64,000 nucleotides of DNA, taken from the NCBI GenBank assembly GCA_025062275.1, contig JANXAP010000029.1, positions 1-64,000 of the forward strand, given 5' to 3'. Shown one piece after another: positions 1 through 64,000 of the stretch. A program made the position numbers and the translations under genes. This DNA is from Dehalococcoidia bacterium. Lineage in GTDB: Bacteria; Chloroflexota; Dehalococcoidia; SM23-28-2; HRBIN24. Under the pieces are notes generated by a model. It was not told where the DNA came from and searched no databases. It saw only the letters and a program-made list of their open reading frames with translations. Each line of letters opens with the position of its first letter. The stretch's first letter is position 1.

Positions 1-49
1 GCATCGGGCGCTGGCCGAGGCTGGGCCCGAGGGCAGCCTGAGGAGGTGA
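1..49 (+). CDS. possible C-terminal end of an upstream gene (partial)
   Basis: An open frame entering from the left edge ends at a TGA at 47-49 and encodes about 15 residues. The stop lies 6 bases before the next start codon, inside its ribosome binding site, which is how tightly packed operons look. Nothing can be said about function from this fragment. Confidence 0.3.
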   Translation, partial: HRALAEAGPEGSLRR

Positions 50-55
50 GTCGAG

Positions 56-352
56 ATGGAGGGCATCGGCATCGCTATCTGGCTGGTGGTCGGGTTCGGC
101 GTGGGCCTGGCGGGCTGGGCAGCACTCGTCGCCCTGCGCAGAGAGGTTGCGAGGGAGTTGCCGCTGGCCGTGGCGGCGGCCCTGCTGGGGTCCTTCGCCT
201 GGAGCGAGTGGTTCGGCGACTTCAGCCGCTGGGGTGGCGAGGTGGGCGGCCTGCAGCTGGCCCCGGCCATCCTGGGGGCGGCCATAGTCACCGCCCTGTT
301 CGTGGCCGGACACCTTCTGGCCGGGCGGGAGGAGGGGGCTGGGCTCGCCTGA
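56..352 (+). CDS. small membrane protein
   Basis: This is a 98-residue hydrophobic protein with about three membrane segments (roughly residues 5-25, 35-52 and 65-88). The ATG at 56 follows a strong GAGGAGGTGA ribosome binding site. A tryptophan-rich patch lies near residues 50-58. A perfect hairpin terminator follows, so it is the last gene of its transcript. I do not recognise the family; size and layout resemble small integral membrane proteins of unknown role. Confidence 0.6.
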   Translation: MEGIGIAIWLVVGFGVGLAGWAALVALRREVARELPLAVAAALLGSFAWSEWFGDFSRWGGEVGGLQLAPAILGAAIVTALFVAGHLLAGREEGAGLA

Positions 353-369
353 GGCCCCGGCCATGCGCT

Positions 370-402
370 GGGGGCCCGCCAGTCGGCGGGCCCCCTTTTT
401 AT
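370..402 (+). terminator. intrinsic terminator
   Basis: An 11 bp perfect GC stem (370-380 with 385-395) encloses the four-base loop AGTC and is followed by TTTTTATT. The T-run is on the + side only, so it ends the transcript of the small membrane protein just before the convergent response regulator. Confidence 0.9.
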
Positions 403-421
403 TACCGGGCAGGCTCTGGCC

Positions 422-1087
422 TCACTCGCGGCCGAGGTCGAAGGGGCGGCGGCGGGCCAGGAAGGCGGCGGCCTGGGAGCGACGGTGCAGGTTCAGCTTG
501 GCCAGGATGTTGGACACGTAGTTCTTGACCGTCTTCTCGGACAGAAACAGCTCCTGGGCGATCTCGCGGTTCGTCTTCCCCTCGGCCACAAGCTCCAGGA
601 TGCGCCGCTCCTGAGCCGAGAGGGAGGCCAGCTCGTCCTGCTCGCCCCGGGCCAGCCTCCGCAGTTGCTCCAGAACCTTGCCCGCCACGGCCGGGTCCAG
701 CAGCGACTCGCCCCTGGCCGCCCGCTCGATGGCCTCTATGAGGCCCTGGCTCCGGGTCTGCTTCAGGACGTAGCCCGAGGCGCCGGCCATCACGGCGCCG
801 ACGATGGCCTCGTCGTCAGCGAAGGCGGTGAGCATGATGACCTTGACGCTGGGGTCCATCTGCCGGATCTCGCGGCAGGCCTCGATGCCGGTGCCGTCGG
901 GCAGGCGCACGTCCATGACGACCACGTGGGGACGTGTGCGGGCCGCCTGCTCCACCGCCTCGGCCACGCTCCCCGCCTCGCCCACTACCTGCAGATGGGG
1001 ACGGCGCTCCAGGAGGGCCCGCAGCCCCATGCGCACCACCTCGTGGTCGTCCACCAGCAGGACGCGGATGGGCTCCTCCTCGCTCAT
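422..1087 (-). CDS. NarL/DevR-type response regulator
   Basis: This is a 221-residue two-component response regulator. The receiver domain covers about residues 6-125, with acidic residues D13 and D14, the phospho-acceptor D59 (VVVMD), a Thr in LTAF and a Lys in VLK. A LuxR-type helix-turn-helix covers about 148-210 (LSAQERRILELVAEGKTNREI region). The start overlaps the stop of the upstream kinase gene by four bases (ATGA), so the two are co-translated. Its family binds GGGAC-type palindromes, and one lies upstream of the kinase gene and the divergent usp gene. It likely controls both. Confidence 0.9.
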   Translation of the reverse strand: MSEEEPIRVLLVDDHEVVRMGLRALLERRPHLQVVGEAGSVAEAVEQAARTRPHVVVMDVRLPDGTGIEACREIRQMDPSVKVIMLTAFADDEAIVGAVMAGASGYVLKQTRSQGLIEAIERAARGESLLDPAVAGKVLEQLRRLARGEQDELASLSAQERRILELVAEGKTNREIAQELFLSEKTVKNYVSNILAKLNLHRRSQAAAFLARRRPFDLGRE

Positions 1088-2448
1088 AGCTTCACCTCCT
1101 CGAGGGGGACCTCGAGACAGACGCGGGTGCCGCGGCCGGGGGCGCTGTCCACCGTCAGCTGGCCCTGGACGCTGCGGGCGCGGTCGGCCATGTTGCGCAG
1201 TCCCTGGCCGCCGTGGTCGCGATGGGCCTCGGGGTCGAACCCCACGCCGTCGTCCTCCACCTCCAGCACCGCCGCCTGGCCGCGGCGGGCGAGGCGCAGG
1301 CGGAGGCGGGTCGCCCCGGCGTGCCTCACCACGTTGCTGACGGCCTCCTGGGCCACGTGGTAGACCGCCAGGGCCCGCTCCCCGTCCAGGCGGGGCAGGG
1401 GCTCCTCGAGCTCTACCTGAGTCTGCAGCCCCGCCACTTCGCCGGCGCCGCGGGCCAGCTCCCGCAGGCCCTCGGCCAGGTCCTCGCCGCGCAGCGCCCG
1501 CGGCCGGAGGCCGTAGATGTAGTCGCGGATGTCCTGCATCACCCGCTCCAGGGCGTCTATGGCCGACTCCAGTTGAGGACGCACCCGGCCCGGCTCTTCC
1601 TGCTCCAGTCGCTCGCTGAGGGCCTCCAGGGCCAGGCCGGTGGCGTAGAGGGACTGGATAACGCCGTCGTGCAGGTCGCGGGCGATGCGCTCCCGCTCCT
1701 CCAGTAAGGCCAGGCTCTTGGTGGCCTCGTAGAGGCGGTGGGTCTCCACAGCCACCGCCGCCCAGTCGGCCAGTGCCTGGAGCAGCTCCGCCTCCTGCGG
1801 GCCGAAGCGTCCGGGCTGCCGATGGCCCACCATGAGGGTGCCCAGAAGCTTCCCTTTGGCCGAGAAAGGCACCGCCAGGGCCGAGGTCAGGCCCAAGCTC
1901 TCTATGACCGCCAGAGGACGTCCTGCCGTGCGGTCATCGGAGCGCACGTCGGCCACCAAGGCCGGCCCACTTCCTTCCAGGACGAGCGCCTGCAGGCCGT
2001 CGCCCCGCAGGGAGACGGGGGCCAGGACGCCGGCCGGGCAGCCACGGTGGGCCGTCGGCTGCAGCGTATCGCCATCGGGCTCTAACAGAAACAGCACAGC
2101 TACATCGGCGCCGGTCAGGCGCTGGGCGCGCTCGGTAACCGACTCCAGCAGCGAGCCGACGTCAGGGGCGGCCGTTACCTCCTGCCCCAGCTCGAACAGG
2201 GCCCGCCACTCGCGGGCGCTCCGCTCCAGCCTGGCCTGGAACCGCTCCAGCAGGGCGAAGATGCCCCAGGAGAAGGCGGCCACGCCGAGGGCGGCGACGG
2301 CACCGGCCAGGCCGAAGGCTACCCCGTCGGGCAGGCGCGGCCGCAGGGCCAGCTCCAGCAAGAGCGCCAGCCCCACCAGGAAGGCCAGGGGCGCTACCAC
2401 CGCCACCCAGCGCAGGGTCTTGAGAACGTCCCTGTCCAGCACCCTCAC
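1084..2448 (-). CDS. GAF-domain sensor histidine kinase (NarX/DegS-like, HisKA_3)
   Basis: With the GTG start at 2448 this is a 454-residue kinase. Two membrane segments (about residues 12-33 and 43-66) are followed by a helical linker and a GAF domain (about 95-237). The dimerisation/phosphotransfer motif RDLHDGVIQ has the acceptor at His260, and an ATPase domain follows with N372 and the DDGVGF loop near 399-404. The longer frame back to 2562 adds a basic, non-hydrophobic leader, so I prefer GTG 2448, which has GAGGG just upstream. It is the partner of the regulator it overlaps. The GAF domain could sense redox, gas or a small molecule; no ligand is evident from sequence. Confidence 0.85.
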   Translation of the reverse strand: MRVLDRDVLKTLRWVAVVAPLAFLVGLALLLELALRPRLPDGVAFGLAGAVAALGVAAFSWGIFALLERFQARLERSAREWRALFELGQEVTAAPDVGSLLESVTERAQRLTGADVAVLFLLEPDGDTLQPTAHRGCPAGVLAPVSLRGDGLQALVLEGSGPALVADVRSDDRTAGRPLAVIESLGLTSALAVPFSAKGKLLGTLMVGHRQPGRFGPQEAELLQALADWAAVAVETHRLYEATKSLALLEERERIARDLHDGVIQSLYATGLALEALSERLEQEEPGRVRPQLESAIDALERVMQDIRDYIYGLRPRALRGEDLAEGLRELARGAGEVAGLQTQVELEEPLPRLDGERALAVYHVAQEAVSNVVRHAGATRLRLRLARRGQAAVLEVEDDGVGFDPEAHRDHGGQGLRNMADRARSVQGQLTVDSAPGRGTRVCLEVPLEEVKL

Positions 2449-2509
2449 ACGGCCCTCACTAGCGCCGTCCCTGCCGCCATGATAGCACGAGCCTATCGGC
2501 AGGGACTGC

Positions 2510-2523
2510 GGGACGAAAGTCCC
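2510..2523. promoter_or_regulatory. DosR-box-like palindrome
   Basis: GGGACGAAAGTCCC is a 5-4-5 palindrome. It matches the core of the mycobacterial DosR/DevR box (GGGACTWWAGTCCC) at 13 of 14 positions. It sits between a DevR-type regulator/kinase operon and a usp gene, the class of target DosR controls. The operator role is inferred. Confidence 0.6.
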
Positions 2524-2532
2524 GGCCCTGTG

Positions 2533-2546
2533 CTGACTTTCGGCCC
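2533..2546. promoter_or_regulatory. second, weaker regulator half-site
   Basis: CTGACTTTCGGCCC repeats the right part of the palindrome at 2510-2523 in inverted sense and matches the DosR core at 10 of 14 positions. The two centres are 23 bp apart, about two helical turns, as in paired DosR sites. The role is inferred from position and similarity. Confidence 0.4.
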
Positions 2547-2602
2547 TGATGGAGCAGGTCACTACTTGACATCGTGATAGTGAAGGGCACCGCCAACGGC
2601 GC

Positions 2603-2608
2603 TAATAT
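2603..2608 (+). promoter_or_regulatory. candidate -10 box for usp
   Basis: TAATAT lies 28 bases before the usp start codon, but no good -35 box stands 16-18 bases upstream. A weak -35 would fit a promoter that needs an activator bound at the upstream palindromes. Confidence 0.3.
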
Positions 2609-2635
2609 GGAGACAAGCTCTTCGGGAGGTGCGTC

Positions 2636-3547
2636 ATGTTCGAGAAGGTGCTGGTGGCCCTGGACGGCTCCCACCGATCTGAGGCCATCCTCAGGCCCCT
2701 CCTGCCCATAGCCAAGGCCTTCGGTAGCTCCCTCGTGCTGCTACACGTGGTAGAGGAGGTAGTCCACACCGAGGATAGCGACATCAAGGCCGCCGCCCGC
2801 CGCCACATGGAGGATGTGGCCGGCCTGGCCCGCGCCTACCTGGAGGAGGTCGCAGCCGGCCTCAGGAGCCAAGGCCTCGCCGTCTCCACCGAGGTGGACT
2901 TCGGCCGCCCCCACCACACCATCGTGTCCCGGGCCAGGGAAGGCGGCTACTCCCTCCTGGCCATGGCCACCCGCGGCCGGGGCATGGTCGCCGGCCCCGT
3001 GCTGGGGAGCACGGTGGCCCGAGTCCTCCCCGAGAGCCCGGTGCCGGTGCTGACGGTGCGCCCGGTGCGCAGGCAGCGGCTCTGGAGCGCACCATCTCGC
3101 ATCGCCAAGGTGGTGGTGCCCCTGGATGGGTCGGCTCTGGCCGAGACTGCCCTGGGGCCTGCCCAGGAGCTGGCCTCGCGGCTCCGGGTGCCCTTGAGCC
3201 TCGTACAGGTGCTCCCCGTTTCGGTGACGGTTCCGCTGGGCACGGGCACAGCCGTGCTCTGGGACTCTGGCAGTCCCTATCAGCGGCAGCTGGATGTGCT
3301 GGTGACGGGCTACTTGGCCGGAATCGGCAGCAGGCTCATGGAGAGGGGGCTGCAGGTAGAATGGGATGTCCTGGGAGGGCCGGTGGTGGACGCCATCATT
3401 GACTGGGCCCGACGCGACGGGCCGTCCCTCATCGTCATGGCCACCCGCGGCCGCTCCGGGCTGGCCCGTTTGCTGGGGACCATCACCGAGGGCGTCGTCC
3501 GTCGCTCCCGTCTTCCCGTGCTGGTGATCCCGCCCGAGCGGGCCTAA
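2636..3547 (+). CDS. universal stress protein, two Usp domains
   Basis: A 303-residue cytoplasmic protein made of two tandem Usp domains (about 1-140 and 155-300). Each ends with the ATP-binding signature: ATRGRGM...GSTVARVL in the first and ATRGRSGLARLLGT in the second. Both look intact, so nucleotide binding is expected. The ATG at 2636 has a GGGAGGTG ribosome binding site. It is divergent from the sensor kinase operon, and the shared intergenic region carries a DosR-like palindrome, suggesting induction by that system under stress or low oxygen. Confidence 0.9.
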   Translation: MFEKVLVALDGSHRSEAILRPLLPIAKAFGSSLVLLHVVEEVVHTEDSDIKAAARRHMEDVAGLARAYLEEVAAGLRSQGLAVSTEVDFGRPHHTIVSRAREGGYSLLAMATRGRGMVAGPVLGSTVARVLPESPVPVLTVRPVRRQRLWSAPSRIAKVVVPLDGSALAETALGPAQELASRLRVPLSLVQVLPVSVTVPLGTGTAVLWDSGSPYQRQLDVLVTGYLAGIGSRLMERGLQVEWDVLGGPVVDAIIDWARRDGPSLIVMATRGRSGLARLLGTITEGVVRRSRLPVLVIPPERA

Positions 3548-3707
3548 AGGGCGTAGAGGCCGGGGCCGCCGAGGTGCCCTCGCGACGGAGATGATGGACG
3601 CAGGCGGGCGGCGGATGCCGGGCGGTCCTCTGTTCGCCCTGTGATATAGGGACGGACTATCGCCTGGGGATTCCTCGCCTTATCATGTCTGCAGACGGGG
3701 GAGGAGT

Positions 3708-5141
3708 TTGCAGGCCGAGTTCGCCTTCGAGGGCTTCGTCACTCCCCAAGACGTGCGCCGCCAGCGCTACCTCTATCTCCCGTTCGAGGTGCCGCCGGGG
3801 ACGGCGCGCATCAGCGTTTCCTACGAGTTCAGCGAGCCGGTGACGGCTCCCCTGGGCCTGGGGCCGGGTAACACGGTAGACATAGGCATCTTCGACCCTC
3901 GCGGCCTCGATTTTCCCGAGGCACCCGGCTTTCGCGGCTGGAGCGGCTCCGCCCGTCGCCAGTTCTTCATCACTCCCCAGGAAGCTACGCCTGGCTACAT
4001 AGCCGGGCCACTGCTGCCCGGGCGCTGGCATATCATCCTGGGGTTCGAGCGACTGCTGGAGTCGGGCGTGTCCTACCGGGTGATGGTCTCCCTGGAGCAG
4101 GGCCAGGGCGGCACCCCCGTCCATGATGGGGAGAACCCTGGTCATTCGCCTCGCCCCAGGGTGCGGGGCGGGCGCTTCCTGCGGGGCGACCTGCATACCC
4201 ACAGCGTCCACTCGGACGGCCTCAACACCGTGGAGGAACTGGCGCGCGACGCCATTGCCAAGGGGCTGGACTTCCTGGCGGTGACCGATCACAACACCTG
4301 CACTCACCACCGGGACCTGGAGCGATTGGCCCACCTCCCCATCGTGCTGATTCCTGGCGAAGAGGTCACCACCTACTGGGGCCACGCCAACGCCTGGGGC
4401 CTGCGCCGCTTCATCGACTTCCGCTGCACCGACGAGGAGTCCCTGCGCACCCTGCAGCGCTTCGTCCGGGAGCAGGGAGGCCTCTTCTCCATCAACCACC
4501 CCAAGGCCATCGGGCCGCCATGGCTGTTCGACGTGTGGGACGGCTTTCCCTGCATGGAGGTGTGGCAGGCGCCGTGGCGCTTCCATAACTGGGACTCGCT
4601 GGAGCGGTGGGAGGCACTGTTGCAGCGTGGCCAGAGGGTGGTCGCGGTGGGGGGCAGCGACACCCACTCCATCCCTCCGGCGAGGCCTCTCCACCCTCAT
4701 GGCATCGGGAACCCCACGACCTGGGTGTACGTGCCGGAGGCAGAGGCGGGAGAGGAGGAAGTGCTGGCCGCCATTCGCCGCGGCCACGTTTTCGTCTCGG
4801 CCGATCCCGAAGGGCCTCGCCTGGTCCTGCAGGCCGATGCCGATGGCGATGGCCGCTACGAGTCGCTCATGGGCGACGTCGTTCCCGTTGCCGATGGCAG
4901 GTCGCTGTCAGTGAGGGTCTCAGTCGAGGGTGGGGCCGGACGCCGGCTGTGGCTGCTGCGGGACGGCGTGCCCGTGGCCATCGTGCCCATCGAGCGGGAT
5001 AGCCATGTTTTCGAGATGGAGCTGTCCATGGACGGTCACAGGTATGTGAGGGCAGAGCTGCGGGGTCTAAGGGGGAGGCCGGAGCGGGGCGAGGTGGTGT
5101 GGGCCCTCTCCAACCCCATCTGGTGCCGGCCCATCGAATAG
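3708..5141 (+). CDS. PHP-domain metal-dependent hydrolase (CehA/McbA family)
   Basis: A 477-residue protein with an N-terminal beta-rich part (1-150) and a PHP-type metal site: DLHTHSVHSDG with H163, H165 and H168, TDHN at 193-196, GEE at 217-219, H264 in INHPKA, and SDTH with D318 and H320. The family includes carbaryl and carbofuran phenol esterases and phosphoesterases; the substrate here is unknown. The only start consistent with the fold is TTG at 3708, close behind a GGGGAGGAG sequence. The stop overlaps the ribosome binding site of the alpha-mannosidase gene, so the two are one operon, which may hint at a glycoside or lipid-linked substrate. Confidence 0.8.
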   Translation: MQAEFAFEGFVTPQDVRRQRYLYLPFEVPPGTARISVSYEFSEPVTAPLGLGPGNTVDIGIFDPRGLDFPEAPGFRGWSGSARRQFFITPQEATPGYIAGPLLPGRWHIILGFERLLESGVSYRVMVSLEQGQGGTPVHDGENPGHSPRPRVRGGRFLRGDLHTHSVHSDGLNTVEELARDAIAKGLDFLAVTDHNTCTHHRDLERLAHLPIVLIPGEEVTTYWGHANAWGLRRFIDFRCTDEESLRTLQRFVREQGGLFSINHPKAIGPPWLFDVWDGFPCMEVWQAPWRFHNWDSLERWEALLQRGQRVVAVGGSDTHSIPPARPLHPHGIGNPTTWVYVPEAEAGEEEVLAAIRRGHVFVSADPEGPRLVLQADADGDGRYESLMGDVVPVADGRSLSVRVSVEGGAGRRLWLLRDGVPVAIVPIERDSHVFEMELSMDGHRYVRAELRGLRGRPERGEVVWALSNPIWCRPIE

Positions 5142-5151
5142 GAGGTCATAG

Positions 5152-7767
5152 ATGCCCCCGCAAGGTCAGTCCCGGGAGCGCACCCTGGTGGTCGTGTCCC
5201 ATACCCACTGGGACCGGGAGTGGTACGACCCCTTCGAGGTGATGCGTGCCCGGCTGGTGAAGATGATAGACCGCCTCATCCAGTTCCTGGACGAGACCCC
5301 CTCCTTTCCCTGCTTCGTGCTGGACGGCCATACTCTCTGTCTCGAGGACTACCTGGAGGTGCGCCCCGAGCGCAGGGAGGACATCGTCCGCCTGGTGCAG
5401 TCGGGGCGGCTAGTCATCGGCCCCAACTACGTGCTCCCCGACGAGTTCCTCATCGGCACCGAGTCGTGGGTGCGCAACCTGATGCTGGGGCTGCGCGCCG
5501 CTCGAGCCTTCGGGCCGCCCATGCTGGTGGGTTACTCGCCCGATGCGTTCGGCCACATCGCCCACCTGCCGGCCATCCTGCGCGGCTTCGGGCTGGACTC
5601 GGTCGTCATCTGGCGCGGGGTCGGGGAGGAGGCCGATACCAACGAGTTCCGCTGGGCGGCGCCCGACGGGTCGGAGGTGCTGGCCATCTACCTGCGGCAG
5701 AGCTACTCCTTCGGGCGTGACCTCCCGTCCGAGCCCCATGCCCTGGAGACGCGGCTCCGGGCCGCTCTCGACCAGCTGGCACCCCATGCCCCTACTCCCT
5801 ATATGCTGCTTCCCTGCGGCGACGACCACCGTCCCCCCCAGGAGGACCTGCCCCGTATCGTGGAGCTGGCCAACGAGCTACTGCCCGACGTGAGGGTCGT
5901 CCAGGCGGACTATGCCACTTATGCCCGTTGGGTGAGGGAGTCCCTGGGCGAAGACCTGCAGTCGTTGCCGCGGCTGGAAGGAGAGTTCCGTTCCGGCCGG
6001 CGCTCCAACGTGCTGGCAGGTGTCCTTTCGGCCCGTATGTGGATCAAGCAGCGCTATCAGGAGTGCGAGGACCTGCTCGCCCGCTGGGCCGCTCCCTTCT
6101 CGGCCTGGGCCCACGTGCTGGAGTCCTTCAATGGCGGGCTGCTCCGCCGGCCAGCTGACCATGCCCTCCTGGACTACGCCTGGCGGCTCCTGTTGCAGAA
6201 CGCCCCGCACGACTCCATTTGCGGGTGCTCTGTAGACCAAGTGCACGAGGAGATGCGTCCTCGCTTCGACCGAGCCCAGCAACTGGGCGAAGGGGTGCTG
6301 AAAGAGGCGCTGGGAGTGCTGGCCGGCTGCGCTGCCCCTCCCCGAAGCGATGCCTATGTCGTGGTGTTCAATTCGGAAAGCGGGCCCCGTGACGACTTCT
6401 GCGCCCTATGGCTGCCCCTGACGGGGGGCCAGCCGCCGGAGGCGCTGGAAGGACCCCGGGGTGAGCGCGTCCCTGTGCAGGTCCTCGCACTGGAGAGGGA
6501 ACGAGGCAGGGCGCTGGTGGGCTTCGTGGCCCCCGATGTCCCCGGGTACGGCCTCAGGGCCTTCCGCGTGCTGGGCGGCAGCCCCTGGACGCCGACGTTG
6601 CCACGTGACGCCACCGTCATCGAGAACGAGTTCTTCCGGGTAGAGGCGGACAGGGGTAGCGGTGCGCTGACGGTGCTGGACAAGCGGACCCGTCGCACCT
6701 ATCGGGGCCTGAACCGCTTCGTGGATGGAGGCGATGCCGGCGACGAATACAACTATGCGCCTCCCAGGGTCGACCGGCTGGTGGACAGGCCCTCCTCCCG
6801 TGCTCGCGTCACGGTGCTGGAGCGAGGGCCGGCTCGCTGGACCATGGAGGTGCGGATGGTCTATGCCATCCCCGCCTCCCTGGACGGAGAGGGCCAGGGG
6901 CGCTCCCGCGAGACGGTGGAGTGCCCGATCCGCACCCGCGTTTACCTCTATGCCGGGGTGCCCCGTATCGACATCGAGACGGAAGTGGAAAATCGCGCCC
7001 GCGACCACCGTCTGCGCGTCCATTTCCCCAGCGGCCTGCGTGCCGAGCATGTCTGGGCCGAGCAGCACCTGGGGGCCGTGCGCCGCAGCATCGACCTGCC
7101 CCCTCACCTGCCGACAGACTGCGAGGTGCCGGTGGGCACCCAGCCCCAGAAGTCGTTCTGTGCCGTGGAGGAAGACGGGGCCGGGCTGATGGTGGCCAAC
7201 CGTGGCCTGCCCGAATATGAGGCCCTGCGGGAGGGCGACGGCAGCGTTACCCTGGCCCTGACGCTGCTGCGGTGTGTCGGTTGGCTATCGAGGCCGGACC
7301 TGTCGCCGTGGCGTCGCGGGCCGGCGGGCCCGCCCCTGCCTACCCCCGCTGCCCAGATGTCGGGGCGCTGGACCTTCCATTACTCCATCATCCCCTACGC
7401 AGGGGCGTGGGAGGAAGCGATGGTCCACGCTCACCGCTTCGCCCGTCCCATGCGTGCTGTCTGTCCCCGCCAGGGCAATGGCCTGCTGGCGGTCCATACT
7501 GCCTTAGTGGAGGTGGAACCGAGCCAGCTGGTGGTCTCTACGGTCAAGCTGGCCGAGGACGGCGGCGGAGTCGTGGTCCGGGTCTACAACGCTGCCTGTC
7601 GTCCCATCTCGGGTCGCCTGCGCCTCTTCGCTGGCACTGGAAAGGTGGAGGAGGTGGACCTCAACGAGTCGCCCATCGCCCCCCTTCCTACCGAGGAGGG
7701 CTGGGTGCAGGTGGAGATGCGGCCCAACCAGGTGCGCACGTATCTCTTCCATTTTCCTGTCCGCTGA
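5152..7767 (+). CDS. alpha-mannosidase, glycoside hydrolase family 38
   Basis: An 871-residue cytoplasmic (no signal peptide) GH38 enzyme that removes alpha-linked mannose. The N-terminal catalytic part starts with SHTHWDREW (zinc ligands H19 and D21) and contains YSPDAFGH with the nucleophile D131. A later zinc-binding NAPHDSICGCSVD motif lies near residues 350-365. The rest is the central helical and C-terminal beta-sandwich region usual for the family, and the length is typical. ATG 5152 follows an AGGAGGT site that overlaps the previous stop. It may work on mannosylated lipids or imported mannosides together with the preceding PHP hydrolase. Confidence 0.9.
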   Translation: MPPQGQSRERTLVVVSHTHWDREWYDPFEVMRARLVKMIDRLIQFLDETPSFPCFVLDGHTLCLEDYLEVRPERREDIVRLVQSGRLVIGPNYVLPDEFLIGTESWVRNLMLGLRAARAFGPPMLVGYSPDAFGHIAHLPAILRGFGLDSVVIWRGVGEEADTNEFRWAAPDGSEVLAIYLRQSYSFGRDLPSEPHALETRLRAALDQLAPHAPTPYMLLPCGDDHRPPQEDLPRIVELANELLPDVRVVQADYATYARWVRESLGEDLQSLPRLEGEFRSGRRSNVLAGVLSARMWIKQRYQECEDLLARWAAPFSAWAHVLESFNGGLLRRPADHALLDYAWRLLLQNAPHDSICGCSVDQVHEEMRPRFDRAQQLGEGVLKEALGVLAGCAAPPRSDAYVVVFNSESGPRDDFCALWLPLTGGQPPEALEGPRGERVPVQVLALERERGRALVGFVAPDVPGYGLRAFRVLGGSPWTPTLPRDATVIENEFFRVEADRGSGALTVLDKRTRRTYRGLNRFVDGGDAGDEYNYAPPRVDRLVDRPSSRARVTVLERGPARWTMEVRMVYAIPASLDGEGQGRSRETVECPIRTRVYLYAGVPRIDIETEVENRARDHRLRVHFPSGLRAEHVWAEQHLGAVRRSIDLPPHLPTDCEVPVGTQPQKSFCAVEEDGAGLMVANRGLPEYEALREGDGSVTLALTLLRCVGWLSRPDLSPWRRGPAGPPLPTPAAQMSGRWTFHYSIIPYAGAWEEAMVHAHRFARPMRAVCPRQGNGLLAVHTALVEVEPSQLVVSTVKLAEDGGGVVVRVYNAACRPISGRLRLFAGTGKVEEVDLNESPIAPLPTEEGWVQVEMRPNQVRTYLFHFPVR

Positions 7768-7893
7768 GAAGACGGTCTGGGAGCCGAGGGCGGACCGTGG
7801 GCGACTCCCCCTCTGACGGCCGACTGGCCCGCGAGTGGGCTGGAACTGGCGCTAGTGGCCCTACTGTCTCCTGCCCGTAGGGGCGGGCCGCCC

Positions 7894-7899
7894 TATAAT
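7894..7899 (+). promoter_or_regulatory. -10 box giving a probable leaderless mRNA
   Basis: A perfect TATAAT ends 6 bases before the GTG at 7906, so transcription should begin on or next to the start codon. No clear -35 box is visible. Confidence 0.55.
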
Positions 7900-7905
7900 G
7901 GCCTC

Positions 7906-9138
7906 GTGGCTGCCTCCCGACCTCTTTACGACGTGGCGGTGGTGGGTGCGGGGCCTGCCGGCTCTCGCACCGCTCGCGAGCTGGCCCGCCGTGGCCTGCG
8001 GGTGGCCCTCATCGAGGAACACCGCCAGGTGGGCATCCCGTCCCACTGCTCCGGCCTCATCAGCCCCCGCACCTGGGACCTGGGCCAGACCGGCGACGAT
8101 TCCCTGATCTGCAACCGCCTGCGGGGCGCATACGTCCATGTCCACGGCGATGGCTCTGTGGAGCTGGGCGGGGTGCCGGTGCGGGCAGTGGCCATCGACC
8201 GCGTGCGGTGGGACCAGGCCCTGGCCGAGCAGGCCTACCGCGACGGGGCCGAGCCTGTCCAGGCACGCTGCGTCGGCATCGAGAGCACGCCGCAGGGGAT
8301 GCTGCTGCGATTGCAGCGCAACGGCCACGAGACCACCCTGGCTGCCCGTCTGGTGGTGGGCGCCGATGGCTCCCACTCGCGAGTCGCTCGCAGCTTGGGG
8401 CTCCCGCACCCCCCCGAGCGAGTGCTGGCCCTGGGAGTCGAGGCCGAAGTGCGCCTGCCCCGAGACGACTACGTGCACGTATTCGTGGGGCCGGACCTGG
8501 CTCCGGGCTGGTTCGGCTGGGCCATCCCGCTGGGCGATGGCCTGGCCCGGCTGGGCATCGGCTGCTGGAACGGGGCTGGAGGCCCTCTGCGTTGCTATCG
8601 ACTCTTGCGGGAGTCCTTCCGGGGCCTGCTGGGGCAGGTGCGGGAGCTGCGCTTCTACGGTGGCAGCATACCTCTCGCCCCCGCCCCCGTGACCTACGGC
8701 GATGGCGTCCTGCTGGTGGGCGATGCTGCCGGCCAGGTGAAGCCCTTCTCTGGCGGAGGCATCTACACCGGCCTGGTGGCCGCCCATCTGTGCGCCGAGG
8801 CAGCCGCTTCTGCCCTGGCCAGCGATGACACCTCGGCCCGGGCCCTGGCCCCCTACCAACGGGCCTGGCAGCGCCTCCTGGGCCGGGAGCTGGCCCGTAG
8901 CCGCCGCCTACGTCAGGCGGGCCTCTCGCTGGAGAAGGGGGAGCTGGCCACCCTGGCCAAGGCCCTCTCCCACCCGCGACTGCGAGGACTCGCGGTGCGC
9001 CATGCCGACATCGACTATCCTTCGCGGACGCTGTTGAGGCTGGCCCTGGCCGCCCCCTCCGTTTGGCCGCTGGCGACGGTGGCCCTGCGTCGCCCTTCCG
9101 TGCTTTGGCACCTCCTGGGGGCTTTCCTGGGCCTGTAA
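7906..9138 (+). CDS. geranylgeranyl reductase family flavoprotein
   Basis: With GTG 7906 as start this is 410 residues. It begins with a dinucleotide-binding motif VVGAGPAGS (residues 12-20), followed by the family HCSGLIS motif, the GADGSHSRV segment and a second FAD motif (LLVGDAAGQVKPFSGGG). Relatives reduce geranylgeranyl groups of lipids or quinones, or act as halogenase-like monooxygenases. The substrate is unknown. The open frame extends to GTG 7855, but the TATAAT at 7894-7899 lies inside that extension and the FAD motif normally sits near the N-terminus, so 7906 is preferred. No ribosome binding site precedes it. Confidence 0.8.
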   Translation: MAASRPLYDVAVVGAGPAGSRTARELARRGLRVALIEEHRQVGIPSHCSGLISPRTWDLGQTGDDSLICNRLRGAYVHVHGDGSVELGGVPVRAVAIDRVRWDQALAEQAYRDGAEPVQARCVGIESTPQGMLLRLQRNGHETTLAARLVVGADGSHSRVARSLGLPHPPERVLALGVEAEVRLPRDDYVHVFVGPDLAPGWFGWAIPLGDGLARLGIGCWNGAGGPLRCYRLLRESFRGLLGQVRELRFYGGSIPLAPAPVTYGDGVLLVGDAAGQVKPFSGGGIYTGLVAAHLCAEAAASALASDDTSARALAPYQRAWQRLLGRELARSRRLRQAGLSLEKGELATLAKALSHPRLRGLAVRHADIDYPSRTLLRLALAAPSVWPLATVALRRPSVLWHLLGAFLGL

Positions 9139-9165
9139 CGTTTCATCCTTCGTTAAGCATAGCCA

Positions 9166-9174
9166 TGCTATAAT
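9166..9174 (+). promoter_or_regulatory. extended -10 promoter
   Basis: TGCTATAAT is an extended -10 element. It ends 11 bases before the ATG at 9186, leaving a leader of only about 5 bases for the RDD gene. Confidence 0.55.
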
Positions 9175-9185
9175 TCGCCATACGG

Positions 9186-9686
9186 ATGCCTTCTCGCAGC
9201 GCTAGCGGCCGCCCTCCTTCCCAGGATGCGGACCTGGCCCCGACCCCTGTCCTGAGGCCGGCCGGGCTGGGCGTGCGGGTTGTGGCCTTCGTGCTGGACG
9301 CTATAGTTCTCTTCTCTTTCCTGATGCTCTTCACCGCTCTGGCCTTGCTGCAGCTCTTCCTCCGCACCGATACGGGCGCCCGTGACTCGGATGCGGCGGT
9401 CTGGACGGCTACCTACATGGTGCTGGGCTGGCTGGCCTTCGCCCCCCTGTACTATGTGGCGCTGTGGGCCTGGCGGGGCCAGACGCTGGGCCAGATGGCG
9501 GTGCGGGTGAAGGTGGTCCGTGCCGATGGGGGCAACGTCGGGCTGGGTCGGGCGCTGGTGCGCTTCGTGGTGTTCGCTCTGTCGGCCCTGTTCCTGTTCC
9601 TGGGCTTCGTTCCCGCCCTGATGGATGAACAGCGACGGGGGCTGCCAGACCTGGTAGCCGGCACCGTCGTCGTCGACCTGGCATGA
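9186..9686 (+). CDS. RDD family membrane protein
   Basis: A 166-residue integral membrane protein. It has the RDD-family first helix with an Arg and an Asp (VRVVAFVLDAIVLFS), the GQTLGQMAVRVKVV loop and the C-terminal DEQRRGLPDLVAGTVVV stretch that is diagnostic of the family. Three to four membrane segments are expected. Roles proposed for RDD proteins include ion transport and membrane stress responses; none is shown here. Its stop overlaps the next start (ATGA at 9683-9686), so the two genes are coupled. Confidence 0.85.
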   Translation: MPSRSASGRPPSQDADLAPTPVLRPAGLGVRVVAFVLDAIVLFSFLMLFTALALLQLFLRTDTGARDSDAAVWTATYMVLGWLAFAPLYYVALWAWRGQTLGQMAVRVKVVRADGGNVGLGRALVRFVVFALSALFLFLGFVPALMDEQRRGLPDLVAGTVVVDLA

Positions 9687-10516
9687 AAGCTCCCCTGGGC
9701 GGCGGCCTGCGTGGCCTGCTCCTGGCGTTGCTGGTGGCCTGCGGGACTGCCGTTTTCCTGGCCTTCACCCTGGCCCTCAATGGGTACCAGCTCACCCAGG
9801 AAGGGACGGCGCGTCGGCTGCTGGAGCGCTCCCTGGCCGCCCTCACCGACATCGACGCCGCCGTTCCTGTCCTCCAGGAAGCGTTGCGAGAGCGGGCGCA
9901 ACAGGAACAGGGCGCCACCGTACTGGTGCCCGATTTTCCCTTACCGGTCACGGTGGGACGCGAGGAGGCCATGTCTCTAGAGGGGCAGGCCCTGCGTCAG
10001 CGGCTGGTGACGGAGGGGGCACGCGTGCTCTACCGCCAGGGCACCTCGGCCCTGCTTTCGGATCCCGAGGCCCGACGGCGACTGGAGAGCACGTCCATGC
10101 CCTGGGCGCTGGAGAGGGGCCTCGGCCTGATGACGGGCGACACCAACCGCCAGTTGCTGGTAGTGGCCATCGCGCTGGGCATCTTGGCGGCGCTGATGCT
10201 TCTGCTGCCCCTCGCCACGGCATCGGCCCTGTGGGGCAGACTGGCCCTCCTGGGCGGCATACTGCTGGTGGCCAGCTTGCCCTCCCTGGCGGCAGCCCTG
10301 GGGGTGCGGTTCTTCCTGCGGGCCGCGCAGGGGGATGCCGACCCCTTCGTGTACCAGCTTCTCCAGGTCGGCGTCGATGCCATGACGGTGCCGGTGCGCA
10401 ACTATCTGGCCCTGAGCGCCCTGGGCAGCGGGCTACTGGCCTTAGCAGCGGCGATGGTGTGGGCCGCTCCGCGCCGTCGGCTGACCGCGTTGACAGGCGA
10501 AGAGGACGCTGCCTAG
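9683..10516 (+). CDS. membrane protein of unknown function
   Basis: A 277-residue protein translationally coupled to the RDD gene. One membrane anchor near residues 10-32 is followed by a predicted extracytoplasmic part of about 120 residues rich in charged helices (ERSLAALTDIDAAVPVLQEAL region). Three more membrane segments follow at about 157-178, 185-210 and 236-262. I recognise no family motif or catalytic residues. The coupling suggests it works with the RDD protein. Confidence 0.65.
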   Translation: MKAPLGGGLRGLLLALLVACGTAVFLAFTLALNGYQLTQEGTARRLLERSLAALTDIDAAVPVLQEALRERAQQEQGATVLVPDFPLPVTVGREEAMSLEGQALRQRLVTEGARVLYRQGTSALLSDPEARRRLESTSMPWALERGLGLMTGDTNRQLLVVAIALGILAALMLLLPLATASALWGRLALLGGILLVASLPSLAAALGVRFFLRAAQGDADPFVYQLLQVGVDAMTVPVRNYLALSALGSGLLALAAAMVWAAPRRRLTALTGEEDAA

Positions 10517-10555
10517 AATTGGGGACGGCGGGGATGGTTCCCGCCGTTCAAGGGA

Positions 10556-10631
10556 GCGGGCGTAGCTCAGTTGGCAGAGCATCTGCTTCCCAAGCAGAGG
10601 GCCGCGGGTTCGAGTCCCGTCGCCCGCTCCA
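10556..10631 (+). tRNA. tRNA-Gly (anticodon CCC), CCA encoded
   Basis: The acceptor stem GCGGGCG pairs with CGCCCGC, followed by T and an encoded CCA. The D arm contains GCTCAGTTGGCAGAGC. The anticodon stem TCTGC/GCAGA encloses TTCCCAA, giving anticodon CCC. The T arm is GCGGG-TTCGAGT-CCCGT. The total is 76 bases including CCA. Confidence 0.95.
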
Positions 10632-10739
10632 CCGGCCAGATCCCGCTCCAGCGTTGCCATCACCGTCCTTCACTGGCCGTTTAGCCCCCGCTGCTATCTC
10701 GGGTGATGTGGCTGCCCTGACGCTTTGCTCCCGCTAAGG

Positions 10740-10745
10740 TATACT
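10740..10745 (+). promoter_or_regulatory. candidate -10 box
   Basis: TATACT lies 44 bases before the acyl-CoA dehydrogenase start. No strong -35 box is visible, so this is tentative. Confidence 0.35.
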
Positions 10746-10789
10746 GGCCCTGTAGGGAATCGACGGCAGGTGGGCAGGAAGGAGCTGCC

Positions 10790-12073
10790 ATGACCCAGGA
10801 CGTGTCCGTGCCCGAGGATATCCGTGACCTGGTGAAGGGCATCACCCAGGGGCTGCTGGAGTTCGTGGACCAGGTGGTGGTTCCCCTGGAGGAGCGGGAC
10901 CGGGATATTCTCTCCGACGAGCGCAAACTGTTCGACGAGCGCGGTTTCTTGGTGGAGCGGGCGCAGGAGGCCCGACGCCAGGTGCGCATGCGCTCGGCCG
11001 AGGCAGGGTTCTACGCCATGTTCGCCCCCCAGGCCGTCGGCGGAGAGGGGGTGCCGCCGCGGGCCATGGTGCTGGTCCAGGAGGGCTACTACCGCCGCCT
11101 GGGGCCGGGCCGGCTCTACGCCGGCTGGGGCAAGGGCTGCCTAACTCAGCCGCCGGTGGCCAGCTTCGTGGATGGCCCCTCTCACATGTTCACCTTCGCC
11201 CCGGACGTGGTGCGAGAGGAGTATCTGCCCCGTCTCCTCAAGGGTGAGAAGACCATCTGTTTCGCCCTGAGCGAGCCCGACGCAGGCTCCGACGTGTGGT
11301 CCATCAGGACGCGTGCCCGCCGCGACGGCGACGACTGGGTCATCACCGGCACCAAGCAGTGGATCACCAACGGCCCCTACGCCGACTACGCCGTCGTCTT
11401 CGCCGTCACCGACGAAGAGGCGGCGGCCAAGCACCAGGGGGGCATCACTGCCTTCTTCGTGGACTGCTCCTGGCCCGGCTTCAGCAAGGACGCCGCCATC
11501 CGCATCATGGGCCACATGGGGAGTGACTGCGGCATCCTCAGTCTGGACAACGTGCGGGTCCCCGGCGATCACGTGATGGGGCAGGTTGGTCAGGGCTTCC
11601 AGATAGCCATGCTGGGCATATCCGAGGGGAGGCTGGCCATTGCCGCCTCCTGCGTGGGCCTCTCTCAGTACGCCCTCGACCGCTCGCTGGCCTATGCCCA
11701 GGAGCGCAAGACCTTCGGCGTGCCCATCGCTGAGCACCAGGCCATCCAGTTCATGCTGGCCGACATGGCCATCGATATCTTCACGGCCAAGTATGCCACC
11801 CTGCAGACGGCTGCTCTGGTGGAGGCGGCCATGCAGGGCAAGGGACGGCTGCCCGTGAAGGAGATCTCCATCGTCAAGGCCCACTCGGTGGAGGCGTGCC
11901 AGCGGGTGTTCGATGCCGCCATCCAGGTGCACGGCGGGGTGGGCCTGACGGACGACCTGCCCCTGAACGAGGGCTGGCGCATCGCCCGCACCCTGCGCAT
12001 CCCCGACGGCACCTCGGAGATCCAGCGCCGCACCATCGCCCGACAGATGCTGCGGGGCGATGTGACCTTCTAG
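10790..12073 (+). CDS. acyl-CoA dehydrogenase (Asp at the usual Glu base position)
   Basis: A 427-residue flavoenzyme that would introduce a 2,3-double bond into an acyl-CoA. Family marks are the [11 protein letters not shown] segment, GTKQWITNG, the [17 protein letters not shown] helix and the C-terminal VHGGVGL motif. The position that is normally Glu in EGT(S/N)EIQ is Asp406 (IPDGTSEIQ), as seen in some ACAD10/11-like branches, so chain-length preference may differ. ATG 10790 has a GGAAGGAG site. hisF follows after one base, so an oxidation gene and two histidine-synthesis genes share an operon, an unexpected pairing. Confidence 0.85.
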
Positions 12074-12074
12074 G

Positions 12075-12842
12075 ATGCTCGCCAAGCGCATAATTCCCTG
12101 CTTCGATGTGGCCGACGGCCGGGTGGTGAAGGGGGTCCGCTTCCTGGACCTGCGGGATGCCGGCGACCCGGTGGAGCTGGCCCGCCTCTACGACGCCGAG
12201 GGCGCCGACGAGCTGGTGTTCCTGGACATTCGCGCCTCTCCCGACAACCGCCGCACGGCGGTAGAGATGGTGCAGCGTATCGCCGACCAGGTGTTCATCC
12301 CCTTTACGGTGGGTGGAGGCATCCGCACTGTGGAGGACATGCGGCTGATGTTGGAGTCGGGGGCCGACAAGGTGGCCATCAACACTGCCGCCGTCCGCAA
12401 CCCGCAGCTCATCGCCGAGGGCGCCCACCGTTTCGGCTCCCAGTGCATCGTCGTGGCCATAGATGCCAAGCGGGTGGCGCCGGACCGCTGGGAGGTCTAC
12501 ATCTACGGCGGCCGCGAGGGCGGCCAGCCCACGGGCCTGGACGCCGTGGAGTGGGCGGTGCGGGCCGTGGAGCTGGGGGCGGGCGAGCTGCTGGTGACGG
12601 GCATGGACGCCGATGGCACTCAGGAGGGGTACGATATCGGCCTCACCCGCGCCATCTCGGAGGCGGTGCGGGTGCCCGTCATCGCCTCGGGCGGGGCCGG
12701 CAGCCCCGAGCACATGTACCGGGCCATCGCAGAAGGGAAGGCCGACGCCGTCCTGGCTGCCTCCATCTTCCACTACGGGCACTACAGCATCCGCCAGGTG
12801 AAGGAGTACCTGGCGGGGAAAGGGGTCCCTGTCAGGCTATGA
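12075..12842 (+). CDS. hisF: imidazole glycerol phosphate synthase subunit HisF
   Basis: A 255-residue beta/alpha barrel cyclase. With HisH it makes imidazole glycerol phosphate and AICAR in histidine synthesis. The catalytic Asp11 lies in IIPCFDV and the second catalytic Asp lies in VVAIDAKRV near residue 131. The phosphate-binding ends VGGGIRT and ASGGAG are present. Length is normal. The start is one base after the acyl-CoA dehydrogenase stop and the stop overlaps hisI (ATGA). HisH is not in the window. Confidence 0.97.
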
Positions 12843-13159
12843 GCGAGATACAGGAGCTTAAGTTCGACGACCGTGGCCTGATCCCCGCCATCGCGCAGGA
12901 CGCCACCAGTGGCGAGGTGCTGATGGTGGCCTGGATGAACGCCGAAGCCCTGCGCCGCACCCTGGAGAGCGGCGAGGCCTGGTTCTGGAGCCGCAGCCGC
13001 CAAGAGCTATGGCACAAGGGCGCCACCTCCGGCAACGTGCTGCGGGTCCTGGAGGTTTGGACGGACTGCGACCAGGACGTGCTGTTGCTGAAGGTGGACC
13101 CTGCCGGGCCGGCATGCCACACCGGCGAACGGTCCTGCTTCTTCCAGAGGATCGGATAG
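12839..13159 (+). CDS. hisI: phosphoribosyl-AMP cyclohydrolase HisI
   Basis: A 106-residue single-domain HisI without the pyrophosphatase (HisE) part. It opens the adenine ring of phosphoribosyl-AMP in histidine synthesis. Metal ligands are visible in WTDCDQD, followed by the conserved [15 protein letters not shown] stretch with further zinc cysteines. ATG 12839 overlaps the hisF stop. It converges with rpmE, with only 11 bases between the two stops and no terminator in the gap. Confidence 0.95.
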
Positions 13160-13170
13160 GGGCAGGGAGA

Positions 13171-13395
13171 CTAGGGGTTCTTCTTTTCGCCCTCGTCCGT
13201 CAGGCCGTAGCGGCGGCGGAAGCGTTCCACCCGTCCCGCCGTGTCCACGATGCGCTGCTCACCGGTGAAAAAGGGGTGGCACCGGGAGCAGACCTCCACT
13301 CGCAGCAGCGGCTTGGTGGAACGGGTCTTCCACGTGTTGCCGCAGGCGCAGACGACGGTGGCCTCGACGTATTCGGGGTGGATGCCGGCCTTCAT
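13171..13395 (-). CDS. rpmE: 50S ribosomal protein L31
   Basis: A 74-residue ribosomal protein of the zinc-binding type, with C16xC18 and C36xxC39, the MKAGIHPEY start and the CHPFFTG motif. The start overlaps the end of rpmA by four bases. It is the last gene of the rplU-rpmA-rpmE unit. L31 next to L21 and L27 is uncommon among model bacteria but makes a sensible ribosomal unit. Confidence 0.95.
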
Positions 13396-13670
13396 GACGG
13401 GGTGCCTACCTCCTCCAGGGGGTAGACACTGACCTTTTTGCGCCCGTACTTGTCATAAGGCTCGAACTTCACGCGACCTTCTATGAGGGAGTATATGGTG
13501 TAGTCGCGTCCGAGACCGACGTTTTTGCCGGGATATACCTTGGTGCCCCTCTGGCGGACAATGATGCAGCCAGGCCAGACCAGCTGGCCGTCGAAGCGCT
13601 TGACGCCCAGGCGCTTGGCATTGCTGTCGCGTCCATTCTTGGCCGAGCCGGAACTCTTCTTGTGGGCCAT
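13392..13670 (-). CDS. rpmA: 50S ribosomal protein L27
   Basis: A 92-residue protein with the L27 start [16 protein letters not shown] and the [12 protein letters not shown] and GRDYTIYSL motifs. It has no cleavable N-terminal extension of the kind found in Firmicutes. It follows rplU by 32 bases, the standard order. Confidence 0.97.
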
Positions 13671-13702
13671 GGCGCATCACCACCGCTGTCTATTGTAACA
13701 GG

Positions 13703-14116
13703 CTAGCCTTCCCTGTCCGCCTCGCCCTCGGCCTCCTCGGCCGGTGCTGCGCGACGTCGACTGCGTCGCGGCCGCTTCTCTTCTTGCTGGGCCGGTGCCT
13801 GCTCGCCCACCAGGATCTGCTGGATGGCCAGGCGAGTGTAAGGCTGACGGTGGCCCCGCTTGCGGCGGTAGCGGGTCTTGGCCTTGTATTTGAACACCAC
13901 CACCTTGTCGGCCCGTCCCTGCTCCACCACCTGGGCGATGACACGTGCCCCTTCCACCACCGGCGTCCCTACCCTGACGCCAGAGTCGTTGGCCACCAGG
14001 AGGACGTCGGTGATCTCCACGGTGGAGCCCACCTCGGCAGGTATCAGCTCCACGTCGATGACCTGCTGGGGCTCCACCCGATACTGCTTCCCGCCGGTGC
14101 GGATGATGGCGTAAAT
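13703..14116 (-). CDS. rplU: 50S ribosomal protein L21, apparent ATT start
   Basis: A 137-residue L21 with a basic C-terminal tail (about residues 110-137). The conserved N-terminus [15 protein letters not shown] is fully encoded, but the codon where Met belongs is ATT (14116-14114). A stop TAA lies five codons upstream in frame, and no ATG, GTG, TTG or CTG occurs between it and the conserved residues. AGGGAGGT (14129-14122) stands 5 bases before the ATT, the right spacing for initiation there. The next possible start, GTG at 14077, would delete the conserved first strand. ATT initiation is known for infC and limits expression, so this may be regulatory. Confidence 0.9.
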
Positions 14117-14152
14117 GGCCGACCTCCCTTACTAGAGGCACCAACGCCTGAT

Positions 14153-14179
14153 TTTATACGGGCACCGTCTTTGCGTAAA
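14153..14179 (-). promoter_or_regulatory. promoter of the L21-L27-L31 operon
   Basis: TATAAA (14158-14153, minus strand) is preceded 15 bases upstream by TTTACG (14179-14174). The leader to the ATT start would be about 30 bases. The -10 is good; the -35 and its spacing are only fair. Confidence 0.4.
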
Positions 14180-14291
14180 GGGTCGTCGGGCCCGTTTCCG
14201 TATTCGTTCAGGGCGAAGGACGACAGCCCAGTCGCTCCTCGGTCAGGCACGGCAGCCATCGGGGGAGGTGAAGAAAGTTGGGCGAAACCTA

Positions 14292-14320
14292 TTGACAAGT
14301 CGTTGGTGCGGGGCTAGGAT
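14292..14320 (+). promoter_or_regulatory. sigma-70 promoter of binding-protein gene 1
   Basis: TTGACA (14292-14297), a 17-base spacer and TAGGAT (14315-14320). The same arrangement, TTGACA-17-TAGCAT, precedes the paralogue at 16184-16212, which supports it. Confidence 0.8.
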
Positions 14321-14361
14321 GCTGGCACGAAAAACTAAATGAGCGCTAGGGGGGTTGGGCC

Positions 14362-16053
14362 ATGGCCAGCGAATACTGGCAGCGCTTCTGGCGTAGGCGT
14401 CTGGGGCGGCGGGCCTTTCTGCGGGCCGCCGTCCTGGGGGCAGGGGGAGCGGCGCTGGCAGGCGCCGTCGCCTGTCGGGAGGAGGCGCCCCAGGCCACGC
14501 CTGCCCCCCAGGCCGAGGAGGGGCCGCCCAAGCGCGGAGGCCGCTCCCAGGGCTGGAGCACCGTCAACTTTGACCAGCTGGACCCCCACGTGTCGGTGGC
14601 GGCATCCACCGCCTACTTCCCCCGCGTCTACAACACGCTGGTCAGCCAGTCGCAGCAGAAGCCCGACTTCTTCTACTACGACCTGGCGGAGACGCTGGAG
14701 CAGCCCGATGCCGTGACCTACATTTTCCGCATCCGTCCCGGCATCCGGGTGGCGCCCAACAACTTGGGGGTGCCGGAGCGAGAGATAGACGCGCAGGACG
14801 CCTATGCCAACTGGGAGCGCATCAAGAACGAGCCGCGGGCGCTGGCCTCGCGCTTCTCCAAGCAGTTCCTGGCCTCCCACGCTGCCCAGGACGCCCGCAC
14901 CTACGTGCTGAAGACCAACGAGCCGTATGCGTGGACCATCTACAATGTCGGCCTGCACGTGTCCACCATCGCCCCCAGGGAGCTGCTGACGAATCCTGAC
15001 CGGCTGCGGACGTCGGGGGTCGGCGGTGGCCCCTTCTCCTTCGGGAGGTTCGTCGAAGGACAAGTCCTTTCCCTGGAGCGGAATCCCAACTACTACCGCA
15101 AGGGGCAGGACGGGCAGCCGCTGCCCTATGTGGACGGCATCGACGTGCGCATCATCCCCGACCGGGCAGCCAGGCTGGCCGCCTTCCAGACGAGGCAGGT
15201 GCACTACTACACGGCGGCGAACTTCCGCGAGGCGCAGCAGCTCATGGACTCCAACAACTACTACCTGGTGAAGGAGCCCATCTTCAGTTTCATGGCCGTG
15301 ACCATGAACTCCGAGCGAGCCCCCTTCAACGACCCGCGGGTGCGGCGGGCGGTGGCTCGCTCCATCAACCACGAGCAGTTCATCAACGTGGTGCACCTGG
15401 GCGACGCCAAGGTCAACGGCATAGTCCACTGGGCGCTGGGCGACTTCGCATTGCCGGAGGAGGAGCTGAAGAGCCGCTACCTGGTATACAACCCCCAGGA
15501 GGCCCGTCAGCTCCTGGCCTCGGCCGGTTACCCGCAGGGGTTGCGCATAAAGATGATGTATCCCGCCAACACCGGCGCCTCGGGCGGGGGCGATGTGAGC
15601 CAGTATGTGCCCATCCTCATCGAGAACCTGCGCTCGGGCGGCATCGAGGTGGAGCAGGAGCCTTTGGACTTCGGCACCTGGCTGGACCGCTACCGCCGCC
15701 GGGACTACGACTCCAGCCTCAGCCTGAACCAGGTGTACGAGACGGCAGAGGTGCCCCTGGACTGGCACACGTCATGGGGCCCCGCCGGGGATGGCGTGTC
15801 CTGGAACATCTTCCGCGACCCGGAGATCGATGCCGCTGTGCGTCGGGTGAAGCAGATCACCCAGAGCGCCCAGCAGCTGGTCCAGGCGGTCCGGGACGTG
15901 CAGCGGCTCATCTACTCCAAGGATCCCAGCTTCATACCGTTGCCCAGCAGCAGCGCTAACACCCTGTGGTGGAACTTCGTCAAGAACAACCCTGCCCGGT
16001 TGGGGCTCGGCGTGACGGCCCTGTTCCTGGCCGATTGGTGGCTGGACCTGTAG
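14362..16053 (+). CDS. ABC transporter substrate-binding lipoprotein, family 5 (copy 1)
   Basis: A 563-residue solute-binding protein of the peptide/nickel/opine type. The N-terminus has a twin-arginine signal (GRRAFLRAAVLGAG) ending in a lipobox with Cys38 (AGAVAC), so it should be exported folded and anchored on the outer face. Family-5 landmarks include the FNDPRVRRAVARSINHEQF region (about residues 315-335). Its nearest relative is the next binding-protein gene, nearly identical over the signal region and several later blocks. It has its own promoter. Two permeases follow copy 2; no ATPase is nearby. Confidence 0.9.
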   Translation: MASEYWQRFWRRRLGRRAFLRAAVLGAGGAALAGAVACREEAPQATPAPQAEEGPPKRGGRSQGWSTVNFDQLDPHVSVAASTAYFPRVYNTLVSQSQQKPDFFYYDLAETLEQPDAVTYIFRIRPGIRVAPNNLGVPEREIDAQDAYANWERIKNEPRALASRFSKQFLASHAAQDARTYVLKTNEPYAWTIYNVGLHVSTIAPRELLTNPDRLRTSGVGGGPFSFGRFVEGQVLSLERNPNYYRKGQDGQPLPYVDGIDVRIIPDRAARLAAFQTRQVHYYTAANFREAQQLMDSNNYYLVKEPIFSFMAVTMNSERAPFNDPRVRRAVARSINHEQFINVVHLGDAKVNGIVHWALGDFALPEEELKSRYLVYNPQEARQLLASAGYPQGLRIKMMYPANTGASGGGDVSQYVPILIENLRSGGIEVEQEPLDFGTWLDRYRRRDYDSSLSLNQVYETAEVPLDWHTSWGPAGDGVSWNIFRDPEIDAAVRRVKQITQSAQQLVQAVRDVQRLIYSKDPSFIPLPSSSANTLWWNFVKNNPARLGLGVTALFLADWWLDL

Positions 16054-16063
16054 ACCGGGGCAA

Positions 16064-16114
16064 AGATGGGGATCCGTCGCTGCTTCGGGGCGGCCGCGGG
16101 TGAAGTCCCCATCT
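16064..16114. other. inverted repeat between the two binding-protein genes
   Basis: AGATGGGGA (16064-16072) and TCCCCATCT (16106-16114) are a perfect 9 bp inverted repeat around a GC-rich 33-base loop. It may separate the two transcripts, but it has no T-run and is not a standard terminator. Confidence 0.3.
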
Positions 16115-16183
16115 GCGCGCGGCATGGGTGAAGGCGTATGCTGGCTGCGCGTCTTCGGTTCCTGCCGTCCCGCCCTCCCGCGG

Positions 16184-16212
16184 TTGACAGGCGCCTGCGG
16201 CATGGCTAGCAT
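16184..16212 (+). promoter_or_regulatory. sigma-70 promoter of binding-protein gene 2
   Basis: TTGACA (16184-16189), 17 bases, TAGCAT (16207-16212). The promoter of copy 1 has the same layout and similar bases after the -10 (GCTAG-ATGC...GCGAAAA type), so promoter and gene were duplicated together. Confidence 0.8.
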
Positions 16213-16251
16213 GCGAGCGCGAAAAGGCTGACGGCCTAGGGGGGTTGGGCC

Positions 16252-17943
16252 ATGGCCAGCGAATACTGGCGGCGCTTCTGGCGTAGGCGACTGGGGCGGC
16301 GGGCCTTTCTGCGGGCCGCCGTCCTGGGGGCGGGGGGAGCGGCCCTGGCGGGCGCCGTCGCCTGTCGGGAGGAGGCGCCCCAGGCCACGCCTGCCCCCCA
16401 GGCCGAGGAGGGGCCGCCCAAGCGCGGAGGCCGCTCCCGCTATGCCACCTTCGCCACCTTCGACCAGCTGGACCCTCATGTGTCGATCGCCTCGGCGGCC
16501 TCCTATTTTCCCCGGGTGTACAACACGCTGGTCAGCCAGTCGCAGGTAAAGCCCGACTTCTTCTACTACGACCTGGCGGAGACGCTGGAGCAGCCCGATG
16601 CCGTGACCTACATTTTCCGCATCCGTCCCGGCATCCGGGTGGCGCCCAACAACTTGGGGGTGCCGGAGCGGGAACTGGACGCGCAGGACGCCTACGCCAA
16701 CTGGGAACGCATCAAGAACGAGCCGCGGGCGCTGGTGTCGCGGTTCGCCAAGCAGTTCCTGGCCTCCCACGCTGCCCAGGACGCCCGCACCTACGTGATG
16801 AAGACCAACGAGCCCTATGCCTGGGCCCTCTACAATGTCGGTGTCCAGTATTCGACCATCGCTCCGCGGGAGCTTCTTTCCAACGCCGACCGGTTGCGGG
16901 TGTCCGGAGCGGGCGGCGGTCCCTTTTCCTTCGGAAGGTTCGTGGAGGGCGAGGGGCTGTCGCTGGAGCGGAATCCCAACTACTACCGCAAGGGGCAGGA
17001 CGGGCAGCCGCTGCCCTATGTGGACGGCATCGACGTGCTCTACATTCCCGATCGGGCGGCGCGGCTGGCCGCCTTTCAATCGCGGCAGCTCGAGTCCTAC
17101 ACCGTGGTCAACAAGCGAGAGCTGGACGACTTGATGGACCCGGCCAAGTACTACCTGGTCAAGGAGCCTTACTTCAACTTCATGTCTGTCATCATGAACA
17201 TCGACCGCGCCCCCTTCAACGACCCGCGGGTGCGGCGGGCGGTGGCCCGCTCCATCAACCACCAGCAGTTCATCAACGTGGTGCACCTGGGGGACGCCAA
17301 GGTCAACGGCATCGTCCACCATGACCTGGTCGACTTCGCGTTGCCGGAGGAGGAGCTGAAGAGCCGCTACCTGGTGTACAACCCCCAGGAGGCCCGTCAG
17401 CTGCTGTCCTCGGCCGGCTACCCCGGGGGCATCAAGACCAAGATGGTGTATCCCGCCGGGAGCGGCGCCACGGGAGGGGGCGATGCTGACCAGTACGTTC
17501 CTGTCCTTATCGAGAACCTCCGCTCGGGCGGCATCGAGGTCGAGCTGGAGCCACTGGACATCGGCCGCTACATCGACCGGGTCCGCCGCCGCGACTACGA
17601 TACAGCCCTGAGCCTGAACCCGCAGTACGAGACGCCGGAGGGCCCCCTGGACTGGCACACGTCCTGGGGCTACGCGGGGGATGGCCTCTCCTTCCACATC
17701 TTTCGCGACGCGGAGGTCGATGCTGCCGTGAGAAGGGTGAAGCGCATCACGCAGAGCGTTCAGGAGCTGGTCCAGGCGGTCCGGGACGTGCAGAGGATCA
17801 TATATTCCAAGGACCCGAGCGTCATTCCCCTGCCCAGCAGCAGCTCCAACACCGTTTGGTGGAACTTCGTCAAGAACAACCCTGCCAGCCTCGGCCTGGG
17901 ACGCACCTATCTGTTCCTGGCCGAATGGTGGCTGGACCTTTAG
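16252..17943 (+). CDS. ABC transporter substrate-binding lipoprotein, family 5 (copy 2)
   Basis: A 563-residue paralogue of the preceding binding protein with the same Tat signal and lipobox (Cys38). The first 200 bases differ from copy 1 at only a handful of sites. Further on, near-identical blocks (for example around 16520-16670 and 16960-17040) alternate with clearly diverged ones, including the stretches 1440-1500 bases on from the promoters and around 17090-17200. This mosaic suggests conversion between copies while ligand-contact parts diverge. The permease genes start 9 bases after the stop, so this copy is the one in the transporter operon. Confidence 0.9.
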   Translation: MASEYWRRFWRRRLGRRAFLRAAVLGAGGAALAGAVACREEAPQATPAPQAEEGPPKRGGRSRYATFATFDQLDPHVSIASAASYFPRVYNTLVSQSQVKPDFFYYDLAETLEQPDAVTYIFRIRPGIRVAPNNLGVPERELDAQDAYANWERIKNEPRALVSRFAKQFLASHAAQDARTYVMKTNEPYAWALYNVGVQYSTIAPRELLSNADRLRVSGAGGGPFSFGRFVEGEGLSLERNPNYYRKGQDGQPLPYVDGIDVLYIPDRAARLAAFQSRQLESYTVVNKRELDDLMDPAKYYLVKEPYFNFMSVIMNIDRAPFNDPRVRRAVARSINHQQFINVVHLGDAKVNGIVHHDLVDFALPEEELKSRYLVYNPQEARQLLSSAGYPGGIKTKMVYPAGSGATGGGDADQYVPVLIENLRSGGIEVELEPLDIGRYIDRVRRRDYDTALSLNPQYETPEGPLDWHTSWGYAGDGLSFHIFRDAEVDAAVRRVKRITQSVQELVQAVRDVQRIIYSKDPSVIPLPSSSSNTVWWNFVKNNPASLGLGRTYLFLAEWWLDL

Positions 17944-17952
17944 AGGGAAGGC

Positions 17953-18900
17953 ATGCAGGCCTTCATAGTGCGCAGGCTGCTGGCTGGCGTGGTCATCCTG
18001 TTCTTCCTGTCCATAGCGGTCTTCCTGGTGCTGCGGGTGGCGCCGGGCGACCCGGCCCTGTTGCGCCTGGGCCCCCAGGCCACCGCTGAGCAGGTGGCGG
18101 CCGAGAGGGAACGGCTGGGGCTCAATGACCCCCTCATCGTCCAGTATTCGCGCTGGATGAAGGGGATCCTCACGGGCGACCTGGGCATCTCCAACTTCAG
18201 CGGCGAGTCCATCGCTCGCAGCATCCGCAACCGACTGCCCAACACCCTGGAACTGCTCATCATGACCCTCGTCCTGACGACGGCCATCGGCATCACGGCC
18301 GGGGTCATATCGGCAGTGTGGCGGGACACGCTGCTGGACTATGCGGTGCGCGTGGTGGCAGTGCTGGGGCTGTCGGTGCCGGCCCTGTGGCTGGCGACGC
18401 TAGTGCTGCTGGTGCCGCTGCAGGTATGGGGCTATGCGCCGCCCATAGGGCGGGTAGTCCACTTCTTTGACGACCCGTGGGGGAACCTCCGTCAGTTCCT
18501 GCCGGCGGCGGTGGTCCTGGCGCTGGGGCCGGCAGCGGCCATCATGCGCCTGACACGGTCCAGCCTGCTGGAGGTCCTGCGCCAGGACTATATCCGCACC
18601 GCCAGGGCCAAGGGGCTGGGCGAGAGGCTGGTCATCGCCAGGCATGCCCTGCGCAACGCCATGATCCCGCCCCTGACGGTGCTGGCGCTGCAGTTCTCGG
18701 CCCTGCTGGGCGGGTCGGTCATCATCGAGCAGATATTCACCTTGCCGGGCATCGGCCAGTACTTCTTCCAGGCCATTTTCGTGAAGGACTTCCCGGTGGT
18801 GCAGACGCTGACGCTCTACACCGGTGTAGTGGTCGTCATCACCATCCTGGCCCTGGATATCGCCTATGCCTGGCTGGACCCGCGCATACGCTATCGCTGA
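17953..18900 (+). CDS. ABC transporter permease, DppB/OppB type
   Basis: A 315-residue inner-membrane permease with six membrane segments and the N-terminal FIVRRLLAGVVILF start typical of DppB proteins. The ATPase-contacting loop lies near residues 205-235 (DYIRTARAKGLGERLV). It would form the channel with the DppC-like protein encoded after it, for uptake of peptides or similar solutes delivered by the binding proteins. The start is 9 bases after binding-protein gene 2. Confidence 0.93.
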   Translation: MQAFIVRRLLAGVVILFFLSIAVFLVLRVAPGDPALLRLGPQATAEQVAAERERLGLNDPLIVQYSRWMKGILTGDLGISNFSGESIARSIRNRLPNTLELLIMTLVLTTAIGITAGVISAVWRDTLLDYAVRVVAVLGLSVPALWLATLVLLVPLQVWGYAPPIGRVVHFFDDPWGNLRQFLPAAVVLALGPAAAIMRLTRSSLLEVLRQDYIRTARAKGLGERLVIARHALRNAMIPPLTVLALQFSALLGGSVIIEQIFTLPGIGQYFFQAIFVKDFPVVQTLTLYTGVVVVITILALDIAYAWLDPRIRYR

Positions 18901-18909
18901 GGTGGAGAG

Positions 18910-19809
18910 ATGGCTGTCAGACCGGCTGAGGTGACCCTGGGCCTCGAACTGGCAGTGCCGCGCCAGCCGTTGCTGCGGCGGTTGCTGCGGCTCGTGCGTC
19001 GTTACCCGCTGGGCACCCTGGGCTTCGTCATCATCCTGGGGCTGCTGATAGTGGGCATACTGGCACCGGTCATCGCTCCCCACGATGTGAACGAGATCGG
19101 CGTGGCGCCGCCCCTCTCGGGCATCTCGCGCGAGACGCCCTTCGGCACCGACAACCTGGGACGGGACATGCTCAGCCGCGTCATCTGGGGCGCTCGCATA
19201 TCGCTTTCGGTGGGGTTCATCGCCGTCATCGGTGGCACGATCGCCGGCACCGTCATCGGCCTCATCAGCGGCTACGTGGGCGGGCCGGTGGACTCCATCA
19301 TCCAGCGGGTGCTGGACTCCATCCAGGCCTTTCCGGCACTGGTCCTGCTGCTCATCATCATCCGCGTGCTGGGGCCTTCGCTGGAGAACGTGGTGCTGGT
19401 CATCGGGCTGGGCATCATACCAGGGGTGATACGCATCGTGCGGGGTGCGGTGCTGTCGGAGAAGAACAACGTCTATGTGGAGGCAGCCCGGGCCATCGGG
19501 GCTACCCCGCTACGCATCATCTTCCGACACATCGCCCCCAATATCATGGCCCTGGCCATCGTGGTGATGACGACGCTGCTGGGGACGGCGGTGCTGGCTG
19601 AGGCGGCTCTCTCCTTCCTGGGCCTGGGCGTGCCGCCCCCCAACCCGTCCTGGGGCGCTGACATCAACGCCGCCCGCAACAACCTTCCGGTGCACATACC
19701 CTGGGCGCTATTCCCGGGGCTGGGCATCAGCCTGACGGTGCTGGGGTTCAACCTCCTGGGCGACGCCCTGCGCGACGCCCTCGACCCGCGGCTGCGGGGC
19801 GCCCGCTAG
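18910..19809 (+). CDS. ABC transporter permease, DppC/OppC type
   Basis: A 299-residue permease with the DppC N-terminal domain (LGTLGFVII-type first helix, HDVNEIG and FGTDNLGRDMLSR motifs). The coupling loop near residues 185-205 (VYVEAARAIGATPLRIIFRH) docks the ATPase. GGTGGAGAG before ATG 18910 is the ribosome site. The ATPase genes that normally follow (DppD/DppF) are missing; a cupredoxin gene comes next. The ATPases must be supplied from elsewhere in the genome. Confidence 0.93.
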   Translation: MAVRPAEVTLGLELAVPRQPLLRRLLRLVRRYPLGTLGFVIILGLLIVGILAPVIAPHDVNEIGVAPPLSGISRETPFGTDNLGRDMLSRVIWGARISLSVGFIAVIGGTIAGTVIGLISGYVGGPVDSIIQRVLDSIQAFPALVLLLIIIRVLGPSLENVVLVIGLGIIPGVIRIVRGAVLSEKNNVYVEAARAIGATPLRIIFRHIAPNIMALAIVVMTTLLGTAVLAEAALSFLGLGVPPPNPSWGADINAARNNLPVHIPWALFPGLGISLTVLGFNLLGDALRDALDPRLRGAR

Positions 19810-19887
19810 CTTTCAGAGCGGCGCCGCGTGCATCCGCGCCGCGTCCGCGGGCGTATTCCCCCACGGAACATCACAGGAGGTGGGGGA

Positions 19888-20391
19888 ATGAAGCGACTCT
19901 GGTTAGCTCTAGGGCTGGCGGCGGCGCTGGCCCTGGCCCTAGCGGCCTGCGGGGAAGAAGAGGAGGCTGCGCCCAGTACTGCCGCCAGCGGCGCCACTCC
20001 CGCAGCCAGCCCTGCACCCCGAACGCCGACTCCGGGAGGCGGCGGAGCCACCCCCGGGGCGGGGACTGCCAGCGTGACGGTGCGGGCGCTGGACTTCTCC
20101 TTCGAGCCAGCCCGCATCTCTGCCCAGGCCAACCAGCCGCTGACGGTGACGGTGCGCAACGATGGGCAGGCGCCCCACACCTTCACCATCCAGGAGCTAA
20201 ACGTGGACGTGACCCTCCAGCCAGGGCAGAGCATGACCGTTACCTTCACCCCCCGCGCCGGCTCCTACACTTTCGTGTGCCGCCTGCACGCCGGGGCGGG
20301 GATGACGGGGACCCTGACCACGGGCGGCGGGGCCGGTGGTGGCGGCGCCGCTACGCCCACGGCGGGAGGGCCGATAGGCTACGGATACTAG
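19888..20391 (+). CDS. cupredoxin (plastocyanin-like) lipoprotein
   Basis: With ATG 19888, preceded by CAGGAGGTGGGGG, this is 167 residues. A lipoprotein signal ends at Cys21 (LALAAC), followed by a Pro/Gly/Ala/Thr-rich linker to about residue 60. The cupredoxin domain (62-145) has the type-1 copper ligands H97 (APHTF), C131, H134 and M139 (FVCRLHAGAGM). It is probably a surface-anchored electron carrier. A Gly-rich tail ends in GYGY. Its TAG stop shares the bases CTAG with the stop of the convergent cysS. Confidence 0.88.
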   Translation: MKRLWLALGLAAALALALAACGEEEEAAPSTAASGATPAASPAPRTPTPGGGGATPGAGTASVTVRALDFSFEPARISAQANQPLTVTVRNDGQAPHTFTIQELNVDVTLQPGQSMTVTFTPRAGSYTFVCRLHAGAGMTGTLTTGGGAGGGGAATPTAGGPIGYGY

Positions 20392-21758
20392 TCCTCGCGA
20401 GGCCGCCAGCGGGTGCCCTGAGGGGTGTCTTCCAGGACGATGCCCATCTCCAGAAGGCGGGCACGAATGGAGTCGGCCAGGGCGTAGAGGCGCTGGGCCC
20501 TCAGCTCCTGCCTGACCTCGATGAGCAGCTCGATGAAAGGCACGGCATCAGCTCGGTACGGCGTCGGCTCCTGCAGCGATAGCCCCAGCACGCCGGCCAG
20601 CTCCCTCAGGGTGGCCTGGGCGCGGGATGTCCGGCGCCCCTCGTCGCGGGCGCGGTTGATCTCGGCTGCCAGGTCGAAGAGAGCAGCCAGGGCCTGGGGG
20701 GTGCCCAGGTCGTCGTCCATGGCCTCCAGGAACCGCTGACGATAGGGCGTAGGGTCGACCTCCGGCTCCTGGTCGCCCCCCTCCTGGGTGGCGGCCAGTC
20801 GCAGCCGCCGGGCGCCAGCCCGTGCCGCTGTCAGGGCATCCTCTGAGTAGGTGAGGGGACTGCGATAGTGGGAGCCGAGGACGAACAGGCGCAGGGCGTC
20901 CGGGCCGAACCGCTCCAGCGCCTCCCCGAGGGGCACCAGGTTGCCCAGGTGCCGCGTCATCTTCTCGGGGCTGTCGGGCAGGCGCAGCAGGCCGTGGTGG
21001 ACCCAGAAGCGGGCGAAGGGCTTGCGCCCGCTGTAGGCCTCGGCCTGAGCGATCTCGTTCTCGTGATGGGGAAAGATGAGGTCCTGCCCCCCGCCGTGGA
21101 TGTCCAGGGGCTGGCCCAGGTACTTGAGGGCCATGGCCGAGCACTCGATATGCCAGCCGGGGCGTCCCGGGCCGAAGGGGCTGTCCCAGGATGGCTCCCC
21201 TTCCTTGGCGGCCTTCCAGAGGACGAAGTCGGCGGGGTGCTCCTTACCCTCGCCCGGCTCCACCCTCGCACCGGCCAGCAGGGAGTCCACGTCCCGCCCG
21301 GACAGCTTGCCGTAGTCGGGGAAGCGGGGTACACGGAAGTAGACGTCGCCGTTGGCCTGGTAGGCATAGCCCTTCTCCAGGAGCACCCGCACCATCTCCA
21401 CGATGGCATCTATCTCGTGGGTCGGACGTGGATAGTAGTGGGCGCGCTGCACGCCGAGGGCGTCCATCTGCCGGAAGAAGAGGTCGATGTGCTCCTCGGC
21501 CAGGTCCTGGATGGTGCGGCCGGTGGCCCGCGCCCGCAGGATGATGTTGTCCTCGATGTCGGTAAAGTTCTGGACGTGACGCACGCGATATCCCCGGAAC
21601 TCCAGGTAGCGGCGCAGGACGTCGAAGATGATGTAGCTCATGGCGTGCCCCAGATGGCAGGGGGCGTAGAGGTTGGGGCCGCAGACATACATGCGCACTT
21701 CGTCCCCGGCGGGGACGAACTCCTCCAGGCGACGGCTCAGGGTGTTGTAGAGCCTCAT
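20388..21758 (-). CDS. cysS: cysteinyl-tRNA synthetase (altered KMSKS loop)
   Basis: With ATG 21758 (MRLYNTLSRR) this is 456 residues. It charges tRNA-Cys. The class I HIGH motif reads HLGH at 35-38, and zinc ligands are C26, GWHIECSAM and HHENEIAQAEA. The KMSKS loop reads KMTRH (266-270, followed by LGN), an unusual form in which only the first two residues match. An upstream TTG at 21776 is in frame, but ATG 21758 fits the family start and has GAGAGG upstream. It follows cysE by 53 bases, so cysteine synthesis and charging are probably co-transcribed. Confidence 0.95.
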   Translation of the reverse strand: MRLYNTLSRRLEEFVPAGDEVRMYVCGPNLYAPCHLGHAMSYIIFDVLRRYLEFRGYRVRHVQNFTDIEDNIILRARATGRTIQDLAEEHIDLFFRQMDALGVQRAHYYPRPTHEIDAIVEMVRVLLEKGYAYQANGDVYFRVPRFPDYGKLSGRDVDSLLAGARVEPGEGKEHPADFVLWKAAKEGEPSWDSPFGPGRPGWHIECSAMALKYLGQPLDIHGGGQDLIFPHHENEIAQAEAYSGRKPFARFWVHHGLLRLPDSPEKMTRHLGNLVPLGEALERFGPDALRLFVLGSHYRSPLTYSEDALTAARAGARRLRLAATQEGGDQEPEVDPTPYRQRFLEAMDDDLGTPQALAALFDLAAEINRARDEGRRTSRAQATLRELAGVLGLSLQEPTPYRADAVPFIELLIEVRQELRAQRLYALADSIRARLLEMGIVLEDTPQGTRWRPRED

Positions 21759-21811
21759 GGTGGCCACGCCTCTCAACTAGTGTAAGGGCAAGGCGCCATG
21801 TGGGGGAGCCT

Positions 21812-22501
21812 TTAGCTGGCGGGAGGCCTCTGGCTGGCCTGGGCCGAGGCGCCCCTGCCCTCCCCTAGGGCCTTCTCGATGGCGGACAAGCGCTCCTCCA
21901 GTCGGGCGATCCTCTCTTCCAGGGAACGCAGGGCGTCCCACTCCGGGTCTGGCAGGCGGACGACGGTATCGTTGCCGGGGTCGTGGTAGGCTACCACATG
22001 CCCGGGCACGCCAACGACGGTGGCGTTGGGCGGGACATCGGATACCACCACCGACCCGGCGCCGATACGGGCGTTGTCGCCTATTCTCACAGCGCCGATG
22101 ACCTTGGCTCCTGCCCCCACCACCACATTGTTGCCCAGGGTGGGGTGGCGCTTGGTGCGTTTGGTGCTGGTCCCCCCCAGGGTCACCCCCTGGTAGAGAT
22201 GGCAGTTGTCACCTATCTCCGTGGTCTCGCCGATGACCACACCCATGCCATGGTCTATGAACAGCCCCTCGCCGATCTTGGCCCCGGGGTGGATCTCGAT
22301 GCCCGTCAGAGCGCGGCTGATGTGGGAGACGATGCGGGCCACCAGTCGCAGGCGGTGATTGTAGAGCCAGTGGGCCAGTCGATGGAACTGGCGGGCATGG
22401 AAGCCTGGATAGCACAGGATCACCTCCAGGGCGCTGGTAGCGGCGGGGTCCCTCTCCAGTGCCGCCTGAATGTCGCGCTTTATGCTCTGCAGAAGGCCCA
22501 A
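21812..22501 (-). CDS. cysE: serine O-acetyltransferase
   Basis: A 229-residue EpsC-type serine acetyltransferase that makes O-acetylserine for cysteine synthesis. The helical N-terminal part has [13 protein letters not shown]. The left-handed beta-helix of hexapeptide repeats runs about residues 70-165, with the active-site [13 protein letters not shown] and [13 protein letters not shown]. An extra charged coiled-coil-like tail occupies about 190-215. The start is TTG 22501, placed 6 bases after GAGGAGGG. cysS follows. Confidence 0.93.
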
Positions 22502-22546
22502 GGCGATCCCTCCTCGTTAGGGGCAGGCTGCGTTCTCGGCGGGGAA

Positions 22547-22573
22547 GGCCCCGGCCCGACGAGGGCCAGGGCC
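22547..22573 (-). terminator. strong hairpin between ispF and cysE, possible terminator or leader element
   Basis: Two 11-base arms (22573-22563 and 22557-22547) pair around a 5-base loop. On the minus strand the one non-Watson-Crick pair is G-U, but on the plus strand it is C-A, so the structure suits RNA of the minus strand. Only two T residues follow, so it is not a classical terminator. Confidence 0.4.
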
Positions 22574-22646
22574 TAGGCACAGATACAGTCGTGTCCGCCT
22601 CTTGGGAGGGACGAACGATGGGACGAGGGACGGCAGAGGCACCGGT

Positions 22647-23132
22647 TCATGGCGTATCCCGCGAGAGGAGGGCCACAGCCAGGGCAGCGACCCCCTCGCT
22701 GCGACCCAAGGCGCCCAGCCCCTCGTGGCTTTTGGCCTTCACGTTCACCCGCTGCTCCTCCAGGCCCAGGGCATCGGCGATGGTGCGGCGCATGGCCGGC
22801 AGGTAGGCGGCCAGGGGCGGCTCCTGGGCGATGACGGTGGCATCCACGCTCACGGGCGCCATCCCTGCCCCCTGCACCATCTCCCGCACTCGTCTCAGCA
22901 GCTCCAGGCTGTCGGCCCCTGCGTAGGCCGGGTCATGGGGGGGAAAGTGCTGGCCCAGGTCTCCCAGCCCGGCGGCGCCCAGCAGGGCGTCCATAATGGC
23001 ATGGAGGAGCACGTCGGCGTCGCTGTGGCCCGCCAGGCCGCGGGGCCAGGGCACCTGCACCCCTCCCAGCTTCAGGGGCCTCCCCTCCTGGAACCTGTGT
23101 ATATCATAGCCGATGCCGATGCTGAGCGTCAT
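22647..23132 (-). CDS. ispF: 2-C-methyl-D-erythritol 2,4-cyclodiphosphate synthase
   Basis: A 161-residue enzyme of the MEP isoprenoid pathway. Zinc ligands are in GYDIHRF (D9, H11) and AGHSDADVLLHAIMDALLG (His42). The C-terminal KAKSHEGLGALGR motif is present. The start overlaps the end of ispD by 29 bases, a common arrangement that couples the two. Confidence 0.96.
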   Translation of the reverse strand: MTLSIGIGYDIHRFQEGRPLKLGGVQVPWPRGLAGHSDADVLLHAIMDALLGAAGLGDLGQHFPPHDPAYAGADSLELLRRVREMVQGAGMAPVSVDATVIAQEPPLAAYLPAMRRTIADALGLEEQRVNVKAKSHEGLGALGRSEGVAALAVALLSRDTP

Positions 23133-23820
23133 GCTCCAGTGCTCCGGCGGCCAGCAGGGCCTGGGCCAGCTCCAGGTCGGCAGGTGTGGTCACCTTCAGA
23201 TTGTAGGGGGAGCCAGGAAACACCTTCACCGTGATGCCCATAGCCTCCACCAGGGAGGCGTCATCGGTGACCTCGCCCGAGGCCCGACGGTGGGCCTCCA
23301 GCAGCAGATCGTAGCGGAAGGCCTGGGGAGTCTGGACGGCCCGCAGGCGAGACCGGTCCAGGGTGCGCACCACCGCGTCCCCGTCCACCTCCTTCACAGT
23401 ATCGGCGAGGGGAAGGGCGGGCACCGCCGCCCCCGTTTCCTGGGCAGCCATAAGGGCGTCCTCCAGGAGGCGAGGGGATACGAACGGGCGAGCGCCATCG
23501 TGGACCAGGACCCAGTCGCAGTGGCCCAGGGCCTCCAGGCCCAGACGCACCGACTCCTGCCGCAGGGCGCCGCCGGGGCAGACGTCTCGCACCTTGGCGA
23601 GGCCTAGGGCCTCCACCAGGCCCCGTGCCCAGTCCAGGTTGGCAGCCGAGACCACCAGGACCAGGGCATCGACCAGCGGGCTTCCCTCGAAGGTCAACAG
23701 GGGATGGGCGATGAGAGGGTGCTCTCCCAGGGGCGCCATCACCTTGTCGATGCCGCCCATTCGGGTGCTGGCGCCAGCGGCGACAATGACGGCGCCCACA
23801 CGTCCGTAGGTGCCGCCCAT
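23104..23820 (-). CDS. ispD: 2-C-methyl-D-erythritol 4-phosphate cytidylyltransferase
   Basis: A 238-residue enzyme that forms CDP-methylerythritol in the MEP pathway. The CTP-binding loop is VIVAAGASTRMGG near residues 10-22, and VHDGARPFV and the ALPLADTVKEV region are also present. ATG 23820 is preferred over the open frame back to 23886, because the conserved loop normally lies 5-10 residues from the start and 23820 lies just 7 bases after the upstream stop. It overlaps ispF. Confidence 0.95.
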   Translation of the reverse strand: MGGTYGRVGAVIVAAGASTRMGGIDKVMAPLGEHPLIAHPLLTFEGSPLVDALVLVVSAANLDWARGLVEALGLAKVRDVCPGGALRQESVRLGLEALGHCDWVLVHDGARPFVSPRLLEDALMAAQETGAAVPALPLADTVKEVDGDAVVRTLDRSRLRAVQTPQAFRYDLLLEAHRRASGEVTDDASLVEAMGITVKVFPGSPYNLKVTTPADLELAQALLAAGALEHDAQHRHRL

Positions 23821-23827
23821 GGCCGGC

Positions 23828-24895
23828 CTAAGTCGCCCCCTTGGGCTGGGCGAAGATGAGGCGGCCGGCCACCGTCTGCAGCACACGGGTCACCGTCACC
23901 ACCATGCGTTCGTTGAGGTAGCGGCGCCCGCCCTCCACCACCACCATGGTGCCATCGTCCAGAAAGCCCACGCCCTGGTCGGCCTCCTTGCCCTCCTGGA
24001 CGATGTGCACCTCCATCTCCTCGCCGGGCAGGATGACTACTCGGACAGCGTTGGCCAGCTGGTTGATGTTCAGCACCTTCACACCTTCCACCTCGGCCAC
24101 CCGGTTGAGGTTGAAGTCGTTGGTCAGGACGGGGGCCGACAGCTTTCGGGCCAGGCGTATGAGCTTGGAGTCCACGTCGGCTGCGTCCGGGAAGTCGTCA
24201 TCGGCTATGCGAACGGGCACATAGCCCTCCCTTCGCAGTCGCCCCAGCACGTCCAGCCCACGGCGGCCCCGGTTGCGGCGCAGGGCGTCAGGCGAATCGG
24301 CAATGCGACGCAGTTCGTCCAGCACGAAACGGGGCACTACCAGGGCGCCGGGCAGGAAGCCGGTCTGAGCGATGTCGGCTATGCGGCCATCGATGATGGC
24401 GCTGGTATCGATGATGATCTCTTGGGGGGGCCAGAAAGTGCGGGAAGGGAAGTAGCGGGCAAGGAACTGGGCGAAGTCCTCCTCGCGGCTGACCAGGGCG
24501 GCCACCCCCAGCAGGCCGAAAAGGAAGCTGACCGCCAAGGGGGCGAGGAAGCCCCCCAGCCCTGGCAGGTTGACCAGCCAGGGGGCCAGGAGGGCAGAGG
24601 CGAGGAGCCCCGATACCAGCCCGACGATGCCCAGCACCAGCTGCAGGGGCCGTATCTGGCGCGTCCACTCCTGAAACTTCTGCAGCGGCCCCAGCAGCAA
24701 GTACGGTGTGGCCAGCGCGCCAAAGGCGATGAAGCCCAGGGACGCTGCAGCCCAGATGAGGGAGTGAAAGAAGCCGTCGCGCTCTTCTGCCAGCGCCTGG
24801 CCCACGCGCAGCCCGATGAAACCGAAGAACAGGGCCCCGGCTACTCGCAGGAGGAGGGTCACGAAAGGGTAGTTTTTCATAGGGCTGACGCCCAT
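23828..24895 (-). CDS. PIN-TRAM domain membrane protein (YacL-like)
   Basis: With ATG 24895 this is 355 residues. Four membrane segments occupy about residues 8-135. The PIN nuclease-fold domain follows, with acidic residues in IDTSAIIDGRIAD, the DELRRIADS segment and VLTNDFN. A TRAM RNA-binding domain lies at the end (about 290-350). The family resembles YacL and its chloroplast/cyanobacterial relatives. It precedes ispD-ispF, as in Firmicutes and Actinobacteria where the family stands near these genes. GAGGAG lies 7 bases before ATG 24895; a GTG at 24910 is the alternative. Confidence 0.85.
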   Translation of the reverse strand: MGVSPMKNYPFVTLLLRVAGALFFGFIGLRVGQALAEERDGFFHSLIWAAASLGFIAFGALATPYLLLGPLQKFQEWTRQIRPLQLVLGIVGLVSGLLASALLAPWLVNLPGLGGFLAPLAVSFLFGLLGVAALVSREEDFAQFLARYFPSRTFWPPQEIIIDTSAIIDGRIADIAQTGFLPGALVVPRFVLDELRRIADSPDALRRNRGRRGLDVLGRLRREGYVPVRIADDDFPDAADVDSKLIRLARKLSAPVLTNDFNLNRVAEVEGVKVLNINQLANAVRVVILPGEEMEVHIVQEGKEADQGVGFLDDGTMVVVEGGRRYLNERMVVTVTRVLQTVAGRLIFAQPKGAT

Positions 24896-24943
24896 TTTCG
24901 CTCTCCTCACCGGGAGGATTTTCTATGGGGGCCTACGGAGGCC

Positions 24944-24952
24944 AGTATAGCA
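24944..24952 (-). promoter_or_regulatory. extended -10 promoter of the PIN-ispD-ispF operon
   Basis: On the minus strand TGCTATACT is an extended -10 element. The leader to ATG 24895 would be about 42 bases. It lies just after the stop of the DedA gene upstream. Confidence 0.5.
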
Positions 24953-24957
24953 CGCGC

Positions 24958-25623
24958 TCAGCCCAGGTGTCCCAGGAGCGCCCCTCCCAGGCCCCCGAAG
25001 CCTGCCATGTACCAGTCCTTGATGACCTTGCCTGCCAGCACCGCCAGGAAGAAGCGGGGCAGAGGCATAGCCACCGCGCCGGCCACCAGTCCTCCCATGT
25101 CGAAAAGCGGGTTGGGCACCACCGCCAGCAGGAACATGGTGACGGTGCCGTGCCGCTCCATCCAGCCCCGCAGGCGCCGGTAATGGGGGTGGTCTTCCAC
25201 CACGACGCGGCCGCTGTAGCCAGCCAGGTAGCCCGTCACCTCTCCCAGCGCTTCGCCCAGCCCGGCCACCAGCCCTACCCAGAAGAAGGCTGGCACGCCC
25301 AGAAAGTCGTGCAGGAAGGCGCCGCCCCCCACAACCGAAGCGGCGGCGGGGGAGGGCATGAAGATGGAGGCCGAGCCCAGCAGGTTGACCAGGAAGAGGC
25401 CGGCATAGCCGTAGCGCCGCAGGTCCTCACCGTCGCCTCCCAGGTAGAAAAAGGCTACCGTGAAGGCCGTCACCAGCAGGGCGATGGCCACCAGCAGCAG
25501 GTATTCGAGGCGAAGCAAGCGACGGCGGGCCAGCCCTGCGGTGTCCTTGGCGCCCTCCGCCCTCTCCATCACGTCATGGGGGCGAGAGGTCAAGCCCCTC
25601 GCCCCCAAAGGGTGCTGGTGCAA
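24958..25623 (-). CDS. DedA/VTT (SNARE-associated) family membrane protein under a c-di-AMP riboswitch
   Basis: A 221-residue membrane protein of the VTT/DedA superfamily. Hydrophobic helices lie at about 42-62 and 72-90, followed by re-entrant glycine-rich stretches (GLVAGLGEALGEVTGYLAGY) and C-terminal helices ending in KVIKDWYMAGFGG. Relatives move lipid carriers across the membrane or affect ion balance. The start chosen is TTG 25623, with GGAAGGAGAGGG 6 bases upstream directly after the riboswitch. ATG 25569 is possible but has no ribosome site. A 9 bp GC hairpin (25578-25606) lies inside the first codons. Cyclic-di-AMP control points to a role in envelope or osmotic balance. Confidence 0.8.
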   Translation of the reverse strand: MHQHPLGARGLTSRPHDVMERAEGAKDTAGLARRRLLRLEYLLLVAIALLVTAFTVAFFYLGGDGEDLRRYGYAGLFLVNLLGSASIFMPSPAAASVVGGGAFLHDFLGVPAFFWVGLVAGLGEALGEVTGYLAGYSGRVVVEDHPHYRRLRGWMERHGTVTMFLLAVVPNPLFDMGGLVAGAVAMPLPRFFLAVLAGKVIKDWYMAGFGGLGGALLGHLG

Positions 25624-25639
25624 GGCCCTCTCCTTCCTA

Positions 25640-25755
25640 CGCCTACGGGGTTAGCTGACGGGTTCGGCCGAAGGAGCTAGCCTAGTCGCCCCTGAGGGCG
25701 ACATTCACCCCAGAAGCTGGGTCCCCCGCTCCGTCCCCTCGGGACGGACTCGGCG
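25640..25755 (-). ncRNA. ydaO-yuaA type cyclic-di-AMP riboswitch
   Basis: Read on the minus strand, the region begins CGCCGAGTCCGTCCC and contains the conserved core GGGGGACCCA, then GGGGTGAAT. It ends with CCGAACCCGTCAGCTAACC and CGTAGGCG. These are the hallmark strings of the c-di-AMP (ydaO) riboswitch, including the closing P1 pair CGCC/GGCG. The ribosome site of the DedA/VTT gene follows the 3' arm at once, so ligand binding probably acts on translation or early termination. No other gene is downstream on this strand within reach. Confidence 0.9.
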
Positions 25756-25777
25756 AAATATTGGCCTGTCGAGGGCC

Positions 25778-25807
25778 AGCTTACGGCCTGACCCCCCTCG
25801 TTGTCAA
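25778..25807 (-). promoter_or_regulatory. promoter of the riboswitch transcript
   Basis: TTGACA (25807-25802, minus strand), an 18-base spacer and TAAGCT (25783-25778). Transcription would start about 15 bases before the riboswitch. The -35 is perfect and the -10 weak. Confidence 0.45.
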
Positions 25808-25878
25808 CGGCTTCTCCCACTCTATCCACACCTTTTCCAGGGGGGTGGCGGGGCGTGGTAAATCCCTGGCGGGCCGTG

Positions 25879-25884
25879 TATAAT
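25879..25884 (+). promoter_or_regulatory. -10 box for the moxR operon
   Basis: TATAAT lies 76 bases before the GTG of the MoxR gene, without a clear -35. With the riboswitch on the other strand it accounts for the 337-base gap 25624-25960. I see nothing else there. Confidence 0.45.
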
Positions 25885-25960
25885 CAAGGGCTACGCGGGA
25901 CTTATTGGGCAGCCCTATGATTAGGAGCTGGTTAAAACTGGGTGGCTAAGAGGAGGAGTC

Positions 25961-26914
25961 GTGGACGACGTTAGGGGCCTCGCCCTGCGCATCATCGAAA
26001 ACATGGAGCGGGTGATGGTGGGCAAGCGCCAGGAGGTGGAGCTGGCCGTCATCGCCCTCATGTGCGGAGGTCACCTGCTCATCGAAGACGTGCCAGGCGT
26101 GGGCAAGACCATGCTGGCCCGCAGCCTGGCCCGCTCCACAGGCTGCAGCTTCCGCCGCATTCAGTTCACGCCCGACCTGCTGCCCTCCGACGTCACCGGC
26201 GCTGCCGTCTACAACCAGAAGACGGGCGACTTCGAGTTCCGTCCCGGCCCCATCATGGCCCAGATAGTGCTGGCCGACGAGATCAACCGCGCGACTCCCA
26301 AGACCCAGTCTGCACTGCTGGAGGCCATGGAGGAGCGCCAGGTGACGGTCGACGGCGTGAGCCGCCCCCTGCCCCGACCTTTCATGGTGCTCGCCACCCA
26401 GAACCCCATCGAATACGAGGGCACCTTTCCTCTGCCTGAGGCCCAGCTGGACCGCTTCTTCATGCGGGTGCACCTGGGCTATCCCTCCCCCCATGAAGAA
26501 GTGACCATTATGGAGCGTCAGATGCTCTCCCATCCCATCGAGGAGCTGGCGCCCGTGTGCGGGCCGGATGACATACTGCGACTGCAGGAGGCGGTGCGGC
26601 AGGTGCGGGTGGACGGCCTCATCAAGCAGTACATCGCCGCAGTGGTGGACGCCACCCGCCGCCACGAGGCGGTATATCTGGGCGCGTCGCCCCGTGGCTC
26701 CCTGGCGCTCCAGAGGGGTTCCCAGGCCCGCGCCCTCCTGGACGGCCGCGATTTCGTCCTGCCCGACGACGTGAAGGCGCTGGCCTACCCCGTGCTGGGG
26801 CACCGCATCATCGTTAGCGCGGCCAGCCGGGTGAAGGGGGTCACGGCGCAACAGGTGGTGGAGGATTGTCTCGGCCGGCTGCACGTGCCCGGAGTTCGCG
26901 CCCGCGGCCCCTAG
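25961..26914 (+). CDS. MoxR-family AAA ATPase
   Basis: A 317-residue AAA+ chaperone-type ATPase. The Walker A motif is PGVGKT (45-50) and Walker B is VLADE (D106, E107). Sensor residues are in [13 protein letters not shown], and the MoxR-typical LPEAQLDRF follows. MoxR proteins activate partner proteins, often with von Willebrand or DUF58 proteins as encoded next. The GTG start follows AGGAGGAGTC. It is the first gene of the MoxR-DUF58-transglutaminase-like operon. Confidence 0.93.
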
Positions 26915-26925
26915 GCCGCCTCGCG

Positions 26926-28173
26926 ATGCGGCTGCGGGAGTCCCCCAACCTTACTATCGTCCTGGGGCTGGGGCTGGCCCTCCTCTTCCTGGGCTGGGCA
27001 TCGGGTTTCTGGGTCCTCATCCGTGCGTCCTATCTGCTGCTGGCGCTGGTGCCTATCGGCTGGCTGTGGGCCAGGGCTAATGTCAGGGGATTGAGGCTGG
27101 AGGTGCGCCGCGGTCCCGACCGCCTGCACGCCGGCGAACGGACCTTTTCGGACTTCCGCCTTCAGAACCTGAACGGCTACCCCAAGCTGTGGCTGGAGAT
27201 AGAGGAGCCCACCAACATGCCCGGGGTAGCCCCCAAGACGGTGACCTTCCTCACGGCCAACGGGGTCCGCACCTGGCGACACGAGGTGCTGTGCCGGCGT
27301 CGGGGGCGCTACACCTTCGGGCCGATAGCAGTGAGCAGCGGCGACCCCTTCGGGCTGTTTCGTCGACGCCACGTCTTCGGCCACAGATGGGAGGTGCTGG
27401 TCTTTCCGGCACCGGTGGAGCTGCCCTACTTCTGGCTGCCACCGGCCCAGCTCTCGGGAGAAGGCGACCGCAGCCGTCCCACCCCCTACATCACCCCCAC
27501 TGCCTCGGGGGTGCGGGAGTATTACCCCGGCGACGCTTTCAGCCGCATCCACTGGCTGACCACCGCCCGGCTCCGACGGCTGATGGTGAAGACGTTCGAC
27601 TTCACGCCCACCAGCGACGTGTGGCTGGTGCTGGACCTGGAGGCGGCCGTACATGCCGGCGAGGGCGACGAGAGCACGCAGGAGTACATGGTGACGGCGG
27701 CCTGCTCCCTGGCCCACCGCCTGCTGGGGCACGACCTGCGGGTGGGCTTCCTGGCCCAGGGCGAGAAGCCCTATATCTTCCCGCCCTCCCGGGGCCCGCA
27801 GCAGTACGAGCGGATCATGGAGGCCCTGGCGGAGCTACAGGCCAACGGCTACACGCCCCTGGGGCAGGTGCTGCTGTCCCACGAGCGTTCCTTTGGCCGC
27901 CATACCACCGTCATTGTCATTACTCCTTCGCCGGAGGAGGGTTGGGTGGCAGCGGTGCAGGCCCTGGCCCAGAGAGGCGTGCAGGCGGCGGTGGTGTTGC
28001 TGGACGCAGGCACCTTCGGCGGCCGGGAGGCGTCCCTCCTGTCCTTCAGTGCCCTGGCGGCCCACGACATCCTGACCTATCTGGTGCGGCGCGGCGACGA
28101 CCTGTCCCTGGCCCTGGGGCCTTCGGGGGCCAGTTCGGCCTACTGGCTGCACCGCACAGGAAGCGAGAGGTGA
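26926..28173 (+). CDS. DUF58 domain protein
   Basis: With ATG 26926 this is 415 residues, starting 11 bases after the moxR stop. Two membrane helices (about 8-28 and 32-52) are followed by a beta-rich segment and then the DUF58 signature GVREYYPGDAFSRIHW (about residues 193-208). A von Willebrand-like fold follows, starting VWLVLDLE. DUF58 proteins are usual partners of MoxR ATPases; their action at the envelope is not established. Confidence 0.9.
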   Translation: MRLRESPNLTIVLGLGLALLFLGWASGFWVLIRASYLLLALVPIGWLWARANVRGLRLEVRRGPDRLHAGERTFSDFRLQNLNGYPKLWLEIEEPTNMPGVAPKTVTFLTANGVRTWRHEVLCRRRGRYTFGPIAVSSGDPFGLFRRRHVFGHRWEVLVFPAPVELPYFWLPPAQLSGEGDRSRPTPYITPTASGVREYYPGDAFSRIHWLTTARLRRLMVKTFDFTPTSDVWLVLDLEAAVHAGEGDESTQEYMVTAACSLAHRLLGHDLRVGFLAQGEKPYIFPPSRGPQQYERIMEALAELQANGYTPLGQVLLSHERSFGRHTTVIVITPSPEEGWVAAVQALAQRGVQAAVVLLDAGTFGGREASLLSFSALAAHDILTYLVRRGDDLSLALGPSGASSAYWLHRTGSER

Positions 28174-28177
28174 CGGG

Positions 28178-30715
28178 ATGACGACCGCCGCCCCCGCCCT
28201 GGCGCTGGAGCCCCTGCGCTGGCTGTGGCGTCGCCTGCCCAACTGGGAGGACTGGCTGACCCTGGGGCTTTCCTTCCTGGCCTTCCTGAGCGTGGCCTGG
28301 AGCATACAGCACGCCCGCTGGTCCGACGTCATGCCCAACCTGGTGCTGTTGGGGCTGGGCGGCCTGCTGGCGGGGATGCTGGTGGCCAAGCTACCCCTGA
28401 AAGGTGAGGCTGGGTTCTCGTTGGGCCTCATCCTCTGTCTTCTGTCCACGTTCCTGCAGTCCCTGTTTCTGGTGAGGGGCGACGGGTTCTCGGACAAGGT
28501 GGACGCCCTGTATCTGCGGTTCCAGACCTTCTTCGACATCGCCATCGGTGGAGGCATCAGCAACGACGTGCTGCCTTTCGCCGTCCTGGTGGCTGGCCTG
28601 GCCTGGGCCGGGGCCTTCGTCTTCGGCTACTGTCTGTTCCGCTGGAGCCTGCCCTGGCCGGGGCTTCTGCTGGGAGGGATCACCCTCTTCATAAACTTTG
28701 TCGTCCTGAACCGGGGCGTCCTGGCGGCGTTTCTCTTGTACGCCATCACCGGGCTTTTGCTGGTAGCGCGGGCCAACCTGGCCCGTCATCAGGCCCTGTG
28801 GCGGCAGGAGGGGGTTTCGTATCCCTCGCTCCTGGGGCTGAGCGTGCTGCACGTGAGCTTCTGGGCCGTCCTGGTGGTGCTGATGCTTGCCTGGACGGTC
28901 CCGGCCAATTACGGGCGGCCGCTGGGCACCCTGTGGGGCAAGGTGGCGGGACCATTCCAGGAGCTGGCCCAGGACTGGTCTCGCCTGGTGGGCCCTTTGC
29001 GGGGTGGGCAGCTGCTGTCCAGCGCCGACCTGGGCGATTTCCTGCCCTTGAGGGGGCGGTTCCCCCTGCCGCTCCGCGGCGACCTGGCCACGGTGCGTAC
29101 CCTGCAGCGCCTGGAGCCCAGCGCCATCATCCTGCGCGCGGCTATATATAACGACTACACATCGGGCGGCTGGCGTTCCGGCGGGGATGTAGAGATGGGC
29201 TGGCCCTTCCCGGAGCCCAGCAGCCCCCAGGCCGCTCAACAGCAGGTGCGCCGTACCCTCAACCTGGACCCCTTGGTGGTGCAGGTGACCATGGAGGCCT
29301 CCAGCCCCATCAGCTCCCTTCTGCTGGTGCCCGGCCGCCCCCTGCCTGTGGGAGTGGTCTCCGATTTCGACGTGCGGGCGCGGCTGCCGGAGGGAGCCGT
29401 CCTGAGGGTAGACCTGGGATCCGCCCCACCGGCCGGAAATCAGGAGCAGCAACAGGCGCGTCAGGCGGTGGACGCCGCTCTGCGCCAGCTGGGCGGGCCG
29501 GCACCCAGCGACGAAGCCCTGCGTCGGGCGCTGCTGGACCGGGGATGGGTGATGGTCCAGGCAGAAAGGGCGCAGGGGGGCAGGGTGCGCCGCGTCGACC
29601 TAGTTTCCATGGCCTCCTTCCTGGACAACGCCGTGCTGGCCCCCGGCGACCGTCTCCAGCAAGGGCAGGCCTACTGGACGGCCGGCGTCTTGCCAGTGGC
29701 CACCGCTGACACGCTGGTGGCGGCCCCCACCACCTACCCGCAGTGGCTACAGGACGTCTATCTATCGCTGCCGGATGACCTGCCGGAGCGCGTGCGACGC
29801 CTGGCCCAGCAGATAACGGCCAGCGCCCCTACCCCCTATGACAAGGTGCGGGCCATCGAGACCCTCCTCAGCACGTACCCGGTAGACCAGAGTCAGCCCG
29901 GCCCGCCCGCTGGCCGCGACCCGGTGGACTATTTCCTGTTCGAGTCCCGCCGCGGCTCGCCGGAGTATCACGCTTCGGCCATGGTTGTGCTGCTACGGGC
30001 AGCAGGGGTTCCCGCCAGACTGGTAGTGGGCGTCGTCCTGACCCCTAACGACTTCGTGCCCGACCTGGGGGCCTACAGGGTCAGCGCACGGAACGCCTAT
30101 GCCTGGCCGGAGGTCTACTTCCCGGGGGCGGGCTGGCTCCCCTTCAGCCCCGTCCCCCGGGGGCAGTTGCCCTTCAATTTCCCCTATCAGTACGGGCCCC
30201 AGTCGCCGCTTCTGCCCACCACGCCCATAGAGCCGGGCATCGATCCCTTCGGGCTGAGCGGCCTGCTCCCGCCGGAAGAGTTCCAGGCGCCCGAGGAGCC
30301 GCCTCCGCCGTCGGCGCAGGTGCAGACGGAGCGCGACTGGACCTGGCTGTGGGCGCTCCTGGGGTCGCTGGGCGGCCTGGCCTTGCTGGCAGGCACGTTG
30401 CGACTGGCCTGGGAACTGCCTCTGGGCAACCTCCCCTATCCTCTGCGACTGTGGGAGAAGACAGTGCGACTGGCCAACCTGGCCGCCCTGGGCCCCCGCA
30501 CCGGCGAGACCCCACGGGAGTTCGCCCAGAGGCTCTATCGACGCACGCGACTGCGGGACCTGCCGCTGATGGCCGAGGTCTACGGTCGCGCCCGCTACGG
30601 CGGGCCGCCTCCCTCCGACGAGGAGCGCCAGAAGCTCAGGGAGCTTTGGCCCCAACTACGCTGGTCGCTGCTACAAGAGGTTCTGCGGAGGCCATGGCGC
30701 CGCACGTGGGAGTGA
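28178..30715 (+). CDS. transglutaminase-like membrane protein (TgpA type) with a lost catalytic triad
   Basis: An 845-residue protein with several N-terminal membrane helices (about residues 20-250, DUF3488-like), a large outside part, a transglutaminase-like core (about 545-665), one more helix (about 720-742) and a cytoplasmic tail like DUF4129. The core keeps the fold (ASAMVVLLRAAGVPARLVVGV), but all three catalytic positions differ: Pro595 where Cys is expected (GSPEYHAS), Tyr641 where His is expected (NAYAWPEVYF) and Ser657 where Asp or Glu is expected (LPFSPVP). It is therefore probably a binding or structural protein. It is third in the MoxR-DUF58 operon, the standard context. Confidence 0.88.
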   Translation: MTTAAPALALEPLRWLWRRLPNWEDWLTLGLSFLAFLSVAWSIQHARWSDVMPNLVLLGLGGLLAGMLVAKLPLKGEAGFSLGLILCLLSTFLQSLFLVRGDGFSDKVDALYLRFQTFFDIAIGGGISNDVLPFAVLVAGLAWAGAFVFGYCLFRWSLPWPGLLLGGITLFINFVVLNRGVLAAFLLYAITGLLLVARANLARHQALWRQEGVSYPSLLGLSVLHVSFWAVLVVLMLAWTVPANYGRPLGTLWGKVAGPFQELAQDWSRLVGPLRGGQLLSSADLGDFLPLRGRFPLPLRGDLATVRTLQRLEPSAIILRAAIYNDYTSGGWRSGGDVEMGWPFPEPSSPQAAQQQVRRTLNLDPLVVQVTMEASSPISSLLLVPGRPLPVGVVSDFDVRARLPEGAVLRVDLGSAPPAGNQEQQQARQAVDAALRQLGGPAPSDEALRRALLDRGWVMVQAERAQGGRVRRVDLVSMASFLDNAVLAPGDRLQQGQAYWTAGVLPVATADTLVAAPTTYPQWLQDVYLSLPDDLPERVRRLAQQITASAPTPYDKVRAIETLLSTYPVDQSQPGPPAGRDPVDYFLFESRRGSPEYHASAMVVLLRAAGVPARLVVGVVLTPNDFVPDLGAYRVSARNAYAWPEVYFPGAGWLPFSPVPRGQLPFNFPYQYGPQSPLLPTTPIEPGIDPFGLSGLLPPEEFQAPEEPPPPSAQVQTERDWTWLWALLGSLGGLALLAGTLRLAWELPLGNLPYPLRLWEKTVRLANLAALGPRTGETPREFAQRLYRRTRLRDLPLMAEVYGRARYGGPPPSDEERQKLRELWPQLRWSLLQEVLRRPWRRTWE

Positions 30716-30717
30716 AG

Positions 30718-31281
30718 ATGGAGCGCAACACGAGAAGGCATACAGCGCAAGAAGCCCTCTCCTACACCCTCGTGGACACGGCTCTGGGGTGGATCGGACT
30801 GGTCTTCTCACCACGAGGCCTGCGGGCCGTGACGCTGCCGAGGGCATCGCGACACGAGGCGGAGGCGGAGGTGAAGGCCCTGGGGGCGCACCGCCCCGCC
30901 AGCACACCGCTGGCGGAGGAGGCAGCCCGACGCCTCCAGGACTACGCCCGTGGCCTGCCCGTGTCCTTCGACGATTTGCCCCTGGACTGGAATGGCCTGC
31001 CTCCCTTCCAGCGAGCTGTCCTGCAGGCGCTGGCACGTCTGCCCCGAGGCCGGGTGATCACCTACGGCGAGCTAGCACGCCTGGTAGGCAGGCCCCGGGC
31101 AGCGCGAGCGGTGGGACGGGCGATGGCCACCAACCCCCTTCCCATCGTGGTGCCGTGCCACAGGGTGATAGGCGCCGACGGCTCCCTCACCGGCTACGGC
31201 GGCGGCCTGGAGATGAAGGCCCGTCTGCTGCAGTTAGAAGGCTGTGTCGCAGTGGGTGGCCGGCGCGGCCTCAGGCGGTAG
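30718..31281 (+). CDS. ogt: methylated-DNA--protein-cysteine methyltransferase
   Basis: A 187-residue suicide DNA repair protein that takes alkyl groups from O6-alkylguanine. The helix-turn-helix part includes RGRVITYGELARLVGRP (110-126), and the acceptor Cys147 is in IVVPCHRVIG. ATG 30718 lies 2 bases after the preceding stop. The last 11 bases overlap the end of the convergent dnaE. Confidence 0.95.
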   Translation: MERNTRRHTAQEALSYTLVDTALGWIGLVFSPRGLRAVTLPRASRHEAEAEVKALGAHRPASTPLAEEAARRLQDYARGLPVSFDDLPLDWNGLPPFQRAVLQALARLPRGRVITYGELARLVGRPRAARAVGRAMATNPLPIVVPCHRVIGADGSLTGYGGGLEMKARLLQLEGCVAVGGRRGLRR

Positions 31282-34200
31282 CCCGCAGCGCCTCTACCCT
31301 GCCCCACGCCCCCACCGCCGACCGCAATCGCGATAGCAGCTCGGGGCAGACCCGAGCCCGCGGCAAGGCCAGGTCTATCTCCTCCCCGTCTTGCTGGCGG
31401 ATGGACAGGGTCACGGCGTCCTCGCCCGGAAAGTCGCGCAGGAGCATGATGACCTGACGCAACCGCTCCTGGTCGGCCTGGGTATCGTCCGTCTCCTGCA
31501 ACAGGATGCGGAGGGTCGTGCCTGGCCGCGACAGGGGCCGCCGTTTGGGCTGGGCGGCGGGCGGAGGGTCGTCGGCCGGCGAAGGAGTGGGAGCGACGGC
31601 CGCCCTCTGGGGGGTGAGGCCCAGCTCGGCAGGATCAAACTCACCCTCTCGCCACAGGGCGGCCCTCTGGACGCTGAGCTGGAGCCTCTCCTCGCCCCGC
31701 TCGCGAGCGCGAACCTTGGCCACAACGATGTTGCCGTGCTTCCACAGGTTCTTCGTCTGGTCGTAGACGTCGGGCCAGACGGTCACCTCGGCCGAGCCGG
31801 ACATGTCCTCCAGCTCCACCGCGCAGAAGGCGCGCCCGTCCCTGGTGACCAGGGTGCGCGTGTGGGCCACGAAGCCGGCCAGCACCAGCTCGCGGCCGGC
31901 CATGTCAGGCGTCAGGTGGGCCAGCGGACAGGAGAGGTAAGGCGCCAGCTCCTGGGCGGCGCGGCTGAAGGGGTGCTCGGAAACGTAGATGCCCAGCAGC
32001 TCCTTCTCCCAGGCCAGCTTGCGTGCCTGGGGCACGGGCACCTCCTCCAGGGGCAGGTCCTCCAGGCCTGCCTGCTGGGCGCCCATCAGGTCGAACAGGC
32101 TGGCCTGACCGGCTTCCCGCACCTTCTGGGCTCGCTGGGCGAGCGCCACCAGTCGGTCAAGGTTGGCCAGAACGGTGCCGCGGCTACGGCCCAGGGAGTC
32201 GAAAGCGCCAGCCTTGGCCATGCTCTCCAGTGCCCGCTTGTTGAGGGCGGCGACAGGGACGCGGCGGAAGAAGTCCTCCAGGCTCTGGAAAGGGCCGCCC
32301 GCCTGTCGCGTCGCCACGATCTCCTCCGCCACCCCTTCGCCTACGTTCTTGATGTTGGCCAGACCGAAACGGATGGCCCAGCGGCCGTCGTGCTCCTCCA
32401 GGCTGAAGTTGACACTGCTGCGGTTGACGTCCGGCGGCAGGACGCTGATGCCCAGGCGCACGCATTCAGCGTAGGCCTCGGCCACGCGCTGGGTGGGGTC
32501 GGGGCGGCGCTGGGCCATCTGCAGCACAGCTGTCATGTACTCCTCGGGGTAGTTGGCCTTGAGATAGGCGGTGTAATAGGCGATGCGTGCGTAGGAGACT
32601 GCGTGGGCCTTGTTGAAGGCGTAGCCGGCGAAAGGCTCGATCAGGTCGAAGATGGTCCTCGCCGTCTCGCGCGAGTAGCCCCGGGCCACTGCCCCCTGGA
32701 TGAACCGCTCCCGTTCCGCTTCCATCAGGGAGCGGATCTTCTTGCCCATCGCCTTGCGCATCAAATCGGCCTCGCCCAGGCTGTAGCCGGCGAACTTCTG
32801 GGCGATGAGCAGCACCTGGTCCTGGTAGACGATGACGCCATAGGTCTCGTCCAGGATCTCGGCCAGGTCGGGATGCGGGTAGCGAATGGGCTCCAGGCCA
32901 TGCTTGGCGCGGATGTAGGTCGGGATGTGCTGCATGGGGCCTGGGCGGTACAGGGCGACCATGGCGGCCAAGTCGCGAATGGACGTGGGCTTCAGCTCCT
33001 GGATGTAGCGCCGCATGCCCGCCGACTCCAACTGGAAGACGCCGAAGGTCTCTCCCCGCGACAGCATCTCGTAAGTCCTGGCATCGCCGTCGGGCAGGCT
33101 GTCCAGGTCTATCTCGATGCCTCGGGTCTGGCGGATCAGGTCCAGGGCGATGCGCAGGATGGTGAGGTTGGCCAGCCCCAGGAAGTCCATCTTCAGCAGG
33201 CCCAGCTCGGCCACGTCCTCCATGGCGTACTGGGTGGTGGGCAGGGCATCGCTCTGGTCGCGGGCCGAGGGCGGCCGCTGCAGGGGCAGATAGTTGGTGA
33301 GGGGCTCGGGGGCGATGACGATGCCTGCGGCGTGGGTGGACGCATGGCGGGCCACCCCTTCCAGGGCGCGGGCGGTGTCCACCAGCCGCCTGACTTGGGG
33401 GTCGTCCTCGTATGCCTGGCGAAGCTGAGGGCTCTCCTCCAGCGCTCGGTCGATGGTCATGGGGCCGAAGGAAGGCGGAAGGGTAGGCACCATGCGCACT
33501 ACCCTGTCCACATCGGCGTAGCTCCAGCCCAGGGCGCGCCCGACGTCCCTCAAGGAGGCCTTGGCGCCCAGGGTGCCGAAGGTGATGATCTGGGCCACCC
33601 GGTCGGCCCCGTACTTCTGGGCGGCGTAGCGGATCATCTCGTCGCGACGGTCCTCGGCAAAGTCCAGGTCGACGTCGGGCATCTCCCGGCGCTGGTCGTG
33701 GATGAACCGCTCGAAAACCAGGCGGTGTTCGATGGGGTCGATGTCCGTAACCCCCAGGCAGTAGAGGACGACCGAGGCCGCGGCAGAGCCTCTGACGCCC
33801 ATGAAGATGCCTCGCTCGCGGGCGTAGCGGGCGATGTCGTAGACCACCAGGATATAGTTGGTGAAGCCGGTGCGGCGGATGACGTCCAGCTCGTATTCCA
33901 GGCGCCGACGGGCAGCCTGTTTGTCGCGACCATAGCGCTGCTCCAGCCCCTGGTAGCACAGACGGGCCAGGTGTTCTTCGGCGGTGATACCCGGAGGAAC
34001 ATCGGCCGGGGGGATGTGCAGCTGGCCGAACTCCAGCTCCAGGTCGCACAGCTCGGCGATGCGCCAGGTGTTATCGATGGCTTCGGGCAGGTCGGGGAAC
34101 AGCTGGCGCATCTCCTCTTCAGACTTCACGTAGTAGGACGAGGGGTCGCCGCCCATACGCATACGACCCTCCTCGTCCAGCGTGCTGCCGGTGCTGATGC

Positions 34201-34855
34201 ACAGGCGCACGTCTTGCAGCGTCCAGTCCTCCTGCCTGATGTAATGGGCGTCGTTGGTGGCCACCGTGGGGATGTCCAGCTCGCGGGCCAGGCGGAGGAG
34301 GCGTCGGTTCAGCTCCTCCTCCTCGTCGATACCGTGGCGCTGCAGCTCGATGTAGAAATGACCGTCGAAAAGCTCGCGGAAGTAGCGGGCCATTGCCACC
34401 GCCTCTTCATAGCGGTCGGCCATCAACAGGCGCGGCAAAGGCCCCGACTGGCAGCCGGAGAGGCATATGAGGCCACGGTGATGCTGCTCCAGCAGCTCCC
34501 TGTCCATGCGTGGCCTGTAGAAGAACCCCTCCAGGTGGGCTCGGGTCACCAGCTGGATGAGGTTGCGATAGCCCTCGCGGTTCCGGGCCAGCAGTGTCAG
34601 GTGATAGGGCTGTTTGTCGGCGGGGTCGCGCGAATGACGGGAGCCCTGGGCCAGATAGCCCTCGACGCCGATGATGGGCTTGATGCCGCGGGCCTTGGCC
34701 TCCTTGTAGAACTGGATGGCGCCGTAAAGGACGCCGTGGTCGGTGAGGGCCACTGCCTCCTGCCCCAGCTCCCGCACCCTTTCCATGAGGGCCGGGATCT
34801 TGCAAAGGCCGTCCAGCAGGGAGAACTCGGTGTGAAGGTGAAGGTGAACAAACAT
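31271..34855 (-). CDS. dnaE: DNA polymerase III alpha subunit
   Basis: A 1194-residue replicative polymerase. The N-terminal PHP domain starts HLHLHTEFSLLDG. The polymerase palm has the acidic motif MPDVDLDFAEDRRDEM (about residues 392-407) and GSAAASVVLYCLGV. Helix-hairpin-helix and OB domains follow (LVLAGFVAHTRTLVTRDGR). The C-terminal part is short. ATG 34855 starts directly with the PHP strand. It converges with ogt, overlapping 11 bases. Confidence 0.97.
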   Translation of the reverse strand: MFVHLHLHTEFSLLDGLCKIPALMERVRELGQEAVALTDHGVLYGAIQFYKEAKARGIKPIIGVEGYLAQGSRHSRDPADKQPYHLTLLARNREGYRNLIQLVTRAHLEGFFYRPRMDRELLEQHHRGLICLSGCQSGPLPRLLMADRYEEAVAMARYFRELFDGHFYIELQRHGIDEEEELNRRLLRLARELDIPTVATNDAHYIRQEDWTLQDVRLCISTGSTLDEEGRMRMGGDPSSYYVKSEEEMRQLFPDLPEAIDNTWRIAELCDLELEFGQLHIPPADVPPGITAEEHLARLCYQGLEQRYGRDKQAARRRLEYELDVIRRTGFTNYILVVYDIARYARERGIFMGVRGSAAASVVLYCLGVTDIDPIEHRLVFERFIHDQRREMPDVDLDFAEDRRDEMIRYAAQKYGADRVAQIITFGTLGAKASLRDVGRALGWSYADVDRVVRMVPTLPPSFGPMTIDRALEESPQLRQAYEDDPQVRRLVDTARALEGVARHASTHAAGIVIAPEPLTNYLPLQRPPSARDQSDALPTTQYAMEDVAELGLLKMDFLGLANLTILRIALDLIRQTRGIEIDLDSLPDGDARTYEMLSRGETFGVFQLESAGMRRYIQELKPTSIRDLAAMVALYRPGPMQHIPTYIRAKHGLEPIRYPHPDLAEILDETYGVIVYQDQVLLIAQKFAGYSLGEADLMRKAMGKKIRSLMEAERERFIQGAVARGYSRETARTIFDLIEPFAGYAFNKAHAVSYARIAYYTAYLKANYPEEYMTAVLQMAQRRPDPTQRVAEAYAECVRLGISVLPPDVNRSSVNFSLEEHDGRWAIRFGLANIKNVGEGVAEEIVATRQAGGPFQSLEDFFRRVPVAALNKRALESMAKAGAFDSLGRSRGTVLANLDRLVALAQRAQKVREAGQASLFDLMGAQQAGLEDLPLEEVPVPQARKLAWEKELLGIYVSEHPFSRAAQELAPYLSCPLAHLTPDMAGRELVLAGFVAHTRTLVTRDGRAFCAVELEDMSGSAEVTVWPDVYDQTKNLWKHGNIVVAKVRARERGEERLQLSVQRAALWREGEFDPAELGLTPQRAAVAPTPSPADDPPPAAQPKRRPLSRPGTTLRILLQETDDTQADQERLRQVIMLLRDFPGEDAVTLSIRQQDGEEIDLALPRARVCPELLSRLRSAVGAWGRVEALRATA

Positions 34856-34883
34856 ATTCGCCTAAACCGGCCAGGACAGCAAC

Positions 34884-34912
34884 ATTATGCCGCCGACGCC
34901 CGGTCCTGGCAA
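34884..34912 (-). promoter_or_regulatory. promoter of dnaE
   Basis: On the minus strand TTGCCA (34912-34907), a 17-base spacer and CATAAT (34889-34884). Both boxes match consensus at five of six positions. The leader to the ATG is about 22 bases. Confidence 0.7.
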
Positions 34913-34927
34913 GGCCCGGAGGCCCCT

Positions 34928-35407
34928 TCAGAAGGAACCCTGAGGGCTGTGGCCCCCATCCCTGGGCAGCACCTGGGCGAGACCCAGCGAGGCCAGGATC
35001 CCCGGCGCAGCCTCCTCGGCCCGCCACAGGGCGGCGATGAGTGACCGGTCCAGCTCCACCGCACGACGGGCGAGGTCGGCTGCCCGCTGCGAGTGCTCCA
35101 GACTGGTCTGGTAATCGCCACAGCCATAGGCGCGCACCTGGGCTGCCAGGGCAGCGTCGGCCTCCAGGGCGCATTCGATGGCTGCCAGCAGCAGGCGATG
35201 GGCCTCCTCCAGGCCTGCCGGCGGAGACGTCGATTCCAGCGCTCGCCGCAGGGGCTCCAGGGCCTCCCGGCGGCTGGAGGCGAGGAACTCCTCCAGCGAC
35301 TGGTCGGGGCGTCGTTGCAGGACCGGAGGCCCCTCATCGGCCATGCCGCCGTGCAGGACGGCGTAGGCCCGACGGAAAAGCTCGCCGTAGGCGGCGGGGT
35401 CGCTCAC
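34928..35407 (-). CDS. small helical protein of unknown function
   Basis: A 159-residue soluble protein predicted to be almost entirely alpha-helical and rich in Ala, Leu, Glu and Arg. No signal peptide, membrane segment or known motif is visible. The GTG start at 35407 has no clear ribosome site, so the start is uncertain. It lies between dnaE and the DUF4389 gene on the same strand. The long helices recall four-helix or tetratricopeptide-like proteins, but I cannot assign it. Confidence 0.55.
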   Translation of the reverse strand: MSDPAAYGELFRRAYAVLHGGMADEGPPVLQRRPDQSLEEFLASSRREALEPLRRALESTSPPAGLEEAHRLLLAAIECALEADAALAAQVRAYGCGDYQTSLEHSQRAADLARRAVELDRSLIAALWRAEEAAPGILASLGLAQVLPRDGGHSPQGSF

Positions 35408-35440
35408 AGGGCCATTCTAGCCCGCCCCGGCCGCGCCAGC

Positions 35441-36025
35441 CTAGGCCGTGGGGGTGGGCCGTGGGCCCGTCTCCAGGGCGAAGGGCGGGTAGGGCTCCAC
35501 CAGCGAGCCGAGATAGACGAACAGACGCGCCTGCCAGGCCAGCACGCCCCGGAAGAAGCTGGCTATGCCCTCCGAGAAGTTGCCCTGGGTCAGCACCTGG
35601 ATGGCCGCCACCAGCCACATAACATAGGCCACGAAGTAGAGGATGCCCAGCACCAAGGCGCTGGGAATGGCCAGGAAGAAGCGCAGCAACGCCGACCCCG
35701 CGCTGGGGTTGCCGCCCGGTTGCACCTCCAGGGTGACTACCTCTTCGGGCCGCTCGAGGGGTAGCTTGTCGGTGAACATGAACAGATAGGCGTAGAAGGC
35801 CATGGCCATGCGTATCCAGCCGGTGAGCTTGGGGGTGTCCTCCTGCAGGAAGCCCTGGGCGCCCTTCTGCGAGATCCAGACGGCGGCCACTATCGGCAGC
35901 ACGTAGTAGAGGAGCCCCGGCACCCACCCCAGGAACCAGAAGGCCACCACCCGGATGAACACGTGCTTCCGGTCGAACTCCTTCTACAGGGGCACGTCGA
36001 AGGTCACGGGATAGCTTCCGTTTAT
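35441..36025 (-). pseudogene. DUF4389-like membrane protein gene with an in-frame TAG
   Basis: The long open part (35962-35441, from GTG) encodes 173 residues with DUF4389-like helices (FWFLGWVPGLLYYVLPIV and LGILYFVAYVMWLVAAIQV). The same frame continues upstream for 21 codons with a plausible N-terminus (SYPVTFDVPL, then KEFDRKHVF). It is broken by one TAG (35986-35984), probably a former CAG. At the upstream end AGGAGGAGGG stands 6 bases before ATA (36025-36023), where ATG would be expected. Two transitions would restore a full gene. Either it is decaying, it starts internally at GTG, or the sequence has errors. Confidence 0.6.
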
Positions 36026-36188
36026 GTCACACCCTCCTCCTGCCCGTCGAGATTAAGGAAATGCTAACGGTTCCTGGTCAGTTTGTCCACCGCTCGGGGA
36101 CCTTGCCCCCTGTAATACAGGCGATTGGCGAGTTTGGGAAGGTAGGCGTCAGGGCATCGTCGTGCTGATGTGCTGATGCGGCTGGTTT

Positions 36189-37150
36189 TCAGGCCACCTT
36201 CAGATGAGGGAGGATGAAGGGCGCCTCCAGGCCGGCCCGAGGGCTCCCTGCCGCCCATCGCCTTGGTCCGGATGCGGAAGCGGCCAATGGCCTGCTCGGT
36301 GAGGCGAGGGTGGTGGGCACCTGGGGATCATGTCGATGGAGGCAGTAGCTGTCCCAGCGCTGCGAGAGGCGCAGGAGCAGGCCCTTGAGCCTCCCCTGGG
36401 GGCTGCCCGCTAGGGGGCCGCCCCTCGCCAGCTCCTGCCAGAACGGAAGGGCTTCATGGCCCCATCTGGGGGCCTCTCCCTGAGGATGGCCCTCACCTGG
36501 GCAGCAGGGGGGCCCACCCCTCCCCCAGCCCCCTCTCCAGGCGCAGGAGCCCCCTGCTCGCCCAGGGCAGCAGGTGGAAGGAGCAGAGCTGCAGACTACA
36601 GCCCTAGCCTCCTGGCCAGGAGGCGGTAGCTGGGAGAGGTCGTCGGTCACCAGCGCCTCCACCCCTAGCCTCTGGAGGAGGGGTGCAGGGGCCAAACTAA
36701 AGGGCCTTCGGGTCAGGCTCGTCCACCTCCATCTCCACCACCAGGCCCCTGCCCCTGGTCTTTGCCCAGAAGCCGTCTCGTTCCAGGCAGCGCACCTGCC
36801 TCCTCGGGAGCCTCCCCTTCACCTCCCCAAGGAGCGGCAGGACGTCGCCACAAGGGGTCATGGCCGAGGGCTCCAGCCCCAGCTGACAGAGGAGCCTCTG
36901 GGCGGCATCGGTGGAGAGGCCCAGGGCCCAGAGGAGGGCAGCCAGGGCCACTGTGCGCTGGCTCTGGCCTCGCCTTTCCACCCCCTCCGGGTAGTGGCGG
37001 AAGCAGCGGCGGCAGGCCGGGCAGCGGTAGCGGCGGATGACCGCCTCCGTGCGTAGGTGGCGGATGGGCCTCCTTTACCTCCCCCAGCCTTGCAACAGGT
37101 CGCTCCCGCAGCGGGGGCAGGAGGCTGGCCTGCCCTCGGGCTGGCAGGGA
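36189..37150 (-). pseudogene. decayed zinc-ribbon DDE transposase
   Basis: Minus-strand pieces in shifting frames rebuild a transposase. First comes a zinc ribbon SCPRCGSDLLQGWGR, interrupted by TAA (37077-37075). In the same frame follow RRYRCPACRRCFRHYPEG, SQRTVALAALLWALGLS and a stop at 36697. One frame over, RLGVEALVTDDLSQL carries a catalytic Asp, and GRLKGLLLRLSQRWD follows. In another frame TEQAIGRFRIRTKAMGG supplies the final Glu. It has at least two frameshifts and one nonsense codon. No terminal repeats or target duplication could be found. Flanks 36031-36188 and 37151-37386 hold nothing I recognise. Confidence 0.75.
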
Positions 37151-37386
37151 TTTACCCACAACCACGATCTGAATGCGGATATGGCGCTCAGCAGCGCCTG
37201 GCTGGGTCATGGTCAGGAAGAGGGCCGAGGCGTTCGTCTTCTTGCCGCCTCTTCCCGCCTGGCTACCCGCGCACCGGCTGTCGCAAGATGTGGATAAATC
37301 CCTACTGTGCCACCTCTTGGACAGGACGGCCCCGCCACGCTAGCATCGGCGCTGGGGAGACACCGCTAGGTGGTGGGGGTTGCTGA

Positions 37387-38013
37387 ATGCGTTTAGCGGT
37401 ACTGCGAGCGGGACTGATCGTCGCGATTTCTGCCCTCGTACTCATACCTTCACCGGCTGGAGCACAGCGGGATCCTAACAGGGTTGAAATCAATTGGCAT
37501 CCGGCGCCCGCTGTGGACAACCACACATATTGCCTGGCAAACTATCATTTTGACGTCCTTCGCGGCACGTGCACAGGGAGTTTCAGCGTGCACCTCCACA
37601 GCTGGTCGTTCTATGGGACAACCCGAGCGGTGCTGTCGGTATTTCTGTATGATGGCGAGTACACCGATGGCTGCGACTATCTTGAGTTTCGAGCGGTGGA
37701 CTTCCGTGGCCGCCTGATGGGTCGCTACCGATATGTCCACGTGCGTGACGTAAATGCCAATGGAGCGGGACTGGACATATGGGCGGCACCTGAACCGTAC
37801 GGCTATCAGCAGGACATGGAGATCTACGCCAGCACGGTCGAGGACACCAACTGCAGCGTAGGCTGGACTGGGCATCATGTACACCAAGATTGCCGCGACT
37901 GCTGGGCGCTGACCGCTTCGAACACAGATCCACAGAATAACCCCACCGGCAAGTCCGGCCTAGACGTTTGGCTCTGGACGCACTGGTTACATAAGTGGGA
38001 GTGGTATCCTTAA
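37387..38013 (+). CDS. exported protein of unknown function, lower GC
   Basis: A 208-residue protein with a clear signal peptide (MRLAVLRAGLIVAISALVLI, cleavage probably after PAGA near residue 26). The mature part is rich in Tyr, Trp, His and Asp, with six to eight Cys that could form disulfides, and looks beta-rich. Base composition is visibly lower in G+C than its neighbours, and it sits beside a decayed transposase, so it may have been acquired. ATG 37387 has AGGTGG about 12 bases upstream. I recognise no family. Confidence 0.65.
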   Translation: MRLAVLRAGLIVAISALVLIPSPAGAQRDPNRVEINWHPAPAVDNHTYCLANYHFDVLRGTCTGSFSVHLHSWSFYGTTRAVLSVFLYDGEYTDGCDYLEFRAVDFRGRLMGRYRYVHVRDVNANGAGLDIWAAPEPYGYQQDMEIYASTVEDTNCSVGWTGHHVHQDCRDCWALTASNTDPQNNPTGKSGLDVWLWTHWLHKWEWYP

Positions 38014-38037
38014 AAGGGCTGCGGGAGGTGACGGGAA

Positions 38038-38736
38038 GTGAAGCGACGAGCCATCAGCCTGGTCCTAGTGCTGATAGCTCTATCGGTGGGCAGCGTTATA
38101 GGAGCGCAAAGGCTGGAGACTTTCCCCCTTGGGGGAGGCGCGAAGCTGCCGGTGGAAGACCAGTCACAGGGAGACGTGGTCGCCGAGGCGAAACGGGCCC
38201 TGCAGGAGGACCAGCAGCTTCCTCGCTATCAAGGCGTGCTGGGGCCCTTTCTTATCGGTTCCGGCACAGCGGATTTTCCGCCTTGTGACCAATTGGGACG
38301 TCCGGCGGACGCGGTAGCCCGCAGCTCGGAACTCTACCATCCGATGTTGGAGGGCGCCTTTGCGCCGGGAGTCTATAGCCCGGTGGGGATAGGTGGATGC
38401 CTATCGCCTCAGGTGCGGGTGGATTATATCGGTGCAGATGTGCTGAACGCCGAGGGCCGTTCCGTCGGCTACATGTTTCGACGCTATTTCATCGGCCAAC
38501 CCAAGGTGGGCGCTGAGGCGCCTCTGACGCGTATGCGCGTGGAAAACATTGGCGGCTACCCAGCCTTGGTCATCGTCCCCGTCCAGGGCGCGCTGGTGGA
38601 CGATGCCATCGTTATCGCCATCGAGCGAATGCCGGACGGGAGCCGTCCAGGCATCATGGTGGGAGCCCAAGTGATGCAGGATTTGGAGCTTGCTCGAAGC
38701 GTAGTAGAGCAGCTCATCCGCAACCAGGAAGGATAA
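38038..38736 (+). CDS. exported protein of unknown function
   Basis: A 232-residue protein with a signal peptide (residues 1-22, ending IGAQ). It starts at GTG 38038 after GGGAGGTGA. A single pair of cysteines (FPPCDQLG and GGCLSPQV) may form a disulfide. The C-terminal half alternates beta strands and ends with a helix (MQDLELARSVVEQLIRNQ). It follows the other exported protein by 24 bases, so the two are probably one operon with a shared extracytoplasmic job. No family recognised. Confidence 0.6.
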   Translation: MKRRAISLVLVLIALSVGSVIGAQRLETFPLGGGAKLPVEDQSQGDVVAEAKRALQEDQQLPRYQGVLGPFLIGSGTADFPPCDQLGRPADAVARSSELYHPMLEGAFAPGVYSPVGIGGCLSPQVRVDYIGADVLNAEGRSVGYMFRRYFIGQPKVGAEAPLTRMRVENIGGYPALVIVPVQGALVDDAIVIAIERMPDGSRPGIMVGAQVMQDLELARSVVEQLIRNQEG

Positions 38737-38784
38737 ACTGCGGTCGTCCTCGCAGGCAACTTTCCTCTCACGCTCGCCAGCCGC

Positions 38785-38949
38785 CTAGGTTGTGGCCCTA
38801 AGCAGCGGAGGCCTCCTGCCGTTGCCCAGGCGCCGGTCGTGATAGACCCGCGCCACGGAGCCCTCTCCGAGGGCCAAGACCAGCCGGAAGAGCTTGCAGT
38901 CATCAAACCTGTCGGCCACATAGATGAGGCGCTGCCCCTTCCCTGTCAT
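38785..38949 (-). pseudogene. possible transposase remnant (IS4-like DDE segment)
   Basis: A minus-strand fragment of about 54 residues contains LIYVADRFDDCKLF and ARVYHDRRL. These resemble the second catalytic Asp region of IS4-type transposases (ADREFDD...RVYHDRRL). No start, N-terminus or end is preserved. Assignment is from memory of the motif and is tentative. The rest of the 427-base gap 38737-39163 shows nothing recognisable. Confidence 0.35.
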
Positions 38950-39163
38950 ATCGCCGATGCAATGACGCTGAGTCTCGCGAGTCGGCCTCCCACTTAGGCC
39001 AGCGGCCTCGGCCGCCTCCGGCCCAGGGTTGGGACAACTTCCCACCGCGGGCAAGGCCAACCGTTTCGTTACCGTCTGGGGACCTTTCTCCCAAAATGGG
39101 ATGAAAGGAGCCCGAGCGAAGGACTTTGCCCCGCGCCCTGGCTGGGAAGCGACGGGCAGGGGG

Positions 39164-40390
39164 CTACTGCAGCACGCCGTCCACTACCAGTTCGGCGATC
39201 TCCTCTTCGGAGAGGCCCAGCACCTGTTTGCAGACGTATTCGGTGTGCTGGCCGAGGAGCGGCGCGGGCCCTCTCGGACCGCCGGGGGTGTCCGACAGGC
39301 GGAAGCCGGGGCCATCGTAGGCGGTGCGGCCCGCCTCGGGGTGCTCCAGGTAGTGGTAGTAGCCGCGCGCCTTCAGATGAGGGTCGCGGTCCAGGGTGTC
39401 GGCAGCGCTCTGCACCACCCCTGCCGCCACGCCGGCGGCCTGGAGCAGCTCCATCACCTCTTCCGCCTCTCGTTGCGATGTCCACGACTCTATGAGGCGG
39501 TCGAGCTCGTCCTCATGGGCCTTGCGCCCCAGCAGCGTGGCGAAGCGCTCCTCTCGAGTCCACTCTTCGCCCACCACGCGGCAGAAGGCCTCCCACTCGT
39601 CGTCGGTAAAGACAGCGATGGCCACCCAGCGGTCGTCGCCCCGGCAGGGGTAGGCCCCGTGGGGGCAGGCGTAAGGGAGGCGGTTGCCCTGTCGCTCCTG
39701 CACGCGGCCGTTGGCGGCGCAGTCCAGCAGCGCCACGCCGATGACGTTCACCGACGACTCCAGCTGGGCCACCTCGATGAGCTGGCCCTTGCCGGTGCGG
39801 TTGCGGTAGTGCAGGGCGGCCAGGGTGGCCACCAGGGCATGGCCCGGGTTCACCACGTAGTCGGTGTAGTTGGTGCCCAGGCCCACGGGCGGACGGTGGG
39901 GGAAGCCCGACAGGTAGCTGAGGCCGGCCAGGGGGGTGATGACGGCGCCGAAGCCGGCGAAGTCGCGGTGGGGACCCGTGAGCCCCTGCATGGGCTCCCG
40001 CACCATAATGATGTCCGGCTTCACCTGCACGATGCGCTCGTAGGTCAGCCCCCACTTCTCGAAGGTGCCCGGGGTGAAGTTTTCGGCGACGATGTCGCTC
40101 TTGGCGATGAGGCGCAGGGCCAGCTCTCGCCCCTGCTGGCTGGCCATGTTCAGGGAGAAGGACAGCTTACCGGCGTTGAAGTTGTTGTAGTAGCCCGACA
40201 GGTTGATGCCCGGCGGCTTGTCCTTGGGCATGGGCTGGGTCAGGCGCAGGCCATCGGGCCGGATCTGCGACTCGACCCGTATGACCTCGGCGCCGTAGTG
40301 GGCGAGGGCCATGGTGAAGATAGGGCCGGCGCCGAACCAGGAGAAGTCGGCCACCCGTATGCCCTTCAGGGGCAGGTCGTCGCTGGTCAT
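39164..40390 (-). CDS. CaiB/BaiF CoA-transferase (copy 1, last of operon)
   Basis: A 408-residue class III CoA-transferase, which moves CoA between an acyl-CoA and a free acid through an aspartyl thioester. Visible marks are the N-terminal VADFSWFGAGP...GAEVIRVES, the probable catalytic Asp in GTNYTDYVVNPGHA and GDDRWVAIAVF. It is the last of five genes on one strand and starts 30 bases after the preceding stop. The acid substrate cannot be read from sequence. Confidence 0.93.
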   Translation of the reverse strand: MTSDDLPLKGIRVADFSWFGAGPIFTMALAHYGAEVIRVESQIRPDGLRLTQPMPKDKPPGINLSGYYNNFNAGKLSFSLNMASQQGRELALRLIAKSDIVAENFTPGTFEKWGLTYERIVQVKPDIIMVREPMQGLTGPHRDFAGFGAVITPLAGLSYLSGFPHRPPVGLGTNYTDYVVNPGHALVATLAALHYRNRTGKGQLIEVAQLESSVNVIGVALLDCAANGRVQERQGNRLPYACPHGAYPCRGDDRWVAIAVFTDDEWEAFCRVVGEEWTREERFATLLGRKAHEDELDRLIESWTSQREAEEVMELLQAAGVAAGVVQSAADTLDRDPHLKARGYYHYLEHPEAGRTAYDGPGFRLSDTPGGPRGPAPLLGQHTEYVCKQVLGLSEEEIAELVVDGVLQ

Positions 40391-40420
40391 GGCTCCACCT
40401 CCTCGCTCGCGGCCGGGCAG

Positions 40421-41725
40421 CTAGATGACGCCAGCGCCGGCCAGGGCGGCTAGCTCGGCTTCCGTGAGGCCCAGCTCCTCCAGGTAGACCTCCCGGTTGT
40501 GCTCGCCAATGCGCGGGGGCCGACGCCAGATGCGGGCCGGCGTCCCGTGCAGGCGGTAGGGCGGCCCGGGATAACGGATGACGGCCCCCAGCTCCGGGTG
40601 TTCCACCTCCTGGAAGAAGCCGCGCTCGTTGAGCTGACGGTTCTCCAGCACATCCCTGGGGCTGTTGACGGGCGCGACCAGCAGGCCGCGTCGCTGTCCC
40701 TCCTCGTAAAGCTCCTGCTTGCGCTTGGACCGCACGAACCGCTCGATGATGCGGTCCACGTGTCGGAAGCGGGGTATCCACTCCTGGGCAGCACTGGTGT
40801 CGGCCCCCTGGTAAAGCTGGGCCAGCAGACGCAGGTCCAGGCGGGAGAACACGTCTTGCCACTCGGGGGCGGTCAGGTCCTCGGCCATTCCCTCCTCGGC
40901 CATCCACTGGATCAGGACCGAGATGGGGGCGCCGAAGCCAGGGACGCCGATCATCAGGTAGACATGGCCATCGGCACATTCGTAAGTGCCGATGCCCGGC
41001 ACGCGGAACCATTCGCCGCTGGGGAGGCGGCGGCCCTCTCCCTGGCGCTGCCTCAGCTCTCGGCGCAGGTCCCAGTACTGCATGGCCGTCTCCTGGTTCA
41101 TGGCCAGCGCCTCCTGCATGGACACCTCCACCAGCTGCCCGTGGCCGCTGCGGTCGCGACCGATGAGGGCGGTGAGGATGCCAGCGCAGGCCTGCACCGA
41201 GGCGCAGTAGTGCGACTGGTCCCCGTAGGGTCGATTGGGCGGGTCTTCGGGGAAGCCGGCCAGATACATCATGCCGCTCATCGCCACAGCGATGAGGTCG
41301 CTGCTCTTGTAGTGGGCATGGGGGCCCCACAGCCCGAAGCCGGTGATGGAGCAGTAGACCAGCCCCGGGTTCAGCTGACGCAGAGACTGGTAGCCCAGCC
41401 CCAGCGATTCCATGTACCCGGGCGGGAAGCAATCGATGATCACGTCAGCCCGCTGGGCCAGCCGTCGCAGAAGGGCACGGCCGTCGGCGCGTTGCAGGTC
41501 GAGGGTTATGGAGCGCTTAGACGTATTGAAGGCGAAGAAGTACAGGCTCTTCTCGGGGTGGGGGTCATCGTGAAAAAAGGGGGGCAGACGGCGCGAGGGG
41601 TCTCCCCCTGGCGGCTCGACCTTGATGACGTCGGCGCCCAGGTCGGCCAGCAGCTTGCCACAGTATGCGCCCGCAGCTCCAGGCAGCTCCAGGACACGCA
41701 GGTCTGACAGGGGGCCTTCGCTCAT
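40421..41725 (-). CDS. CaiB/BaiF CoA-transferase (copy 2)
   Basis: With ATG 41725 (MSEGPLSDLRVLEL; GGAAGGAG 7 bases upstream) this is 434 residues. The family N-terminus LLADLGADVIKVEPPGGDP, the SITGFGLWGP segment and the probable catalytic Asp in YGDQSHYCAS are present. GQLVEVSMQEALA and an EHNREVY C-terminus complete the family pattern. Its first 161 bases overlap, in another frame, the open frame of the upstream alpha/beta hydrolase. Confidence 0.93.
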   Translation of the reverse strand: MSEGPLSDLRVLELPGAAGAYCGKLLADLGADVIKVEPPGGDPSRRLPPFFHDDPHPEKSLYFFAFNTSKRSITLDLQRADGRALLRRLAQRADVIIDCFPPGYMESLGLGYQSLRQLNPGLVYCSITGFGLWGPHAHYKSSDLIAVAMSGMMYLAGFPEDPPNRPYGDQSHYCASVQACAGILTALIGRDRSGHGQLVEVSMQEALAMNQETAMQYWDLRRELRQRQGEGRRLPSGEWFRVPGIGTYECADGHVYLMIGVPGFGAPISVLIQWMAEEGMAEDLTAPEWQDVFSRLDLRLLAQLYQGADTSAAQEWIPRFRHVDRIIERFVRSKRKQELYEEGQRRGLLVAPVNSPRDVLENRQLNERGFFQEVEHPELGAVIRYPGPPYRLHGTPARIWRRPPRIGEHNREVYLEELGLTEAELAALAGAGVI

Positions 41726-42638
41726 AGGCTGCTCCTTCCCAGAGGGTCGTGCCAATTTTAACCCGAAGGCCCCTCAGCTTGACAACCGGGCTCTCCCTTA
41801 AGGAAGGGGGGGCCAGCTCCAGGAAGGCGTCGGGCCGCTCGAGAAGCAGGTTGTGGCCACAGTCGGGGACTATACGGCAAGTGGCCCCCGGGATGATCGA
41901 GGCCAGCCGCAGGGAGGACCGCGCCGGGACCATCCGTGCGTCCTCCCCGTCCAGCACGAGGGTGGGGCAGCAGACGCGACGGGCCTCCGGCGTCAGGTCC
42001 AGGCGAAGCAACTGTCTCGCCACGTTGACCAGGGTCTGGTTGGGGACCCGCATGACATCGCGGGCCATCAGTCGCCGGTCCTCCGGCGACAGATGGCGGG
42101 TGTCGCGGGCCATGTCGAGACGCCGCACTACCACCCACCACTTGATGGGCGCCTTGGGTATCAGGTCCACCAGTCCCGGCCAGTCCACCAGCTGGAACAC
42201 GAGGTGAAAGCGCCTGGGCAGGTCGGCCCCACGGTAGACCGGCCCCACCAGCACCAGCCTCCCTACCCGTTCGGGATAGCGACTGGCGAAGGCCAGGGCA
42301 AAGGTGCCCCCCACCGATGCCCCCACCAGATGGCAGCGGTCGATGCCCAGGGCGTCCAGCAGCGACCGCAGGTGCTGGATATAGTCGTCTACAGTGGGGC
42401 GACGCGGAAGGGGTTGCGATCTGCCGAAGCCGGGCAGGTCAGGGGCATAGGTGTGGAAGTGGCGCCCGAGTTCTGGCAGCACATGGCGGAACATCCAGGA
42501 CGAGGTGCCAACCCAGCCATGCAACAGCACGAGGTGGGCCTGGGCGGCGGCGGTGGGGGCAGCCTCCCGCAGGAAGAGACGACGCCCCGCCAGAGTCAGA
42601 TAGCGACCGCGGATGGCGACGCCGCCCGCCTCGGCCAT
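41565..42638 (-). CDS. alpha/beta hydrolase with an extended C-terminus overlapping the next gene
   Basis: A 357-residue open frame. Residues 1-285 form a normal alpha/beta hydrolase with an HGW oxyanion motif (LLHGWVGTSSWMF), nucleophile Ser108 (GASVGG), acid Asp230 or Asp233 and His262 (DCGHNLLLERPDAF). The fold should end near residue 285, but the frame runs 70 more residues, the last 53 inside the next CoA-transferase gene. That tail looks like a shadow frame, so a stop may have been lost. It could hydrolyse an ester or thioester linked to the CoA-transferase pathway. ATG 42638 has only a weak ribosome site. Confidence 0.8.
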   Translation of the reverse strand: MAEAGGVAIRGRYLTLAGRRLFLREAAPTAAAQAHLVLLHGWVGTSSWMFRHVLPELGRHFHTYAPDLPGFGRSQPLPRRPTVDDYIQHLRSLLDALGIDRCHLVGASVGGTFALAFASRYPERVGRLVLVGPVYRGADLPRRFHLVFQLVDWPGLVDLIPKAPIKWWVVVRRLDMARDTRHLSPEDRRLMARDVMRVPNQTLVNVARQLLRLDLTPEARRVCCPTLVLDGEDARMVPARSSLRLASIIPGATCRIVPDCGHNLLLERPDAFLELAPPSLRESPVVKLRGLRVKIGTTLWEGAAYERRPPVRPACPGAAWSCGRILWQAAGRPGRRRHQGRAARGRPLAPSAPLFSR

Positions 42639-42694
42639 GGCCGCCCATCATCATAGGTGGACGGAGGCGGACAGGCAAGGCAGCCCGGCACGCC

Positions 42695-43912
42695 TCAGTA
42701 TATGACTTCCTCCCTCACCAGGCGGTCGAACTCCTCGTCGGACATCCCCAGCAGCCCCTTGAACACCTTCTCGTTGTCCTGTCCGATCATGGGGCCAGGG
42801 CGGACCACGGGCTGGCTCTCGCTCAACTTCACATAAGAACCGTAGATGGTCTCGTTGAAACAAAGGGGGTGATGGACCTCGATGAAGGTCTGGCGCTGGC
42901 GGAAGTGGGGATCGTGGTAGAGGTCCGATATATGGAGCACGGGGGTGGCAGGCACGCCGAACTGCTGGAGCCGGTGGGCCAGCTCGTAGTCGTTGAACTG
43001 GGCAGTCCAGCGGGCGATGTGGGCATGCAGCTCGTCGATGTTTCTGACGCGGTCGGCCAGGGTGTGAAAGCGAGGGTCGGAGGCCCAGGAAGGCTCCCCC
43101 ATGGCGGCCACCAGCCCTCGCCACTCCTCCTCGGTAAGGCATGCTATGGCGATCCAGCGGTCGTCGCCGCTGCAAGGAAAGACGCCATGGGGGGCGCCCA
43201 GGCCCAGGGGGTGACGGTTGCCCATGGGACCGTGGACCCGTCCGTTGAAGAAGTAGTCCATGATGTGGGGCACCATCATCTGCATGATGCCCTCCTGCTG
43301 GGAGAAGTCCACGTGGCAGCCCTGGCCGGTCATGTCCCGCCAGCGCAGGGCCACCAGGGCGGTGAAGGCAGCCGCCACCCCCAGCAAGGGGTCGGCGAAG
43401 GCGTTCTCGAAGCTCTGAGGCTCCTCGCCCACGTACCCCGTCACGCTGTCGAGGCCCGTGAGGCTAGAAAGGGTCACCCCGTATGTGCGCAGGTGGCTCA
43501 GGGGGCCGTAGAGCCCGGCGGGCCGGATAGAGACCAGCACTACCCGGGGATTGACCTGGCGAAGGCGGTCGTAGCCCAGGCCCAGCTTCTCTATGACTCC
43601 CGGCGCCCAGTTCTCGCCTACTATGTCCACCCTCTCCACCAGCCTCAGGGCCAGCTCTCTCGCCTCGGGCTTTTCCAGGTTCAGGGTGATGCTGCCGTTG
43701 CCCGCCCAGCCGGCGTGGTTCTGCAGGCTGCGGTCGGGGTCCTGAATGCCCTCGGCGAATGGGGGCAAAAGACGGTTGACGTCTATCTGCTTGCGCGACT
43801 CGACCTTGTACACCTCGGCCCCGAGAAAGGCCAGGGTCTGCCCGAAGACCGGCCCCAGCCACACGGTGCCGAAGTTGAGCACCTTCACGCCCTGCAGCGG
43901 TAGCGCCGCCAT
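42695..43912 (-). CDS. CaiB/BaiF CoA-transferase (copy 3)
   Basis: With ATG 43912 (MAALPLQGVKVLNFG, GGAGGAG just upstream) this is 405 residues. It has LAFLGAEVYKVES, a SIRPAGLYGP segment, the probable catalytic Asp in NAFADPLLGVA, and GDDRWIAIACL. It lacks the usual PFxGDxxR region and has instead KQIDVNRLLPPF, so its substrate may differ from its neighbours. It starts 39 bases downstream of the copy 4 stop. Confidence 0.93.
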   Translation of the reverse strand: MAALPLQGVKVLNFGTVWLGPVFGQTLAFLGAEVYKVESRKQIDVNRLLPPFAEGIQDPDRSLQNHAGWAGNGSITLNLEKPEARELALRLVERVDIVGENWAPGVIEKLGLGYDRLRQVNPRVVLVSIRPAGLYGPLSHLRTYGVTLSSLTGLDSVTGYVGEEPQSFENAFADPLLGVAAAFTALVALRWRDMTGQGCHVDFSQQEGIMQMMVPHIMDYFFNGRVHGPMGNRHPLGLGAPHGVFPCSGDDRWIAIACLTEEEWRGLVAAMGEPSWASDPRFHTLADRVRNIDELHAHIARWTAQFNDYELAHRLQQFGVPATPVLHISDLYHDPHFRQRQTFIEVHHPLCFNETIYGSYVKLSESQPVVRPGPMIGQDNEKVFKGLLGMSDEEFDRLVREEVIY

Positions 43913-43950
43913 CTCTCCTCCGTCCTGCGACCCTCGTAAGGCCTCCGTCC

Positions 43951-45162
43951 TCAAATAGCCCCTTGGGAGCGCAATTCGTCGATGCTAGAGGCGCTCAGGC
44001 CCAGCAGCCCGCCGAACACCTCGGCATTGTGCTGTCCCAGCCTCGGTGCCGGCCTGATGGCCGAGTCGTCGCAGGAGCTGAGGCGGGCGATAGGCCCCAG
44101 CACCCGTACCCGGCCCAGCTCCTCGTGCTCGACCTCGCGGATGAAGTTCCTGGCCCGCATGTGCGGATGTTCTACGGCCTCCTGCACGGTGTAGACGGCC
44201 GTGGTGGGGCAGAGGTTGGCCTGGCATACGTTCATGATCTCTTCTTTGGGGTGCTCCTGCGTCCACAGCTCCATGAGAGGGTAGAGGGCGTCGGCGTGCT
44301 GGGCGCGCCTGAACATGTCGCTGAAGATGTCCAGCTGCGCCCAGTCGGGGTTTCCCATGGCGTTGACCAGGCCTTGCCACTGGCGGGGGGTCAGGGCCAT
44401 AACCCACACGTAGCCGTCCTTGGCCCTCAGTATCTTGGCCGGCGCGGCGATGCCGAACTGTCCCCCGGTGCGTCGCTCGTAGATGCCGTCCTGGGCGTAC
44501 CCACCGATGTTCTGGCAGCCGGTGAAGAGGGCGGCGATGGCCTCGGCGGAGGAGACGTCCACGTGCTGTCCCCTGCCCACCACTTGGCGGCCGTAATAGG
44601 CAGCGAATCCCCAGGCCGCCCCCACGTAGCCGCCGTAGAAGTCGGCGATGAAGGTGCCAGCGGCGAGCGGCTCCCTGTCGGGCTTGCCGAGATAGCGATG
44701 CCCCGCGGCCGACAGATGATAGGCGTTGAGATCGTACCCCTTCCAGTTGGCGTAGGGGCCGAAGCTGCCGAAGGGGGTGATGGAGATCATGACCACCTGG
44801 GGATTGATCTCTGCTACCGCGTCGTAGGTCAGTCGCCAGCGCTCCAGCTGGGCGGGCTGGTGGTTGTGCACCAGGATGTCCGCCCAACGGACCAGCTCCA
44901 GGAAGAGCTGGCGTCCGCGCTCGTGGTCCAGATTGATGGTCACGCCACGCTTGTTGGTGTTGAGGGCGAGATAGATGCCGCTGGCCTCCGGGTCTGGCCT
45001 GTCGCCGGGGAACGGCCCCCAGGAGCGGGCCAGGTCGCCCTGAGGCGGCTCGACCTTTATCACATCGGCACCGAAGTCGGCGAAGAGACGGGCACAGAAG
45101 GGGGCCGAGATCACCTGCCCCAGCTCCAGGACACGCACTCCTGCCAGCGGCCCTGCGCTCAT
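43951..45162 (-). CDS. CaiB/BaiF CoA-transferase (copy 4, first of operon)
   Basis: With ATG 45162 (MSAGPLAGVRVLELG, GGAGG 8 bases upstream) this is 403 residues. It has SAPFCARLFADFGADVIKVE, NTNKRGVTINL, the probable catalytic Asp in GTFIADFYGG and GQHVDVSSAEA. The open frame runs 40 codons further up, but crosses the promoter and lacks family similarity. It heads the operon of four CoA-transferases and one hydrolase. Confidence 0.93.
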   Translation of the reverse strand: MSAGPLAGVRVLELGQVISAPFCARLFADFGADVIKVEPPQGDLARSWGPFPGDRPDPEASGIYLALNTNKRGVTINLDHERGRQLFLELVRWADILVHNHQPAQLERWRLTYDAVAEINPQVVMISITPFGSFGPYANWKGYDLNAYHLSAAGHRYLGKPDREPLAAGTFIADFYGGYVGAAWGFAAYYGRQVVGRGQHVDVSSAEAIAALFTGCQNIGGYAQDGIYERRTGGQFGIAAPAKILRAKDGYVWVMALTPRQWQGLVNAMGNPDWAQLDIFSDMFRRAQHADALYPLMELWTQEHPKEEIMNVCQANLCPTTAVYTVQEAVEHPHMRARNFIREVEHEELGRVRVLGPIARLSSCDDSAIRPAPRLGQHNAEVFGGLLGLSASSIDELRSQGAI

Positions 45163-45267
45163 GCCAGACCTCCAGCGACCGTGACTGGGCCCTCGGCCCT
45201 CCGACGGCCCGCCAGCAGGCCCCATCGTGGGCCCGCCTGGCGGGGCTTCCCGGTCGAAGCAGACAAG

Positions 45268-45296
45268 ATTATCAGACGACATGACTGCACTGTCAA
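45268..45296 (-). promoter_or_regulatory. sigma-70 promoter of the CoA-transferase operon
   Basis: On the minus strand TTGACA (45296-45291), a 17-base spacer and GATAAT (45273-45268): one mismatch to consensus in total. The leader would be about 100 bases. The 327-base gap 45163-45489 holds this promoter and nothing else I can identify. Confidence 0.85.
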
Positions 45297-45489
45297 CGCG
45301 ACGTTGCCAGGCCTGCCGAGGCGTCCGGAGCTGGGGAGGATTTCAGGTCTGCAGGCCGAAAGTCATCTTTTCGTGCCCGAAAGAGAACGCGGGCCGTTCT
45401 CATCGGGGAGATGGCTCTCGGCCTGCTGTGGGCGGCCTCGCCCAGAGGGGTCAGGACCTCGGCCCGCCGGGCCGACGGTGTACGGGCGT

Positions 45490-45981
45490 TCAGCCTGGGC
45501 GGAAGGGCGGGCGCCCATCGTCGGCGGGGGCCACCGTCACCGCCTCGGCCCCCACCTGGGCCGCCACCAGCTCTGCCAGGCGGTTCAGGTCCTCCTTGGC
45601 GAAGCCGTGGCTGTAGAAGGCCACCTTTCCGTCGCGGCCCACCAGGCACAGGGTGGGCGTGGCGGGCGGGTCGTAGGCTGCGCTGGCGGTAAAGGCATCG
45701 GCATCCACCAGCACGGGCACCGTCAGGCCCATCTGACGAGCGTAGGGGCCGATGCGCTCCGGCGGGTGCTGGGAGATAGCCCAGAGCTGCAGACCTCGGG
45801 GGGCGTAGGCAGTAGCGAGGCGCTCTAGGTAGGGCAGGGCCAGATCGCAGGCCGCGCAACCCGTCTTCACGAAGGCCAGCAGCACCGGCCCGGAGGTCAG
45901 GGCCTCCGCGAGACGATAGGTGCGCCCGTCCAGCGAAGGCAAAGAGAAGTCGGGTGCCGGATCGCCTTCCCGCAGTGGCAC
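45490..45981 (-). CDS. peroxiredoxin/TlpA-like thioredoxin-fold protein
   Basis: A 163-residue thioredoxin-fold protein of the AhpC/TSA-Redoxin type. It has GDPAPDFSLPSLDGR, a redox CAAC pair (TGCAACD, Cys43 and Cys46 region) and the cis-Pro segment DPPATPTLCLVG. No signal peptide is visible. GTG 45981 has GGAGGG 10 bases upstream. It is divergent from another thioredoxin-fold gene with only 58 bases between starts. Confidence 0.85.
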   Translation of the reverse strand: MPLREGDPAPDFSLPSLDGRTYRLAEALTSGPVLLAFVKTGCAACDLALPYLERLATAYAPRGLQLWAISQHPPERIGPYARQMGLTVPVLVDADAFTASAAYDPPATPTLCLVGRDGKVAFYSHGFAKEDLNRLAELVAAQVGAEAVTVAPADDGRPPFRPG

Positions 45982-46008
45982 GGCCAGCGCTCCCTCCGCT
46001 CTCTGCCC

Positions 46009-46015
46009 TATAATA
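46009..46015. promoter_or_regulatory. shared, overlapping -10 boxes of the divergent thioredoxin-fold genes
   Basis: TATAATA reads TATAAT (46009-46014) on the + strand and TATTAT (46015-46010) on the - strand. Each lies 25-30 bases before the start codon it would serve. RNA polymerase could occupy only one direction at a time. Confidence 0.5.
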
Positions 46016-46039
46016 CCCCTGACGACACGGTGTAGGGCA

Positions 46040-47068
46040 ATGACCTACGAGAGCGCAGGGGAAGGCATCATGGCCCCCGAACTGCAGGGGGGATACTGGC
46101 TGCAGGGCGGCCCCCTGACCATGTCCTCCCTCAGGGGCCGGCCAGTCCTGGTGGACTTCTGGGACTATACCTGCATCAACTGCCTGCGCACCCTCCCTTA
46201 CCTGGTGGAGTGGCACCGGCGTTATTCTCCCCACGGTCTGGTCATCATAGGCGTGCACACTCCCGAGTTCTCCTTCGCCCGGCGGGTGGACGACGTGCGA
46301 CGGGCAGTGGCCGAGTTCGGCATTCAGTACCCGGTGGTGCTGGACAACGACTACGCCATCTGGAGGGCCTACAACAACCGCTTCTGGCCGGCCAAATACC
46401 TGGTGGACGCCCATGGGCGTCTGCGCTACTTCCATTTTGGCGAGGGCGCATATCAGGCCACCGAGAGGGCGATCCAGCAACTGCTGCGGGAGGTGGACCC
46501 CAGTCTTCGGCTGCCCGAGCCTATGGCCCCGTTGCGGGACGAGGATCGTCCCGGCGCCGTGTGCTATCGCGTAACGCCCGAAGTCTACCTCGGGTTCTTG
46601 CGGGGAAGCGTGGGCAACCCCACCGGCCTCCTGCCTAAGCAGGCCGCCAACTATCGCGATCCTGGACTGCACGCCGAGGGGTTCTTCTACCTGCACGGCC
46701 CCTGGGTGGCTGAAGAGGAGTGCGTCTACCGGCCATGGGATGCTCTGGATAGGAGCAGGCTTTCCCTGCGCTACACCAGCCGCGAGGTGAACCTGGTGGC
46801 GAACCCCCTTTCGGGACAGCCAGGCCGGTTGGACGTCTGGCAGGACGGTGCCCCCCTCGACCGCAGCACTGCCGGTTCCGATGTCCGTTGGGACGAGGAG
46901 GGCCAGTCCTATCTGCAGGTGGACGTACCGAGGATGTATCGTCTGGTGGCCAACCAGGACGTGGGCCATCACGAGCTGACTCTCGCCACGTCCTCGCCGG
47001 GCATGGCGCTCTATGCTTTCACCTTCGTGTCCTGCGCCATCCCCGGCTGGGAGATGCGCCTCCAGTAG
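46040..47068 (+). CDS. thioredoxin-fold protein with DipZ-like C-terminal domain
   Basis: With ATG 46040 this is 342 residues. The thioredoxin part (about 15-155) has WDYTCINCLRTLPYL with the redox pair CINC and a FWPAKYLVD cis-Pro region. The C-terminal half (200-342) is a beta-rich module like that fused to DipZ/CcdA proteins. No signal or membrane helix is present, so the membrane electron donor must be separate. An internal ATG at 46070 is an alternative start. It is likely co-transcribed with pncC, which starts 2 bases after. Confidence 0.85.
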   Translation: MTYESAGEGIMAPELQGGYWLQGGPLTMSSLRGRPVLVDFWDYTCINCLRTLPYLVEWHRRYSPHGLVIIGVHTPEFSFARRVDDVRRAVAEFGIQYPVVLDNDYAIWRAYNNRFWPAKYLVDAHGRLRYFHFGEGAYQATERAIQQLLREVDPSLRLPEPMAPLRDEDRPGAVCYRVTPEVYLGFLRGSVGNPTGLLPKQAANYRDPGLHAEGFFYLHGPWVAEEECVYRPWDALDRSRLSLRYTSREVNLVANPLSGQPGRLDVWQDGAPLDRSTAGSDVRWDEEGQSYLQVDVPRMYRLVANQDVGHHELTLATSSPGMALYAFTFVSCAIPGWEMRLQ

Positions 47069-47070
47069 CC

Positions 47071-47580
47071 ATGAGGGCAGACGAAGGGATGGCCGCCCGC
47101 GTCCTGTCCATGCTGCGGGAGGAGGGGCTCACCCTGGCGGTGGCCGAGGCCTCCACCGGGGGCCTCATCGGCCACCTGCTGACGGAAGTGCCCGGTAGCT
47201 CCGCCACCTTCGTGGGCGGGGTGGTGCCCTACCACAATCGCCTGAAGGAGCGCATAGGCGTGGACAGGACGACGCTGGAGCGTCACGGCGCTGTCAGCGA
47301 GGAGGCTGCAGCTGCCCTCGCGCGGGCCGTGCGGCAGTGGGCCGGCTCGGACCTGGGGCTGGCCGTGAGCGGCATCGCCGGCCCGGGCGGTGGCACCGCC
47401 GATAAACCGGTCGGCCTGACCTACGTCGCCCTGGCCGGCCCCGACTGCTGCCTTTGTCGTCGCTTCGTGCTGGAGGGCGATCGTTCGGCCAACAAGCGGC
47501 AGGCGGCGCTGGCTGCCCTGGAGCTGGTGGCCCATTACCTGCACTATCACCACCGTCAGGAGGGAAGGCCGGAGCCATGA
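47071..47580 (+). CDS. pncC: nicotinamide-nucleotide amidase (CinA C-terminal domain)
   Basis: A 169-residue stand-alone CinA C-terminal domain. It deamidates nicotinamide mononucleotide to nicotinic acid mononucleotide in pyridine nucleotide salvage. Motifs are LAVAEASTGGLIGH, FVGGVVPYHNRLKE and SGIAGPGGGTADKPVGLTY. Starts 2 bases after the preceding stop, and its stop overlaps the next start (ATGA). The N-terminal MoaB-like part of full CinA is absent, as in many bacteria. Confidence 0.9.
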   Translation: MRADEGMAARVLSMLREEGLTLAVAEASTGGLIGHLLTEVPGSSATFVGGVVPYHNRLKERIGVDRTTLERHGAVSEEAAAALARAVRQWAGSDLGLAVSGIAGPGGGTADKPVGLTYVALAGPDCCLCRRFVLEGDRSANKRQAALAALELVAHYLHYHHRQEGRPEP

Positions 47581-48089
47581 GCGTGGACAGGGACCTCTTC
47601 CGGCGCGTTATGGGCCAGTTCGCCACCGGCGTCACCATCGTTACCACCCGCCTGGGCGACCACCTGCACGGCAGCACCGCCAACGCCTTCACATCGGTGT
47701 CCCTGGAGCCGTTGCTGGTGCTCGTGTGCCTGGACAAAAAGGGCGATACTCACGACCTGGTGCAGAAGAGCGGTATCTACGCCGTCAACATCCTCAGTGA
47801 GGAGCAGGAAGAGCTCTCGCGCCTGTTCGCCCGTAAGGACCCCGACAGCTCCCACCGTCTGGACTCGGTGCCCCATCGCTATGCGGCGACCGGTGCCCCC
47901 ATCATCGAGGGGTGCCTGGCCTATCTGGACTGCCGAGTGGTGGACGCCGTGGATGCCGGCGACCACACCATCTTCCTGGGCAAGGTGGAAGAGGCGGCCG
48001 TCAGCGCTGACGGCCGCCCCCTGCTCTTCTTCCGCGGTCGTTACTGTCGTCTGGCCGACGAGGCGCCCAGCCCGGCTGTGAGGGGCTAA
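47577..48089 (+). CDS. flavin reductase-like FMN-binding protein
   Basis: A 170-residue protein of the flavin reductase/HpaC family. It has [13 protein letters not shown], the flavin-contacting [17 protein letters not shown] and [21 protein letters not shown]. Such proteins supply reduced flavin to monooxygenases or are oxygenase components. The start overlaps the pncC stop; the end meets the convergent thiolase gene with four shared bases. Confidence 0.92.
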
Positions 48090-49267
48090 CTGGGGCGCTC
48101 CACCACCATGGCGATGCCCTGGCCCCCGCCGATGCACAGGGTGGCCAGGCCTCGCTTGGCCTGGCGTCGGCGCATCTCGTAGAGCAGGGTCACCAGGATA
48201 CGGGTGCCGCTGGCACCGATGGGGTGGCCCAGAGCGATGGCGCCGCCATTGACGTTGACCCGCTCCCAGTCCCAGCCTAGCTCGCGGCCCACAGCCAGAG
48301 ACTGGGCGGCAAAGGCCTCGTTGGCCTCTATGAGGTCGATGTCGCGCAGGTCCAGGCCGGCTTTGGCCAGGACGCGGCGCACGGCTGGCACAGGGCCGAT
48401 GCCCATGATGCGGGGCGGGACGCCAGCGCTGGCATAGGCCTTGACCGTTGCCAGAGGCTCCAGGCCCAGCTCCTGGGCCTTGCGCCGCGAGACCAGCACC
48501 ACCGCTGCCGCACCGTCGTTGATGCCCGAGGCGTTGCCAGCAGTAACGCTGCCCCCGTTCTCGAAGGCCGGCCGCAGGCGCGCCAGCTTGTCGAGAGTGG
48601 TGTCCGGGCGGAAGTGCTCGTCCCGGTCCACCACCGTGACACCGGAGCGGGAGGGGACCTCCACCGGCGCGATCTCGTCGCGGAAGCGGCCCTCCTCCCA
48701 GGCACGGGCCGCCTTCATGTGGCTCTCGTAGGCGAAGCGGTCCTGGTCCTCGCGAGAGATCTCGTATTCGCGGGCCACATTCTCGGCCGTGATGCCCATG
48801 TGGCACTGCTCCAGGGCGCACCACAGGCCGTCCTTGATCATGTGGTCGAGCAGCTCGCCGTGGCCCATACGATATCCGAAGCGAGCCCTGGGCAGCAGAT
48901 AGGGGGCGGCCGACATGTTCTCCATACCGCCGGCCACCACCACATCGGCGTCCCCCAGCATGATGGCCTGGGCAGCCAGGGCCACCGTCTTGAGCCCGGA
49001 GCCACACACCTTGTTGACGGTGGTGGCCGGCACCGACTCGGGTATCCCGGCGGCCAGGGCGGCCTGTCGGGCCGGGTTCATGCCCAGGCCCGCCGACAGC
49101 ACGTTGCCCATGATGACCTCGTCCACCTGGTCGGGCTTGAGGCCTGACCTCTCCAGGGCGGCGGCGATGGCGGTGGCTGCCAGCTTGGGCGCCGGCACCT
49201 CTGTCAGGCTGCCACCGAAGCTGCCGATGGGCGTGCGGGCCGCTCCCACTATGAAGACCTCGTCCAT
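48086..49267 (-). CDS. acetyl-CoA acetyltransferase (thiolase)
   Basis: A 393-residue biosynthetic or degradative thiolase that splits or forms acetoacetyl-CoA. The acyl-accepting Cys is in [10 protein letters not shown] (near residue 87), and the later pair is GHPIGASG (His) and LCIGGGQG (Cys). Length is standard. ATG 49267 has GAGGGAGGAG just upstream. fabG and a small membrane protein lie upstream on the same strand, so thiolase and reductase may act in sequence on acetoacetyl-CoA. Confidence 0.95.
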
Positions 49268-49326
49268 AGCTCCTCCCTCGTCGCTGTGCTAGCTACATCA
49301 TACTCCAACGGTGCCCGAGGCACCGC

Positions 49327-49635
49327 CTAGGAGGCGCCCACCAACGAATAGAGAAAGAGGCCCACGGCCACCAGGAGCGCCAGCCGCAGCCGGCGGGCCG
49401 CCGAGAGCGGCCCTACCCCCACCGCCACCACTGACGCCGCCAGGAGCGGCGTCAAGAACAGTCGGACAGGGTGGTAGGGGGAGATGCCGGCAGCTCCCAG
49501 GGCGGCATGGAGTCCCACCGCCAGCGCGAAGGCAGCCACTGCCAGGGCCACCACGCGCAGCCAGGGCCGGCGGGGCAACTGCCCCGTTCGGGACGCGGCA
49601 GCGCGACGCCGTGGGGCCGACCTGGCCTTCACCAT
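49327..49635 (-). CDS. small two-helix membrane protein coupled to fabG
   Basis: A 102-residue protein with a basic N-terminus (11 Arg/Lys in the first 27 residues) and three hydrophobic stretches (about 27-46, 56-74 and 80-98). Its ATG overlaps the fabG stop (TGATG), so it is made by coupled translation. It has no close family I recognise. The overlap and the absence of another reading in this stretch support it as a real gene. Confidence 0.6.
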   Translation of the reverse strand: MVKARSAPRRRAAASRTGQLPRRPWLRVVALAVAAFALAVGLHAALGAAGISPYHPVRLFLTPLLAASVVAVGVGPLSAARRLRLALLVAVGLFLYSLVGAS

Positions 49636-50381
49636 CAGCGCAGATACATGCCGCCGTTGATGTCGAAGGCGGCACCGGTGATGTAGTCGCCCTCGGCCAC
49701 CAGGAAGCGGCACAGGCGCGCCACCTCCTCCGGTCGACCGAAGCGGCCCATGGGGATGCGGGCCAGCAGGTTCTTCTGCACCTCCTCCGACAGGCTCGTG
49801 ACCATGTCCGTCTCGATGAAGCCGGGGCAGACGGCATTGACGGTGATGTTGAAGCGGGCCAGCTCCAGGGCCGCCGCCTTGGTGAAGCCCACGATGCCGG
49901 CCTTGGCGGCGGCGTAATTGGCCTGGCCGATGTTGCCCATCTCGCCCACGATGGAGGACATGTTGAGGATACGCCCGCCACCCCGCTCTATCATGTGGGG
50001 CACGGCGTAGTAGGTGCAGTAGAAGACGCTGTCCAGGTCGGTGGCGATGACCTCCCGCCATTCCTCGAGGCTCATGCGGCGAATGGTGCGGTCGCGGTTG
50101 ATGCCCGCGTTGTTGACCAGGATGTCCAGCCCTCCGAAGTGCTGGACGGTGCACTGGACCAGGTGCTGGGCCTGTTCGGGCTGTGAAACGTCGGCCTGTA
50201 CGCAGATGGCCTCGCAGCCCTGGTCTTCCAGCTCTCGCCGGAGCTGCTCTGCCTGGTCCTTGCTGTGAAAGTAGTTGATGGTGACCTTGGCGCCGTGCAG
50301 GGCCAGCTCCTTGACGATGGCAGCGCCCAGGCCGCGGGAGCTGCCGGTAACGATGGCGACCTTGCCGCTAAGAGAGCCCAT
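49635..50381 (-). CDS. fabG: 3-oxoacyl-ACP/acetoacetyl-CoA reductase (SDR)
   Basis: With ATG 50381 (MGSLSGKVAIVTGSSRGLGAA) this is 248 residues. It is a short-chain dehydrogenase that reduces 3-ketoacyl groups with NADPH. The nucleotide loop is TGSSRGLG; NNAGINRD, catalytic Ser in LNMSSIVGE, and YAAAK with catalytic Tyr and Lys are present. The ribosome site GGAGGA lies 6 bases before the ATG and forms the 3' arm of a 12 bp hairpin. Standing near a thiolase it could be an acetoacetyl-CoA reductase (PhaB-like); no PHA synthase is in the window. Confidence 0.93.
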   Translation of the reverse strand: MGSLSGKVAIVTGSSRGLGAAIVKELALHGAKVTINYFHSKDQAEQLRRELEDQGCEAICVQADVSQPEQAQHLVQCTVQHFGGLDILVNNAGINRDRTIRRMSLEEWREVIATDLDSVFYCTYYAVPHMIERGGGRILNMSSIVGEMGNIGQANYAAAKAGIVGFTKAAALELARFNITVNAVCPGFIETDMVTSLSEEVQKNLLARIPMGRFGRPEEVARLCRFLVAEGDYITGAAFDINGGMYLR

Positions 50382-50387
50382 GCCGCT

Positions 50388-50428
50388 CCTCCAGTCGTAT
50401 TGTTTCGCCGCCAGTTTACGACTGGAGG
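50388..50428 (-). promoter_or_regulatory. hairpin that sequesters the fabG ribosome binding site
   Basis: On the minus strand CCTCCAGTCGTA (50428-50417) pairs perfectly over 12 bp with TACGACTGGAGG (50399-50388) around a 17-base loop. The GGAGG of the fabG ribosome site is inside the 3' arm, fully paired with CCTCC. No T-run follows, so it is not a terminator. The upstream part of the gap (50429-50478) is A+T-rich and may hold a promoter. Confidence 0.7.
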
Positions 50429-50478
50429 GACGTATCATTCAACATATAAATGCAGCGCTAGTAGCCCAGAGATTATTT

Positions 50479-52158
50479 CTATATGACCTCGGGCGGACGG
50501 TATTCGCCGAAGATGCGGCGCATGACGCCACATATCTCGCCCAGGGTGGCGTAGGCCCGCACCGCCTCCAGGATGGGGGGCATGAGGTTCTCGGAGTCGC
50601 GGCAGGCCTCCTCCAGCCGCCTCAGGGCGGCCTGGACCGCTGCCTGGTCCCGCTCCCGCTTCACCTTCTGCAGCTTCTCGATCTGGGCGCGCTCGGCCTC
50701 TGGCCTGGGGCGGAAGATCATCTTGGGCTGCTCGCCAGGGAGCTGGTAGCGGTTGACGCCCACCACCACCTTGCGTCCCTCGTCGACAGCCCGCTGCTGG
50801 GCATAGGCCGCCTCCTGGATCTCCCGCTGCATGTAGCCGGACTCGATGGCGGCGATGGCCCCTCCCATGTCCTCGATCCGGTGCAGGTACTCCCAGGCCT
50901 GGCGCTCCAGCTCGCCCGTGAGCCACTCCACATAATAGGACCCGCCCAGGGGGTCCACCGTGTCAGTGACGCCTGTCTCGTAGGCGATAATCTGCTGGGT
51001 GCGCACGGCTATGCGTTGCGCCTCTTCGGTCGGCAGGCAGAGGGCCTCGTCGTAGCACGAGAGGGCCAGGGACTGGACGCCCCCCAGCACCGTGGCCAGG
51101 GCCTGGATGGCCGCCCGCACGATGTTGAGCTCCGGCTGCTGGGCGGTTAGGGTGGCGCCGCCCGTCTGCACGTGGGTGCGGAACATCCAGGAGCGGGGGT
51201 CCTTAGCGCCGTAGCGCTCGCGCATGATGCGCGCCCACATGCGGCGCAGCGCCCGGTACTTGGCTACCTCCTCGAAGAAGTTGTTCTGGGTGTTGAAGAT
51301 CCAGGAAATGCGGGGGCCGAAGTCGTCTATATCCACCCCTCGCTCCAGCACAGCGTCTATGTAGGCCATAGCGTTGGCGAAGGTGAAGGCCATCTCCTGG
51401 ACGGCCGTGGACCCGGCATCGCGGATGTGATAGCCGGAGATGCTGATGGAGTTGAACTTGGGCATCTCCTTGGCGCACCAGGCGATGAGATCGGCCGCCA
51501 GGCGCAAGGAGGGACGGGGCGGAAAGATATAGGTGCCGCGGGCCACGTACTCCTTCAGGATGTCGTTCTGGACCGTGCCCGACACCTCCCGCAGGGGCAC
51601 CCCCTGCTTCTCGGCCACGACGGCATACATGGCCACCAGCACTGCCGCTGGGGCATTGATGGTCATGGAGGTGCTGACCTTGTCCAGGGGAATGCCCTCG
51701 AACAGGGCCTCCATGTCGGCGAGGGTATCGATGGCCACCCCCACCTTGCCCACCTCGCCGTGGGCCTGGGGATCGTCGGAGTCGTATCCCAGCTGGGTCG
51801 GCAGGTCGAAGGCCACCGACAGGCCTGGCTGCCCCTCCTGCAGCAGGAACTTGAACCGCTTGTTGGTCTCCTCGGCCGTCTCGTAGCCGGCATACTGTCG
51901 GAAGGTCCACAGCCGGCCACGATAGCCGGTGGGATGGATGCCGCGGGTGTAGGGGTATTCACCCGGGAAGCCGATGTCCCGCATGTAGTCGATGTCGGCC
52001 ACGTCCAGCGGCGTGTAGAGGCGGCGCGTCTCGGTGGAGCTGGTGCGGAACTCTACCTCGTCCCTCTCACCCCCACGCTCCAGGGCGCGCTTGAGGGTGC
52101 TCTCCTCCCAGCGCTGCTGCTCCTGCCGCAGTCGCTCCAGCTCCTGGCGGTCGAACAT
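50479..52158 (-). CDS. methylmalonyl-CoA mutase-type large subunit (no B12 domain)
   Basis: A 559-residue acyl-CoA mutase catalytic subunit. It has the [21 protein letters not shown] substrate region, [29 protein letters not shown] and [13 protein letters not shown]. The cobalamin-binding domain that ends one-piece mutases is absent; in this sub-branch it is a separate small protein, which is not in the window. It may rearrange methylmalonyl-CoA or another branched acyl-CoA. The MaoC-like gene ends 3 bases upstream of its start. Confidence 0.9.
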
Positions 52159-52161
52159 GGC

Positions 52162-52680
52162 TCATCCCTCCCTGCTGCTCGCCTCGGTCTTGGGCTCCGG
52201 GAAGGAGTGGGGCAGTCCTGCCTCGCGCTTGGGCACCATCACCGAGCGGCGGAAGCGCATCACCAACTCGCCGTGCTGGTTGTAGGCGCGAGTCTCCACC
52301 GTCACGATGCCCCGGTCGGGCTGTGTGCGGGACTCGCGCTTCTCTAGGACGGTGCTCTCGGAGTAGATGGTATCGCCGTGGAAAGTGGGGCGCAGGAACT
52401 CGATCTTCTCGAAGCCGAGGTTGGCCACCGCCTTGCCCGAGATGTCGCGGACGCTCTGGCCCAGGGCGATGTCCACCACCAGGTTGCCCACCACCACGTT
52501 GCGCCCGAACTGGGTCTTCTTGCCGTATTCGGCGTCGATGTGCAGGGGGTGGTGGTTCATGGTCAGCATGCAGAAGAGGATGTCGTCCATGTCGGTGATG
52601 GTGCGGCCGGGCCAGTGGCGATAGGTGGCCCCCACCTCGAAGTCCTCGAAGAAGCGCCCGAAGTCGCCGTGCCCCGACAT
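52162..52680 (-). CDS. MaoC-like hydratase/dehydratase
   Basis: A 172-residue hotdog-fold protein of the MaoC family, hydrating an enoyl-CoA or dehydrating a hydroxyacyl-CoA. The catalytic Asp/His pair is likely in TMNHHPLHIDAEYG; GNLVVDIALGQSV and FLRPTFHGDTIYSES are family motifs. Similar proteins act as mesaconyl-CoA hydratase. It stands directly upstream of the mutase (3 bases), suggesting a joint route for branched C4-C5 acyl-CoAs. Confidence 0.88.
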   Translation of the reverse strand: MSGHGDFGRFFEDFEVGATYRHWPGRTITDMDDILFCMLTMNHHPLHIDAEYGKKTQFGRNVVVGNLVVDIALGQSVRDISGKAVANLGFEKIEFLRPTFHGDTIYSESTVLEKRESRTQPDRGIVTVETRAYNQHGELVMRFRRSVMVPKREAGLPHSFPEPKTEASSREG

Positions 52681-52794
52681 GTCAGCTTCGCTCCTCCTGG
52701 TGTGATTTGTACTGGCGGTCTATCGGGGGAAAGGCGATGACGGCGGGACAGGAAGCCACTGCCAGAACGGTGCCTCCCCGCCGCCGTCCCATGC

Positions 52795-53964
52795 CTACTC
52801 CCCGAACAGCCGCAACAGGTTGCGAGCGATGACCAGACGCTGTATCTCGTTGGTCCCCTCGCCGATGATCATGAGCGGCGTGTCGCGGTAGTAGCGCTCC
52901 ACCCGCATGTCCTTGGTGTAGCCCACGCCGCCGTGGATGCGCAGCGCCTCCATGGCCACTTCCTGGGCCACCTCCGAGGCGAAGAGCTTGGCCATGCCGC
53001 CCCAGAGGTCGGCCCGCTCGCCGGCGTCCTTCTTGGCGGCCGCCGCCCGTGTCAGCAGCCGCGCCGCCTCGATCTTGGTGGCCATATCGGCCAGCTTGAG
53101 CTGGATGGCCTGGTGCTCGGCGATGGGCCGCCCGAAGGTGACACGCTGCTTGGCGTAGCGCATGGCGTCCTCCAGGGCGGCAGTGGCGACCCCCACTGCC
53201 CTCGCTGCCACGTTGATGCGGCCCACCTCGATGGTGCTCATGATGTGGAACCAGCCCTGGCCCTCCTGGCCGCCCACCAGGTTGGACACCGGCACCCTGG
53301 CATCCTCGAAGTAGAAGACGGTCGTGTCGATGCCCTTGTAGCCCAGCTTCTCTATCTTGCCCCCCACCGTCAGTCCGGGGGTCTCGTCCTTGTCAACGAT
53401 GAAGGCGCTCATCCCCGCGTAAGGCGGCTGGGCCTGGGGGTCGGTCTTGGTGAGGACGGCAAAGAGCTTGCCGTGGATGCCGTTGGAGACGAACATCTTG
53501 GTGCCGTTCAGGACGTAGTTGTCGCCGTCGCGAACGGCCACCGTCTGCAGGGACTGGAGGTCGGAGCCAGCGTTGGGCTCGGTCATGCAGATGCCGCAGA
53601 CCTCGCCCTGGGCAATGCGGGCCAGGAAGCGGTCCTTCTGGTCCTGGGTGCCATAGGTCTTGATCATCCAGGAGACCATGACGGCCCCGTTGATGATGCC
53701 GCCCAGGCTCATCCAGCCCCGTGCCAGCTCCTCGACGATGGCGGCATAGGTGACGAAGGAGAGGCCTAGGCCGCCGTACTCGGGAGGCACGGCGACGCCG
53801 AAGAGGCCCATGTCCTTCATCTTCTGGACGAGGGCATGAGGGTACTCGTCGCGGTGCTCCATCTCCGAGGCCACGGGCAACACTTCGCGGTCGACGAAGC
53901 GTCGCACCTGATTGACGATCATCTGGTCTTCTTCGCTGAGGGTGGCCATTGTGGGCAAAGGCAT
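52795..53964 (-). CDS. acyl-CoA dehydrogenase
   Basis: A 389-residue flavoenzyme of normal short/medium-chain type. It has [48 protein letters not shown] and the catalytic Glu in IIGEGTNEIQ near the C-terminus. ATG 53964 has AAAAGGAG 6 bases upstream. It precedes the MaoC and mutase genes on the same strand with a 114-base gap that shows nothing specific. It is the likely oxidation step of that unit. Confidence 0.95.
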   Translation of the reverse strand: MPLPTMATLSEEDQMIVNQVRRFVDREVLPVASEMEHRDEYPHALVQKMKDMGLFGVAVPPEYGGLGLSFVTYAAIVEELARGWMSLGGIINGAVMVSWMIKTYGTQDQKDRFLARIAQGEVCGICMTEPNAGSDLQSLQTVAVRDGDNYVLNGTKMFVSNGIHGKLFAVLTKTDPQAQPPYAGMSAFIVDKDETPGLTVGGKIEKLGYKGIDTTVFYFEDARVPVSNLVGGQEGQGWFHIMSTIEVGRINVAARAVGVATAALEDAMRYAKQRVTFGRPIAEHQAIQLKLADMATKIEAARLLTRAAAAKKDAGERADLWGGMAKLFASEVAQEVAMEALRIHGGVGYTKDMRVERYYRDTPLMIIGEGTNEIQRLVIARNLLRLFGE

Positions 53965-54088
53965 GGCTCTCCTTTTGGTGCTGAAGTCTTCGCGGCTTCT
54001 ATAGCTGGCTCCAGTTTACGCCCTGGCAGGGGCAGGCTTCAAGGGCGGGCGACGGCCCGGCCGCGGGCATCGGCGATGCCCTCGGCTG

Positions 54089-54094
54089 TATAAT
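54089..54094 (+). promoter_or_regulatory. candidate -10 box for the acyl-CoA synthetase gene
   Basis: TATAAT lies 74 bases before the ATG; a second weaker TATGAT stands at 54115-54120. Neither has a clear -35 box. Confidence 0.4.
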
Positions 54095-54168
54095 GGGCAG
54101 GAGCCGTTACGAGTTATGATAAAGGGGCCTGGGGCCTCGATCGCTCAGTCTGCAGGAGGTGAAGGGAC

Positions 54169-55830
54169 ATGCAGGGCACCATGATGGACTACCCTCTGAC
54201 CATCAACCACATCCTGTGGCGACTGGACCGCCTCTTCCCGAAGAAGGCGGTGGTCACCCAGCGGCTGGACGAGGGAGAGCCCACGCGCTCCAACTACGGT
54301 GAGCTGGTAGCCCGCGTGCACCGGCTGGCGAGCGCCCTAGCCCGCGCAGGGGTCCGCGAGGGCGACCGTGTCGCTACCTTCGCCTGGAACACCCAGACCC
54401 ACCTCGAGTGCTACTTCGCTGTGCCCTGCATGGGGGCTGTGCTCCACACCCTCAATATCCGTCTCTTTCCCGGGCAACTGGAGTACATCATCAACCACGC
54501 CGAGGACAAGGTGGTGCTTCTGGACCGGAGCCTCATACCCGCCTTCGAGCCTCTCATCGGCAAGGTGCCCACGGTGCAACTGGTGGTTTTGATGAACGAG
54601 GGGCCGGAGCCCTCGGCCACCTTCCGCGAGGCCTTTCCGCAGGTGGTCGACTACGAGGAGTTCCTGCGCAGCGGCGATGAGCACTTCCCCTGGCCCCGTA
54701 TCGACGAGCGGCAGGCAGCGGCCATGTGCTACACCTCCGGCACCACCGGCAACCCCAAGGGGGTGGTCTACACTCACCGCTCGACCGTACTGCACTCGCT
54801 GGTGGCTACCCTGTCCGACAACATCGGCCTGCGCGAGCGAGATGTCGTGATGTACGCCGTGCCCATGTTCCACGCCAACGCCTGGGGCATACCCTATGCT
54901 GCCGCCATGGTGGGCACCAGCCAGGTGTTCCCCAACCGGTACCTGGACGCCGAGCGGCTGGTGAACCTCATCGAGCGGGAGGGCGTCACCGTCTCGGCAG
55001 GGGTCCCCACCATCTGGATTCCCATTCTGGACCTGCTGGAGAAGACGGGGCGCAAGCTGCCCACGCTGAAGCAGGTCATCTGCGGCGGGTCGGCGGCGCC
55101 TCCGGCCCTCATCGCTGGCCTCGACCGGCACGGGATCCAGCTCGTCCATGCCTGGGGCATGACCGAGACCTCGCCTCTCGGCTCCCTCAGTCGCGTGCGC
55201 TCGTGGCTGGAAGACCTGCCAGAGGAGCGGAAGCTGGCGGTCAGGTCCACCCAGGGCACCATCGTCCCCCTGGTGGAATGCCGCATCGTGGACCTCGAAT
55301 CGGGGGCCGAGCTGCCCTGGGACGGGAAGAGCGTGGGCGAACTGCAGGTGCGGGGGCCTTATATCACGGGCACCTACTACAACGATCCCACCGCCAGCGA
55401 GAAGTTCATGGACGGATGGCTGCGCACCGGCGACGTGGCCACCATTGACCCCGACGGCTACATCCGCCTGGTGGACCGCACCAAGGACCTGGTCAAGTCG
55501 GGTGGCGAGTGGATATCGTCGGTGGAGCTGGAGAACCACCTCATGGCCCACCCCAAGGTGCAGGAGGCCGCTGTCATCGGTCTGCCTCACCCCCGCTGGC
55601 AGGAGCGGCCAGTGGCGGCTGTGGTGCCCCGACCCGAATACAAGGACGACATCACGGCCGAGGAGCTGCGGGAGTTCCTGGCCCAGAGGGTGGCCAAATG
55701 GTGGCTGCCGGACGAGGTGGTGTTCGTCCCGGAGGTGCCCAAGACCAGCGTCGGCAAGTTCGACAAGAAGGTCTTGCGGGAGCAGTTGGCTCACGTGGCC
55801 CAGCGCTGGGCAGCCGGCGGCGGCGAATAG
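54169..55830 (+). CDS. acyl-CoA synthetase (AMP-forming)
   Basis: A 553-residue ANL-superfamily ligase that activates a fatty or other acid to its CoA ester with ATP. The P-loop motif is [18 protein letters not shown] (about 187-204), [12 protein letters not shown] lies near 325, the hinge is [18 protein letters not shown] and the C-terminal Lys is in [12 protein letters not shown] 54169 has AGGAGGTGAAGG upstream; ATG 54181 is also possible. Divergent from the acyl-CoA dehydrogenase operon. Confidence 0.94.
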
Positions 55831-55889
55831 CACTCGGTCGGTCCCGCTCGCCCAGGCCCGGGCCACCGGACAGCGGTAGCGATGGCGCG

Positions 55890-56546
55890 ATGACGGTGAC
55901 GCGCAGGCTCGACATACCTTCCGCCGGCGCAGTGCTGGAGGGAGTGGCCCACCTGCCCGACGGAAATCCCTTCGGCGCTGTGGTGGTCTGCCACCCCCAC
56001 CCCCTTTACGGGGGAGATATGGACAATCACGTGGTGCTGGCCCTGTGCGAGGCGGCGGTGGAGGCCGGGCTAGCCGCCCTGCGCTTCAACTTTCGGGGGA
56101 CTGGACGCAGCACCGGCTCCCATGACCAGGGGCGCGCCGAGCAGGAGGACGTGCTGGCCGCCCTGTCCCAGGCAGCGGCGCTGCTCGGGCCCCACGGCGG
56201 CCGGCTGGGGGTGGTGGGCTACTCCTTCGGCGCCGTGATGGCCGCCCTCGCTGCGCCTCGCGCCCAGGGAGTGGCTGCTCTGGTCCTCGTGTCGCCTCCT
56301 GCCCGCGCCCTCTCGGCCGAGTCGCTCACCGCCTTTCCCGGTCCCAAACTGGTGCTGGCTGGCGACATGGACCAGTTCGCGCCTGCCCAGGAGCTGCAAC
56401 AGTTGGCCCTGGAGGCGGGCGAGAACTGCGAGCTGGCGCTGGTGCCGGGCGTGGACCACTTCTGGTGGTCATCCCTGCGGCCGGCTGCCGCCCGCGTGGC
56501 TGCGTTCCTGCGCAAACACCTGGCCCAGCAGCCCCCACGCGGCTGA
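55890..56546 (+). CDS. alpha/beta hydrolase (COG2945-like)
   Basis: With ATG 55890 this is 218 residues. Motifs are VVVCHPHPLYGGDMDNHVV, LRFNFRGTGRSTG, the nucleophile Ser112 in GYSFGA, and the terminal His in GVDHFWW. The family has no firmly known substrate. It follows the synthetase by 59 bases. The C-terminal 78 bases overlap the convergent lipB on the other strand. Confidence 0.85.
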   Translation: MTVTRRLDIPSAGAVLEGVAHLPDGNPFGAVVVCHPHPLYGGDMDNHVVLALCEAAVEAGLAALRFNFRGTGRSTGSHDQGRAEQEDVLAALSQAAALLGPHGGRLGVVGYSFGAVMAALAAPRAQGVAALVLVSPPARALSAESLTAFPGPKLVLAGDMDQFAPAQELQQLALEAGENCELALVPGVDHFWWSSLRPAAARVAAFLRKHLAQQPPRG

Positions 56547-57239
56547 GGGGCCACCTTCCACACGGCGGTACTGCACATCGCGGCCGAAGACGGCGCCGGC
56601 CTCCCGGGCCATGGTCGCGGCCACCTCCTCGAGGGGCGGGCAGGCCTGCAGGTGCAGGTGCATGGATGTGATGCCCCGGTCGGCAATGCCGCAGGGGACG
56701 ATGGGCCGGAACCAGGAGGGGTCGGTAGCCACGTTGAGGGCCAGGCCGTGCATGGTGCACCAGCGGGAAAGCTTGACGCCGATGCTGGCCACCTTCTCGC
56801 CCCCTAGCCAGACGCCCGTCAGCCCGTCGATGCGCTCGCCCCGCAGGCCGTAATGGCCAAGGGTTCGCAGCACCACCTCCTCCAGCGCCCGCAGATAGCT
56901 CTGGACATCAGTCCTCCAGGCCCGGAGGTCCATCACGAGGTAGGCCACGACCTGGCCAGGCCCGTGAAACGTAATGCCACCGCCGCGGTCGACCTCATGG
57001 AGGGGTGCTGGCAGCAGGTGGGCGGGCACTCGCAGCTGATCGGGGCCGGTGCGGCGACCGCAGGTGTAGACGGGCGGGTGCTCCAGCAGCAGGAGGACGT
57101 CGCCGCACTCTCCGGCCTGCCGTGCCGCCAGCAGGCGTCGCTGCAGGGCCCAGGCCTCGGGGTAGCCCACGCGCCCCAGCCAGAGGGCCAGCAGGAGGGG
57201 CCTAGGCGCCTCTGACTGCCTCCACCGACCTTCGGGCAT
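56469..57239 (-). CDS. lipB: octanoyltransferase LipB
   Basis: A 256-residue enzyme that moves octanoyl from acyl carrier protein to lipoyl domains. It has [18 protein letters not shown], the catalytic Lys149 in [10 protein letters not shown] and acyl-Cys183 in [12 protein letters not shown]. The C-terminal 25 or so residues (Gly/Ser/Arg-rich) exceed the family core and coincide with the overlap with the convergent hydrolase. The start overlaps the lipA end by 38 bases. It serves the E2 of the dehydrogenase complex in the same operon. Confidence 0.95.
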
Positions 57240-58113
57240 GGTAAGAGGACCGGACGAGGGGGCCGCTCTCTACGGCCGGGAACCCTAGAGCCAGGGCCTC
57301 CTGCCGCAGGGCCTCGAACTCTTCGGGCGTGTAGTAGCGGGCGATGGGCAGGTGGCGCTCTCCGTAGGTGGGACGGAGGTACTGGCCGATGGTAAGCACG
57401 TCCACCCCCACGGCGCGGATGTCGCGCATGGTCTGCCGCAGCTCGTCCCAGGTCTCGCCCAGGCCCACCATGATGCCCGTCTTGGTAACCATATCGGGCG
57501 CCATCTCCTTGGCCCTGGCCAGCATCTCCAGCGAGCGGTAGTAGCGGGCGCTGGGGCGCACCCGGCGGTAGAGCCGCGGCACCGTCTCCACGTTGTGGCC
57601 GAACACGTCCGGGCGGGCATCCACCACCGTGCGCAGGGCGGAGGGGGAGCCGCGGAAGTCGGGCACCAGCACCTCCACCGTGCAGCCCGGCACCGCCTCC
57701 CGGCAGGCCTCGATGCAACGGGCGAAAATGCTGGCGCCGCCGTCGGGCAGGTCGTCCCGGGCCACCGAGGTGATGACGATGTGCTTCAGGCCCAGATGCC
57801 TGGCCGCCTCGGCCACCCGCCTGGGCTCGTCGGCGTCCACTGTGCGCTGGGGCCGCCCGAAGGTCACGGCGCAGAAGCCGCAGCGTCGCGTGCAGACATC
57901 GCCCAGGATCATGAAGGTGCCGGTGCGCTCCTCCCAGCACTCGAAGATGTTGGGGCAGCGGGCCTCCTCGCAGACGGTGTGCAACGCCAGGCCCCGCATC
58001 AGCCGCTTCATCTCCAGGTAGTTGGGGCCCATGACTGCCCGCACCTTGAACCAGGGTGGCTTGGGGTGGGGGCGGGCCGGCGGCTGCTCGTAAATGGTGA
58101 CGGGCTGCACCAC
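57202..58113 (-). CDS. lipA: lipoyl synthase LipA
   Basis: A 303-residue radical SAM enzyme that inserts two sulfurs into octanoyl chains. The auxiliary cluster cysteines are C48, C53 and C59 ([12 protein letters not shown]). The radical SAM cysteines are C74, C78 and C81 (CTRRCGFC). The C-terminal RSSYHA serine ligand is present. It lies 4 bases after the E2 gene and overlaps lipB. Confidence 0.97.
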
Positions 58114-58117
58114 GTCC

Positions 58118-59398
58118 TCAGTATACAGGGGCGTCGGGGCCTATGGCCTCCAGTCGTTCTTTGACGAAGGCCACGAAGGCCGCTGCCTGGTGCCCGTCCA
58201 CGATGCGGTGATCGAACGACAGGCAGAGGTTCATCACCTGGCGCACGGCGATGGCCTCGTTCTCCAGCACCCGCACCTGGGGGCGGATGGCCTCGCTGGT
58301 GAGGATGGCCGCCTGGCCGGGGAAGATGATGGGCATGGTGGCCACCGAGCCGAAGACGCCCGTGTTGTCCACGGTGAAGGTGCCTCCCTGCACGTCTTCC
58401 AGGCGCAGGCGGCCAGACCGTGCCCGCTCGGCCAGGTCGGCGATGGCCCGCGCCAGGCCAGCGATGCTCAGGCGGTCGGCATCGTGCACCACCGGCACCA
58501 TCAGACCCTGCTCCGTGGCCACGGCGATGCCGATGTTGATGCGCTTCCTGAGCAGGATGCCGTCGTCGCTCCAGGAGGCGTTGAGATAGGGGTAGCGGCG
58601 CAGCCCCTCGGCCACCGCCTTGACCACGAAGGGCAGGTAGGTCAGGTCCACCCCCTCCCGCCGCTCGAAGTCGCCCTTGATGGCCTGGCGCAGGCGCACC
58701 AGGCCGGTGACGTCGGCCTCCATCATCAGCCAGGCGTGGGGCGCGCTGAAGGCCGAGGCAGCCATGCGCTGGGCGATGGTGCGGCGGATGGCCGTCAGCG
58801 GCACCTTCTCGACCTCTTCCTCGGCGGCCGGCGGCGGGGCTGCCTCGCGCGGGGGTGGCGGGGTCTCGGGGCGGGCGGCGGCGGGGACGGCCTCTCGCTG
58901 GGCGGCGTGGCGGCGCACGTCCTCCTCGGTGATGCGGCCGCCCGGGCCGGTGCCCCGAACTTGAGAGAGGTCCACTCCCAGCTCCTCGGCCACGCGGCGC
59001 ACCCTCGGGGTGGCGCGGGGGCGCTGGGCGGCGGGGGCCTCGGCCCCGGCTGGGACTTCGGCCTCGGCGGCGGCCCGCTCGGCCTCGGCGGGCGCCTGAG
59101 GCTCCTCGCGCCCTGCCGCAGCGATGGGCGGCGTCTCGGGGCGGATGGCCTCGGCCGCCTCCGCCTCCTCGATGATGGCCAGGGCCTGTCCCACCTGGAC
59201 CACAGCCCCTTCGGGGGCCAGGATCTCCCTGAGGATGCCCTTCACTGGCGCCGGTATCTCTACGTCTACCTTGTCCGTGTTGATCTCCACTAGGGGCTCG
59301 TAGCGTTCCACCTGGTCGCCGGGGGATTTGAGCCAGCGGGTGACGGTGCCCTCGGTGACCGTCTCGGCCACCTGGGGCATGACGACGGTGAAGGCCAC
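58118..59398 (-). CDS. 2-oxoacid dehydrogenase E2, dihydrolipoyl acyltransferase
   Basis: With GTG 59398 (GGGGTGGGAGC upstream) this is 426 residues. A single lipoyl domain covers residues 1-80, with the lipoylated Lys43 in NTDKVDVE. A long Ala/Pro/Glu linker follows, then the E1/E3-binding domain (about 130-165, [15 protein letters not shown]). The catalytic domain (195-426) has SFDHRIVDG near the end. It is the core of the complex built with E1alpha, E1beta and E3 encoded upstream. Confidence 0.95.
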
Positions 59399-59409
59399 GC
59401 TCCCACCCC

Positions 59410-60390
59410 TCAGTAGGCGGCCAGCCGGCGGATGGCCTCCAGCAGGTTCTCCTCGCCGGGGAGGATGGCGTCCTCCAGCACCGGCGCGAAGGGGGAGATG
59501 GGCACGTCGGGAGCGGCCAGCCGAACCACCGGCCCGTCCAGGTAGTCGAAGGCCTCCTCGGCGATGAGGGCGGCGATCTCGGCCCCGTAGCCGCCGAAGA
59601 GGTTGTCCTCGTAGGCCACCAGCGCCTTGCCCGTCTTGCGCACCGACGACAGCACCGTCTCCCGGTCCAGGGGGCGTAGGGTGCGCAGGTCTATCACTTC
59701 CACATCGATGCCCTCCTCCGCCGCCCGATCGGCCGCCCGCAGGGCGTGCTGGGCCATCATGCCATAGGAAATGAGGGAGATATGCCTGCCCTCCCTCTTC
59801 ACGGCTGCTTGGCCGATAGGCAGCACGTAGTCGTCGTCGGGCACCTCCTCGCGAACCAGCCGATAGGCGCGCTTGTGTTCGAAGAAGAGCACCGGGTCGG
59901 GGTCGCGGATGGCCGCCTTGAGCAGTCCCTTGGCGTCGTAAGGGGAGGCGACGCATATGACCTTCAGGCCCGGTACGTGGGCGAAGACGGCCTCAACGCT
60001 CTGGGAGTGATAGGGGCCGCCACGGATGCCAGCGCCGTAGGGCGCCCGCACCACGATGGGGCAGCCCCAGGCGCCGTTGGAGCGCCAGCGCAGGCGCGCC
60101 GCTTCGTTGACTATCTGGTCTACCGCAGGCCAGATGAAGTCGGCGAACTGTATCTCGGCTATGGGCACCAGGCCGTTGAGGGAGGCGCCGATGGCGATGC
60201 CCACGATGGCCGACTCGGCCAGGGGCGTGTCGAAGCAGCGCTCGCGGCCGAACTCCTGCACGAAGCCCTCGGTGGCACGGAAGACGCCGCCCTCCTCCAC
60301 GTCCTCGCCGAAGACGACGACGCGGGGGTCGCGGCGCATCTCCTCGGCCATGGCCTCCCGCACGGCCTCGATGAGGGTCTTGGTGGCCAT
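59410..60390 (-). CDS. 2-oxoacid dehydrogenase E1 component, beta subunit
   Basis: With ATG 60390 (MATKTLIEAVREAM) this is 326 residues. It has the E1beta motifs VVFGEDVEEGGVFR, FADFIWPAVDQIVNEAARLRW split by normal spacing, and DLRTLRPLD. It binds thiamine diphosphate jointly with E1alpha, which ends 13 bases upstream. Branched-chain or pyruvate specificity cannot be settled, though E1alpha looks branched-chain-like. Confidence 0.95.
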   Translation of the reverse strand: MATKTLIEAVREAMAEEMRRDPRVVVFGEDVEEGGVFRATEGFVQEFGRERCFDTPLAESAIVGIAIGASLNGLVPIAEIQFADFIWPAVDQIVNEAARLRWRSNGAWGCPIVVRAPYGAGIRGGPYHSQSVEAVFAHVPGLKVICVASPYDAKGLLKAAIRDPDPVLFFEHKRAYRLVREEVPDDDYVLPIGQAAVKREGRHISLISYGMMAQHALRAADRAAEEGIDVEVIDLRTLRPLDRETVLSSVRKTGKALVAYEDNLFGGYGAEIAALIAEEAFDYLDGPVVRLAAPDVPISPFAPVLEDAILPGEENLLEAIRRLAAY

Positions 60391-60403
60391 GGCTGTCGCC
60401 CCC

Positions 60404-61396
60404 TCACTCGGCATACAGGTGCCGGAACACGGTGGCCGGGTCGGGCGGGGGCGCCCGCTCGGCGTAGTCGGTGGCCTCGTCCACCTCCCGGGCGACACGC
60501 CGGTTCAGGGCCTCCTCCTTGTCCTGGTCCAGCAGCCCCAGCTCCTGCAGCAGGGCACGGAAGCGCACGATCGGCTCCCGTTGCGACCAGGTCTCCACCT
60601 CCTCGCGGCTGCGATAGCGGCGATCGTCGTCATCGCTGCTGTGGGGGGCCAGTCGGTAGACCTTGCCCTCGATGAAGGTAGGACCCTCTCCGTTGCGGGC
60701 CCTCTGGTGGGCCTCCAGGGCAGCCCGGTAGACGGCCAACACGTCGTTGCCGTCCACCGTCACCCCGGGGAAGCCGTAGCCCTGGGCGCGGACGGATACC
60801 TTCTCCACCGCCATCTGCTTGGAGACATGCACCGAGATGGCATACGAGTTGTTCTCGCAGACGAAGACGACAGGCAGGCGGTGGACGCCGGCGAAGTTCA
60901 TGGCCTCGTGGGTGTCCCCCTTGCTGGTGGCGCCGTCGCCGAAGTAGACGAAGGTCACCTCGTCCAGGCCCCGCAGTTTGCTGGCCAGGGCGATGCCCAC
61001 CGCGTGGGGCACCTGGGTGGCTACAGGCGCCGAGCCGCTGACGATGCGCAGCTCCCGGTGGCTGAAGTGGTTGGGCATGTTGCGCCCGCCGCTGGAGATG
61101 TCGTCGCGACGGGCGAAGAAGGCCATCAGCACGTCTCGCGCCGTCATGCCTACGGTTACCGCCACGCCCACGCTGCGGTAGTAGGGCACTGTCCAGTCCT
61201 GACCGGGTCGCAGCACGTAGGCGGTGCCCACCTGGGCGCCCTCGTGCCCTTCGGCGCTGACGGCGAAGGTGCCCTTGCCCATGCGCTGCAGCACCCGCAT
61301 GCGCTGGCTGAGGGCGCGGGCCAGCAGCATCTTGTAGTAGATGTCCAGCAGCTGCTGGTCGGTGAGGCCCGCCGTGTCAACCTTCCCTACTGCCAC
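60404..61396 (-). CDS. 2-oxoacid dehydrogenase E1 component, alpha subunit (branched-chain-like)
   Basis: A 330-residue E1alpha. The thiamine diphosphate motif is FGDGATSKGDTHEAMNFAG ... ENNSYAIS. The phosphorylation-loop-like region VYRLAPHSSDDDDRRYRS resembles branched-chain 2-oxoacid dehydrogenases more than pyruvate dehydrogenases. It decarboxylates the oxoacid and passes the acyl group to E2. ATG 61396 lies 15 bases after the E3 stop. Confidence 0.93.
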   Translation of the reverse strand: MAVGKVDTAGLTDQQLLDIYYKMLLARALSQRMRVLQRMGKGTFAVSAEGHEGAQVGTAYVLRPGQDWTVPYYRSVGVAVTVGMTARDVLMAFFARRDDISSGGRNMPNHFSHRELRIVSGSAPVATQVPHAVGIALASKLRGLDEVTFVYFGDGATSKGDTHEAMNFAGVHRLPVVFVCENNSYAISVHVSKQMAVEKVSVRAQGYGFPGVTVDGNDVLAVYRAALEAHQRARNGEGPTFIEGKVYRLAPHSSDDDDRRYRSREEVETWSQREPIVRFRALLQELGLLDQDKEEALNRRVAREVDEATDYAERAPPPDPATVFRHLYAE

Positions 61397-61411
61397 CGCT
61401 CTCCCGCCCCC

Positions 61412-62809
61412 TCAGAGGTAGATGCTCACCCTGGCAGCCAGCTGGGCCGCGTCCATGAGAGCCTCGCTCAGGCTGGGGTGAGGGTGGACGCTGGTCCCCA
61501 GCTCCCATGCCGAGGCCTGAAGGTAGAGGCCCAAGGCTGCCTCGCCCACCAGCTCGCCAGCCTGGGGGCCCAGCAGGTGAATGCCCAGGAGGTCGCCCGT
61601 CTCGGCGTCCATGACCACTTTCGCGGCCCCGTCGGTCTCGTCGCGAAGGAGGGCCATAGCGTTGTTGCGGAAGGAGAAGCGCTGGGCACGAACGGGCCGC
61701 CCGTTGCGGCGGGCCTCTTCCTCCGTCAGGCCCACGGCGGCGGCGTGGGGACGCGTGTAGACCACCCTGGGGACGCGGGAGTAGTCCAGGGGCCGAGGCG
61801 ACCCGCCAGCAATGGCCTCGGCCGCTATCGCCCCCTCGGCAGCAGCCTTATGGGCGAGCATCGGCCCGCCTACCAGGTCGCCGACAGCGTAGACGCCTGG
61901 CTCGTCGGTCTGCATCTGCCCGTCCACCCGCACGAACCCGTCCTGAAGGCGCACGGCCGTCTTCTCCAGGCCCAACTCCTCCACATTGCCCCGACGGCCG
62001 ATGGCCACCAGCACGTGAGAGGCCTGCACCGTCCGCTCGCCGCCATCGTGCTCCACCGTCAGCTCCACGCGGTCCTCCAACACCCGACACTTCTCCGTCA
62101 GCAACCTGGCGGAGGTCAGGACGGTGGCGCCGCGGGCCGTCAGCAGCCGCTCCAGTCCGCGCCCCAGCTCTTCGTCCTCGGTGGGCAGCAATCGCGGCAG
62201 CAGCTCGATGATGGTGACGGGGACGCCTATATCGAGGAAGAAGGACGCGAACTCCAGGCCCACGGCACCGGCACCGACGATGGCGATGCTCTCAGGAGGG
62301 GTCGTCATCTCCAGCAGGTGGTCGCTGCTGAGGACGCGATGGCCGTCGAACGGGAGTCCGGGCAGCTCGCGAGGGCGAGAGCCGGTGGCCAGCACCACGA
62401 AGCGGGCCCTGAGCCTTCGCTGCCCAGGGCCCTCCACGGCTACTTGCCGGGGGGAGAGCAAGCGTCCCCGGCCCTGAACGATCTCGACCCTGTGCTTCTG
62501 GAGTAGGCGCTGGAGGCTCTGATAGAGGGCCTCCACGACCTGTCGCTTGCGCTCGTGGAGGCGGTCGAAGTCCAGCCCGGCCTCCTCCGCCCGCACCCCG
62601 AAGCGCGGGGCGGCCCGCACCCGCGCCAGGACCTCGGCCGCCTCCAGGAGGGCCTTGGTGGGGATACAGCCTCGGTGCAGGCAGACCCCGCCAACCTTTT
62701 CTTGCTCCACCAGGGCGACCCTCAGGCCTGCCTGGGACGCCCTGATAGCGGCGGTGTAGCCTCCCGTCCCCCCGCCCAGGACTACCAGGTCGTAATCCTG
62801 CTCCTCCAT
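61412..62809 (-). CDS. lpdA: dihydrolipoyl dehydrogenase (E3)
   Basis: A 465-residue FAD enzyme that re-oxidises dihydrolipoyl groups with NAD+. The FAD motif is VVLGGGTGGYTAA, the redox disulfide is GGVCLHRGCIPTKA, the NAD motif is IVGAGAVGLEFA and the C-terminal catalytic pair is in HPHPSLSE. It is the first gene of the E3-E1alpha-E1beta-E2-lipA-lipB operon, placing the complex and its cofactor enzymes together. Confidence 0.96.
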   Translation of the reverse strand: MEEQDYDLVVLGGGTGGYTAAIRASQAGLRVALVEQEKVGGVCLHRGCIPTKALLEAAEVLARVRAAPRFGVRAEEAGLDFDRLHERKRQVVEALYQSLQRLLQKHRVEIVQGRGRLLSPRQVAVEGPGQRRLRARFVVLATGSRPRELPGLPFDGHRVLSSDHLLEMTTPPESIAIVGAGAVGLEFASFFLDIGVPVTIIELLPRLLPTEDEELGRGLERLLTARGATVLTSARLLTEKCRVLEDRVELTVEHDGGERTVQASHVLVAIGRRGNVEELGLEKTAVRLQDGFVRVDGQMQTDEPGVYAVGDLVGGPMLAHKAAAEGAIAAEAIAGGSPRPLDYSRVPRVVYTRPHAAAVGLTEEEARRNGRPVRAQRFSFRNNAMALLRDETDGAAKVVMDAETGDLLGIHLLGPQAGELVGEAALGLYLQASAWELGTSVHPHPSLSEALMDAAQLAARVSIYL

Positions 62810-62842
62810 TGCCCTCCAGGGCGGGAGCGCCCCGGTAAGGCC

Positions 62843-62851
62843 ATTGTAGCA
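62843..62851 (-). promoter_or_regulatory. extended -10 promoter of the E3-lipB operon
   Basis: On the minus strand TGCTACAAT is an extended -10 element. The leader to ATG 62809 would be about 27 bases. It gives the complex operon its own start, separate from the KorAB genes upstream. Confidence 0.5.
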
Positions 62852-62866
62852 CAGGGTCAGGGGCCC

Positions 62867-63868
62867 CTAGCGCAGCTCAGCCAGCAGTCGCTGGTATTGT
62901 TCCAGGTTGGCCTCCACCGAGATGTCGACCAGGGCGGGCGCTCGCTGGGGCGACACGCCCAGGGCCTCCTCGAGGGTGGGGGCCGACTCGTTCACTAGCA
63001 GCAGCCCCGTCACCTCGCGGCCCATCTTGGCCGCCTCCTCGATGAGGCGAAGGGCGTAAAGGGCGGCCTCGGGATGGGTGGGATCGTAATCGCTCGGCAG
63101 GTAGGCGCGCTCCTCTTCGCTGAAGACCTGGTCGCGCATCTCCCGCCAGGCCTCCTGGATGTCCATAACGTAGTTCAGGCGGTACCAGTCGACGATGGCG
63201 CCGCTGCCGCGGTAGCCAGGTTCGCGGTGATACGTGACGCAGGGCGAGAAGACGTCCAGCAGAGAGAAGCCTCTGGTCTGGATGGCCCGCAGCATCAGCT
63301 CGGCCAGCTCCTTCTTCTTCCAGGAGACGCCGCGGGCGACGAAGGCGGCGCCGGCGGCGATGGCCAGCTTCAGGGGGTTCACAGGCCGCACCCTCTTGCC
63401 CTCCGGAGTGGAGCTGGTCTTGAGCCCCAGGTGGCCCGTGGGCGACGCCTGGCCGCGGGTCAAGCCGTAAACCTGGTTGTTCATGACGACGAGGGTCATG
63501 TTGACGTTCTTGACACAGGCATGGACGAAGTGCTCCATGCCGATGGCGTAGGTATCGCCGTCGCCGCCGAAGTCCACCACCACCAGGTTGGGGTTGGCCA
63601 GGGCCACCCCCATGGCCACCGGGATGGAGCGCCCGTGCTGGCCGTGGTACGAGTTGAGCCGCAGCATCTCCGGCTCCTTGCTGGAGCAGCCGATGCCCGA
63701 CATGATGAAGATCCGCTCCAGGGGCACTCCCAGCTCGTTGACCAGGGTCATGACGACGTCCTTGAAGGCGGCGGTGACCCCGAAGTCGCCGCAGCCGCTG
63801 CACCACCAGGCGCCAGGGCCGCTGATGTCGGCCGCTGTCAGGGGCTTCTCGGGCGTGTAAACAGCCAT
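62867..63868 (-). CDS. korB: 2-oxoacid:ferredoxin oxidoreductase beta subunit
   Basis: A 333-residue beta subunit that binds thiamine diphosphate and an iron-sulfur cluster. Cys23 and Cys26 are in WWCSGCGDFG, SGIGCSSK carries the third, and the thiamine motif is GGDGDTYAIG with NNQVYGLTRGQ. It oxidises a 2-oxoacid (2-oxoglutarate or pyruvate) and reduces ferredoxin, with the alpha subunit encoded 16 bases upstream. GGAGGAG precedes ATG 63868. Confidence 0.93.
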   Translation of the reverse strand: MAVYTPEKPLTAADISGPGAWWCSGCGDFGVTAAFKDVVMTLVNELGVPLERIFIMSGIGCSSKEPEMLRLNSYHGQHGRSIPVAMGVALANPNLVVVDFGGDGDTYAIGMEHFVHACVKNVNMTLVVMNNQVYGLTRGQASPTGHLGLKTSSTPEGKRVRPVNPLKLAIAAGAAFVARGVSWKKKELAELMLRAIQTRGFSLLDVFSPCVTYHREPGYRGSGAIVDWYRLNYVMDIQEAWREMRDQVFSEEERAYLPSDYDPTHPEAALYALRLIEEAAKMGREVTGLLLVNESAPTLEEALGVSPQRAPALVDISVEANLEQYQRLLAELR

Positions 63869-63884
63869 GGACTCTCCTCCTCGT

Positions 63885-64000
63885 TCACAGGGACTGCAGT
63901 ATGTAGCCGGGGGTCATGGGCCGACCGTCGTAGCGCAGGATGGAGCGCAGCTTGCGAGGCATGGGGCCTGTGGCCTCCCGCTGCACCAGCCCCCTGAGCT
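63885..64000 (-). CDS. korA: 2-oxoacid:ferredoxin oxidoreductase alpha subunit, C-terminal end (partial)
   Basis: The minus strand reads in from the right edge for 37 codons to a TGA at 63887-63885. The end, with LRSILRYDGRPMTPGYIL, is the usual C-terminus of KorA-type alpha subunits. The position directly before korB fits. The rest lies outside the window. Confidence 0.8.
   Translation of the reverse strand, partial: LRGLVQREATGPMPRKLRSILRYDGRPMTPGYILQSL

Follow-up and report, generated by a model that had tools for sequence, protein, structure and literature searches.

The ribosome-binding site of a fabG-like gene in the 64,000-nucleotide stretch of DNA analysed here (the window) is covered by a real hairpin, the stem of which is under selection and acts as RNA. 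A promoter predicted for the same gene straddles the left arm, and we consider it fairly likely that this promoter-embedded, fold-back hairpin renders read-through RNA translationally silent for fabG.

A hairpin over the fabG ribosome-binding site

The fabG gene lies upstream of a thiolase gene and is co-directional with the operon preceding it, i.e. ACAD-MaoC-mutase (Table 1); a divergent acyl-CoA ligase gene also neighbours the cluster. In agreement with the original prediction, the arms CCTCCAGTCGTA and TACGACTGGAGG form a perfect stem at the coordinates claimed, with all 12 positions complementary and a loop of 17 nt on the minus strand. The Shine-Dalgarno sequence (SD) GGAGG in the 3' arm is followed by 6 nt (AGCGGC) and the ATG at 50381. 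A genome search found the exact arm sequence nowhere else than in the two arms of this hairpin.

Table 1. Features of the fabG region, in window coordinates
Feature	Position	Strand	Basis
Thiolase, downstream of fabG	48086..49267	minus	PF00108/PF02803
fabG-like short-chain dehydrogenase, 3-oxoacyl-ACP / acetoacetyl-CoA reductase type	49635..50381	minus	Pfam PF00106/PF13561, NCBIfam
Right (3') arm TACGACTGGAGG	50388..50399	minus	contains fabG SD GGAGG at 50392-50388
Predicted transcription start zone, hairpin loop	50404..50408	minus	position of -10 box, ~7 nt downstream of it
-10 box TAAACT (GG next), 18-nt spacer	50413..50418	minus	PWM and motif recurrence
Left (5') arm CCTCCAGTCGTA	50417..50428	minus	12/12 complementary to right arm
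-35 box TTGAAT, predicted fabG promoter	50437..50442	minus	PWM 14.5, invariant columns
Conserved CATTTATA directly 5' of -35 box	50445..50452	minus	invariant in four species
Methylmalonyl-CoA-mutase-type large subunit, last gene of upstream operon	50479..52158	minus	PF01642
MaoC-type hydratase	52162..52680	minus	PF01575/PF19315
Acyl-CoA dehydrogenase (ACAD), first gene of upstream operon	52795..53964	minus	PF00441/PF02771/PF02770
ACAD operon promoter TTGAAG-N18-TAAACTGG, form as in fabG promoter	54011..54042	minus	motif search

Opening the SD of fabG costs 13.3 kcal/mol, the first rank among 267 SD-bearing starts (mean 3.8, SD of the distribution 2.5) sampled from 464 kb of the same genome, on which the background statistics rest; the start set came from a simple ORF caller, so individual entries may be wrong, and the ranking is clear. 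None of 500 shuffles of the sequence 5' of the SD matched this cost. The MFE test of the whole leader was weakly significant (z -1.75) because the leader is GC-rich, and it is the SD-specific tests that are informative.

Conservation and covariation of the stem

The family comparison comprised four genomes, G000 (the source, a bin of 1.8 Mb) to G003, from two genera (g1 and g2) with two species each. By protein identity (60%), the closest relative with a name is a Dehalococcoidia bin, which makes Chloroflexota the probable affiliation of the organism. The junction between the mutase gene and fabG is present in all three other genomes, the contig of G001 holding no more than the initial bases of fabG. 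Each of the four leaders folds into a stem that hides the SD, with opening costs of 13.3, 12.7, 11.1 and 11.1 kcal/mol (G000 first, as throughout) that are reached by only 0-4 of 500 upstream shuffles in each genome, bearing out the claim that the ribosome site is hidden.

The left/right arms of the four species are CCTCCAGTCGTA/TACGACTGGAGG, CCTCCGGTCGT/GCGACTGGAGG, CCTTCCGTTGGCG/CGCCGACGGGAGG and CTCCCTCCGCTG/TAGTGGAGGGGG. Because the MAFFT alignment of the four leaders set G002 and G003 out of register, pairs were counted in a register fixed on the SD, in which 39 of 40 core cells pair. Stem position 6 is occupied by A-U, G-U, C-G and G-U, and position 7 by G-C, G-C, G-C and C-G. The pairs that are not Watson-Crick comprise five G-U, one A-A and no A-C as read on the mRNA strand, in keeping with the earlier statement that the hairpin has a meaning on one strand only.

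Exchanging the stretch between the -35 and -10 boxes of the promoter described below (the spacer, in which the left arm sits, overlapping the -10 box in its first two bases) showed that every species reaches its highest opening cost with its own spacer (13.1, 11.2, 11.2 and 9.8 kcal/mol). With spacers from the other genus the cost falls to 2.5-6.1 kcal/mol, and with those of the ACAD promoters it is 1.0-7.5 kcal/mol; swaps within a genus were tolerated in g1 (10.1, 10.9) and not in g2 (4.4, 4.5). Shuffling the spacer of G003 did not lower the cost significantly (191/1000), because its SD has other partners. The loop of this species (locus L003) carries a second GGAGG (GGCTGGAGGAGCGG) that is able to pair with the left arm, and this can act as a decoy that makes the true SD cheaper to open. 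The compensatory changes that the original prediction had suggested looking for in relatives were thus found, and the pattern of pairs indicates that the two arms co-evolve as strands of the mRNA side.

Outside the family, the family-type stem is absent from the fabG orthologs of two sister families (14 genomes; opening costs 0.7-5.4 kcal/mol), the leaders of which carry unrelated hairpins. Relatives lacking the left arm had been named as a finding that would speak against selection for pairing: inside the family all keep it, and its absence is confined to genomes outside. Since the stem is kept in all four species despite changes in the arms, with compensatory or G-U differences, with each species' own arms fitting best and with sister families devoid of it, the stem is under selection as RNA.

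Two further observations concern more distant leaders. In a class-level fabG homologue (L020), the SD is likewise part of a stem, with an opening cost of 11.4 kcal/mol, which could reflect chance or convergence, and the fabG leaders L014 and L018 from other families of the order contain long REP-like inverted repeats (GTAGCTGCAGGCC...GGGCTAAAGCCC).

A predicted promoter within the hairpin

TATAAT and TTGACA are over-represented in the upstream regions of the genome, and the commonest spacings of TTGH/TAnnnT pairs are 17 and 18 nt (20 and 14 regions vs 4 and 6 for the opposite strand). When a promoter position weight matrix (PWM) trained without fabG was applied, TTGAAT-N18-TAAACT was the best site of the fabG leader, its score of 14.5 being attained in 8 of 234 reverse-strand regions. 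In the leaders of the other three species, too, the equivalent site ranks first (9.6, 14.5 and 11.2), the scores of G001 and G003 being modest (9.6 is reached by 41/234 and 11.2 by 25/234 reverse-strand controls). In all four species, this top site has the form TTGnAT-N17/18-TAnnCT and its -10 box ends 31-33 nt 5' of the ATG; in the alignment of the leaders, the columns without variation fall in CATTTATA, TTGnAT and TAnnCTGG.

The combination TTGAA-N18-TAAACTGG has two genomic occurrences, one upstream of fabG and the other upstream of ACAD, where the promoter is conserved across the family. A wider form, TTG-N20/21-TAMACTGG with the GG right after the -10 box, has 31 sites in the four family genomes vs 1 in the reversed control. 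Several of the sampled sites lie just upstream (20-50 nt) of the starts of glyA, rho, ligA and further housekeeping genes, with gene names assigned by eye from translations, and others are more distant. Judged by sequence, the motif beside and within the hairpin represents a genuine promoter type of these bacteria, with the left arm as its spacer. The element CATTTATA, invariant in the four fabG leaders and absent from the ACAD promoters, could be UP-like or the -10 box of a second promoter.

Some additional sites were recorded. Family loci with the TTG-N20/21-TAMACTGG form include L205, L210, L213, L218, L220 and L221. An in-frame ATG at 50438 (minus strand) would add 19 residues to FabG and may be picked by gene callers; a leader peptide or N-terminal extension from it was rejected, as this ATG is out of frame or missing in relatives and lies inside the -35 box. 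At G000:C7:131868 (L178 11868, plus strand), a second possible promoter-embedded SD hairpin reads TTGAAG ATCCCTTACGCCCGCGT TAAGCT GGCCCC GTAAGGAGG TCAGC ATG. Also in G000:C7, a short divergent intergenic region (L172 8273-8334) contains an inverted repeat, CCTCCCTAT...AGGGAGG, able to hide the SD of either gene.

Proposed silencing of read-through RNA and alternative explanations

Under the reading that we favour, transcription from the fabG promoter would start in the loop of the hairpin, as suggested by the position of the -10 box, and the gene's own mRNA would possess the right arm only, leaving the SD free. RNA entering from the ACAD-MaoC-mutase operon would contain both arms, so that the 12-bp stem would fold and hide the SD, and the output of fabG would thereby depend solely on its own promoter. 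One may further speculate that the untranslated read-through RNA is cut short by Rho-dependent termination. We infer the exact start site, as well as the occurrence of read-through and its silencing in the cell.

The predicted promoter position, judged by its motif only, would give an RNA without the 5' arm, and the SD of this predicted native RNA is clearly cheaper to open than that of the upstream RNA in all four species, i.e. 4.7-5.4 vs 11, 1.3-2.3 vs 10-11, 2.0-2.9 vs 6.6 and 2.1-6.9 vs 8-10.5 kcal/mol, with the native RNA of G000 keeping a moderate cost of about 5 and that of G003 reaching 6.9 with a shorter downstream window. No intrinsic terminator (GC stem plus U tract) was predicted between the mutase gene and fabG in the four family genomes. 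Silencing of read-through from the ACAD-MaoC-mutase operon is the simplest reading that explains both the conservation of the promoter and the covariation of the RNA, and may be what the hairpin exists for; probably, it silences only RNA running in from this neighbouring operon.

Alternatively, transcription from the upstream operon, or from a promoter at CATTTATA, might itself be a repressive signal, yielding a long, untranslatable fabG isoform and interfering with the short one. This would resemble the control by long undecoded isoforms in yeast, here in a metabolic pathway of a bacterium, and we regard it as doubtful.

The original prediction had seen in the hairpin a translational switch controlled by temperature, ligand or protein. 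Such a switch on the gene's own mRNA supposes a start 5' of the left arm, e.g. at CATTTATA, and a protein, small RNA or ligand opening the hairpin; it would be possible if CATTTATA were a working upstream promoter. The invariance of this element in the four species, its position, about as far upstream as the TATAA boxes of the sister families, and the 7.7-12.5 kcal/mol that an RNA begun there would cost to open are consistent with it. However, CATTTATA has no -35 partner and no rival site outscores the promoter within the hairpin; because this best promoter has the left arm in its spacer, the normal fabG mRNA should be without that arm, which argues against a switch acting on it. Moreover, the block would be so deep that the gene would be nearly off without an activator, and none is indicated.

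Heat would not relieve this block: in folding of the leaders at 10-70 °C the SD stayed paired in all four species, with an unpaired probability of at most 0.08 at 70 °C, which, within the limits of folding, excludes a thermometer. As for a ligand, the leader has no match in Rfam (E up to 1), and the structure is a simple stem without an aptamer, its loop being non-conserved apart from the -10 box. The element is thus probably neither a thermometer nor a riboswitch, and regulated switching on the gene's own mRNA is on the whole unlikely.

Very unlikely, in our view, is that the inverted repeat acts as DNA, i.e. as a repressor site covering the fabG promoter. The repeat does overlap the promoter spacer and start region, a usual place of an operator, and is perfect in G000, but its arms diverge and co-vary between species where operators keep their half-site sequence, and its asymmetries are G-U on the mRNA strand (five G-T, no A-C, in a fixed register). 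In addition, the leader of the ACAD promoter, which is of the same form, contains no repeat of this kind, and the arm sequences do not recur in the genome. Finally, a GC- and pyrimidine-rich spacer that pairs with the SD by accident, or a stem serving 5' stability, would fit the frequent CCTCC-N15-45-GGAGG-ATG combinations of this GC-rich genome and the unrelated hairpins of the sister families, but is extremely unlikely given the first rank of fabG among the sampled starts, the covariation in all four species and the absence of any general SD-pairing tendency of spacers genome-wide (mean z 0.13, 56 promoters).

Comparison with known systems

Silencing of fabG read-through RNA would have its closest counterpart in phage T4, in which longer early transcripts of the lysozyme gene e form an inhibitory structure over the ribosome site, while late promoters immediately upstream give transcripts that lack the 5' portion and are well translated, an effect reported as 100-fold in a review; soc, 49 and I-TevI likewise have read-through RNA with a sequestered ribosome site (PMC3014915). 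As in gene e, the upstream RNA of fabG would carry an inhibitory stem over its SD, a short RNA without the 5' arm is predicted here from a promoter located at the 5' strand, and the stem is kept in close relatives and missing in more distant ones. Unlike gene e, fabG is a bacterial metabolic gene with a promoter of the vegetative sigma-70 type rather than a phage late promoter, and no temporal programme of early and late expression is known for it.

In the fold-back inhibition of IS10/Tn10, RNA from outside includes the inverted repeat, which conceals the start of the transposase gene, and the promoter belonging to the element lies inside; the fabG hairpin differs in that it is not in a mobile element and its repeat is not a transposon end. 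The element EGeRS1 of pLS20 also disturbs read-through that comes from promoters upstream of it; its authors could not decide whether RNA or single-stranded DNA is responsible. With RNA thermometers and SD-sequestering riboswitches, fabG shares an SD within a stem; unlike in these, the stem shows no melting up to 70 °C, there is no aptamer and the stem is probably not part of the gene's own mRNA. A limited literature search found no published case on a chromosomal metabolic gene.

An SD-hiding hairpin obtained by folding genomic DNA may be absent from the working mRNA, and the promoter position should be checked first. If our reading is true, a free-living bacterium employs a mechanism familiar chiefly from phage T4 and one insertion sequence, and by it uncouples the translation of one gene in a metabolic cluster from that gene's neighbour with no need of a terminator.
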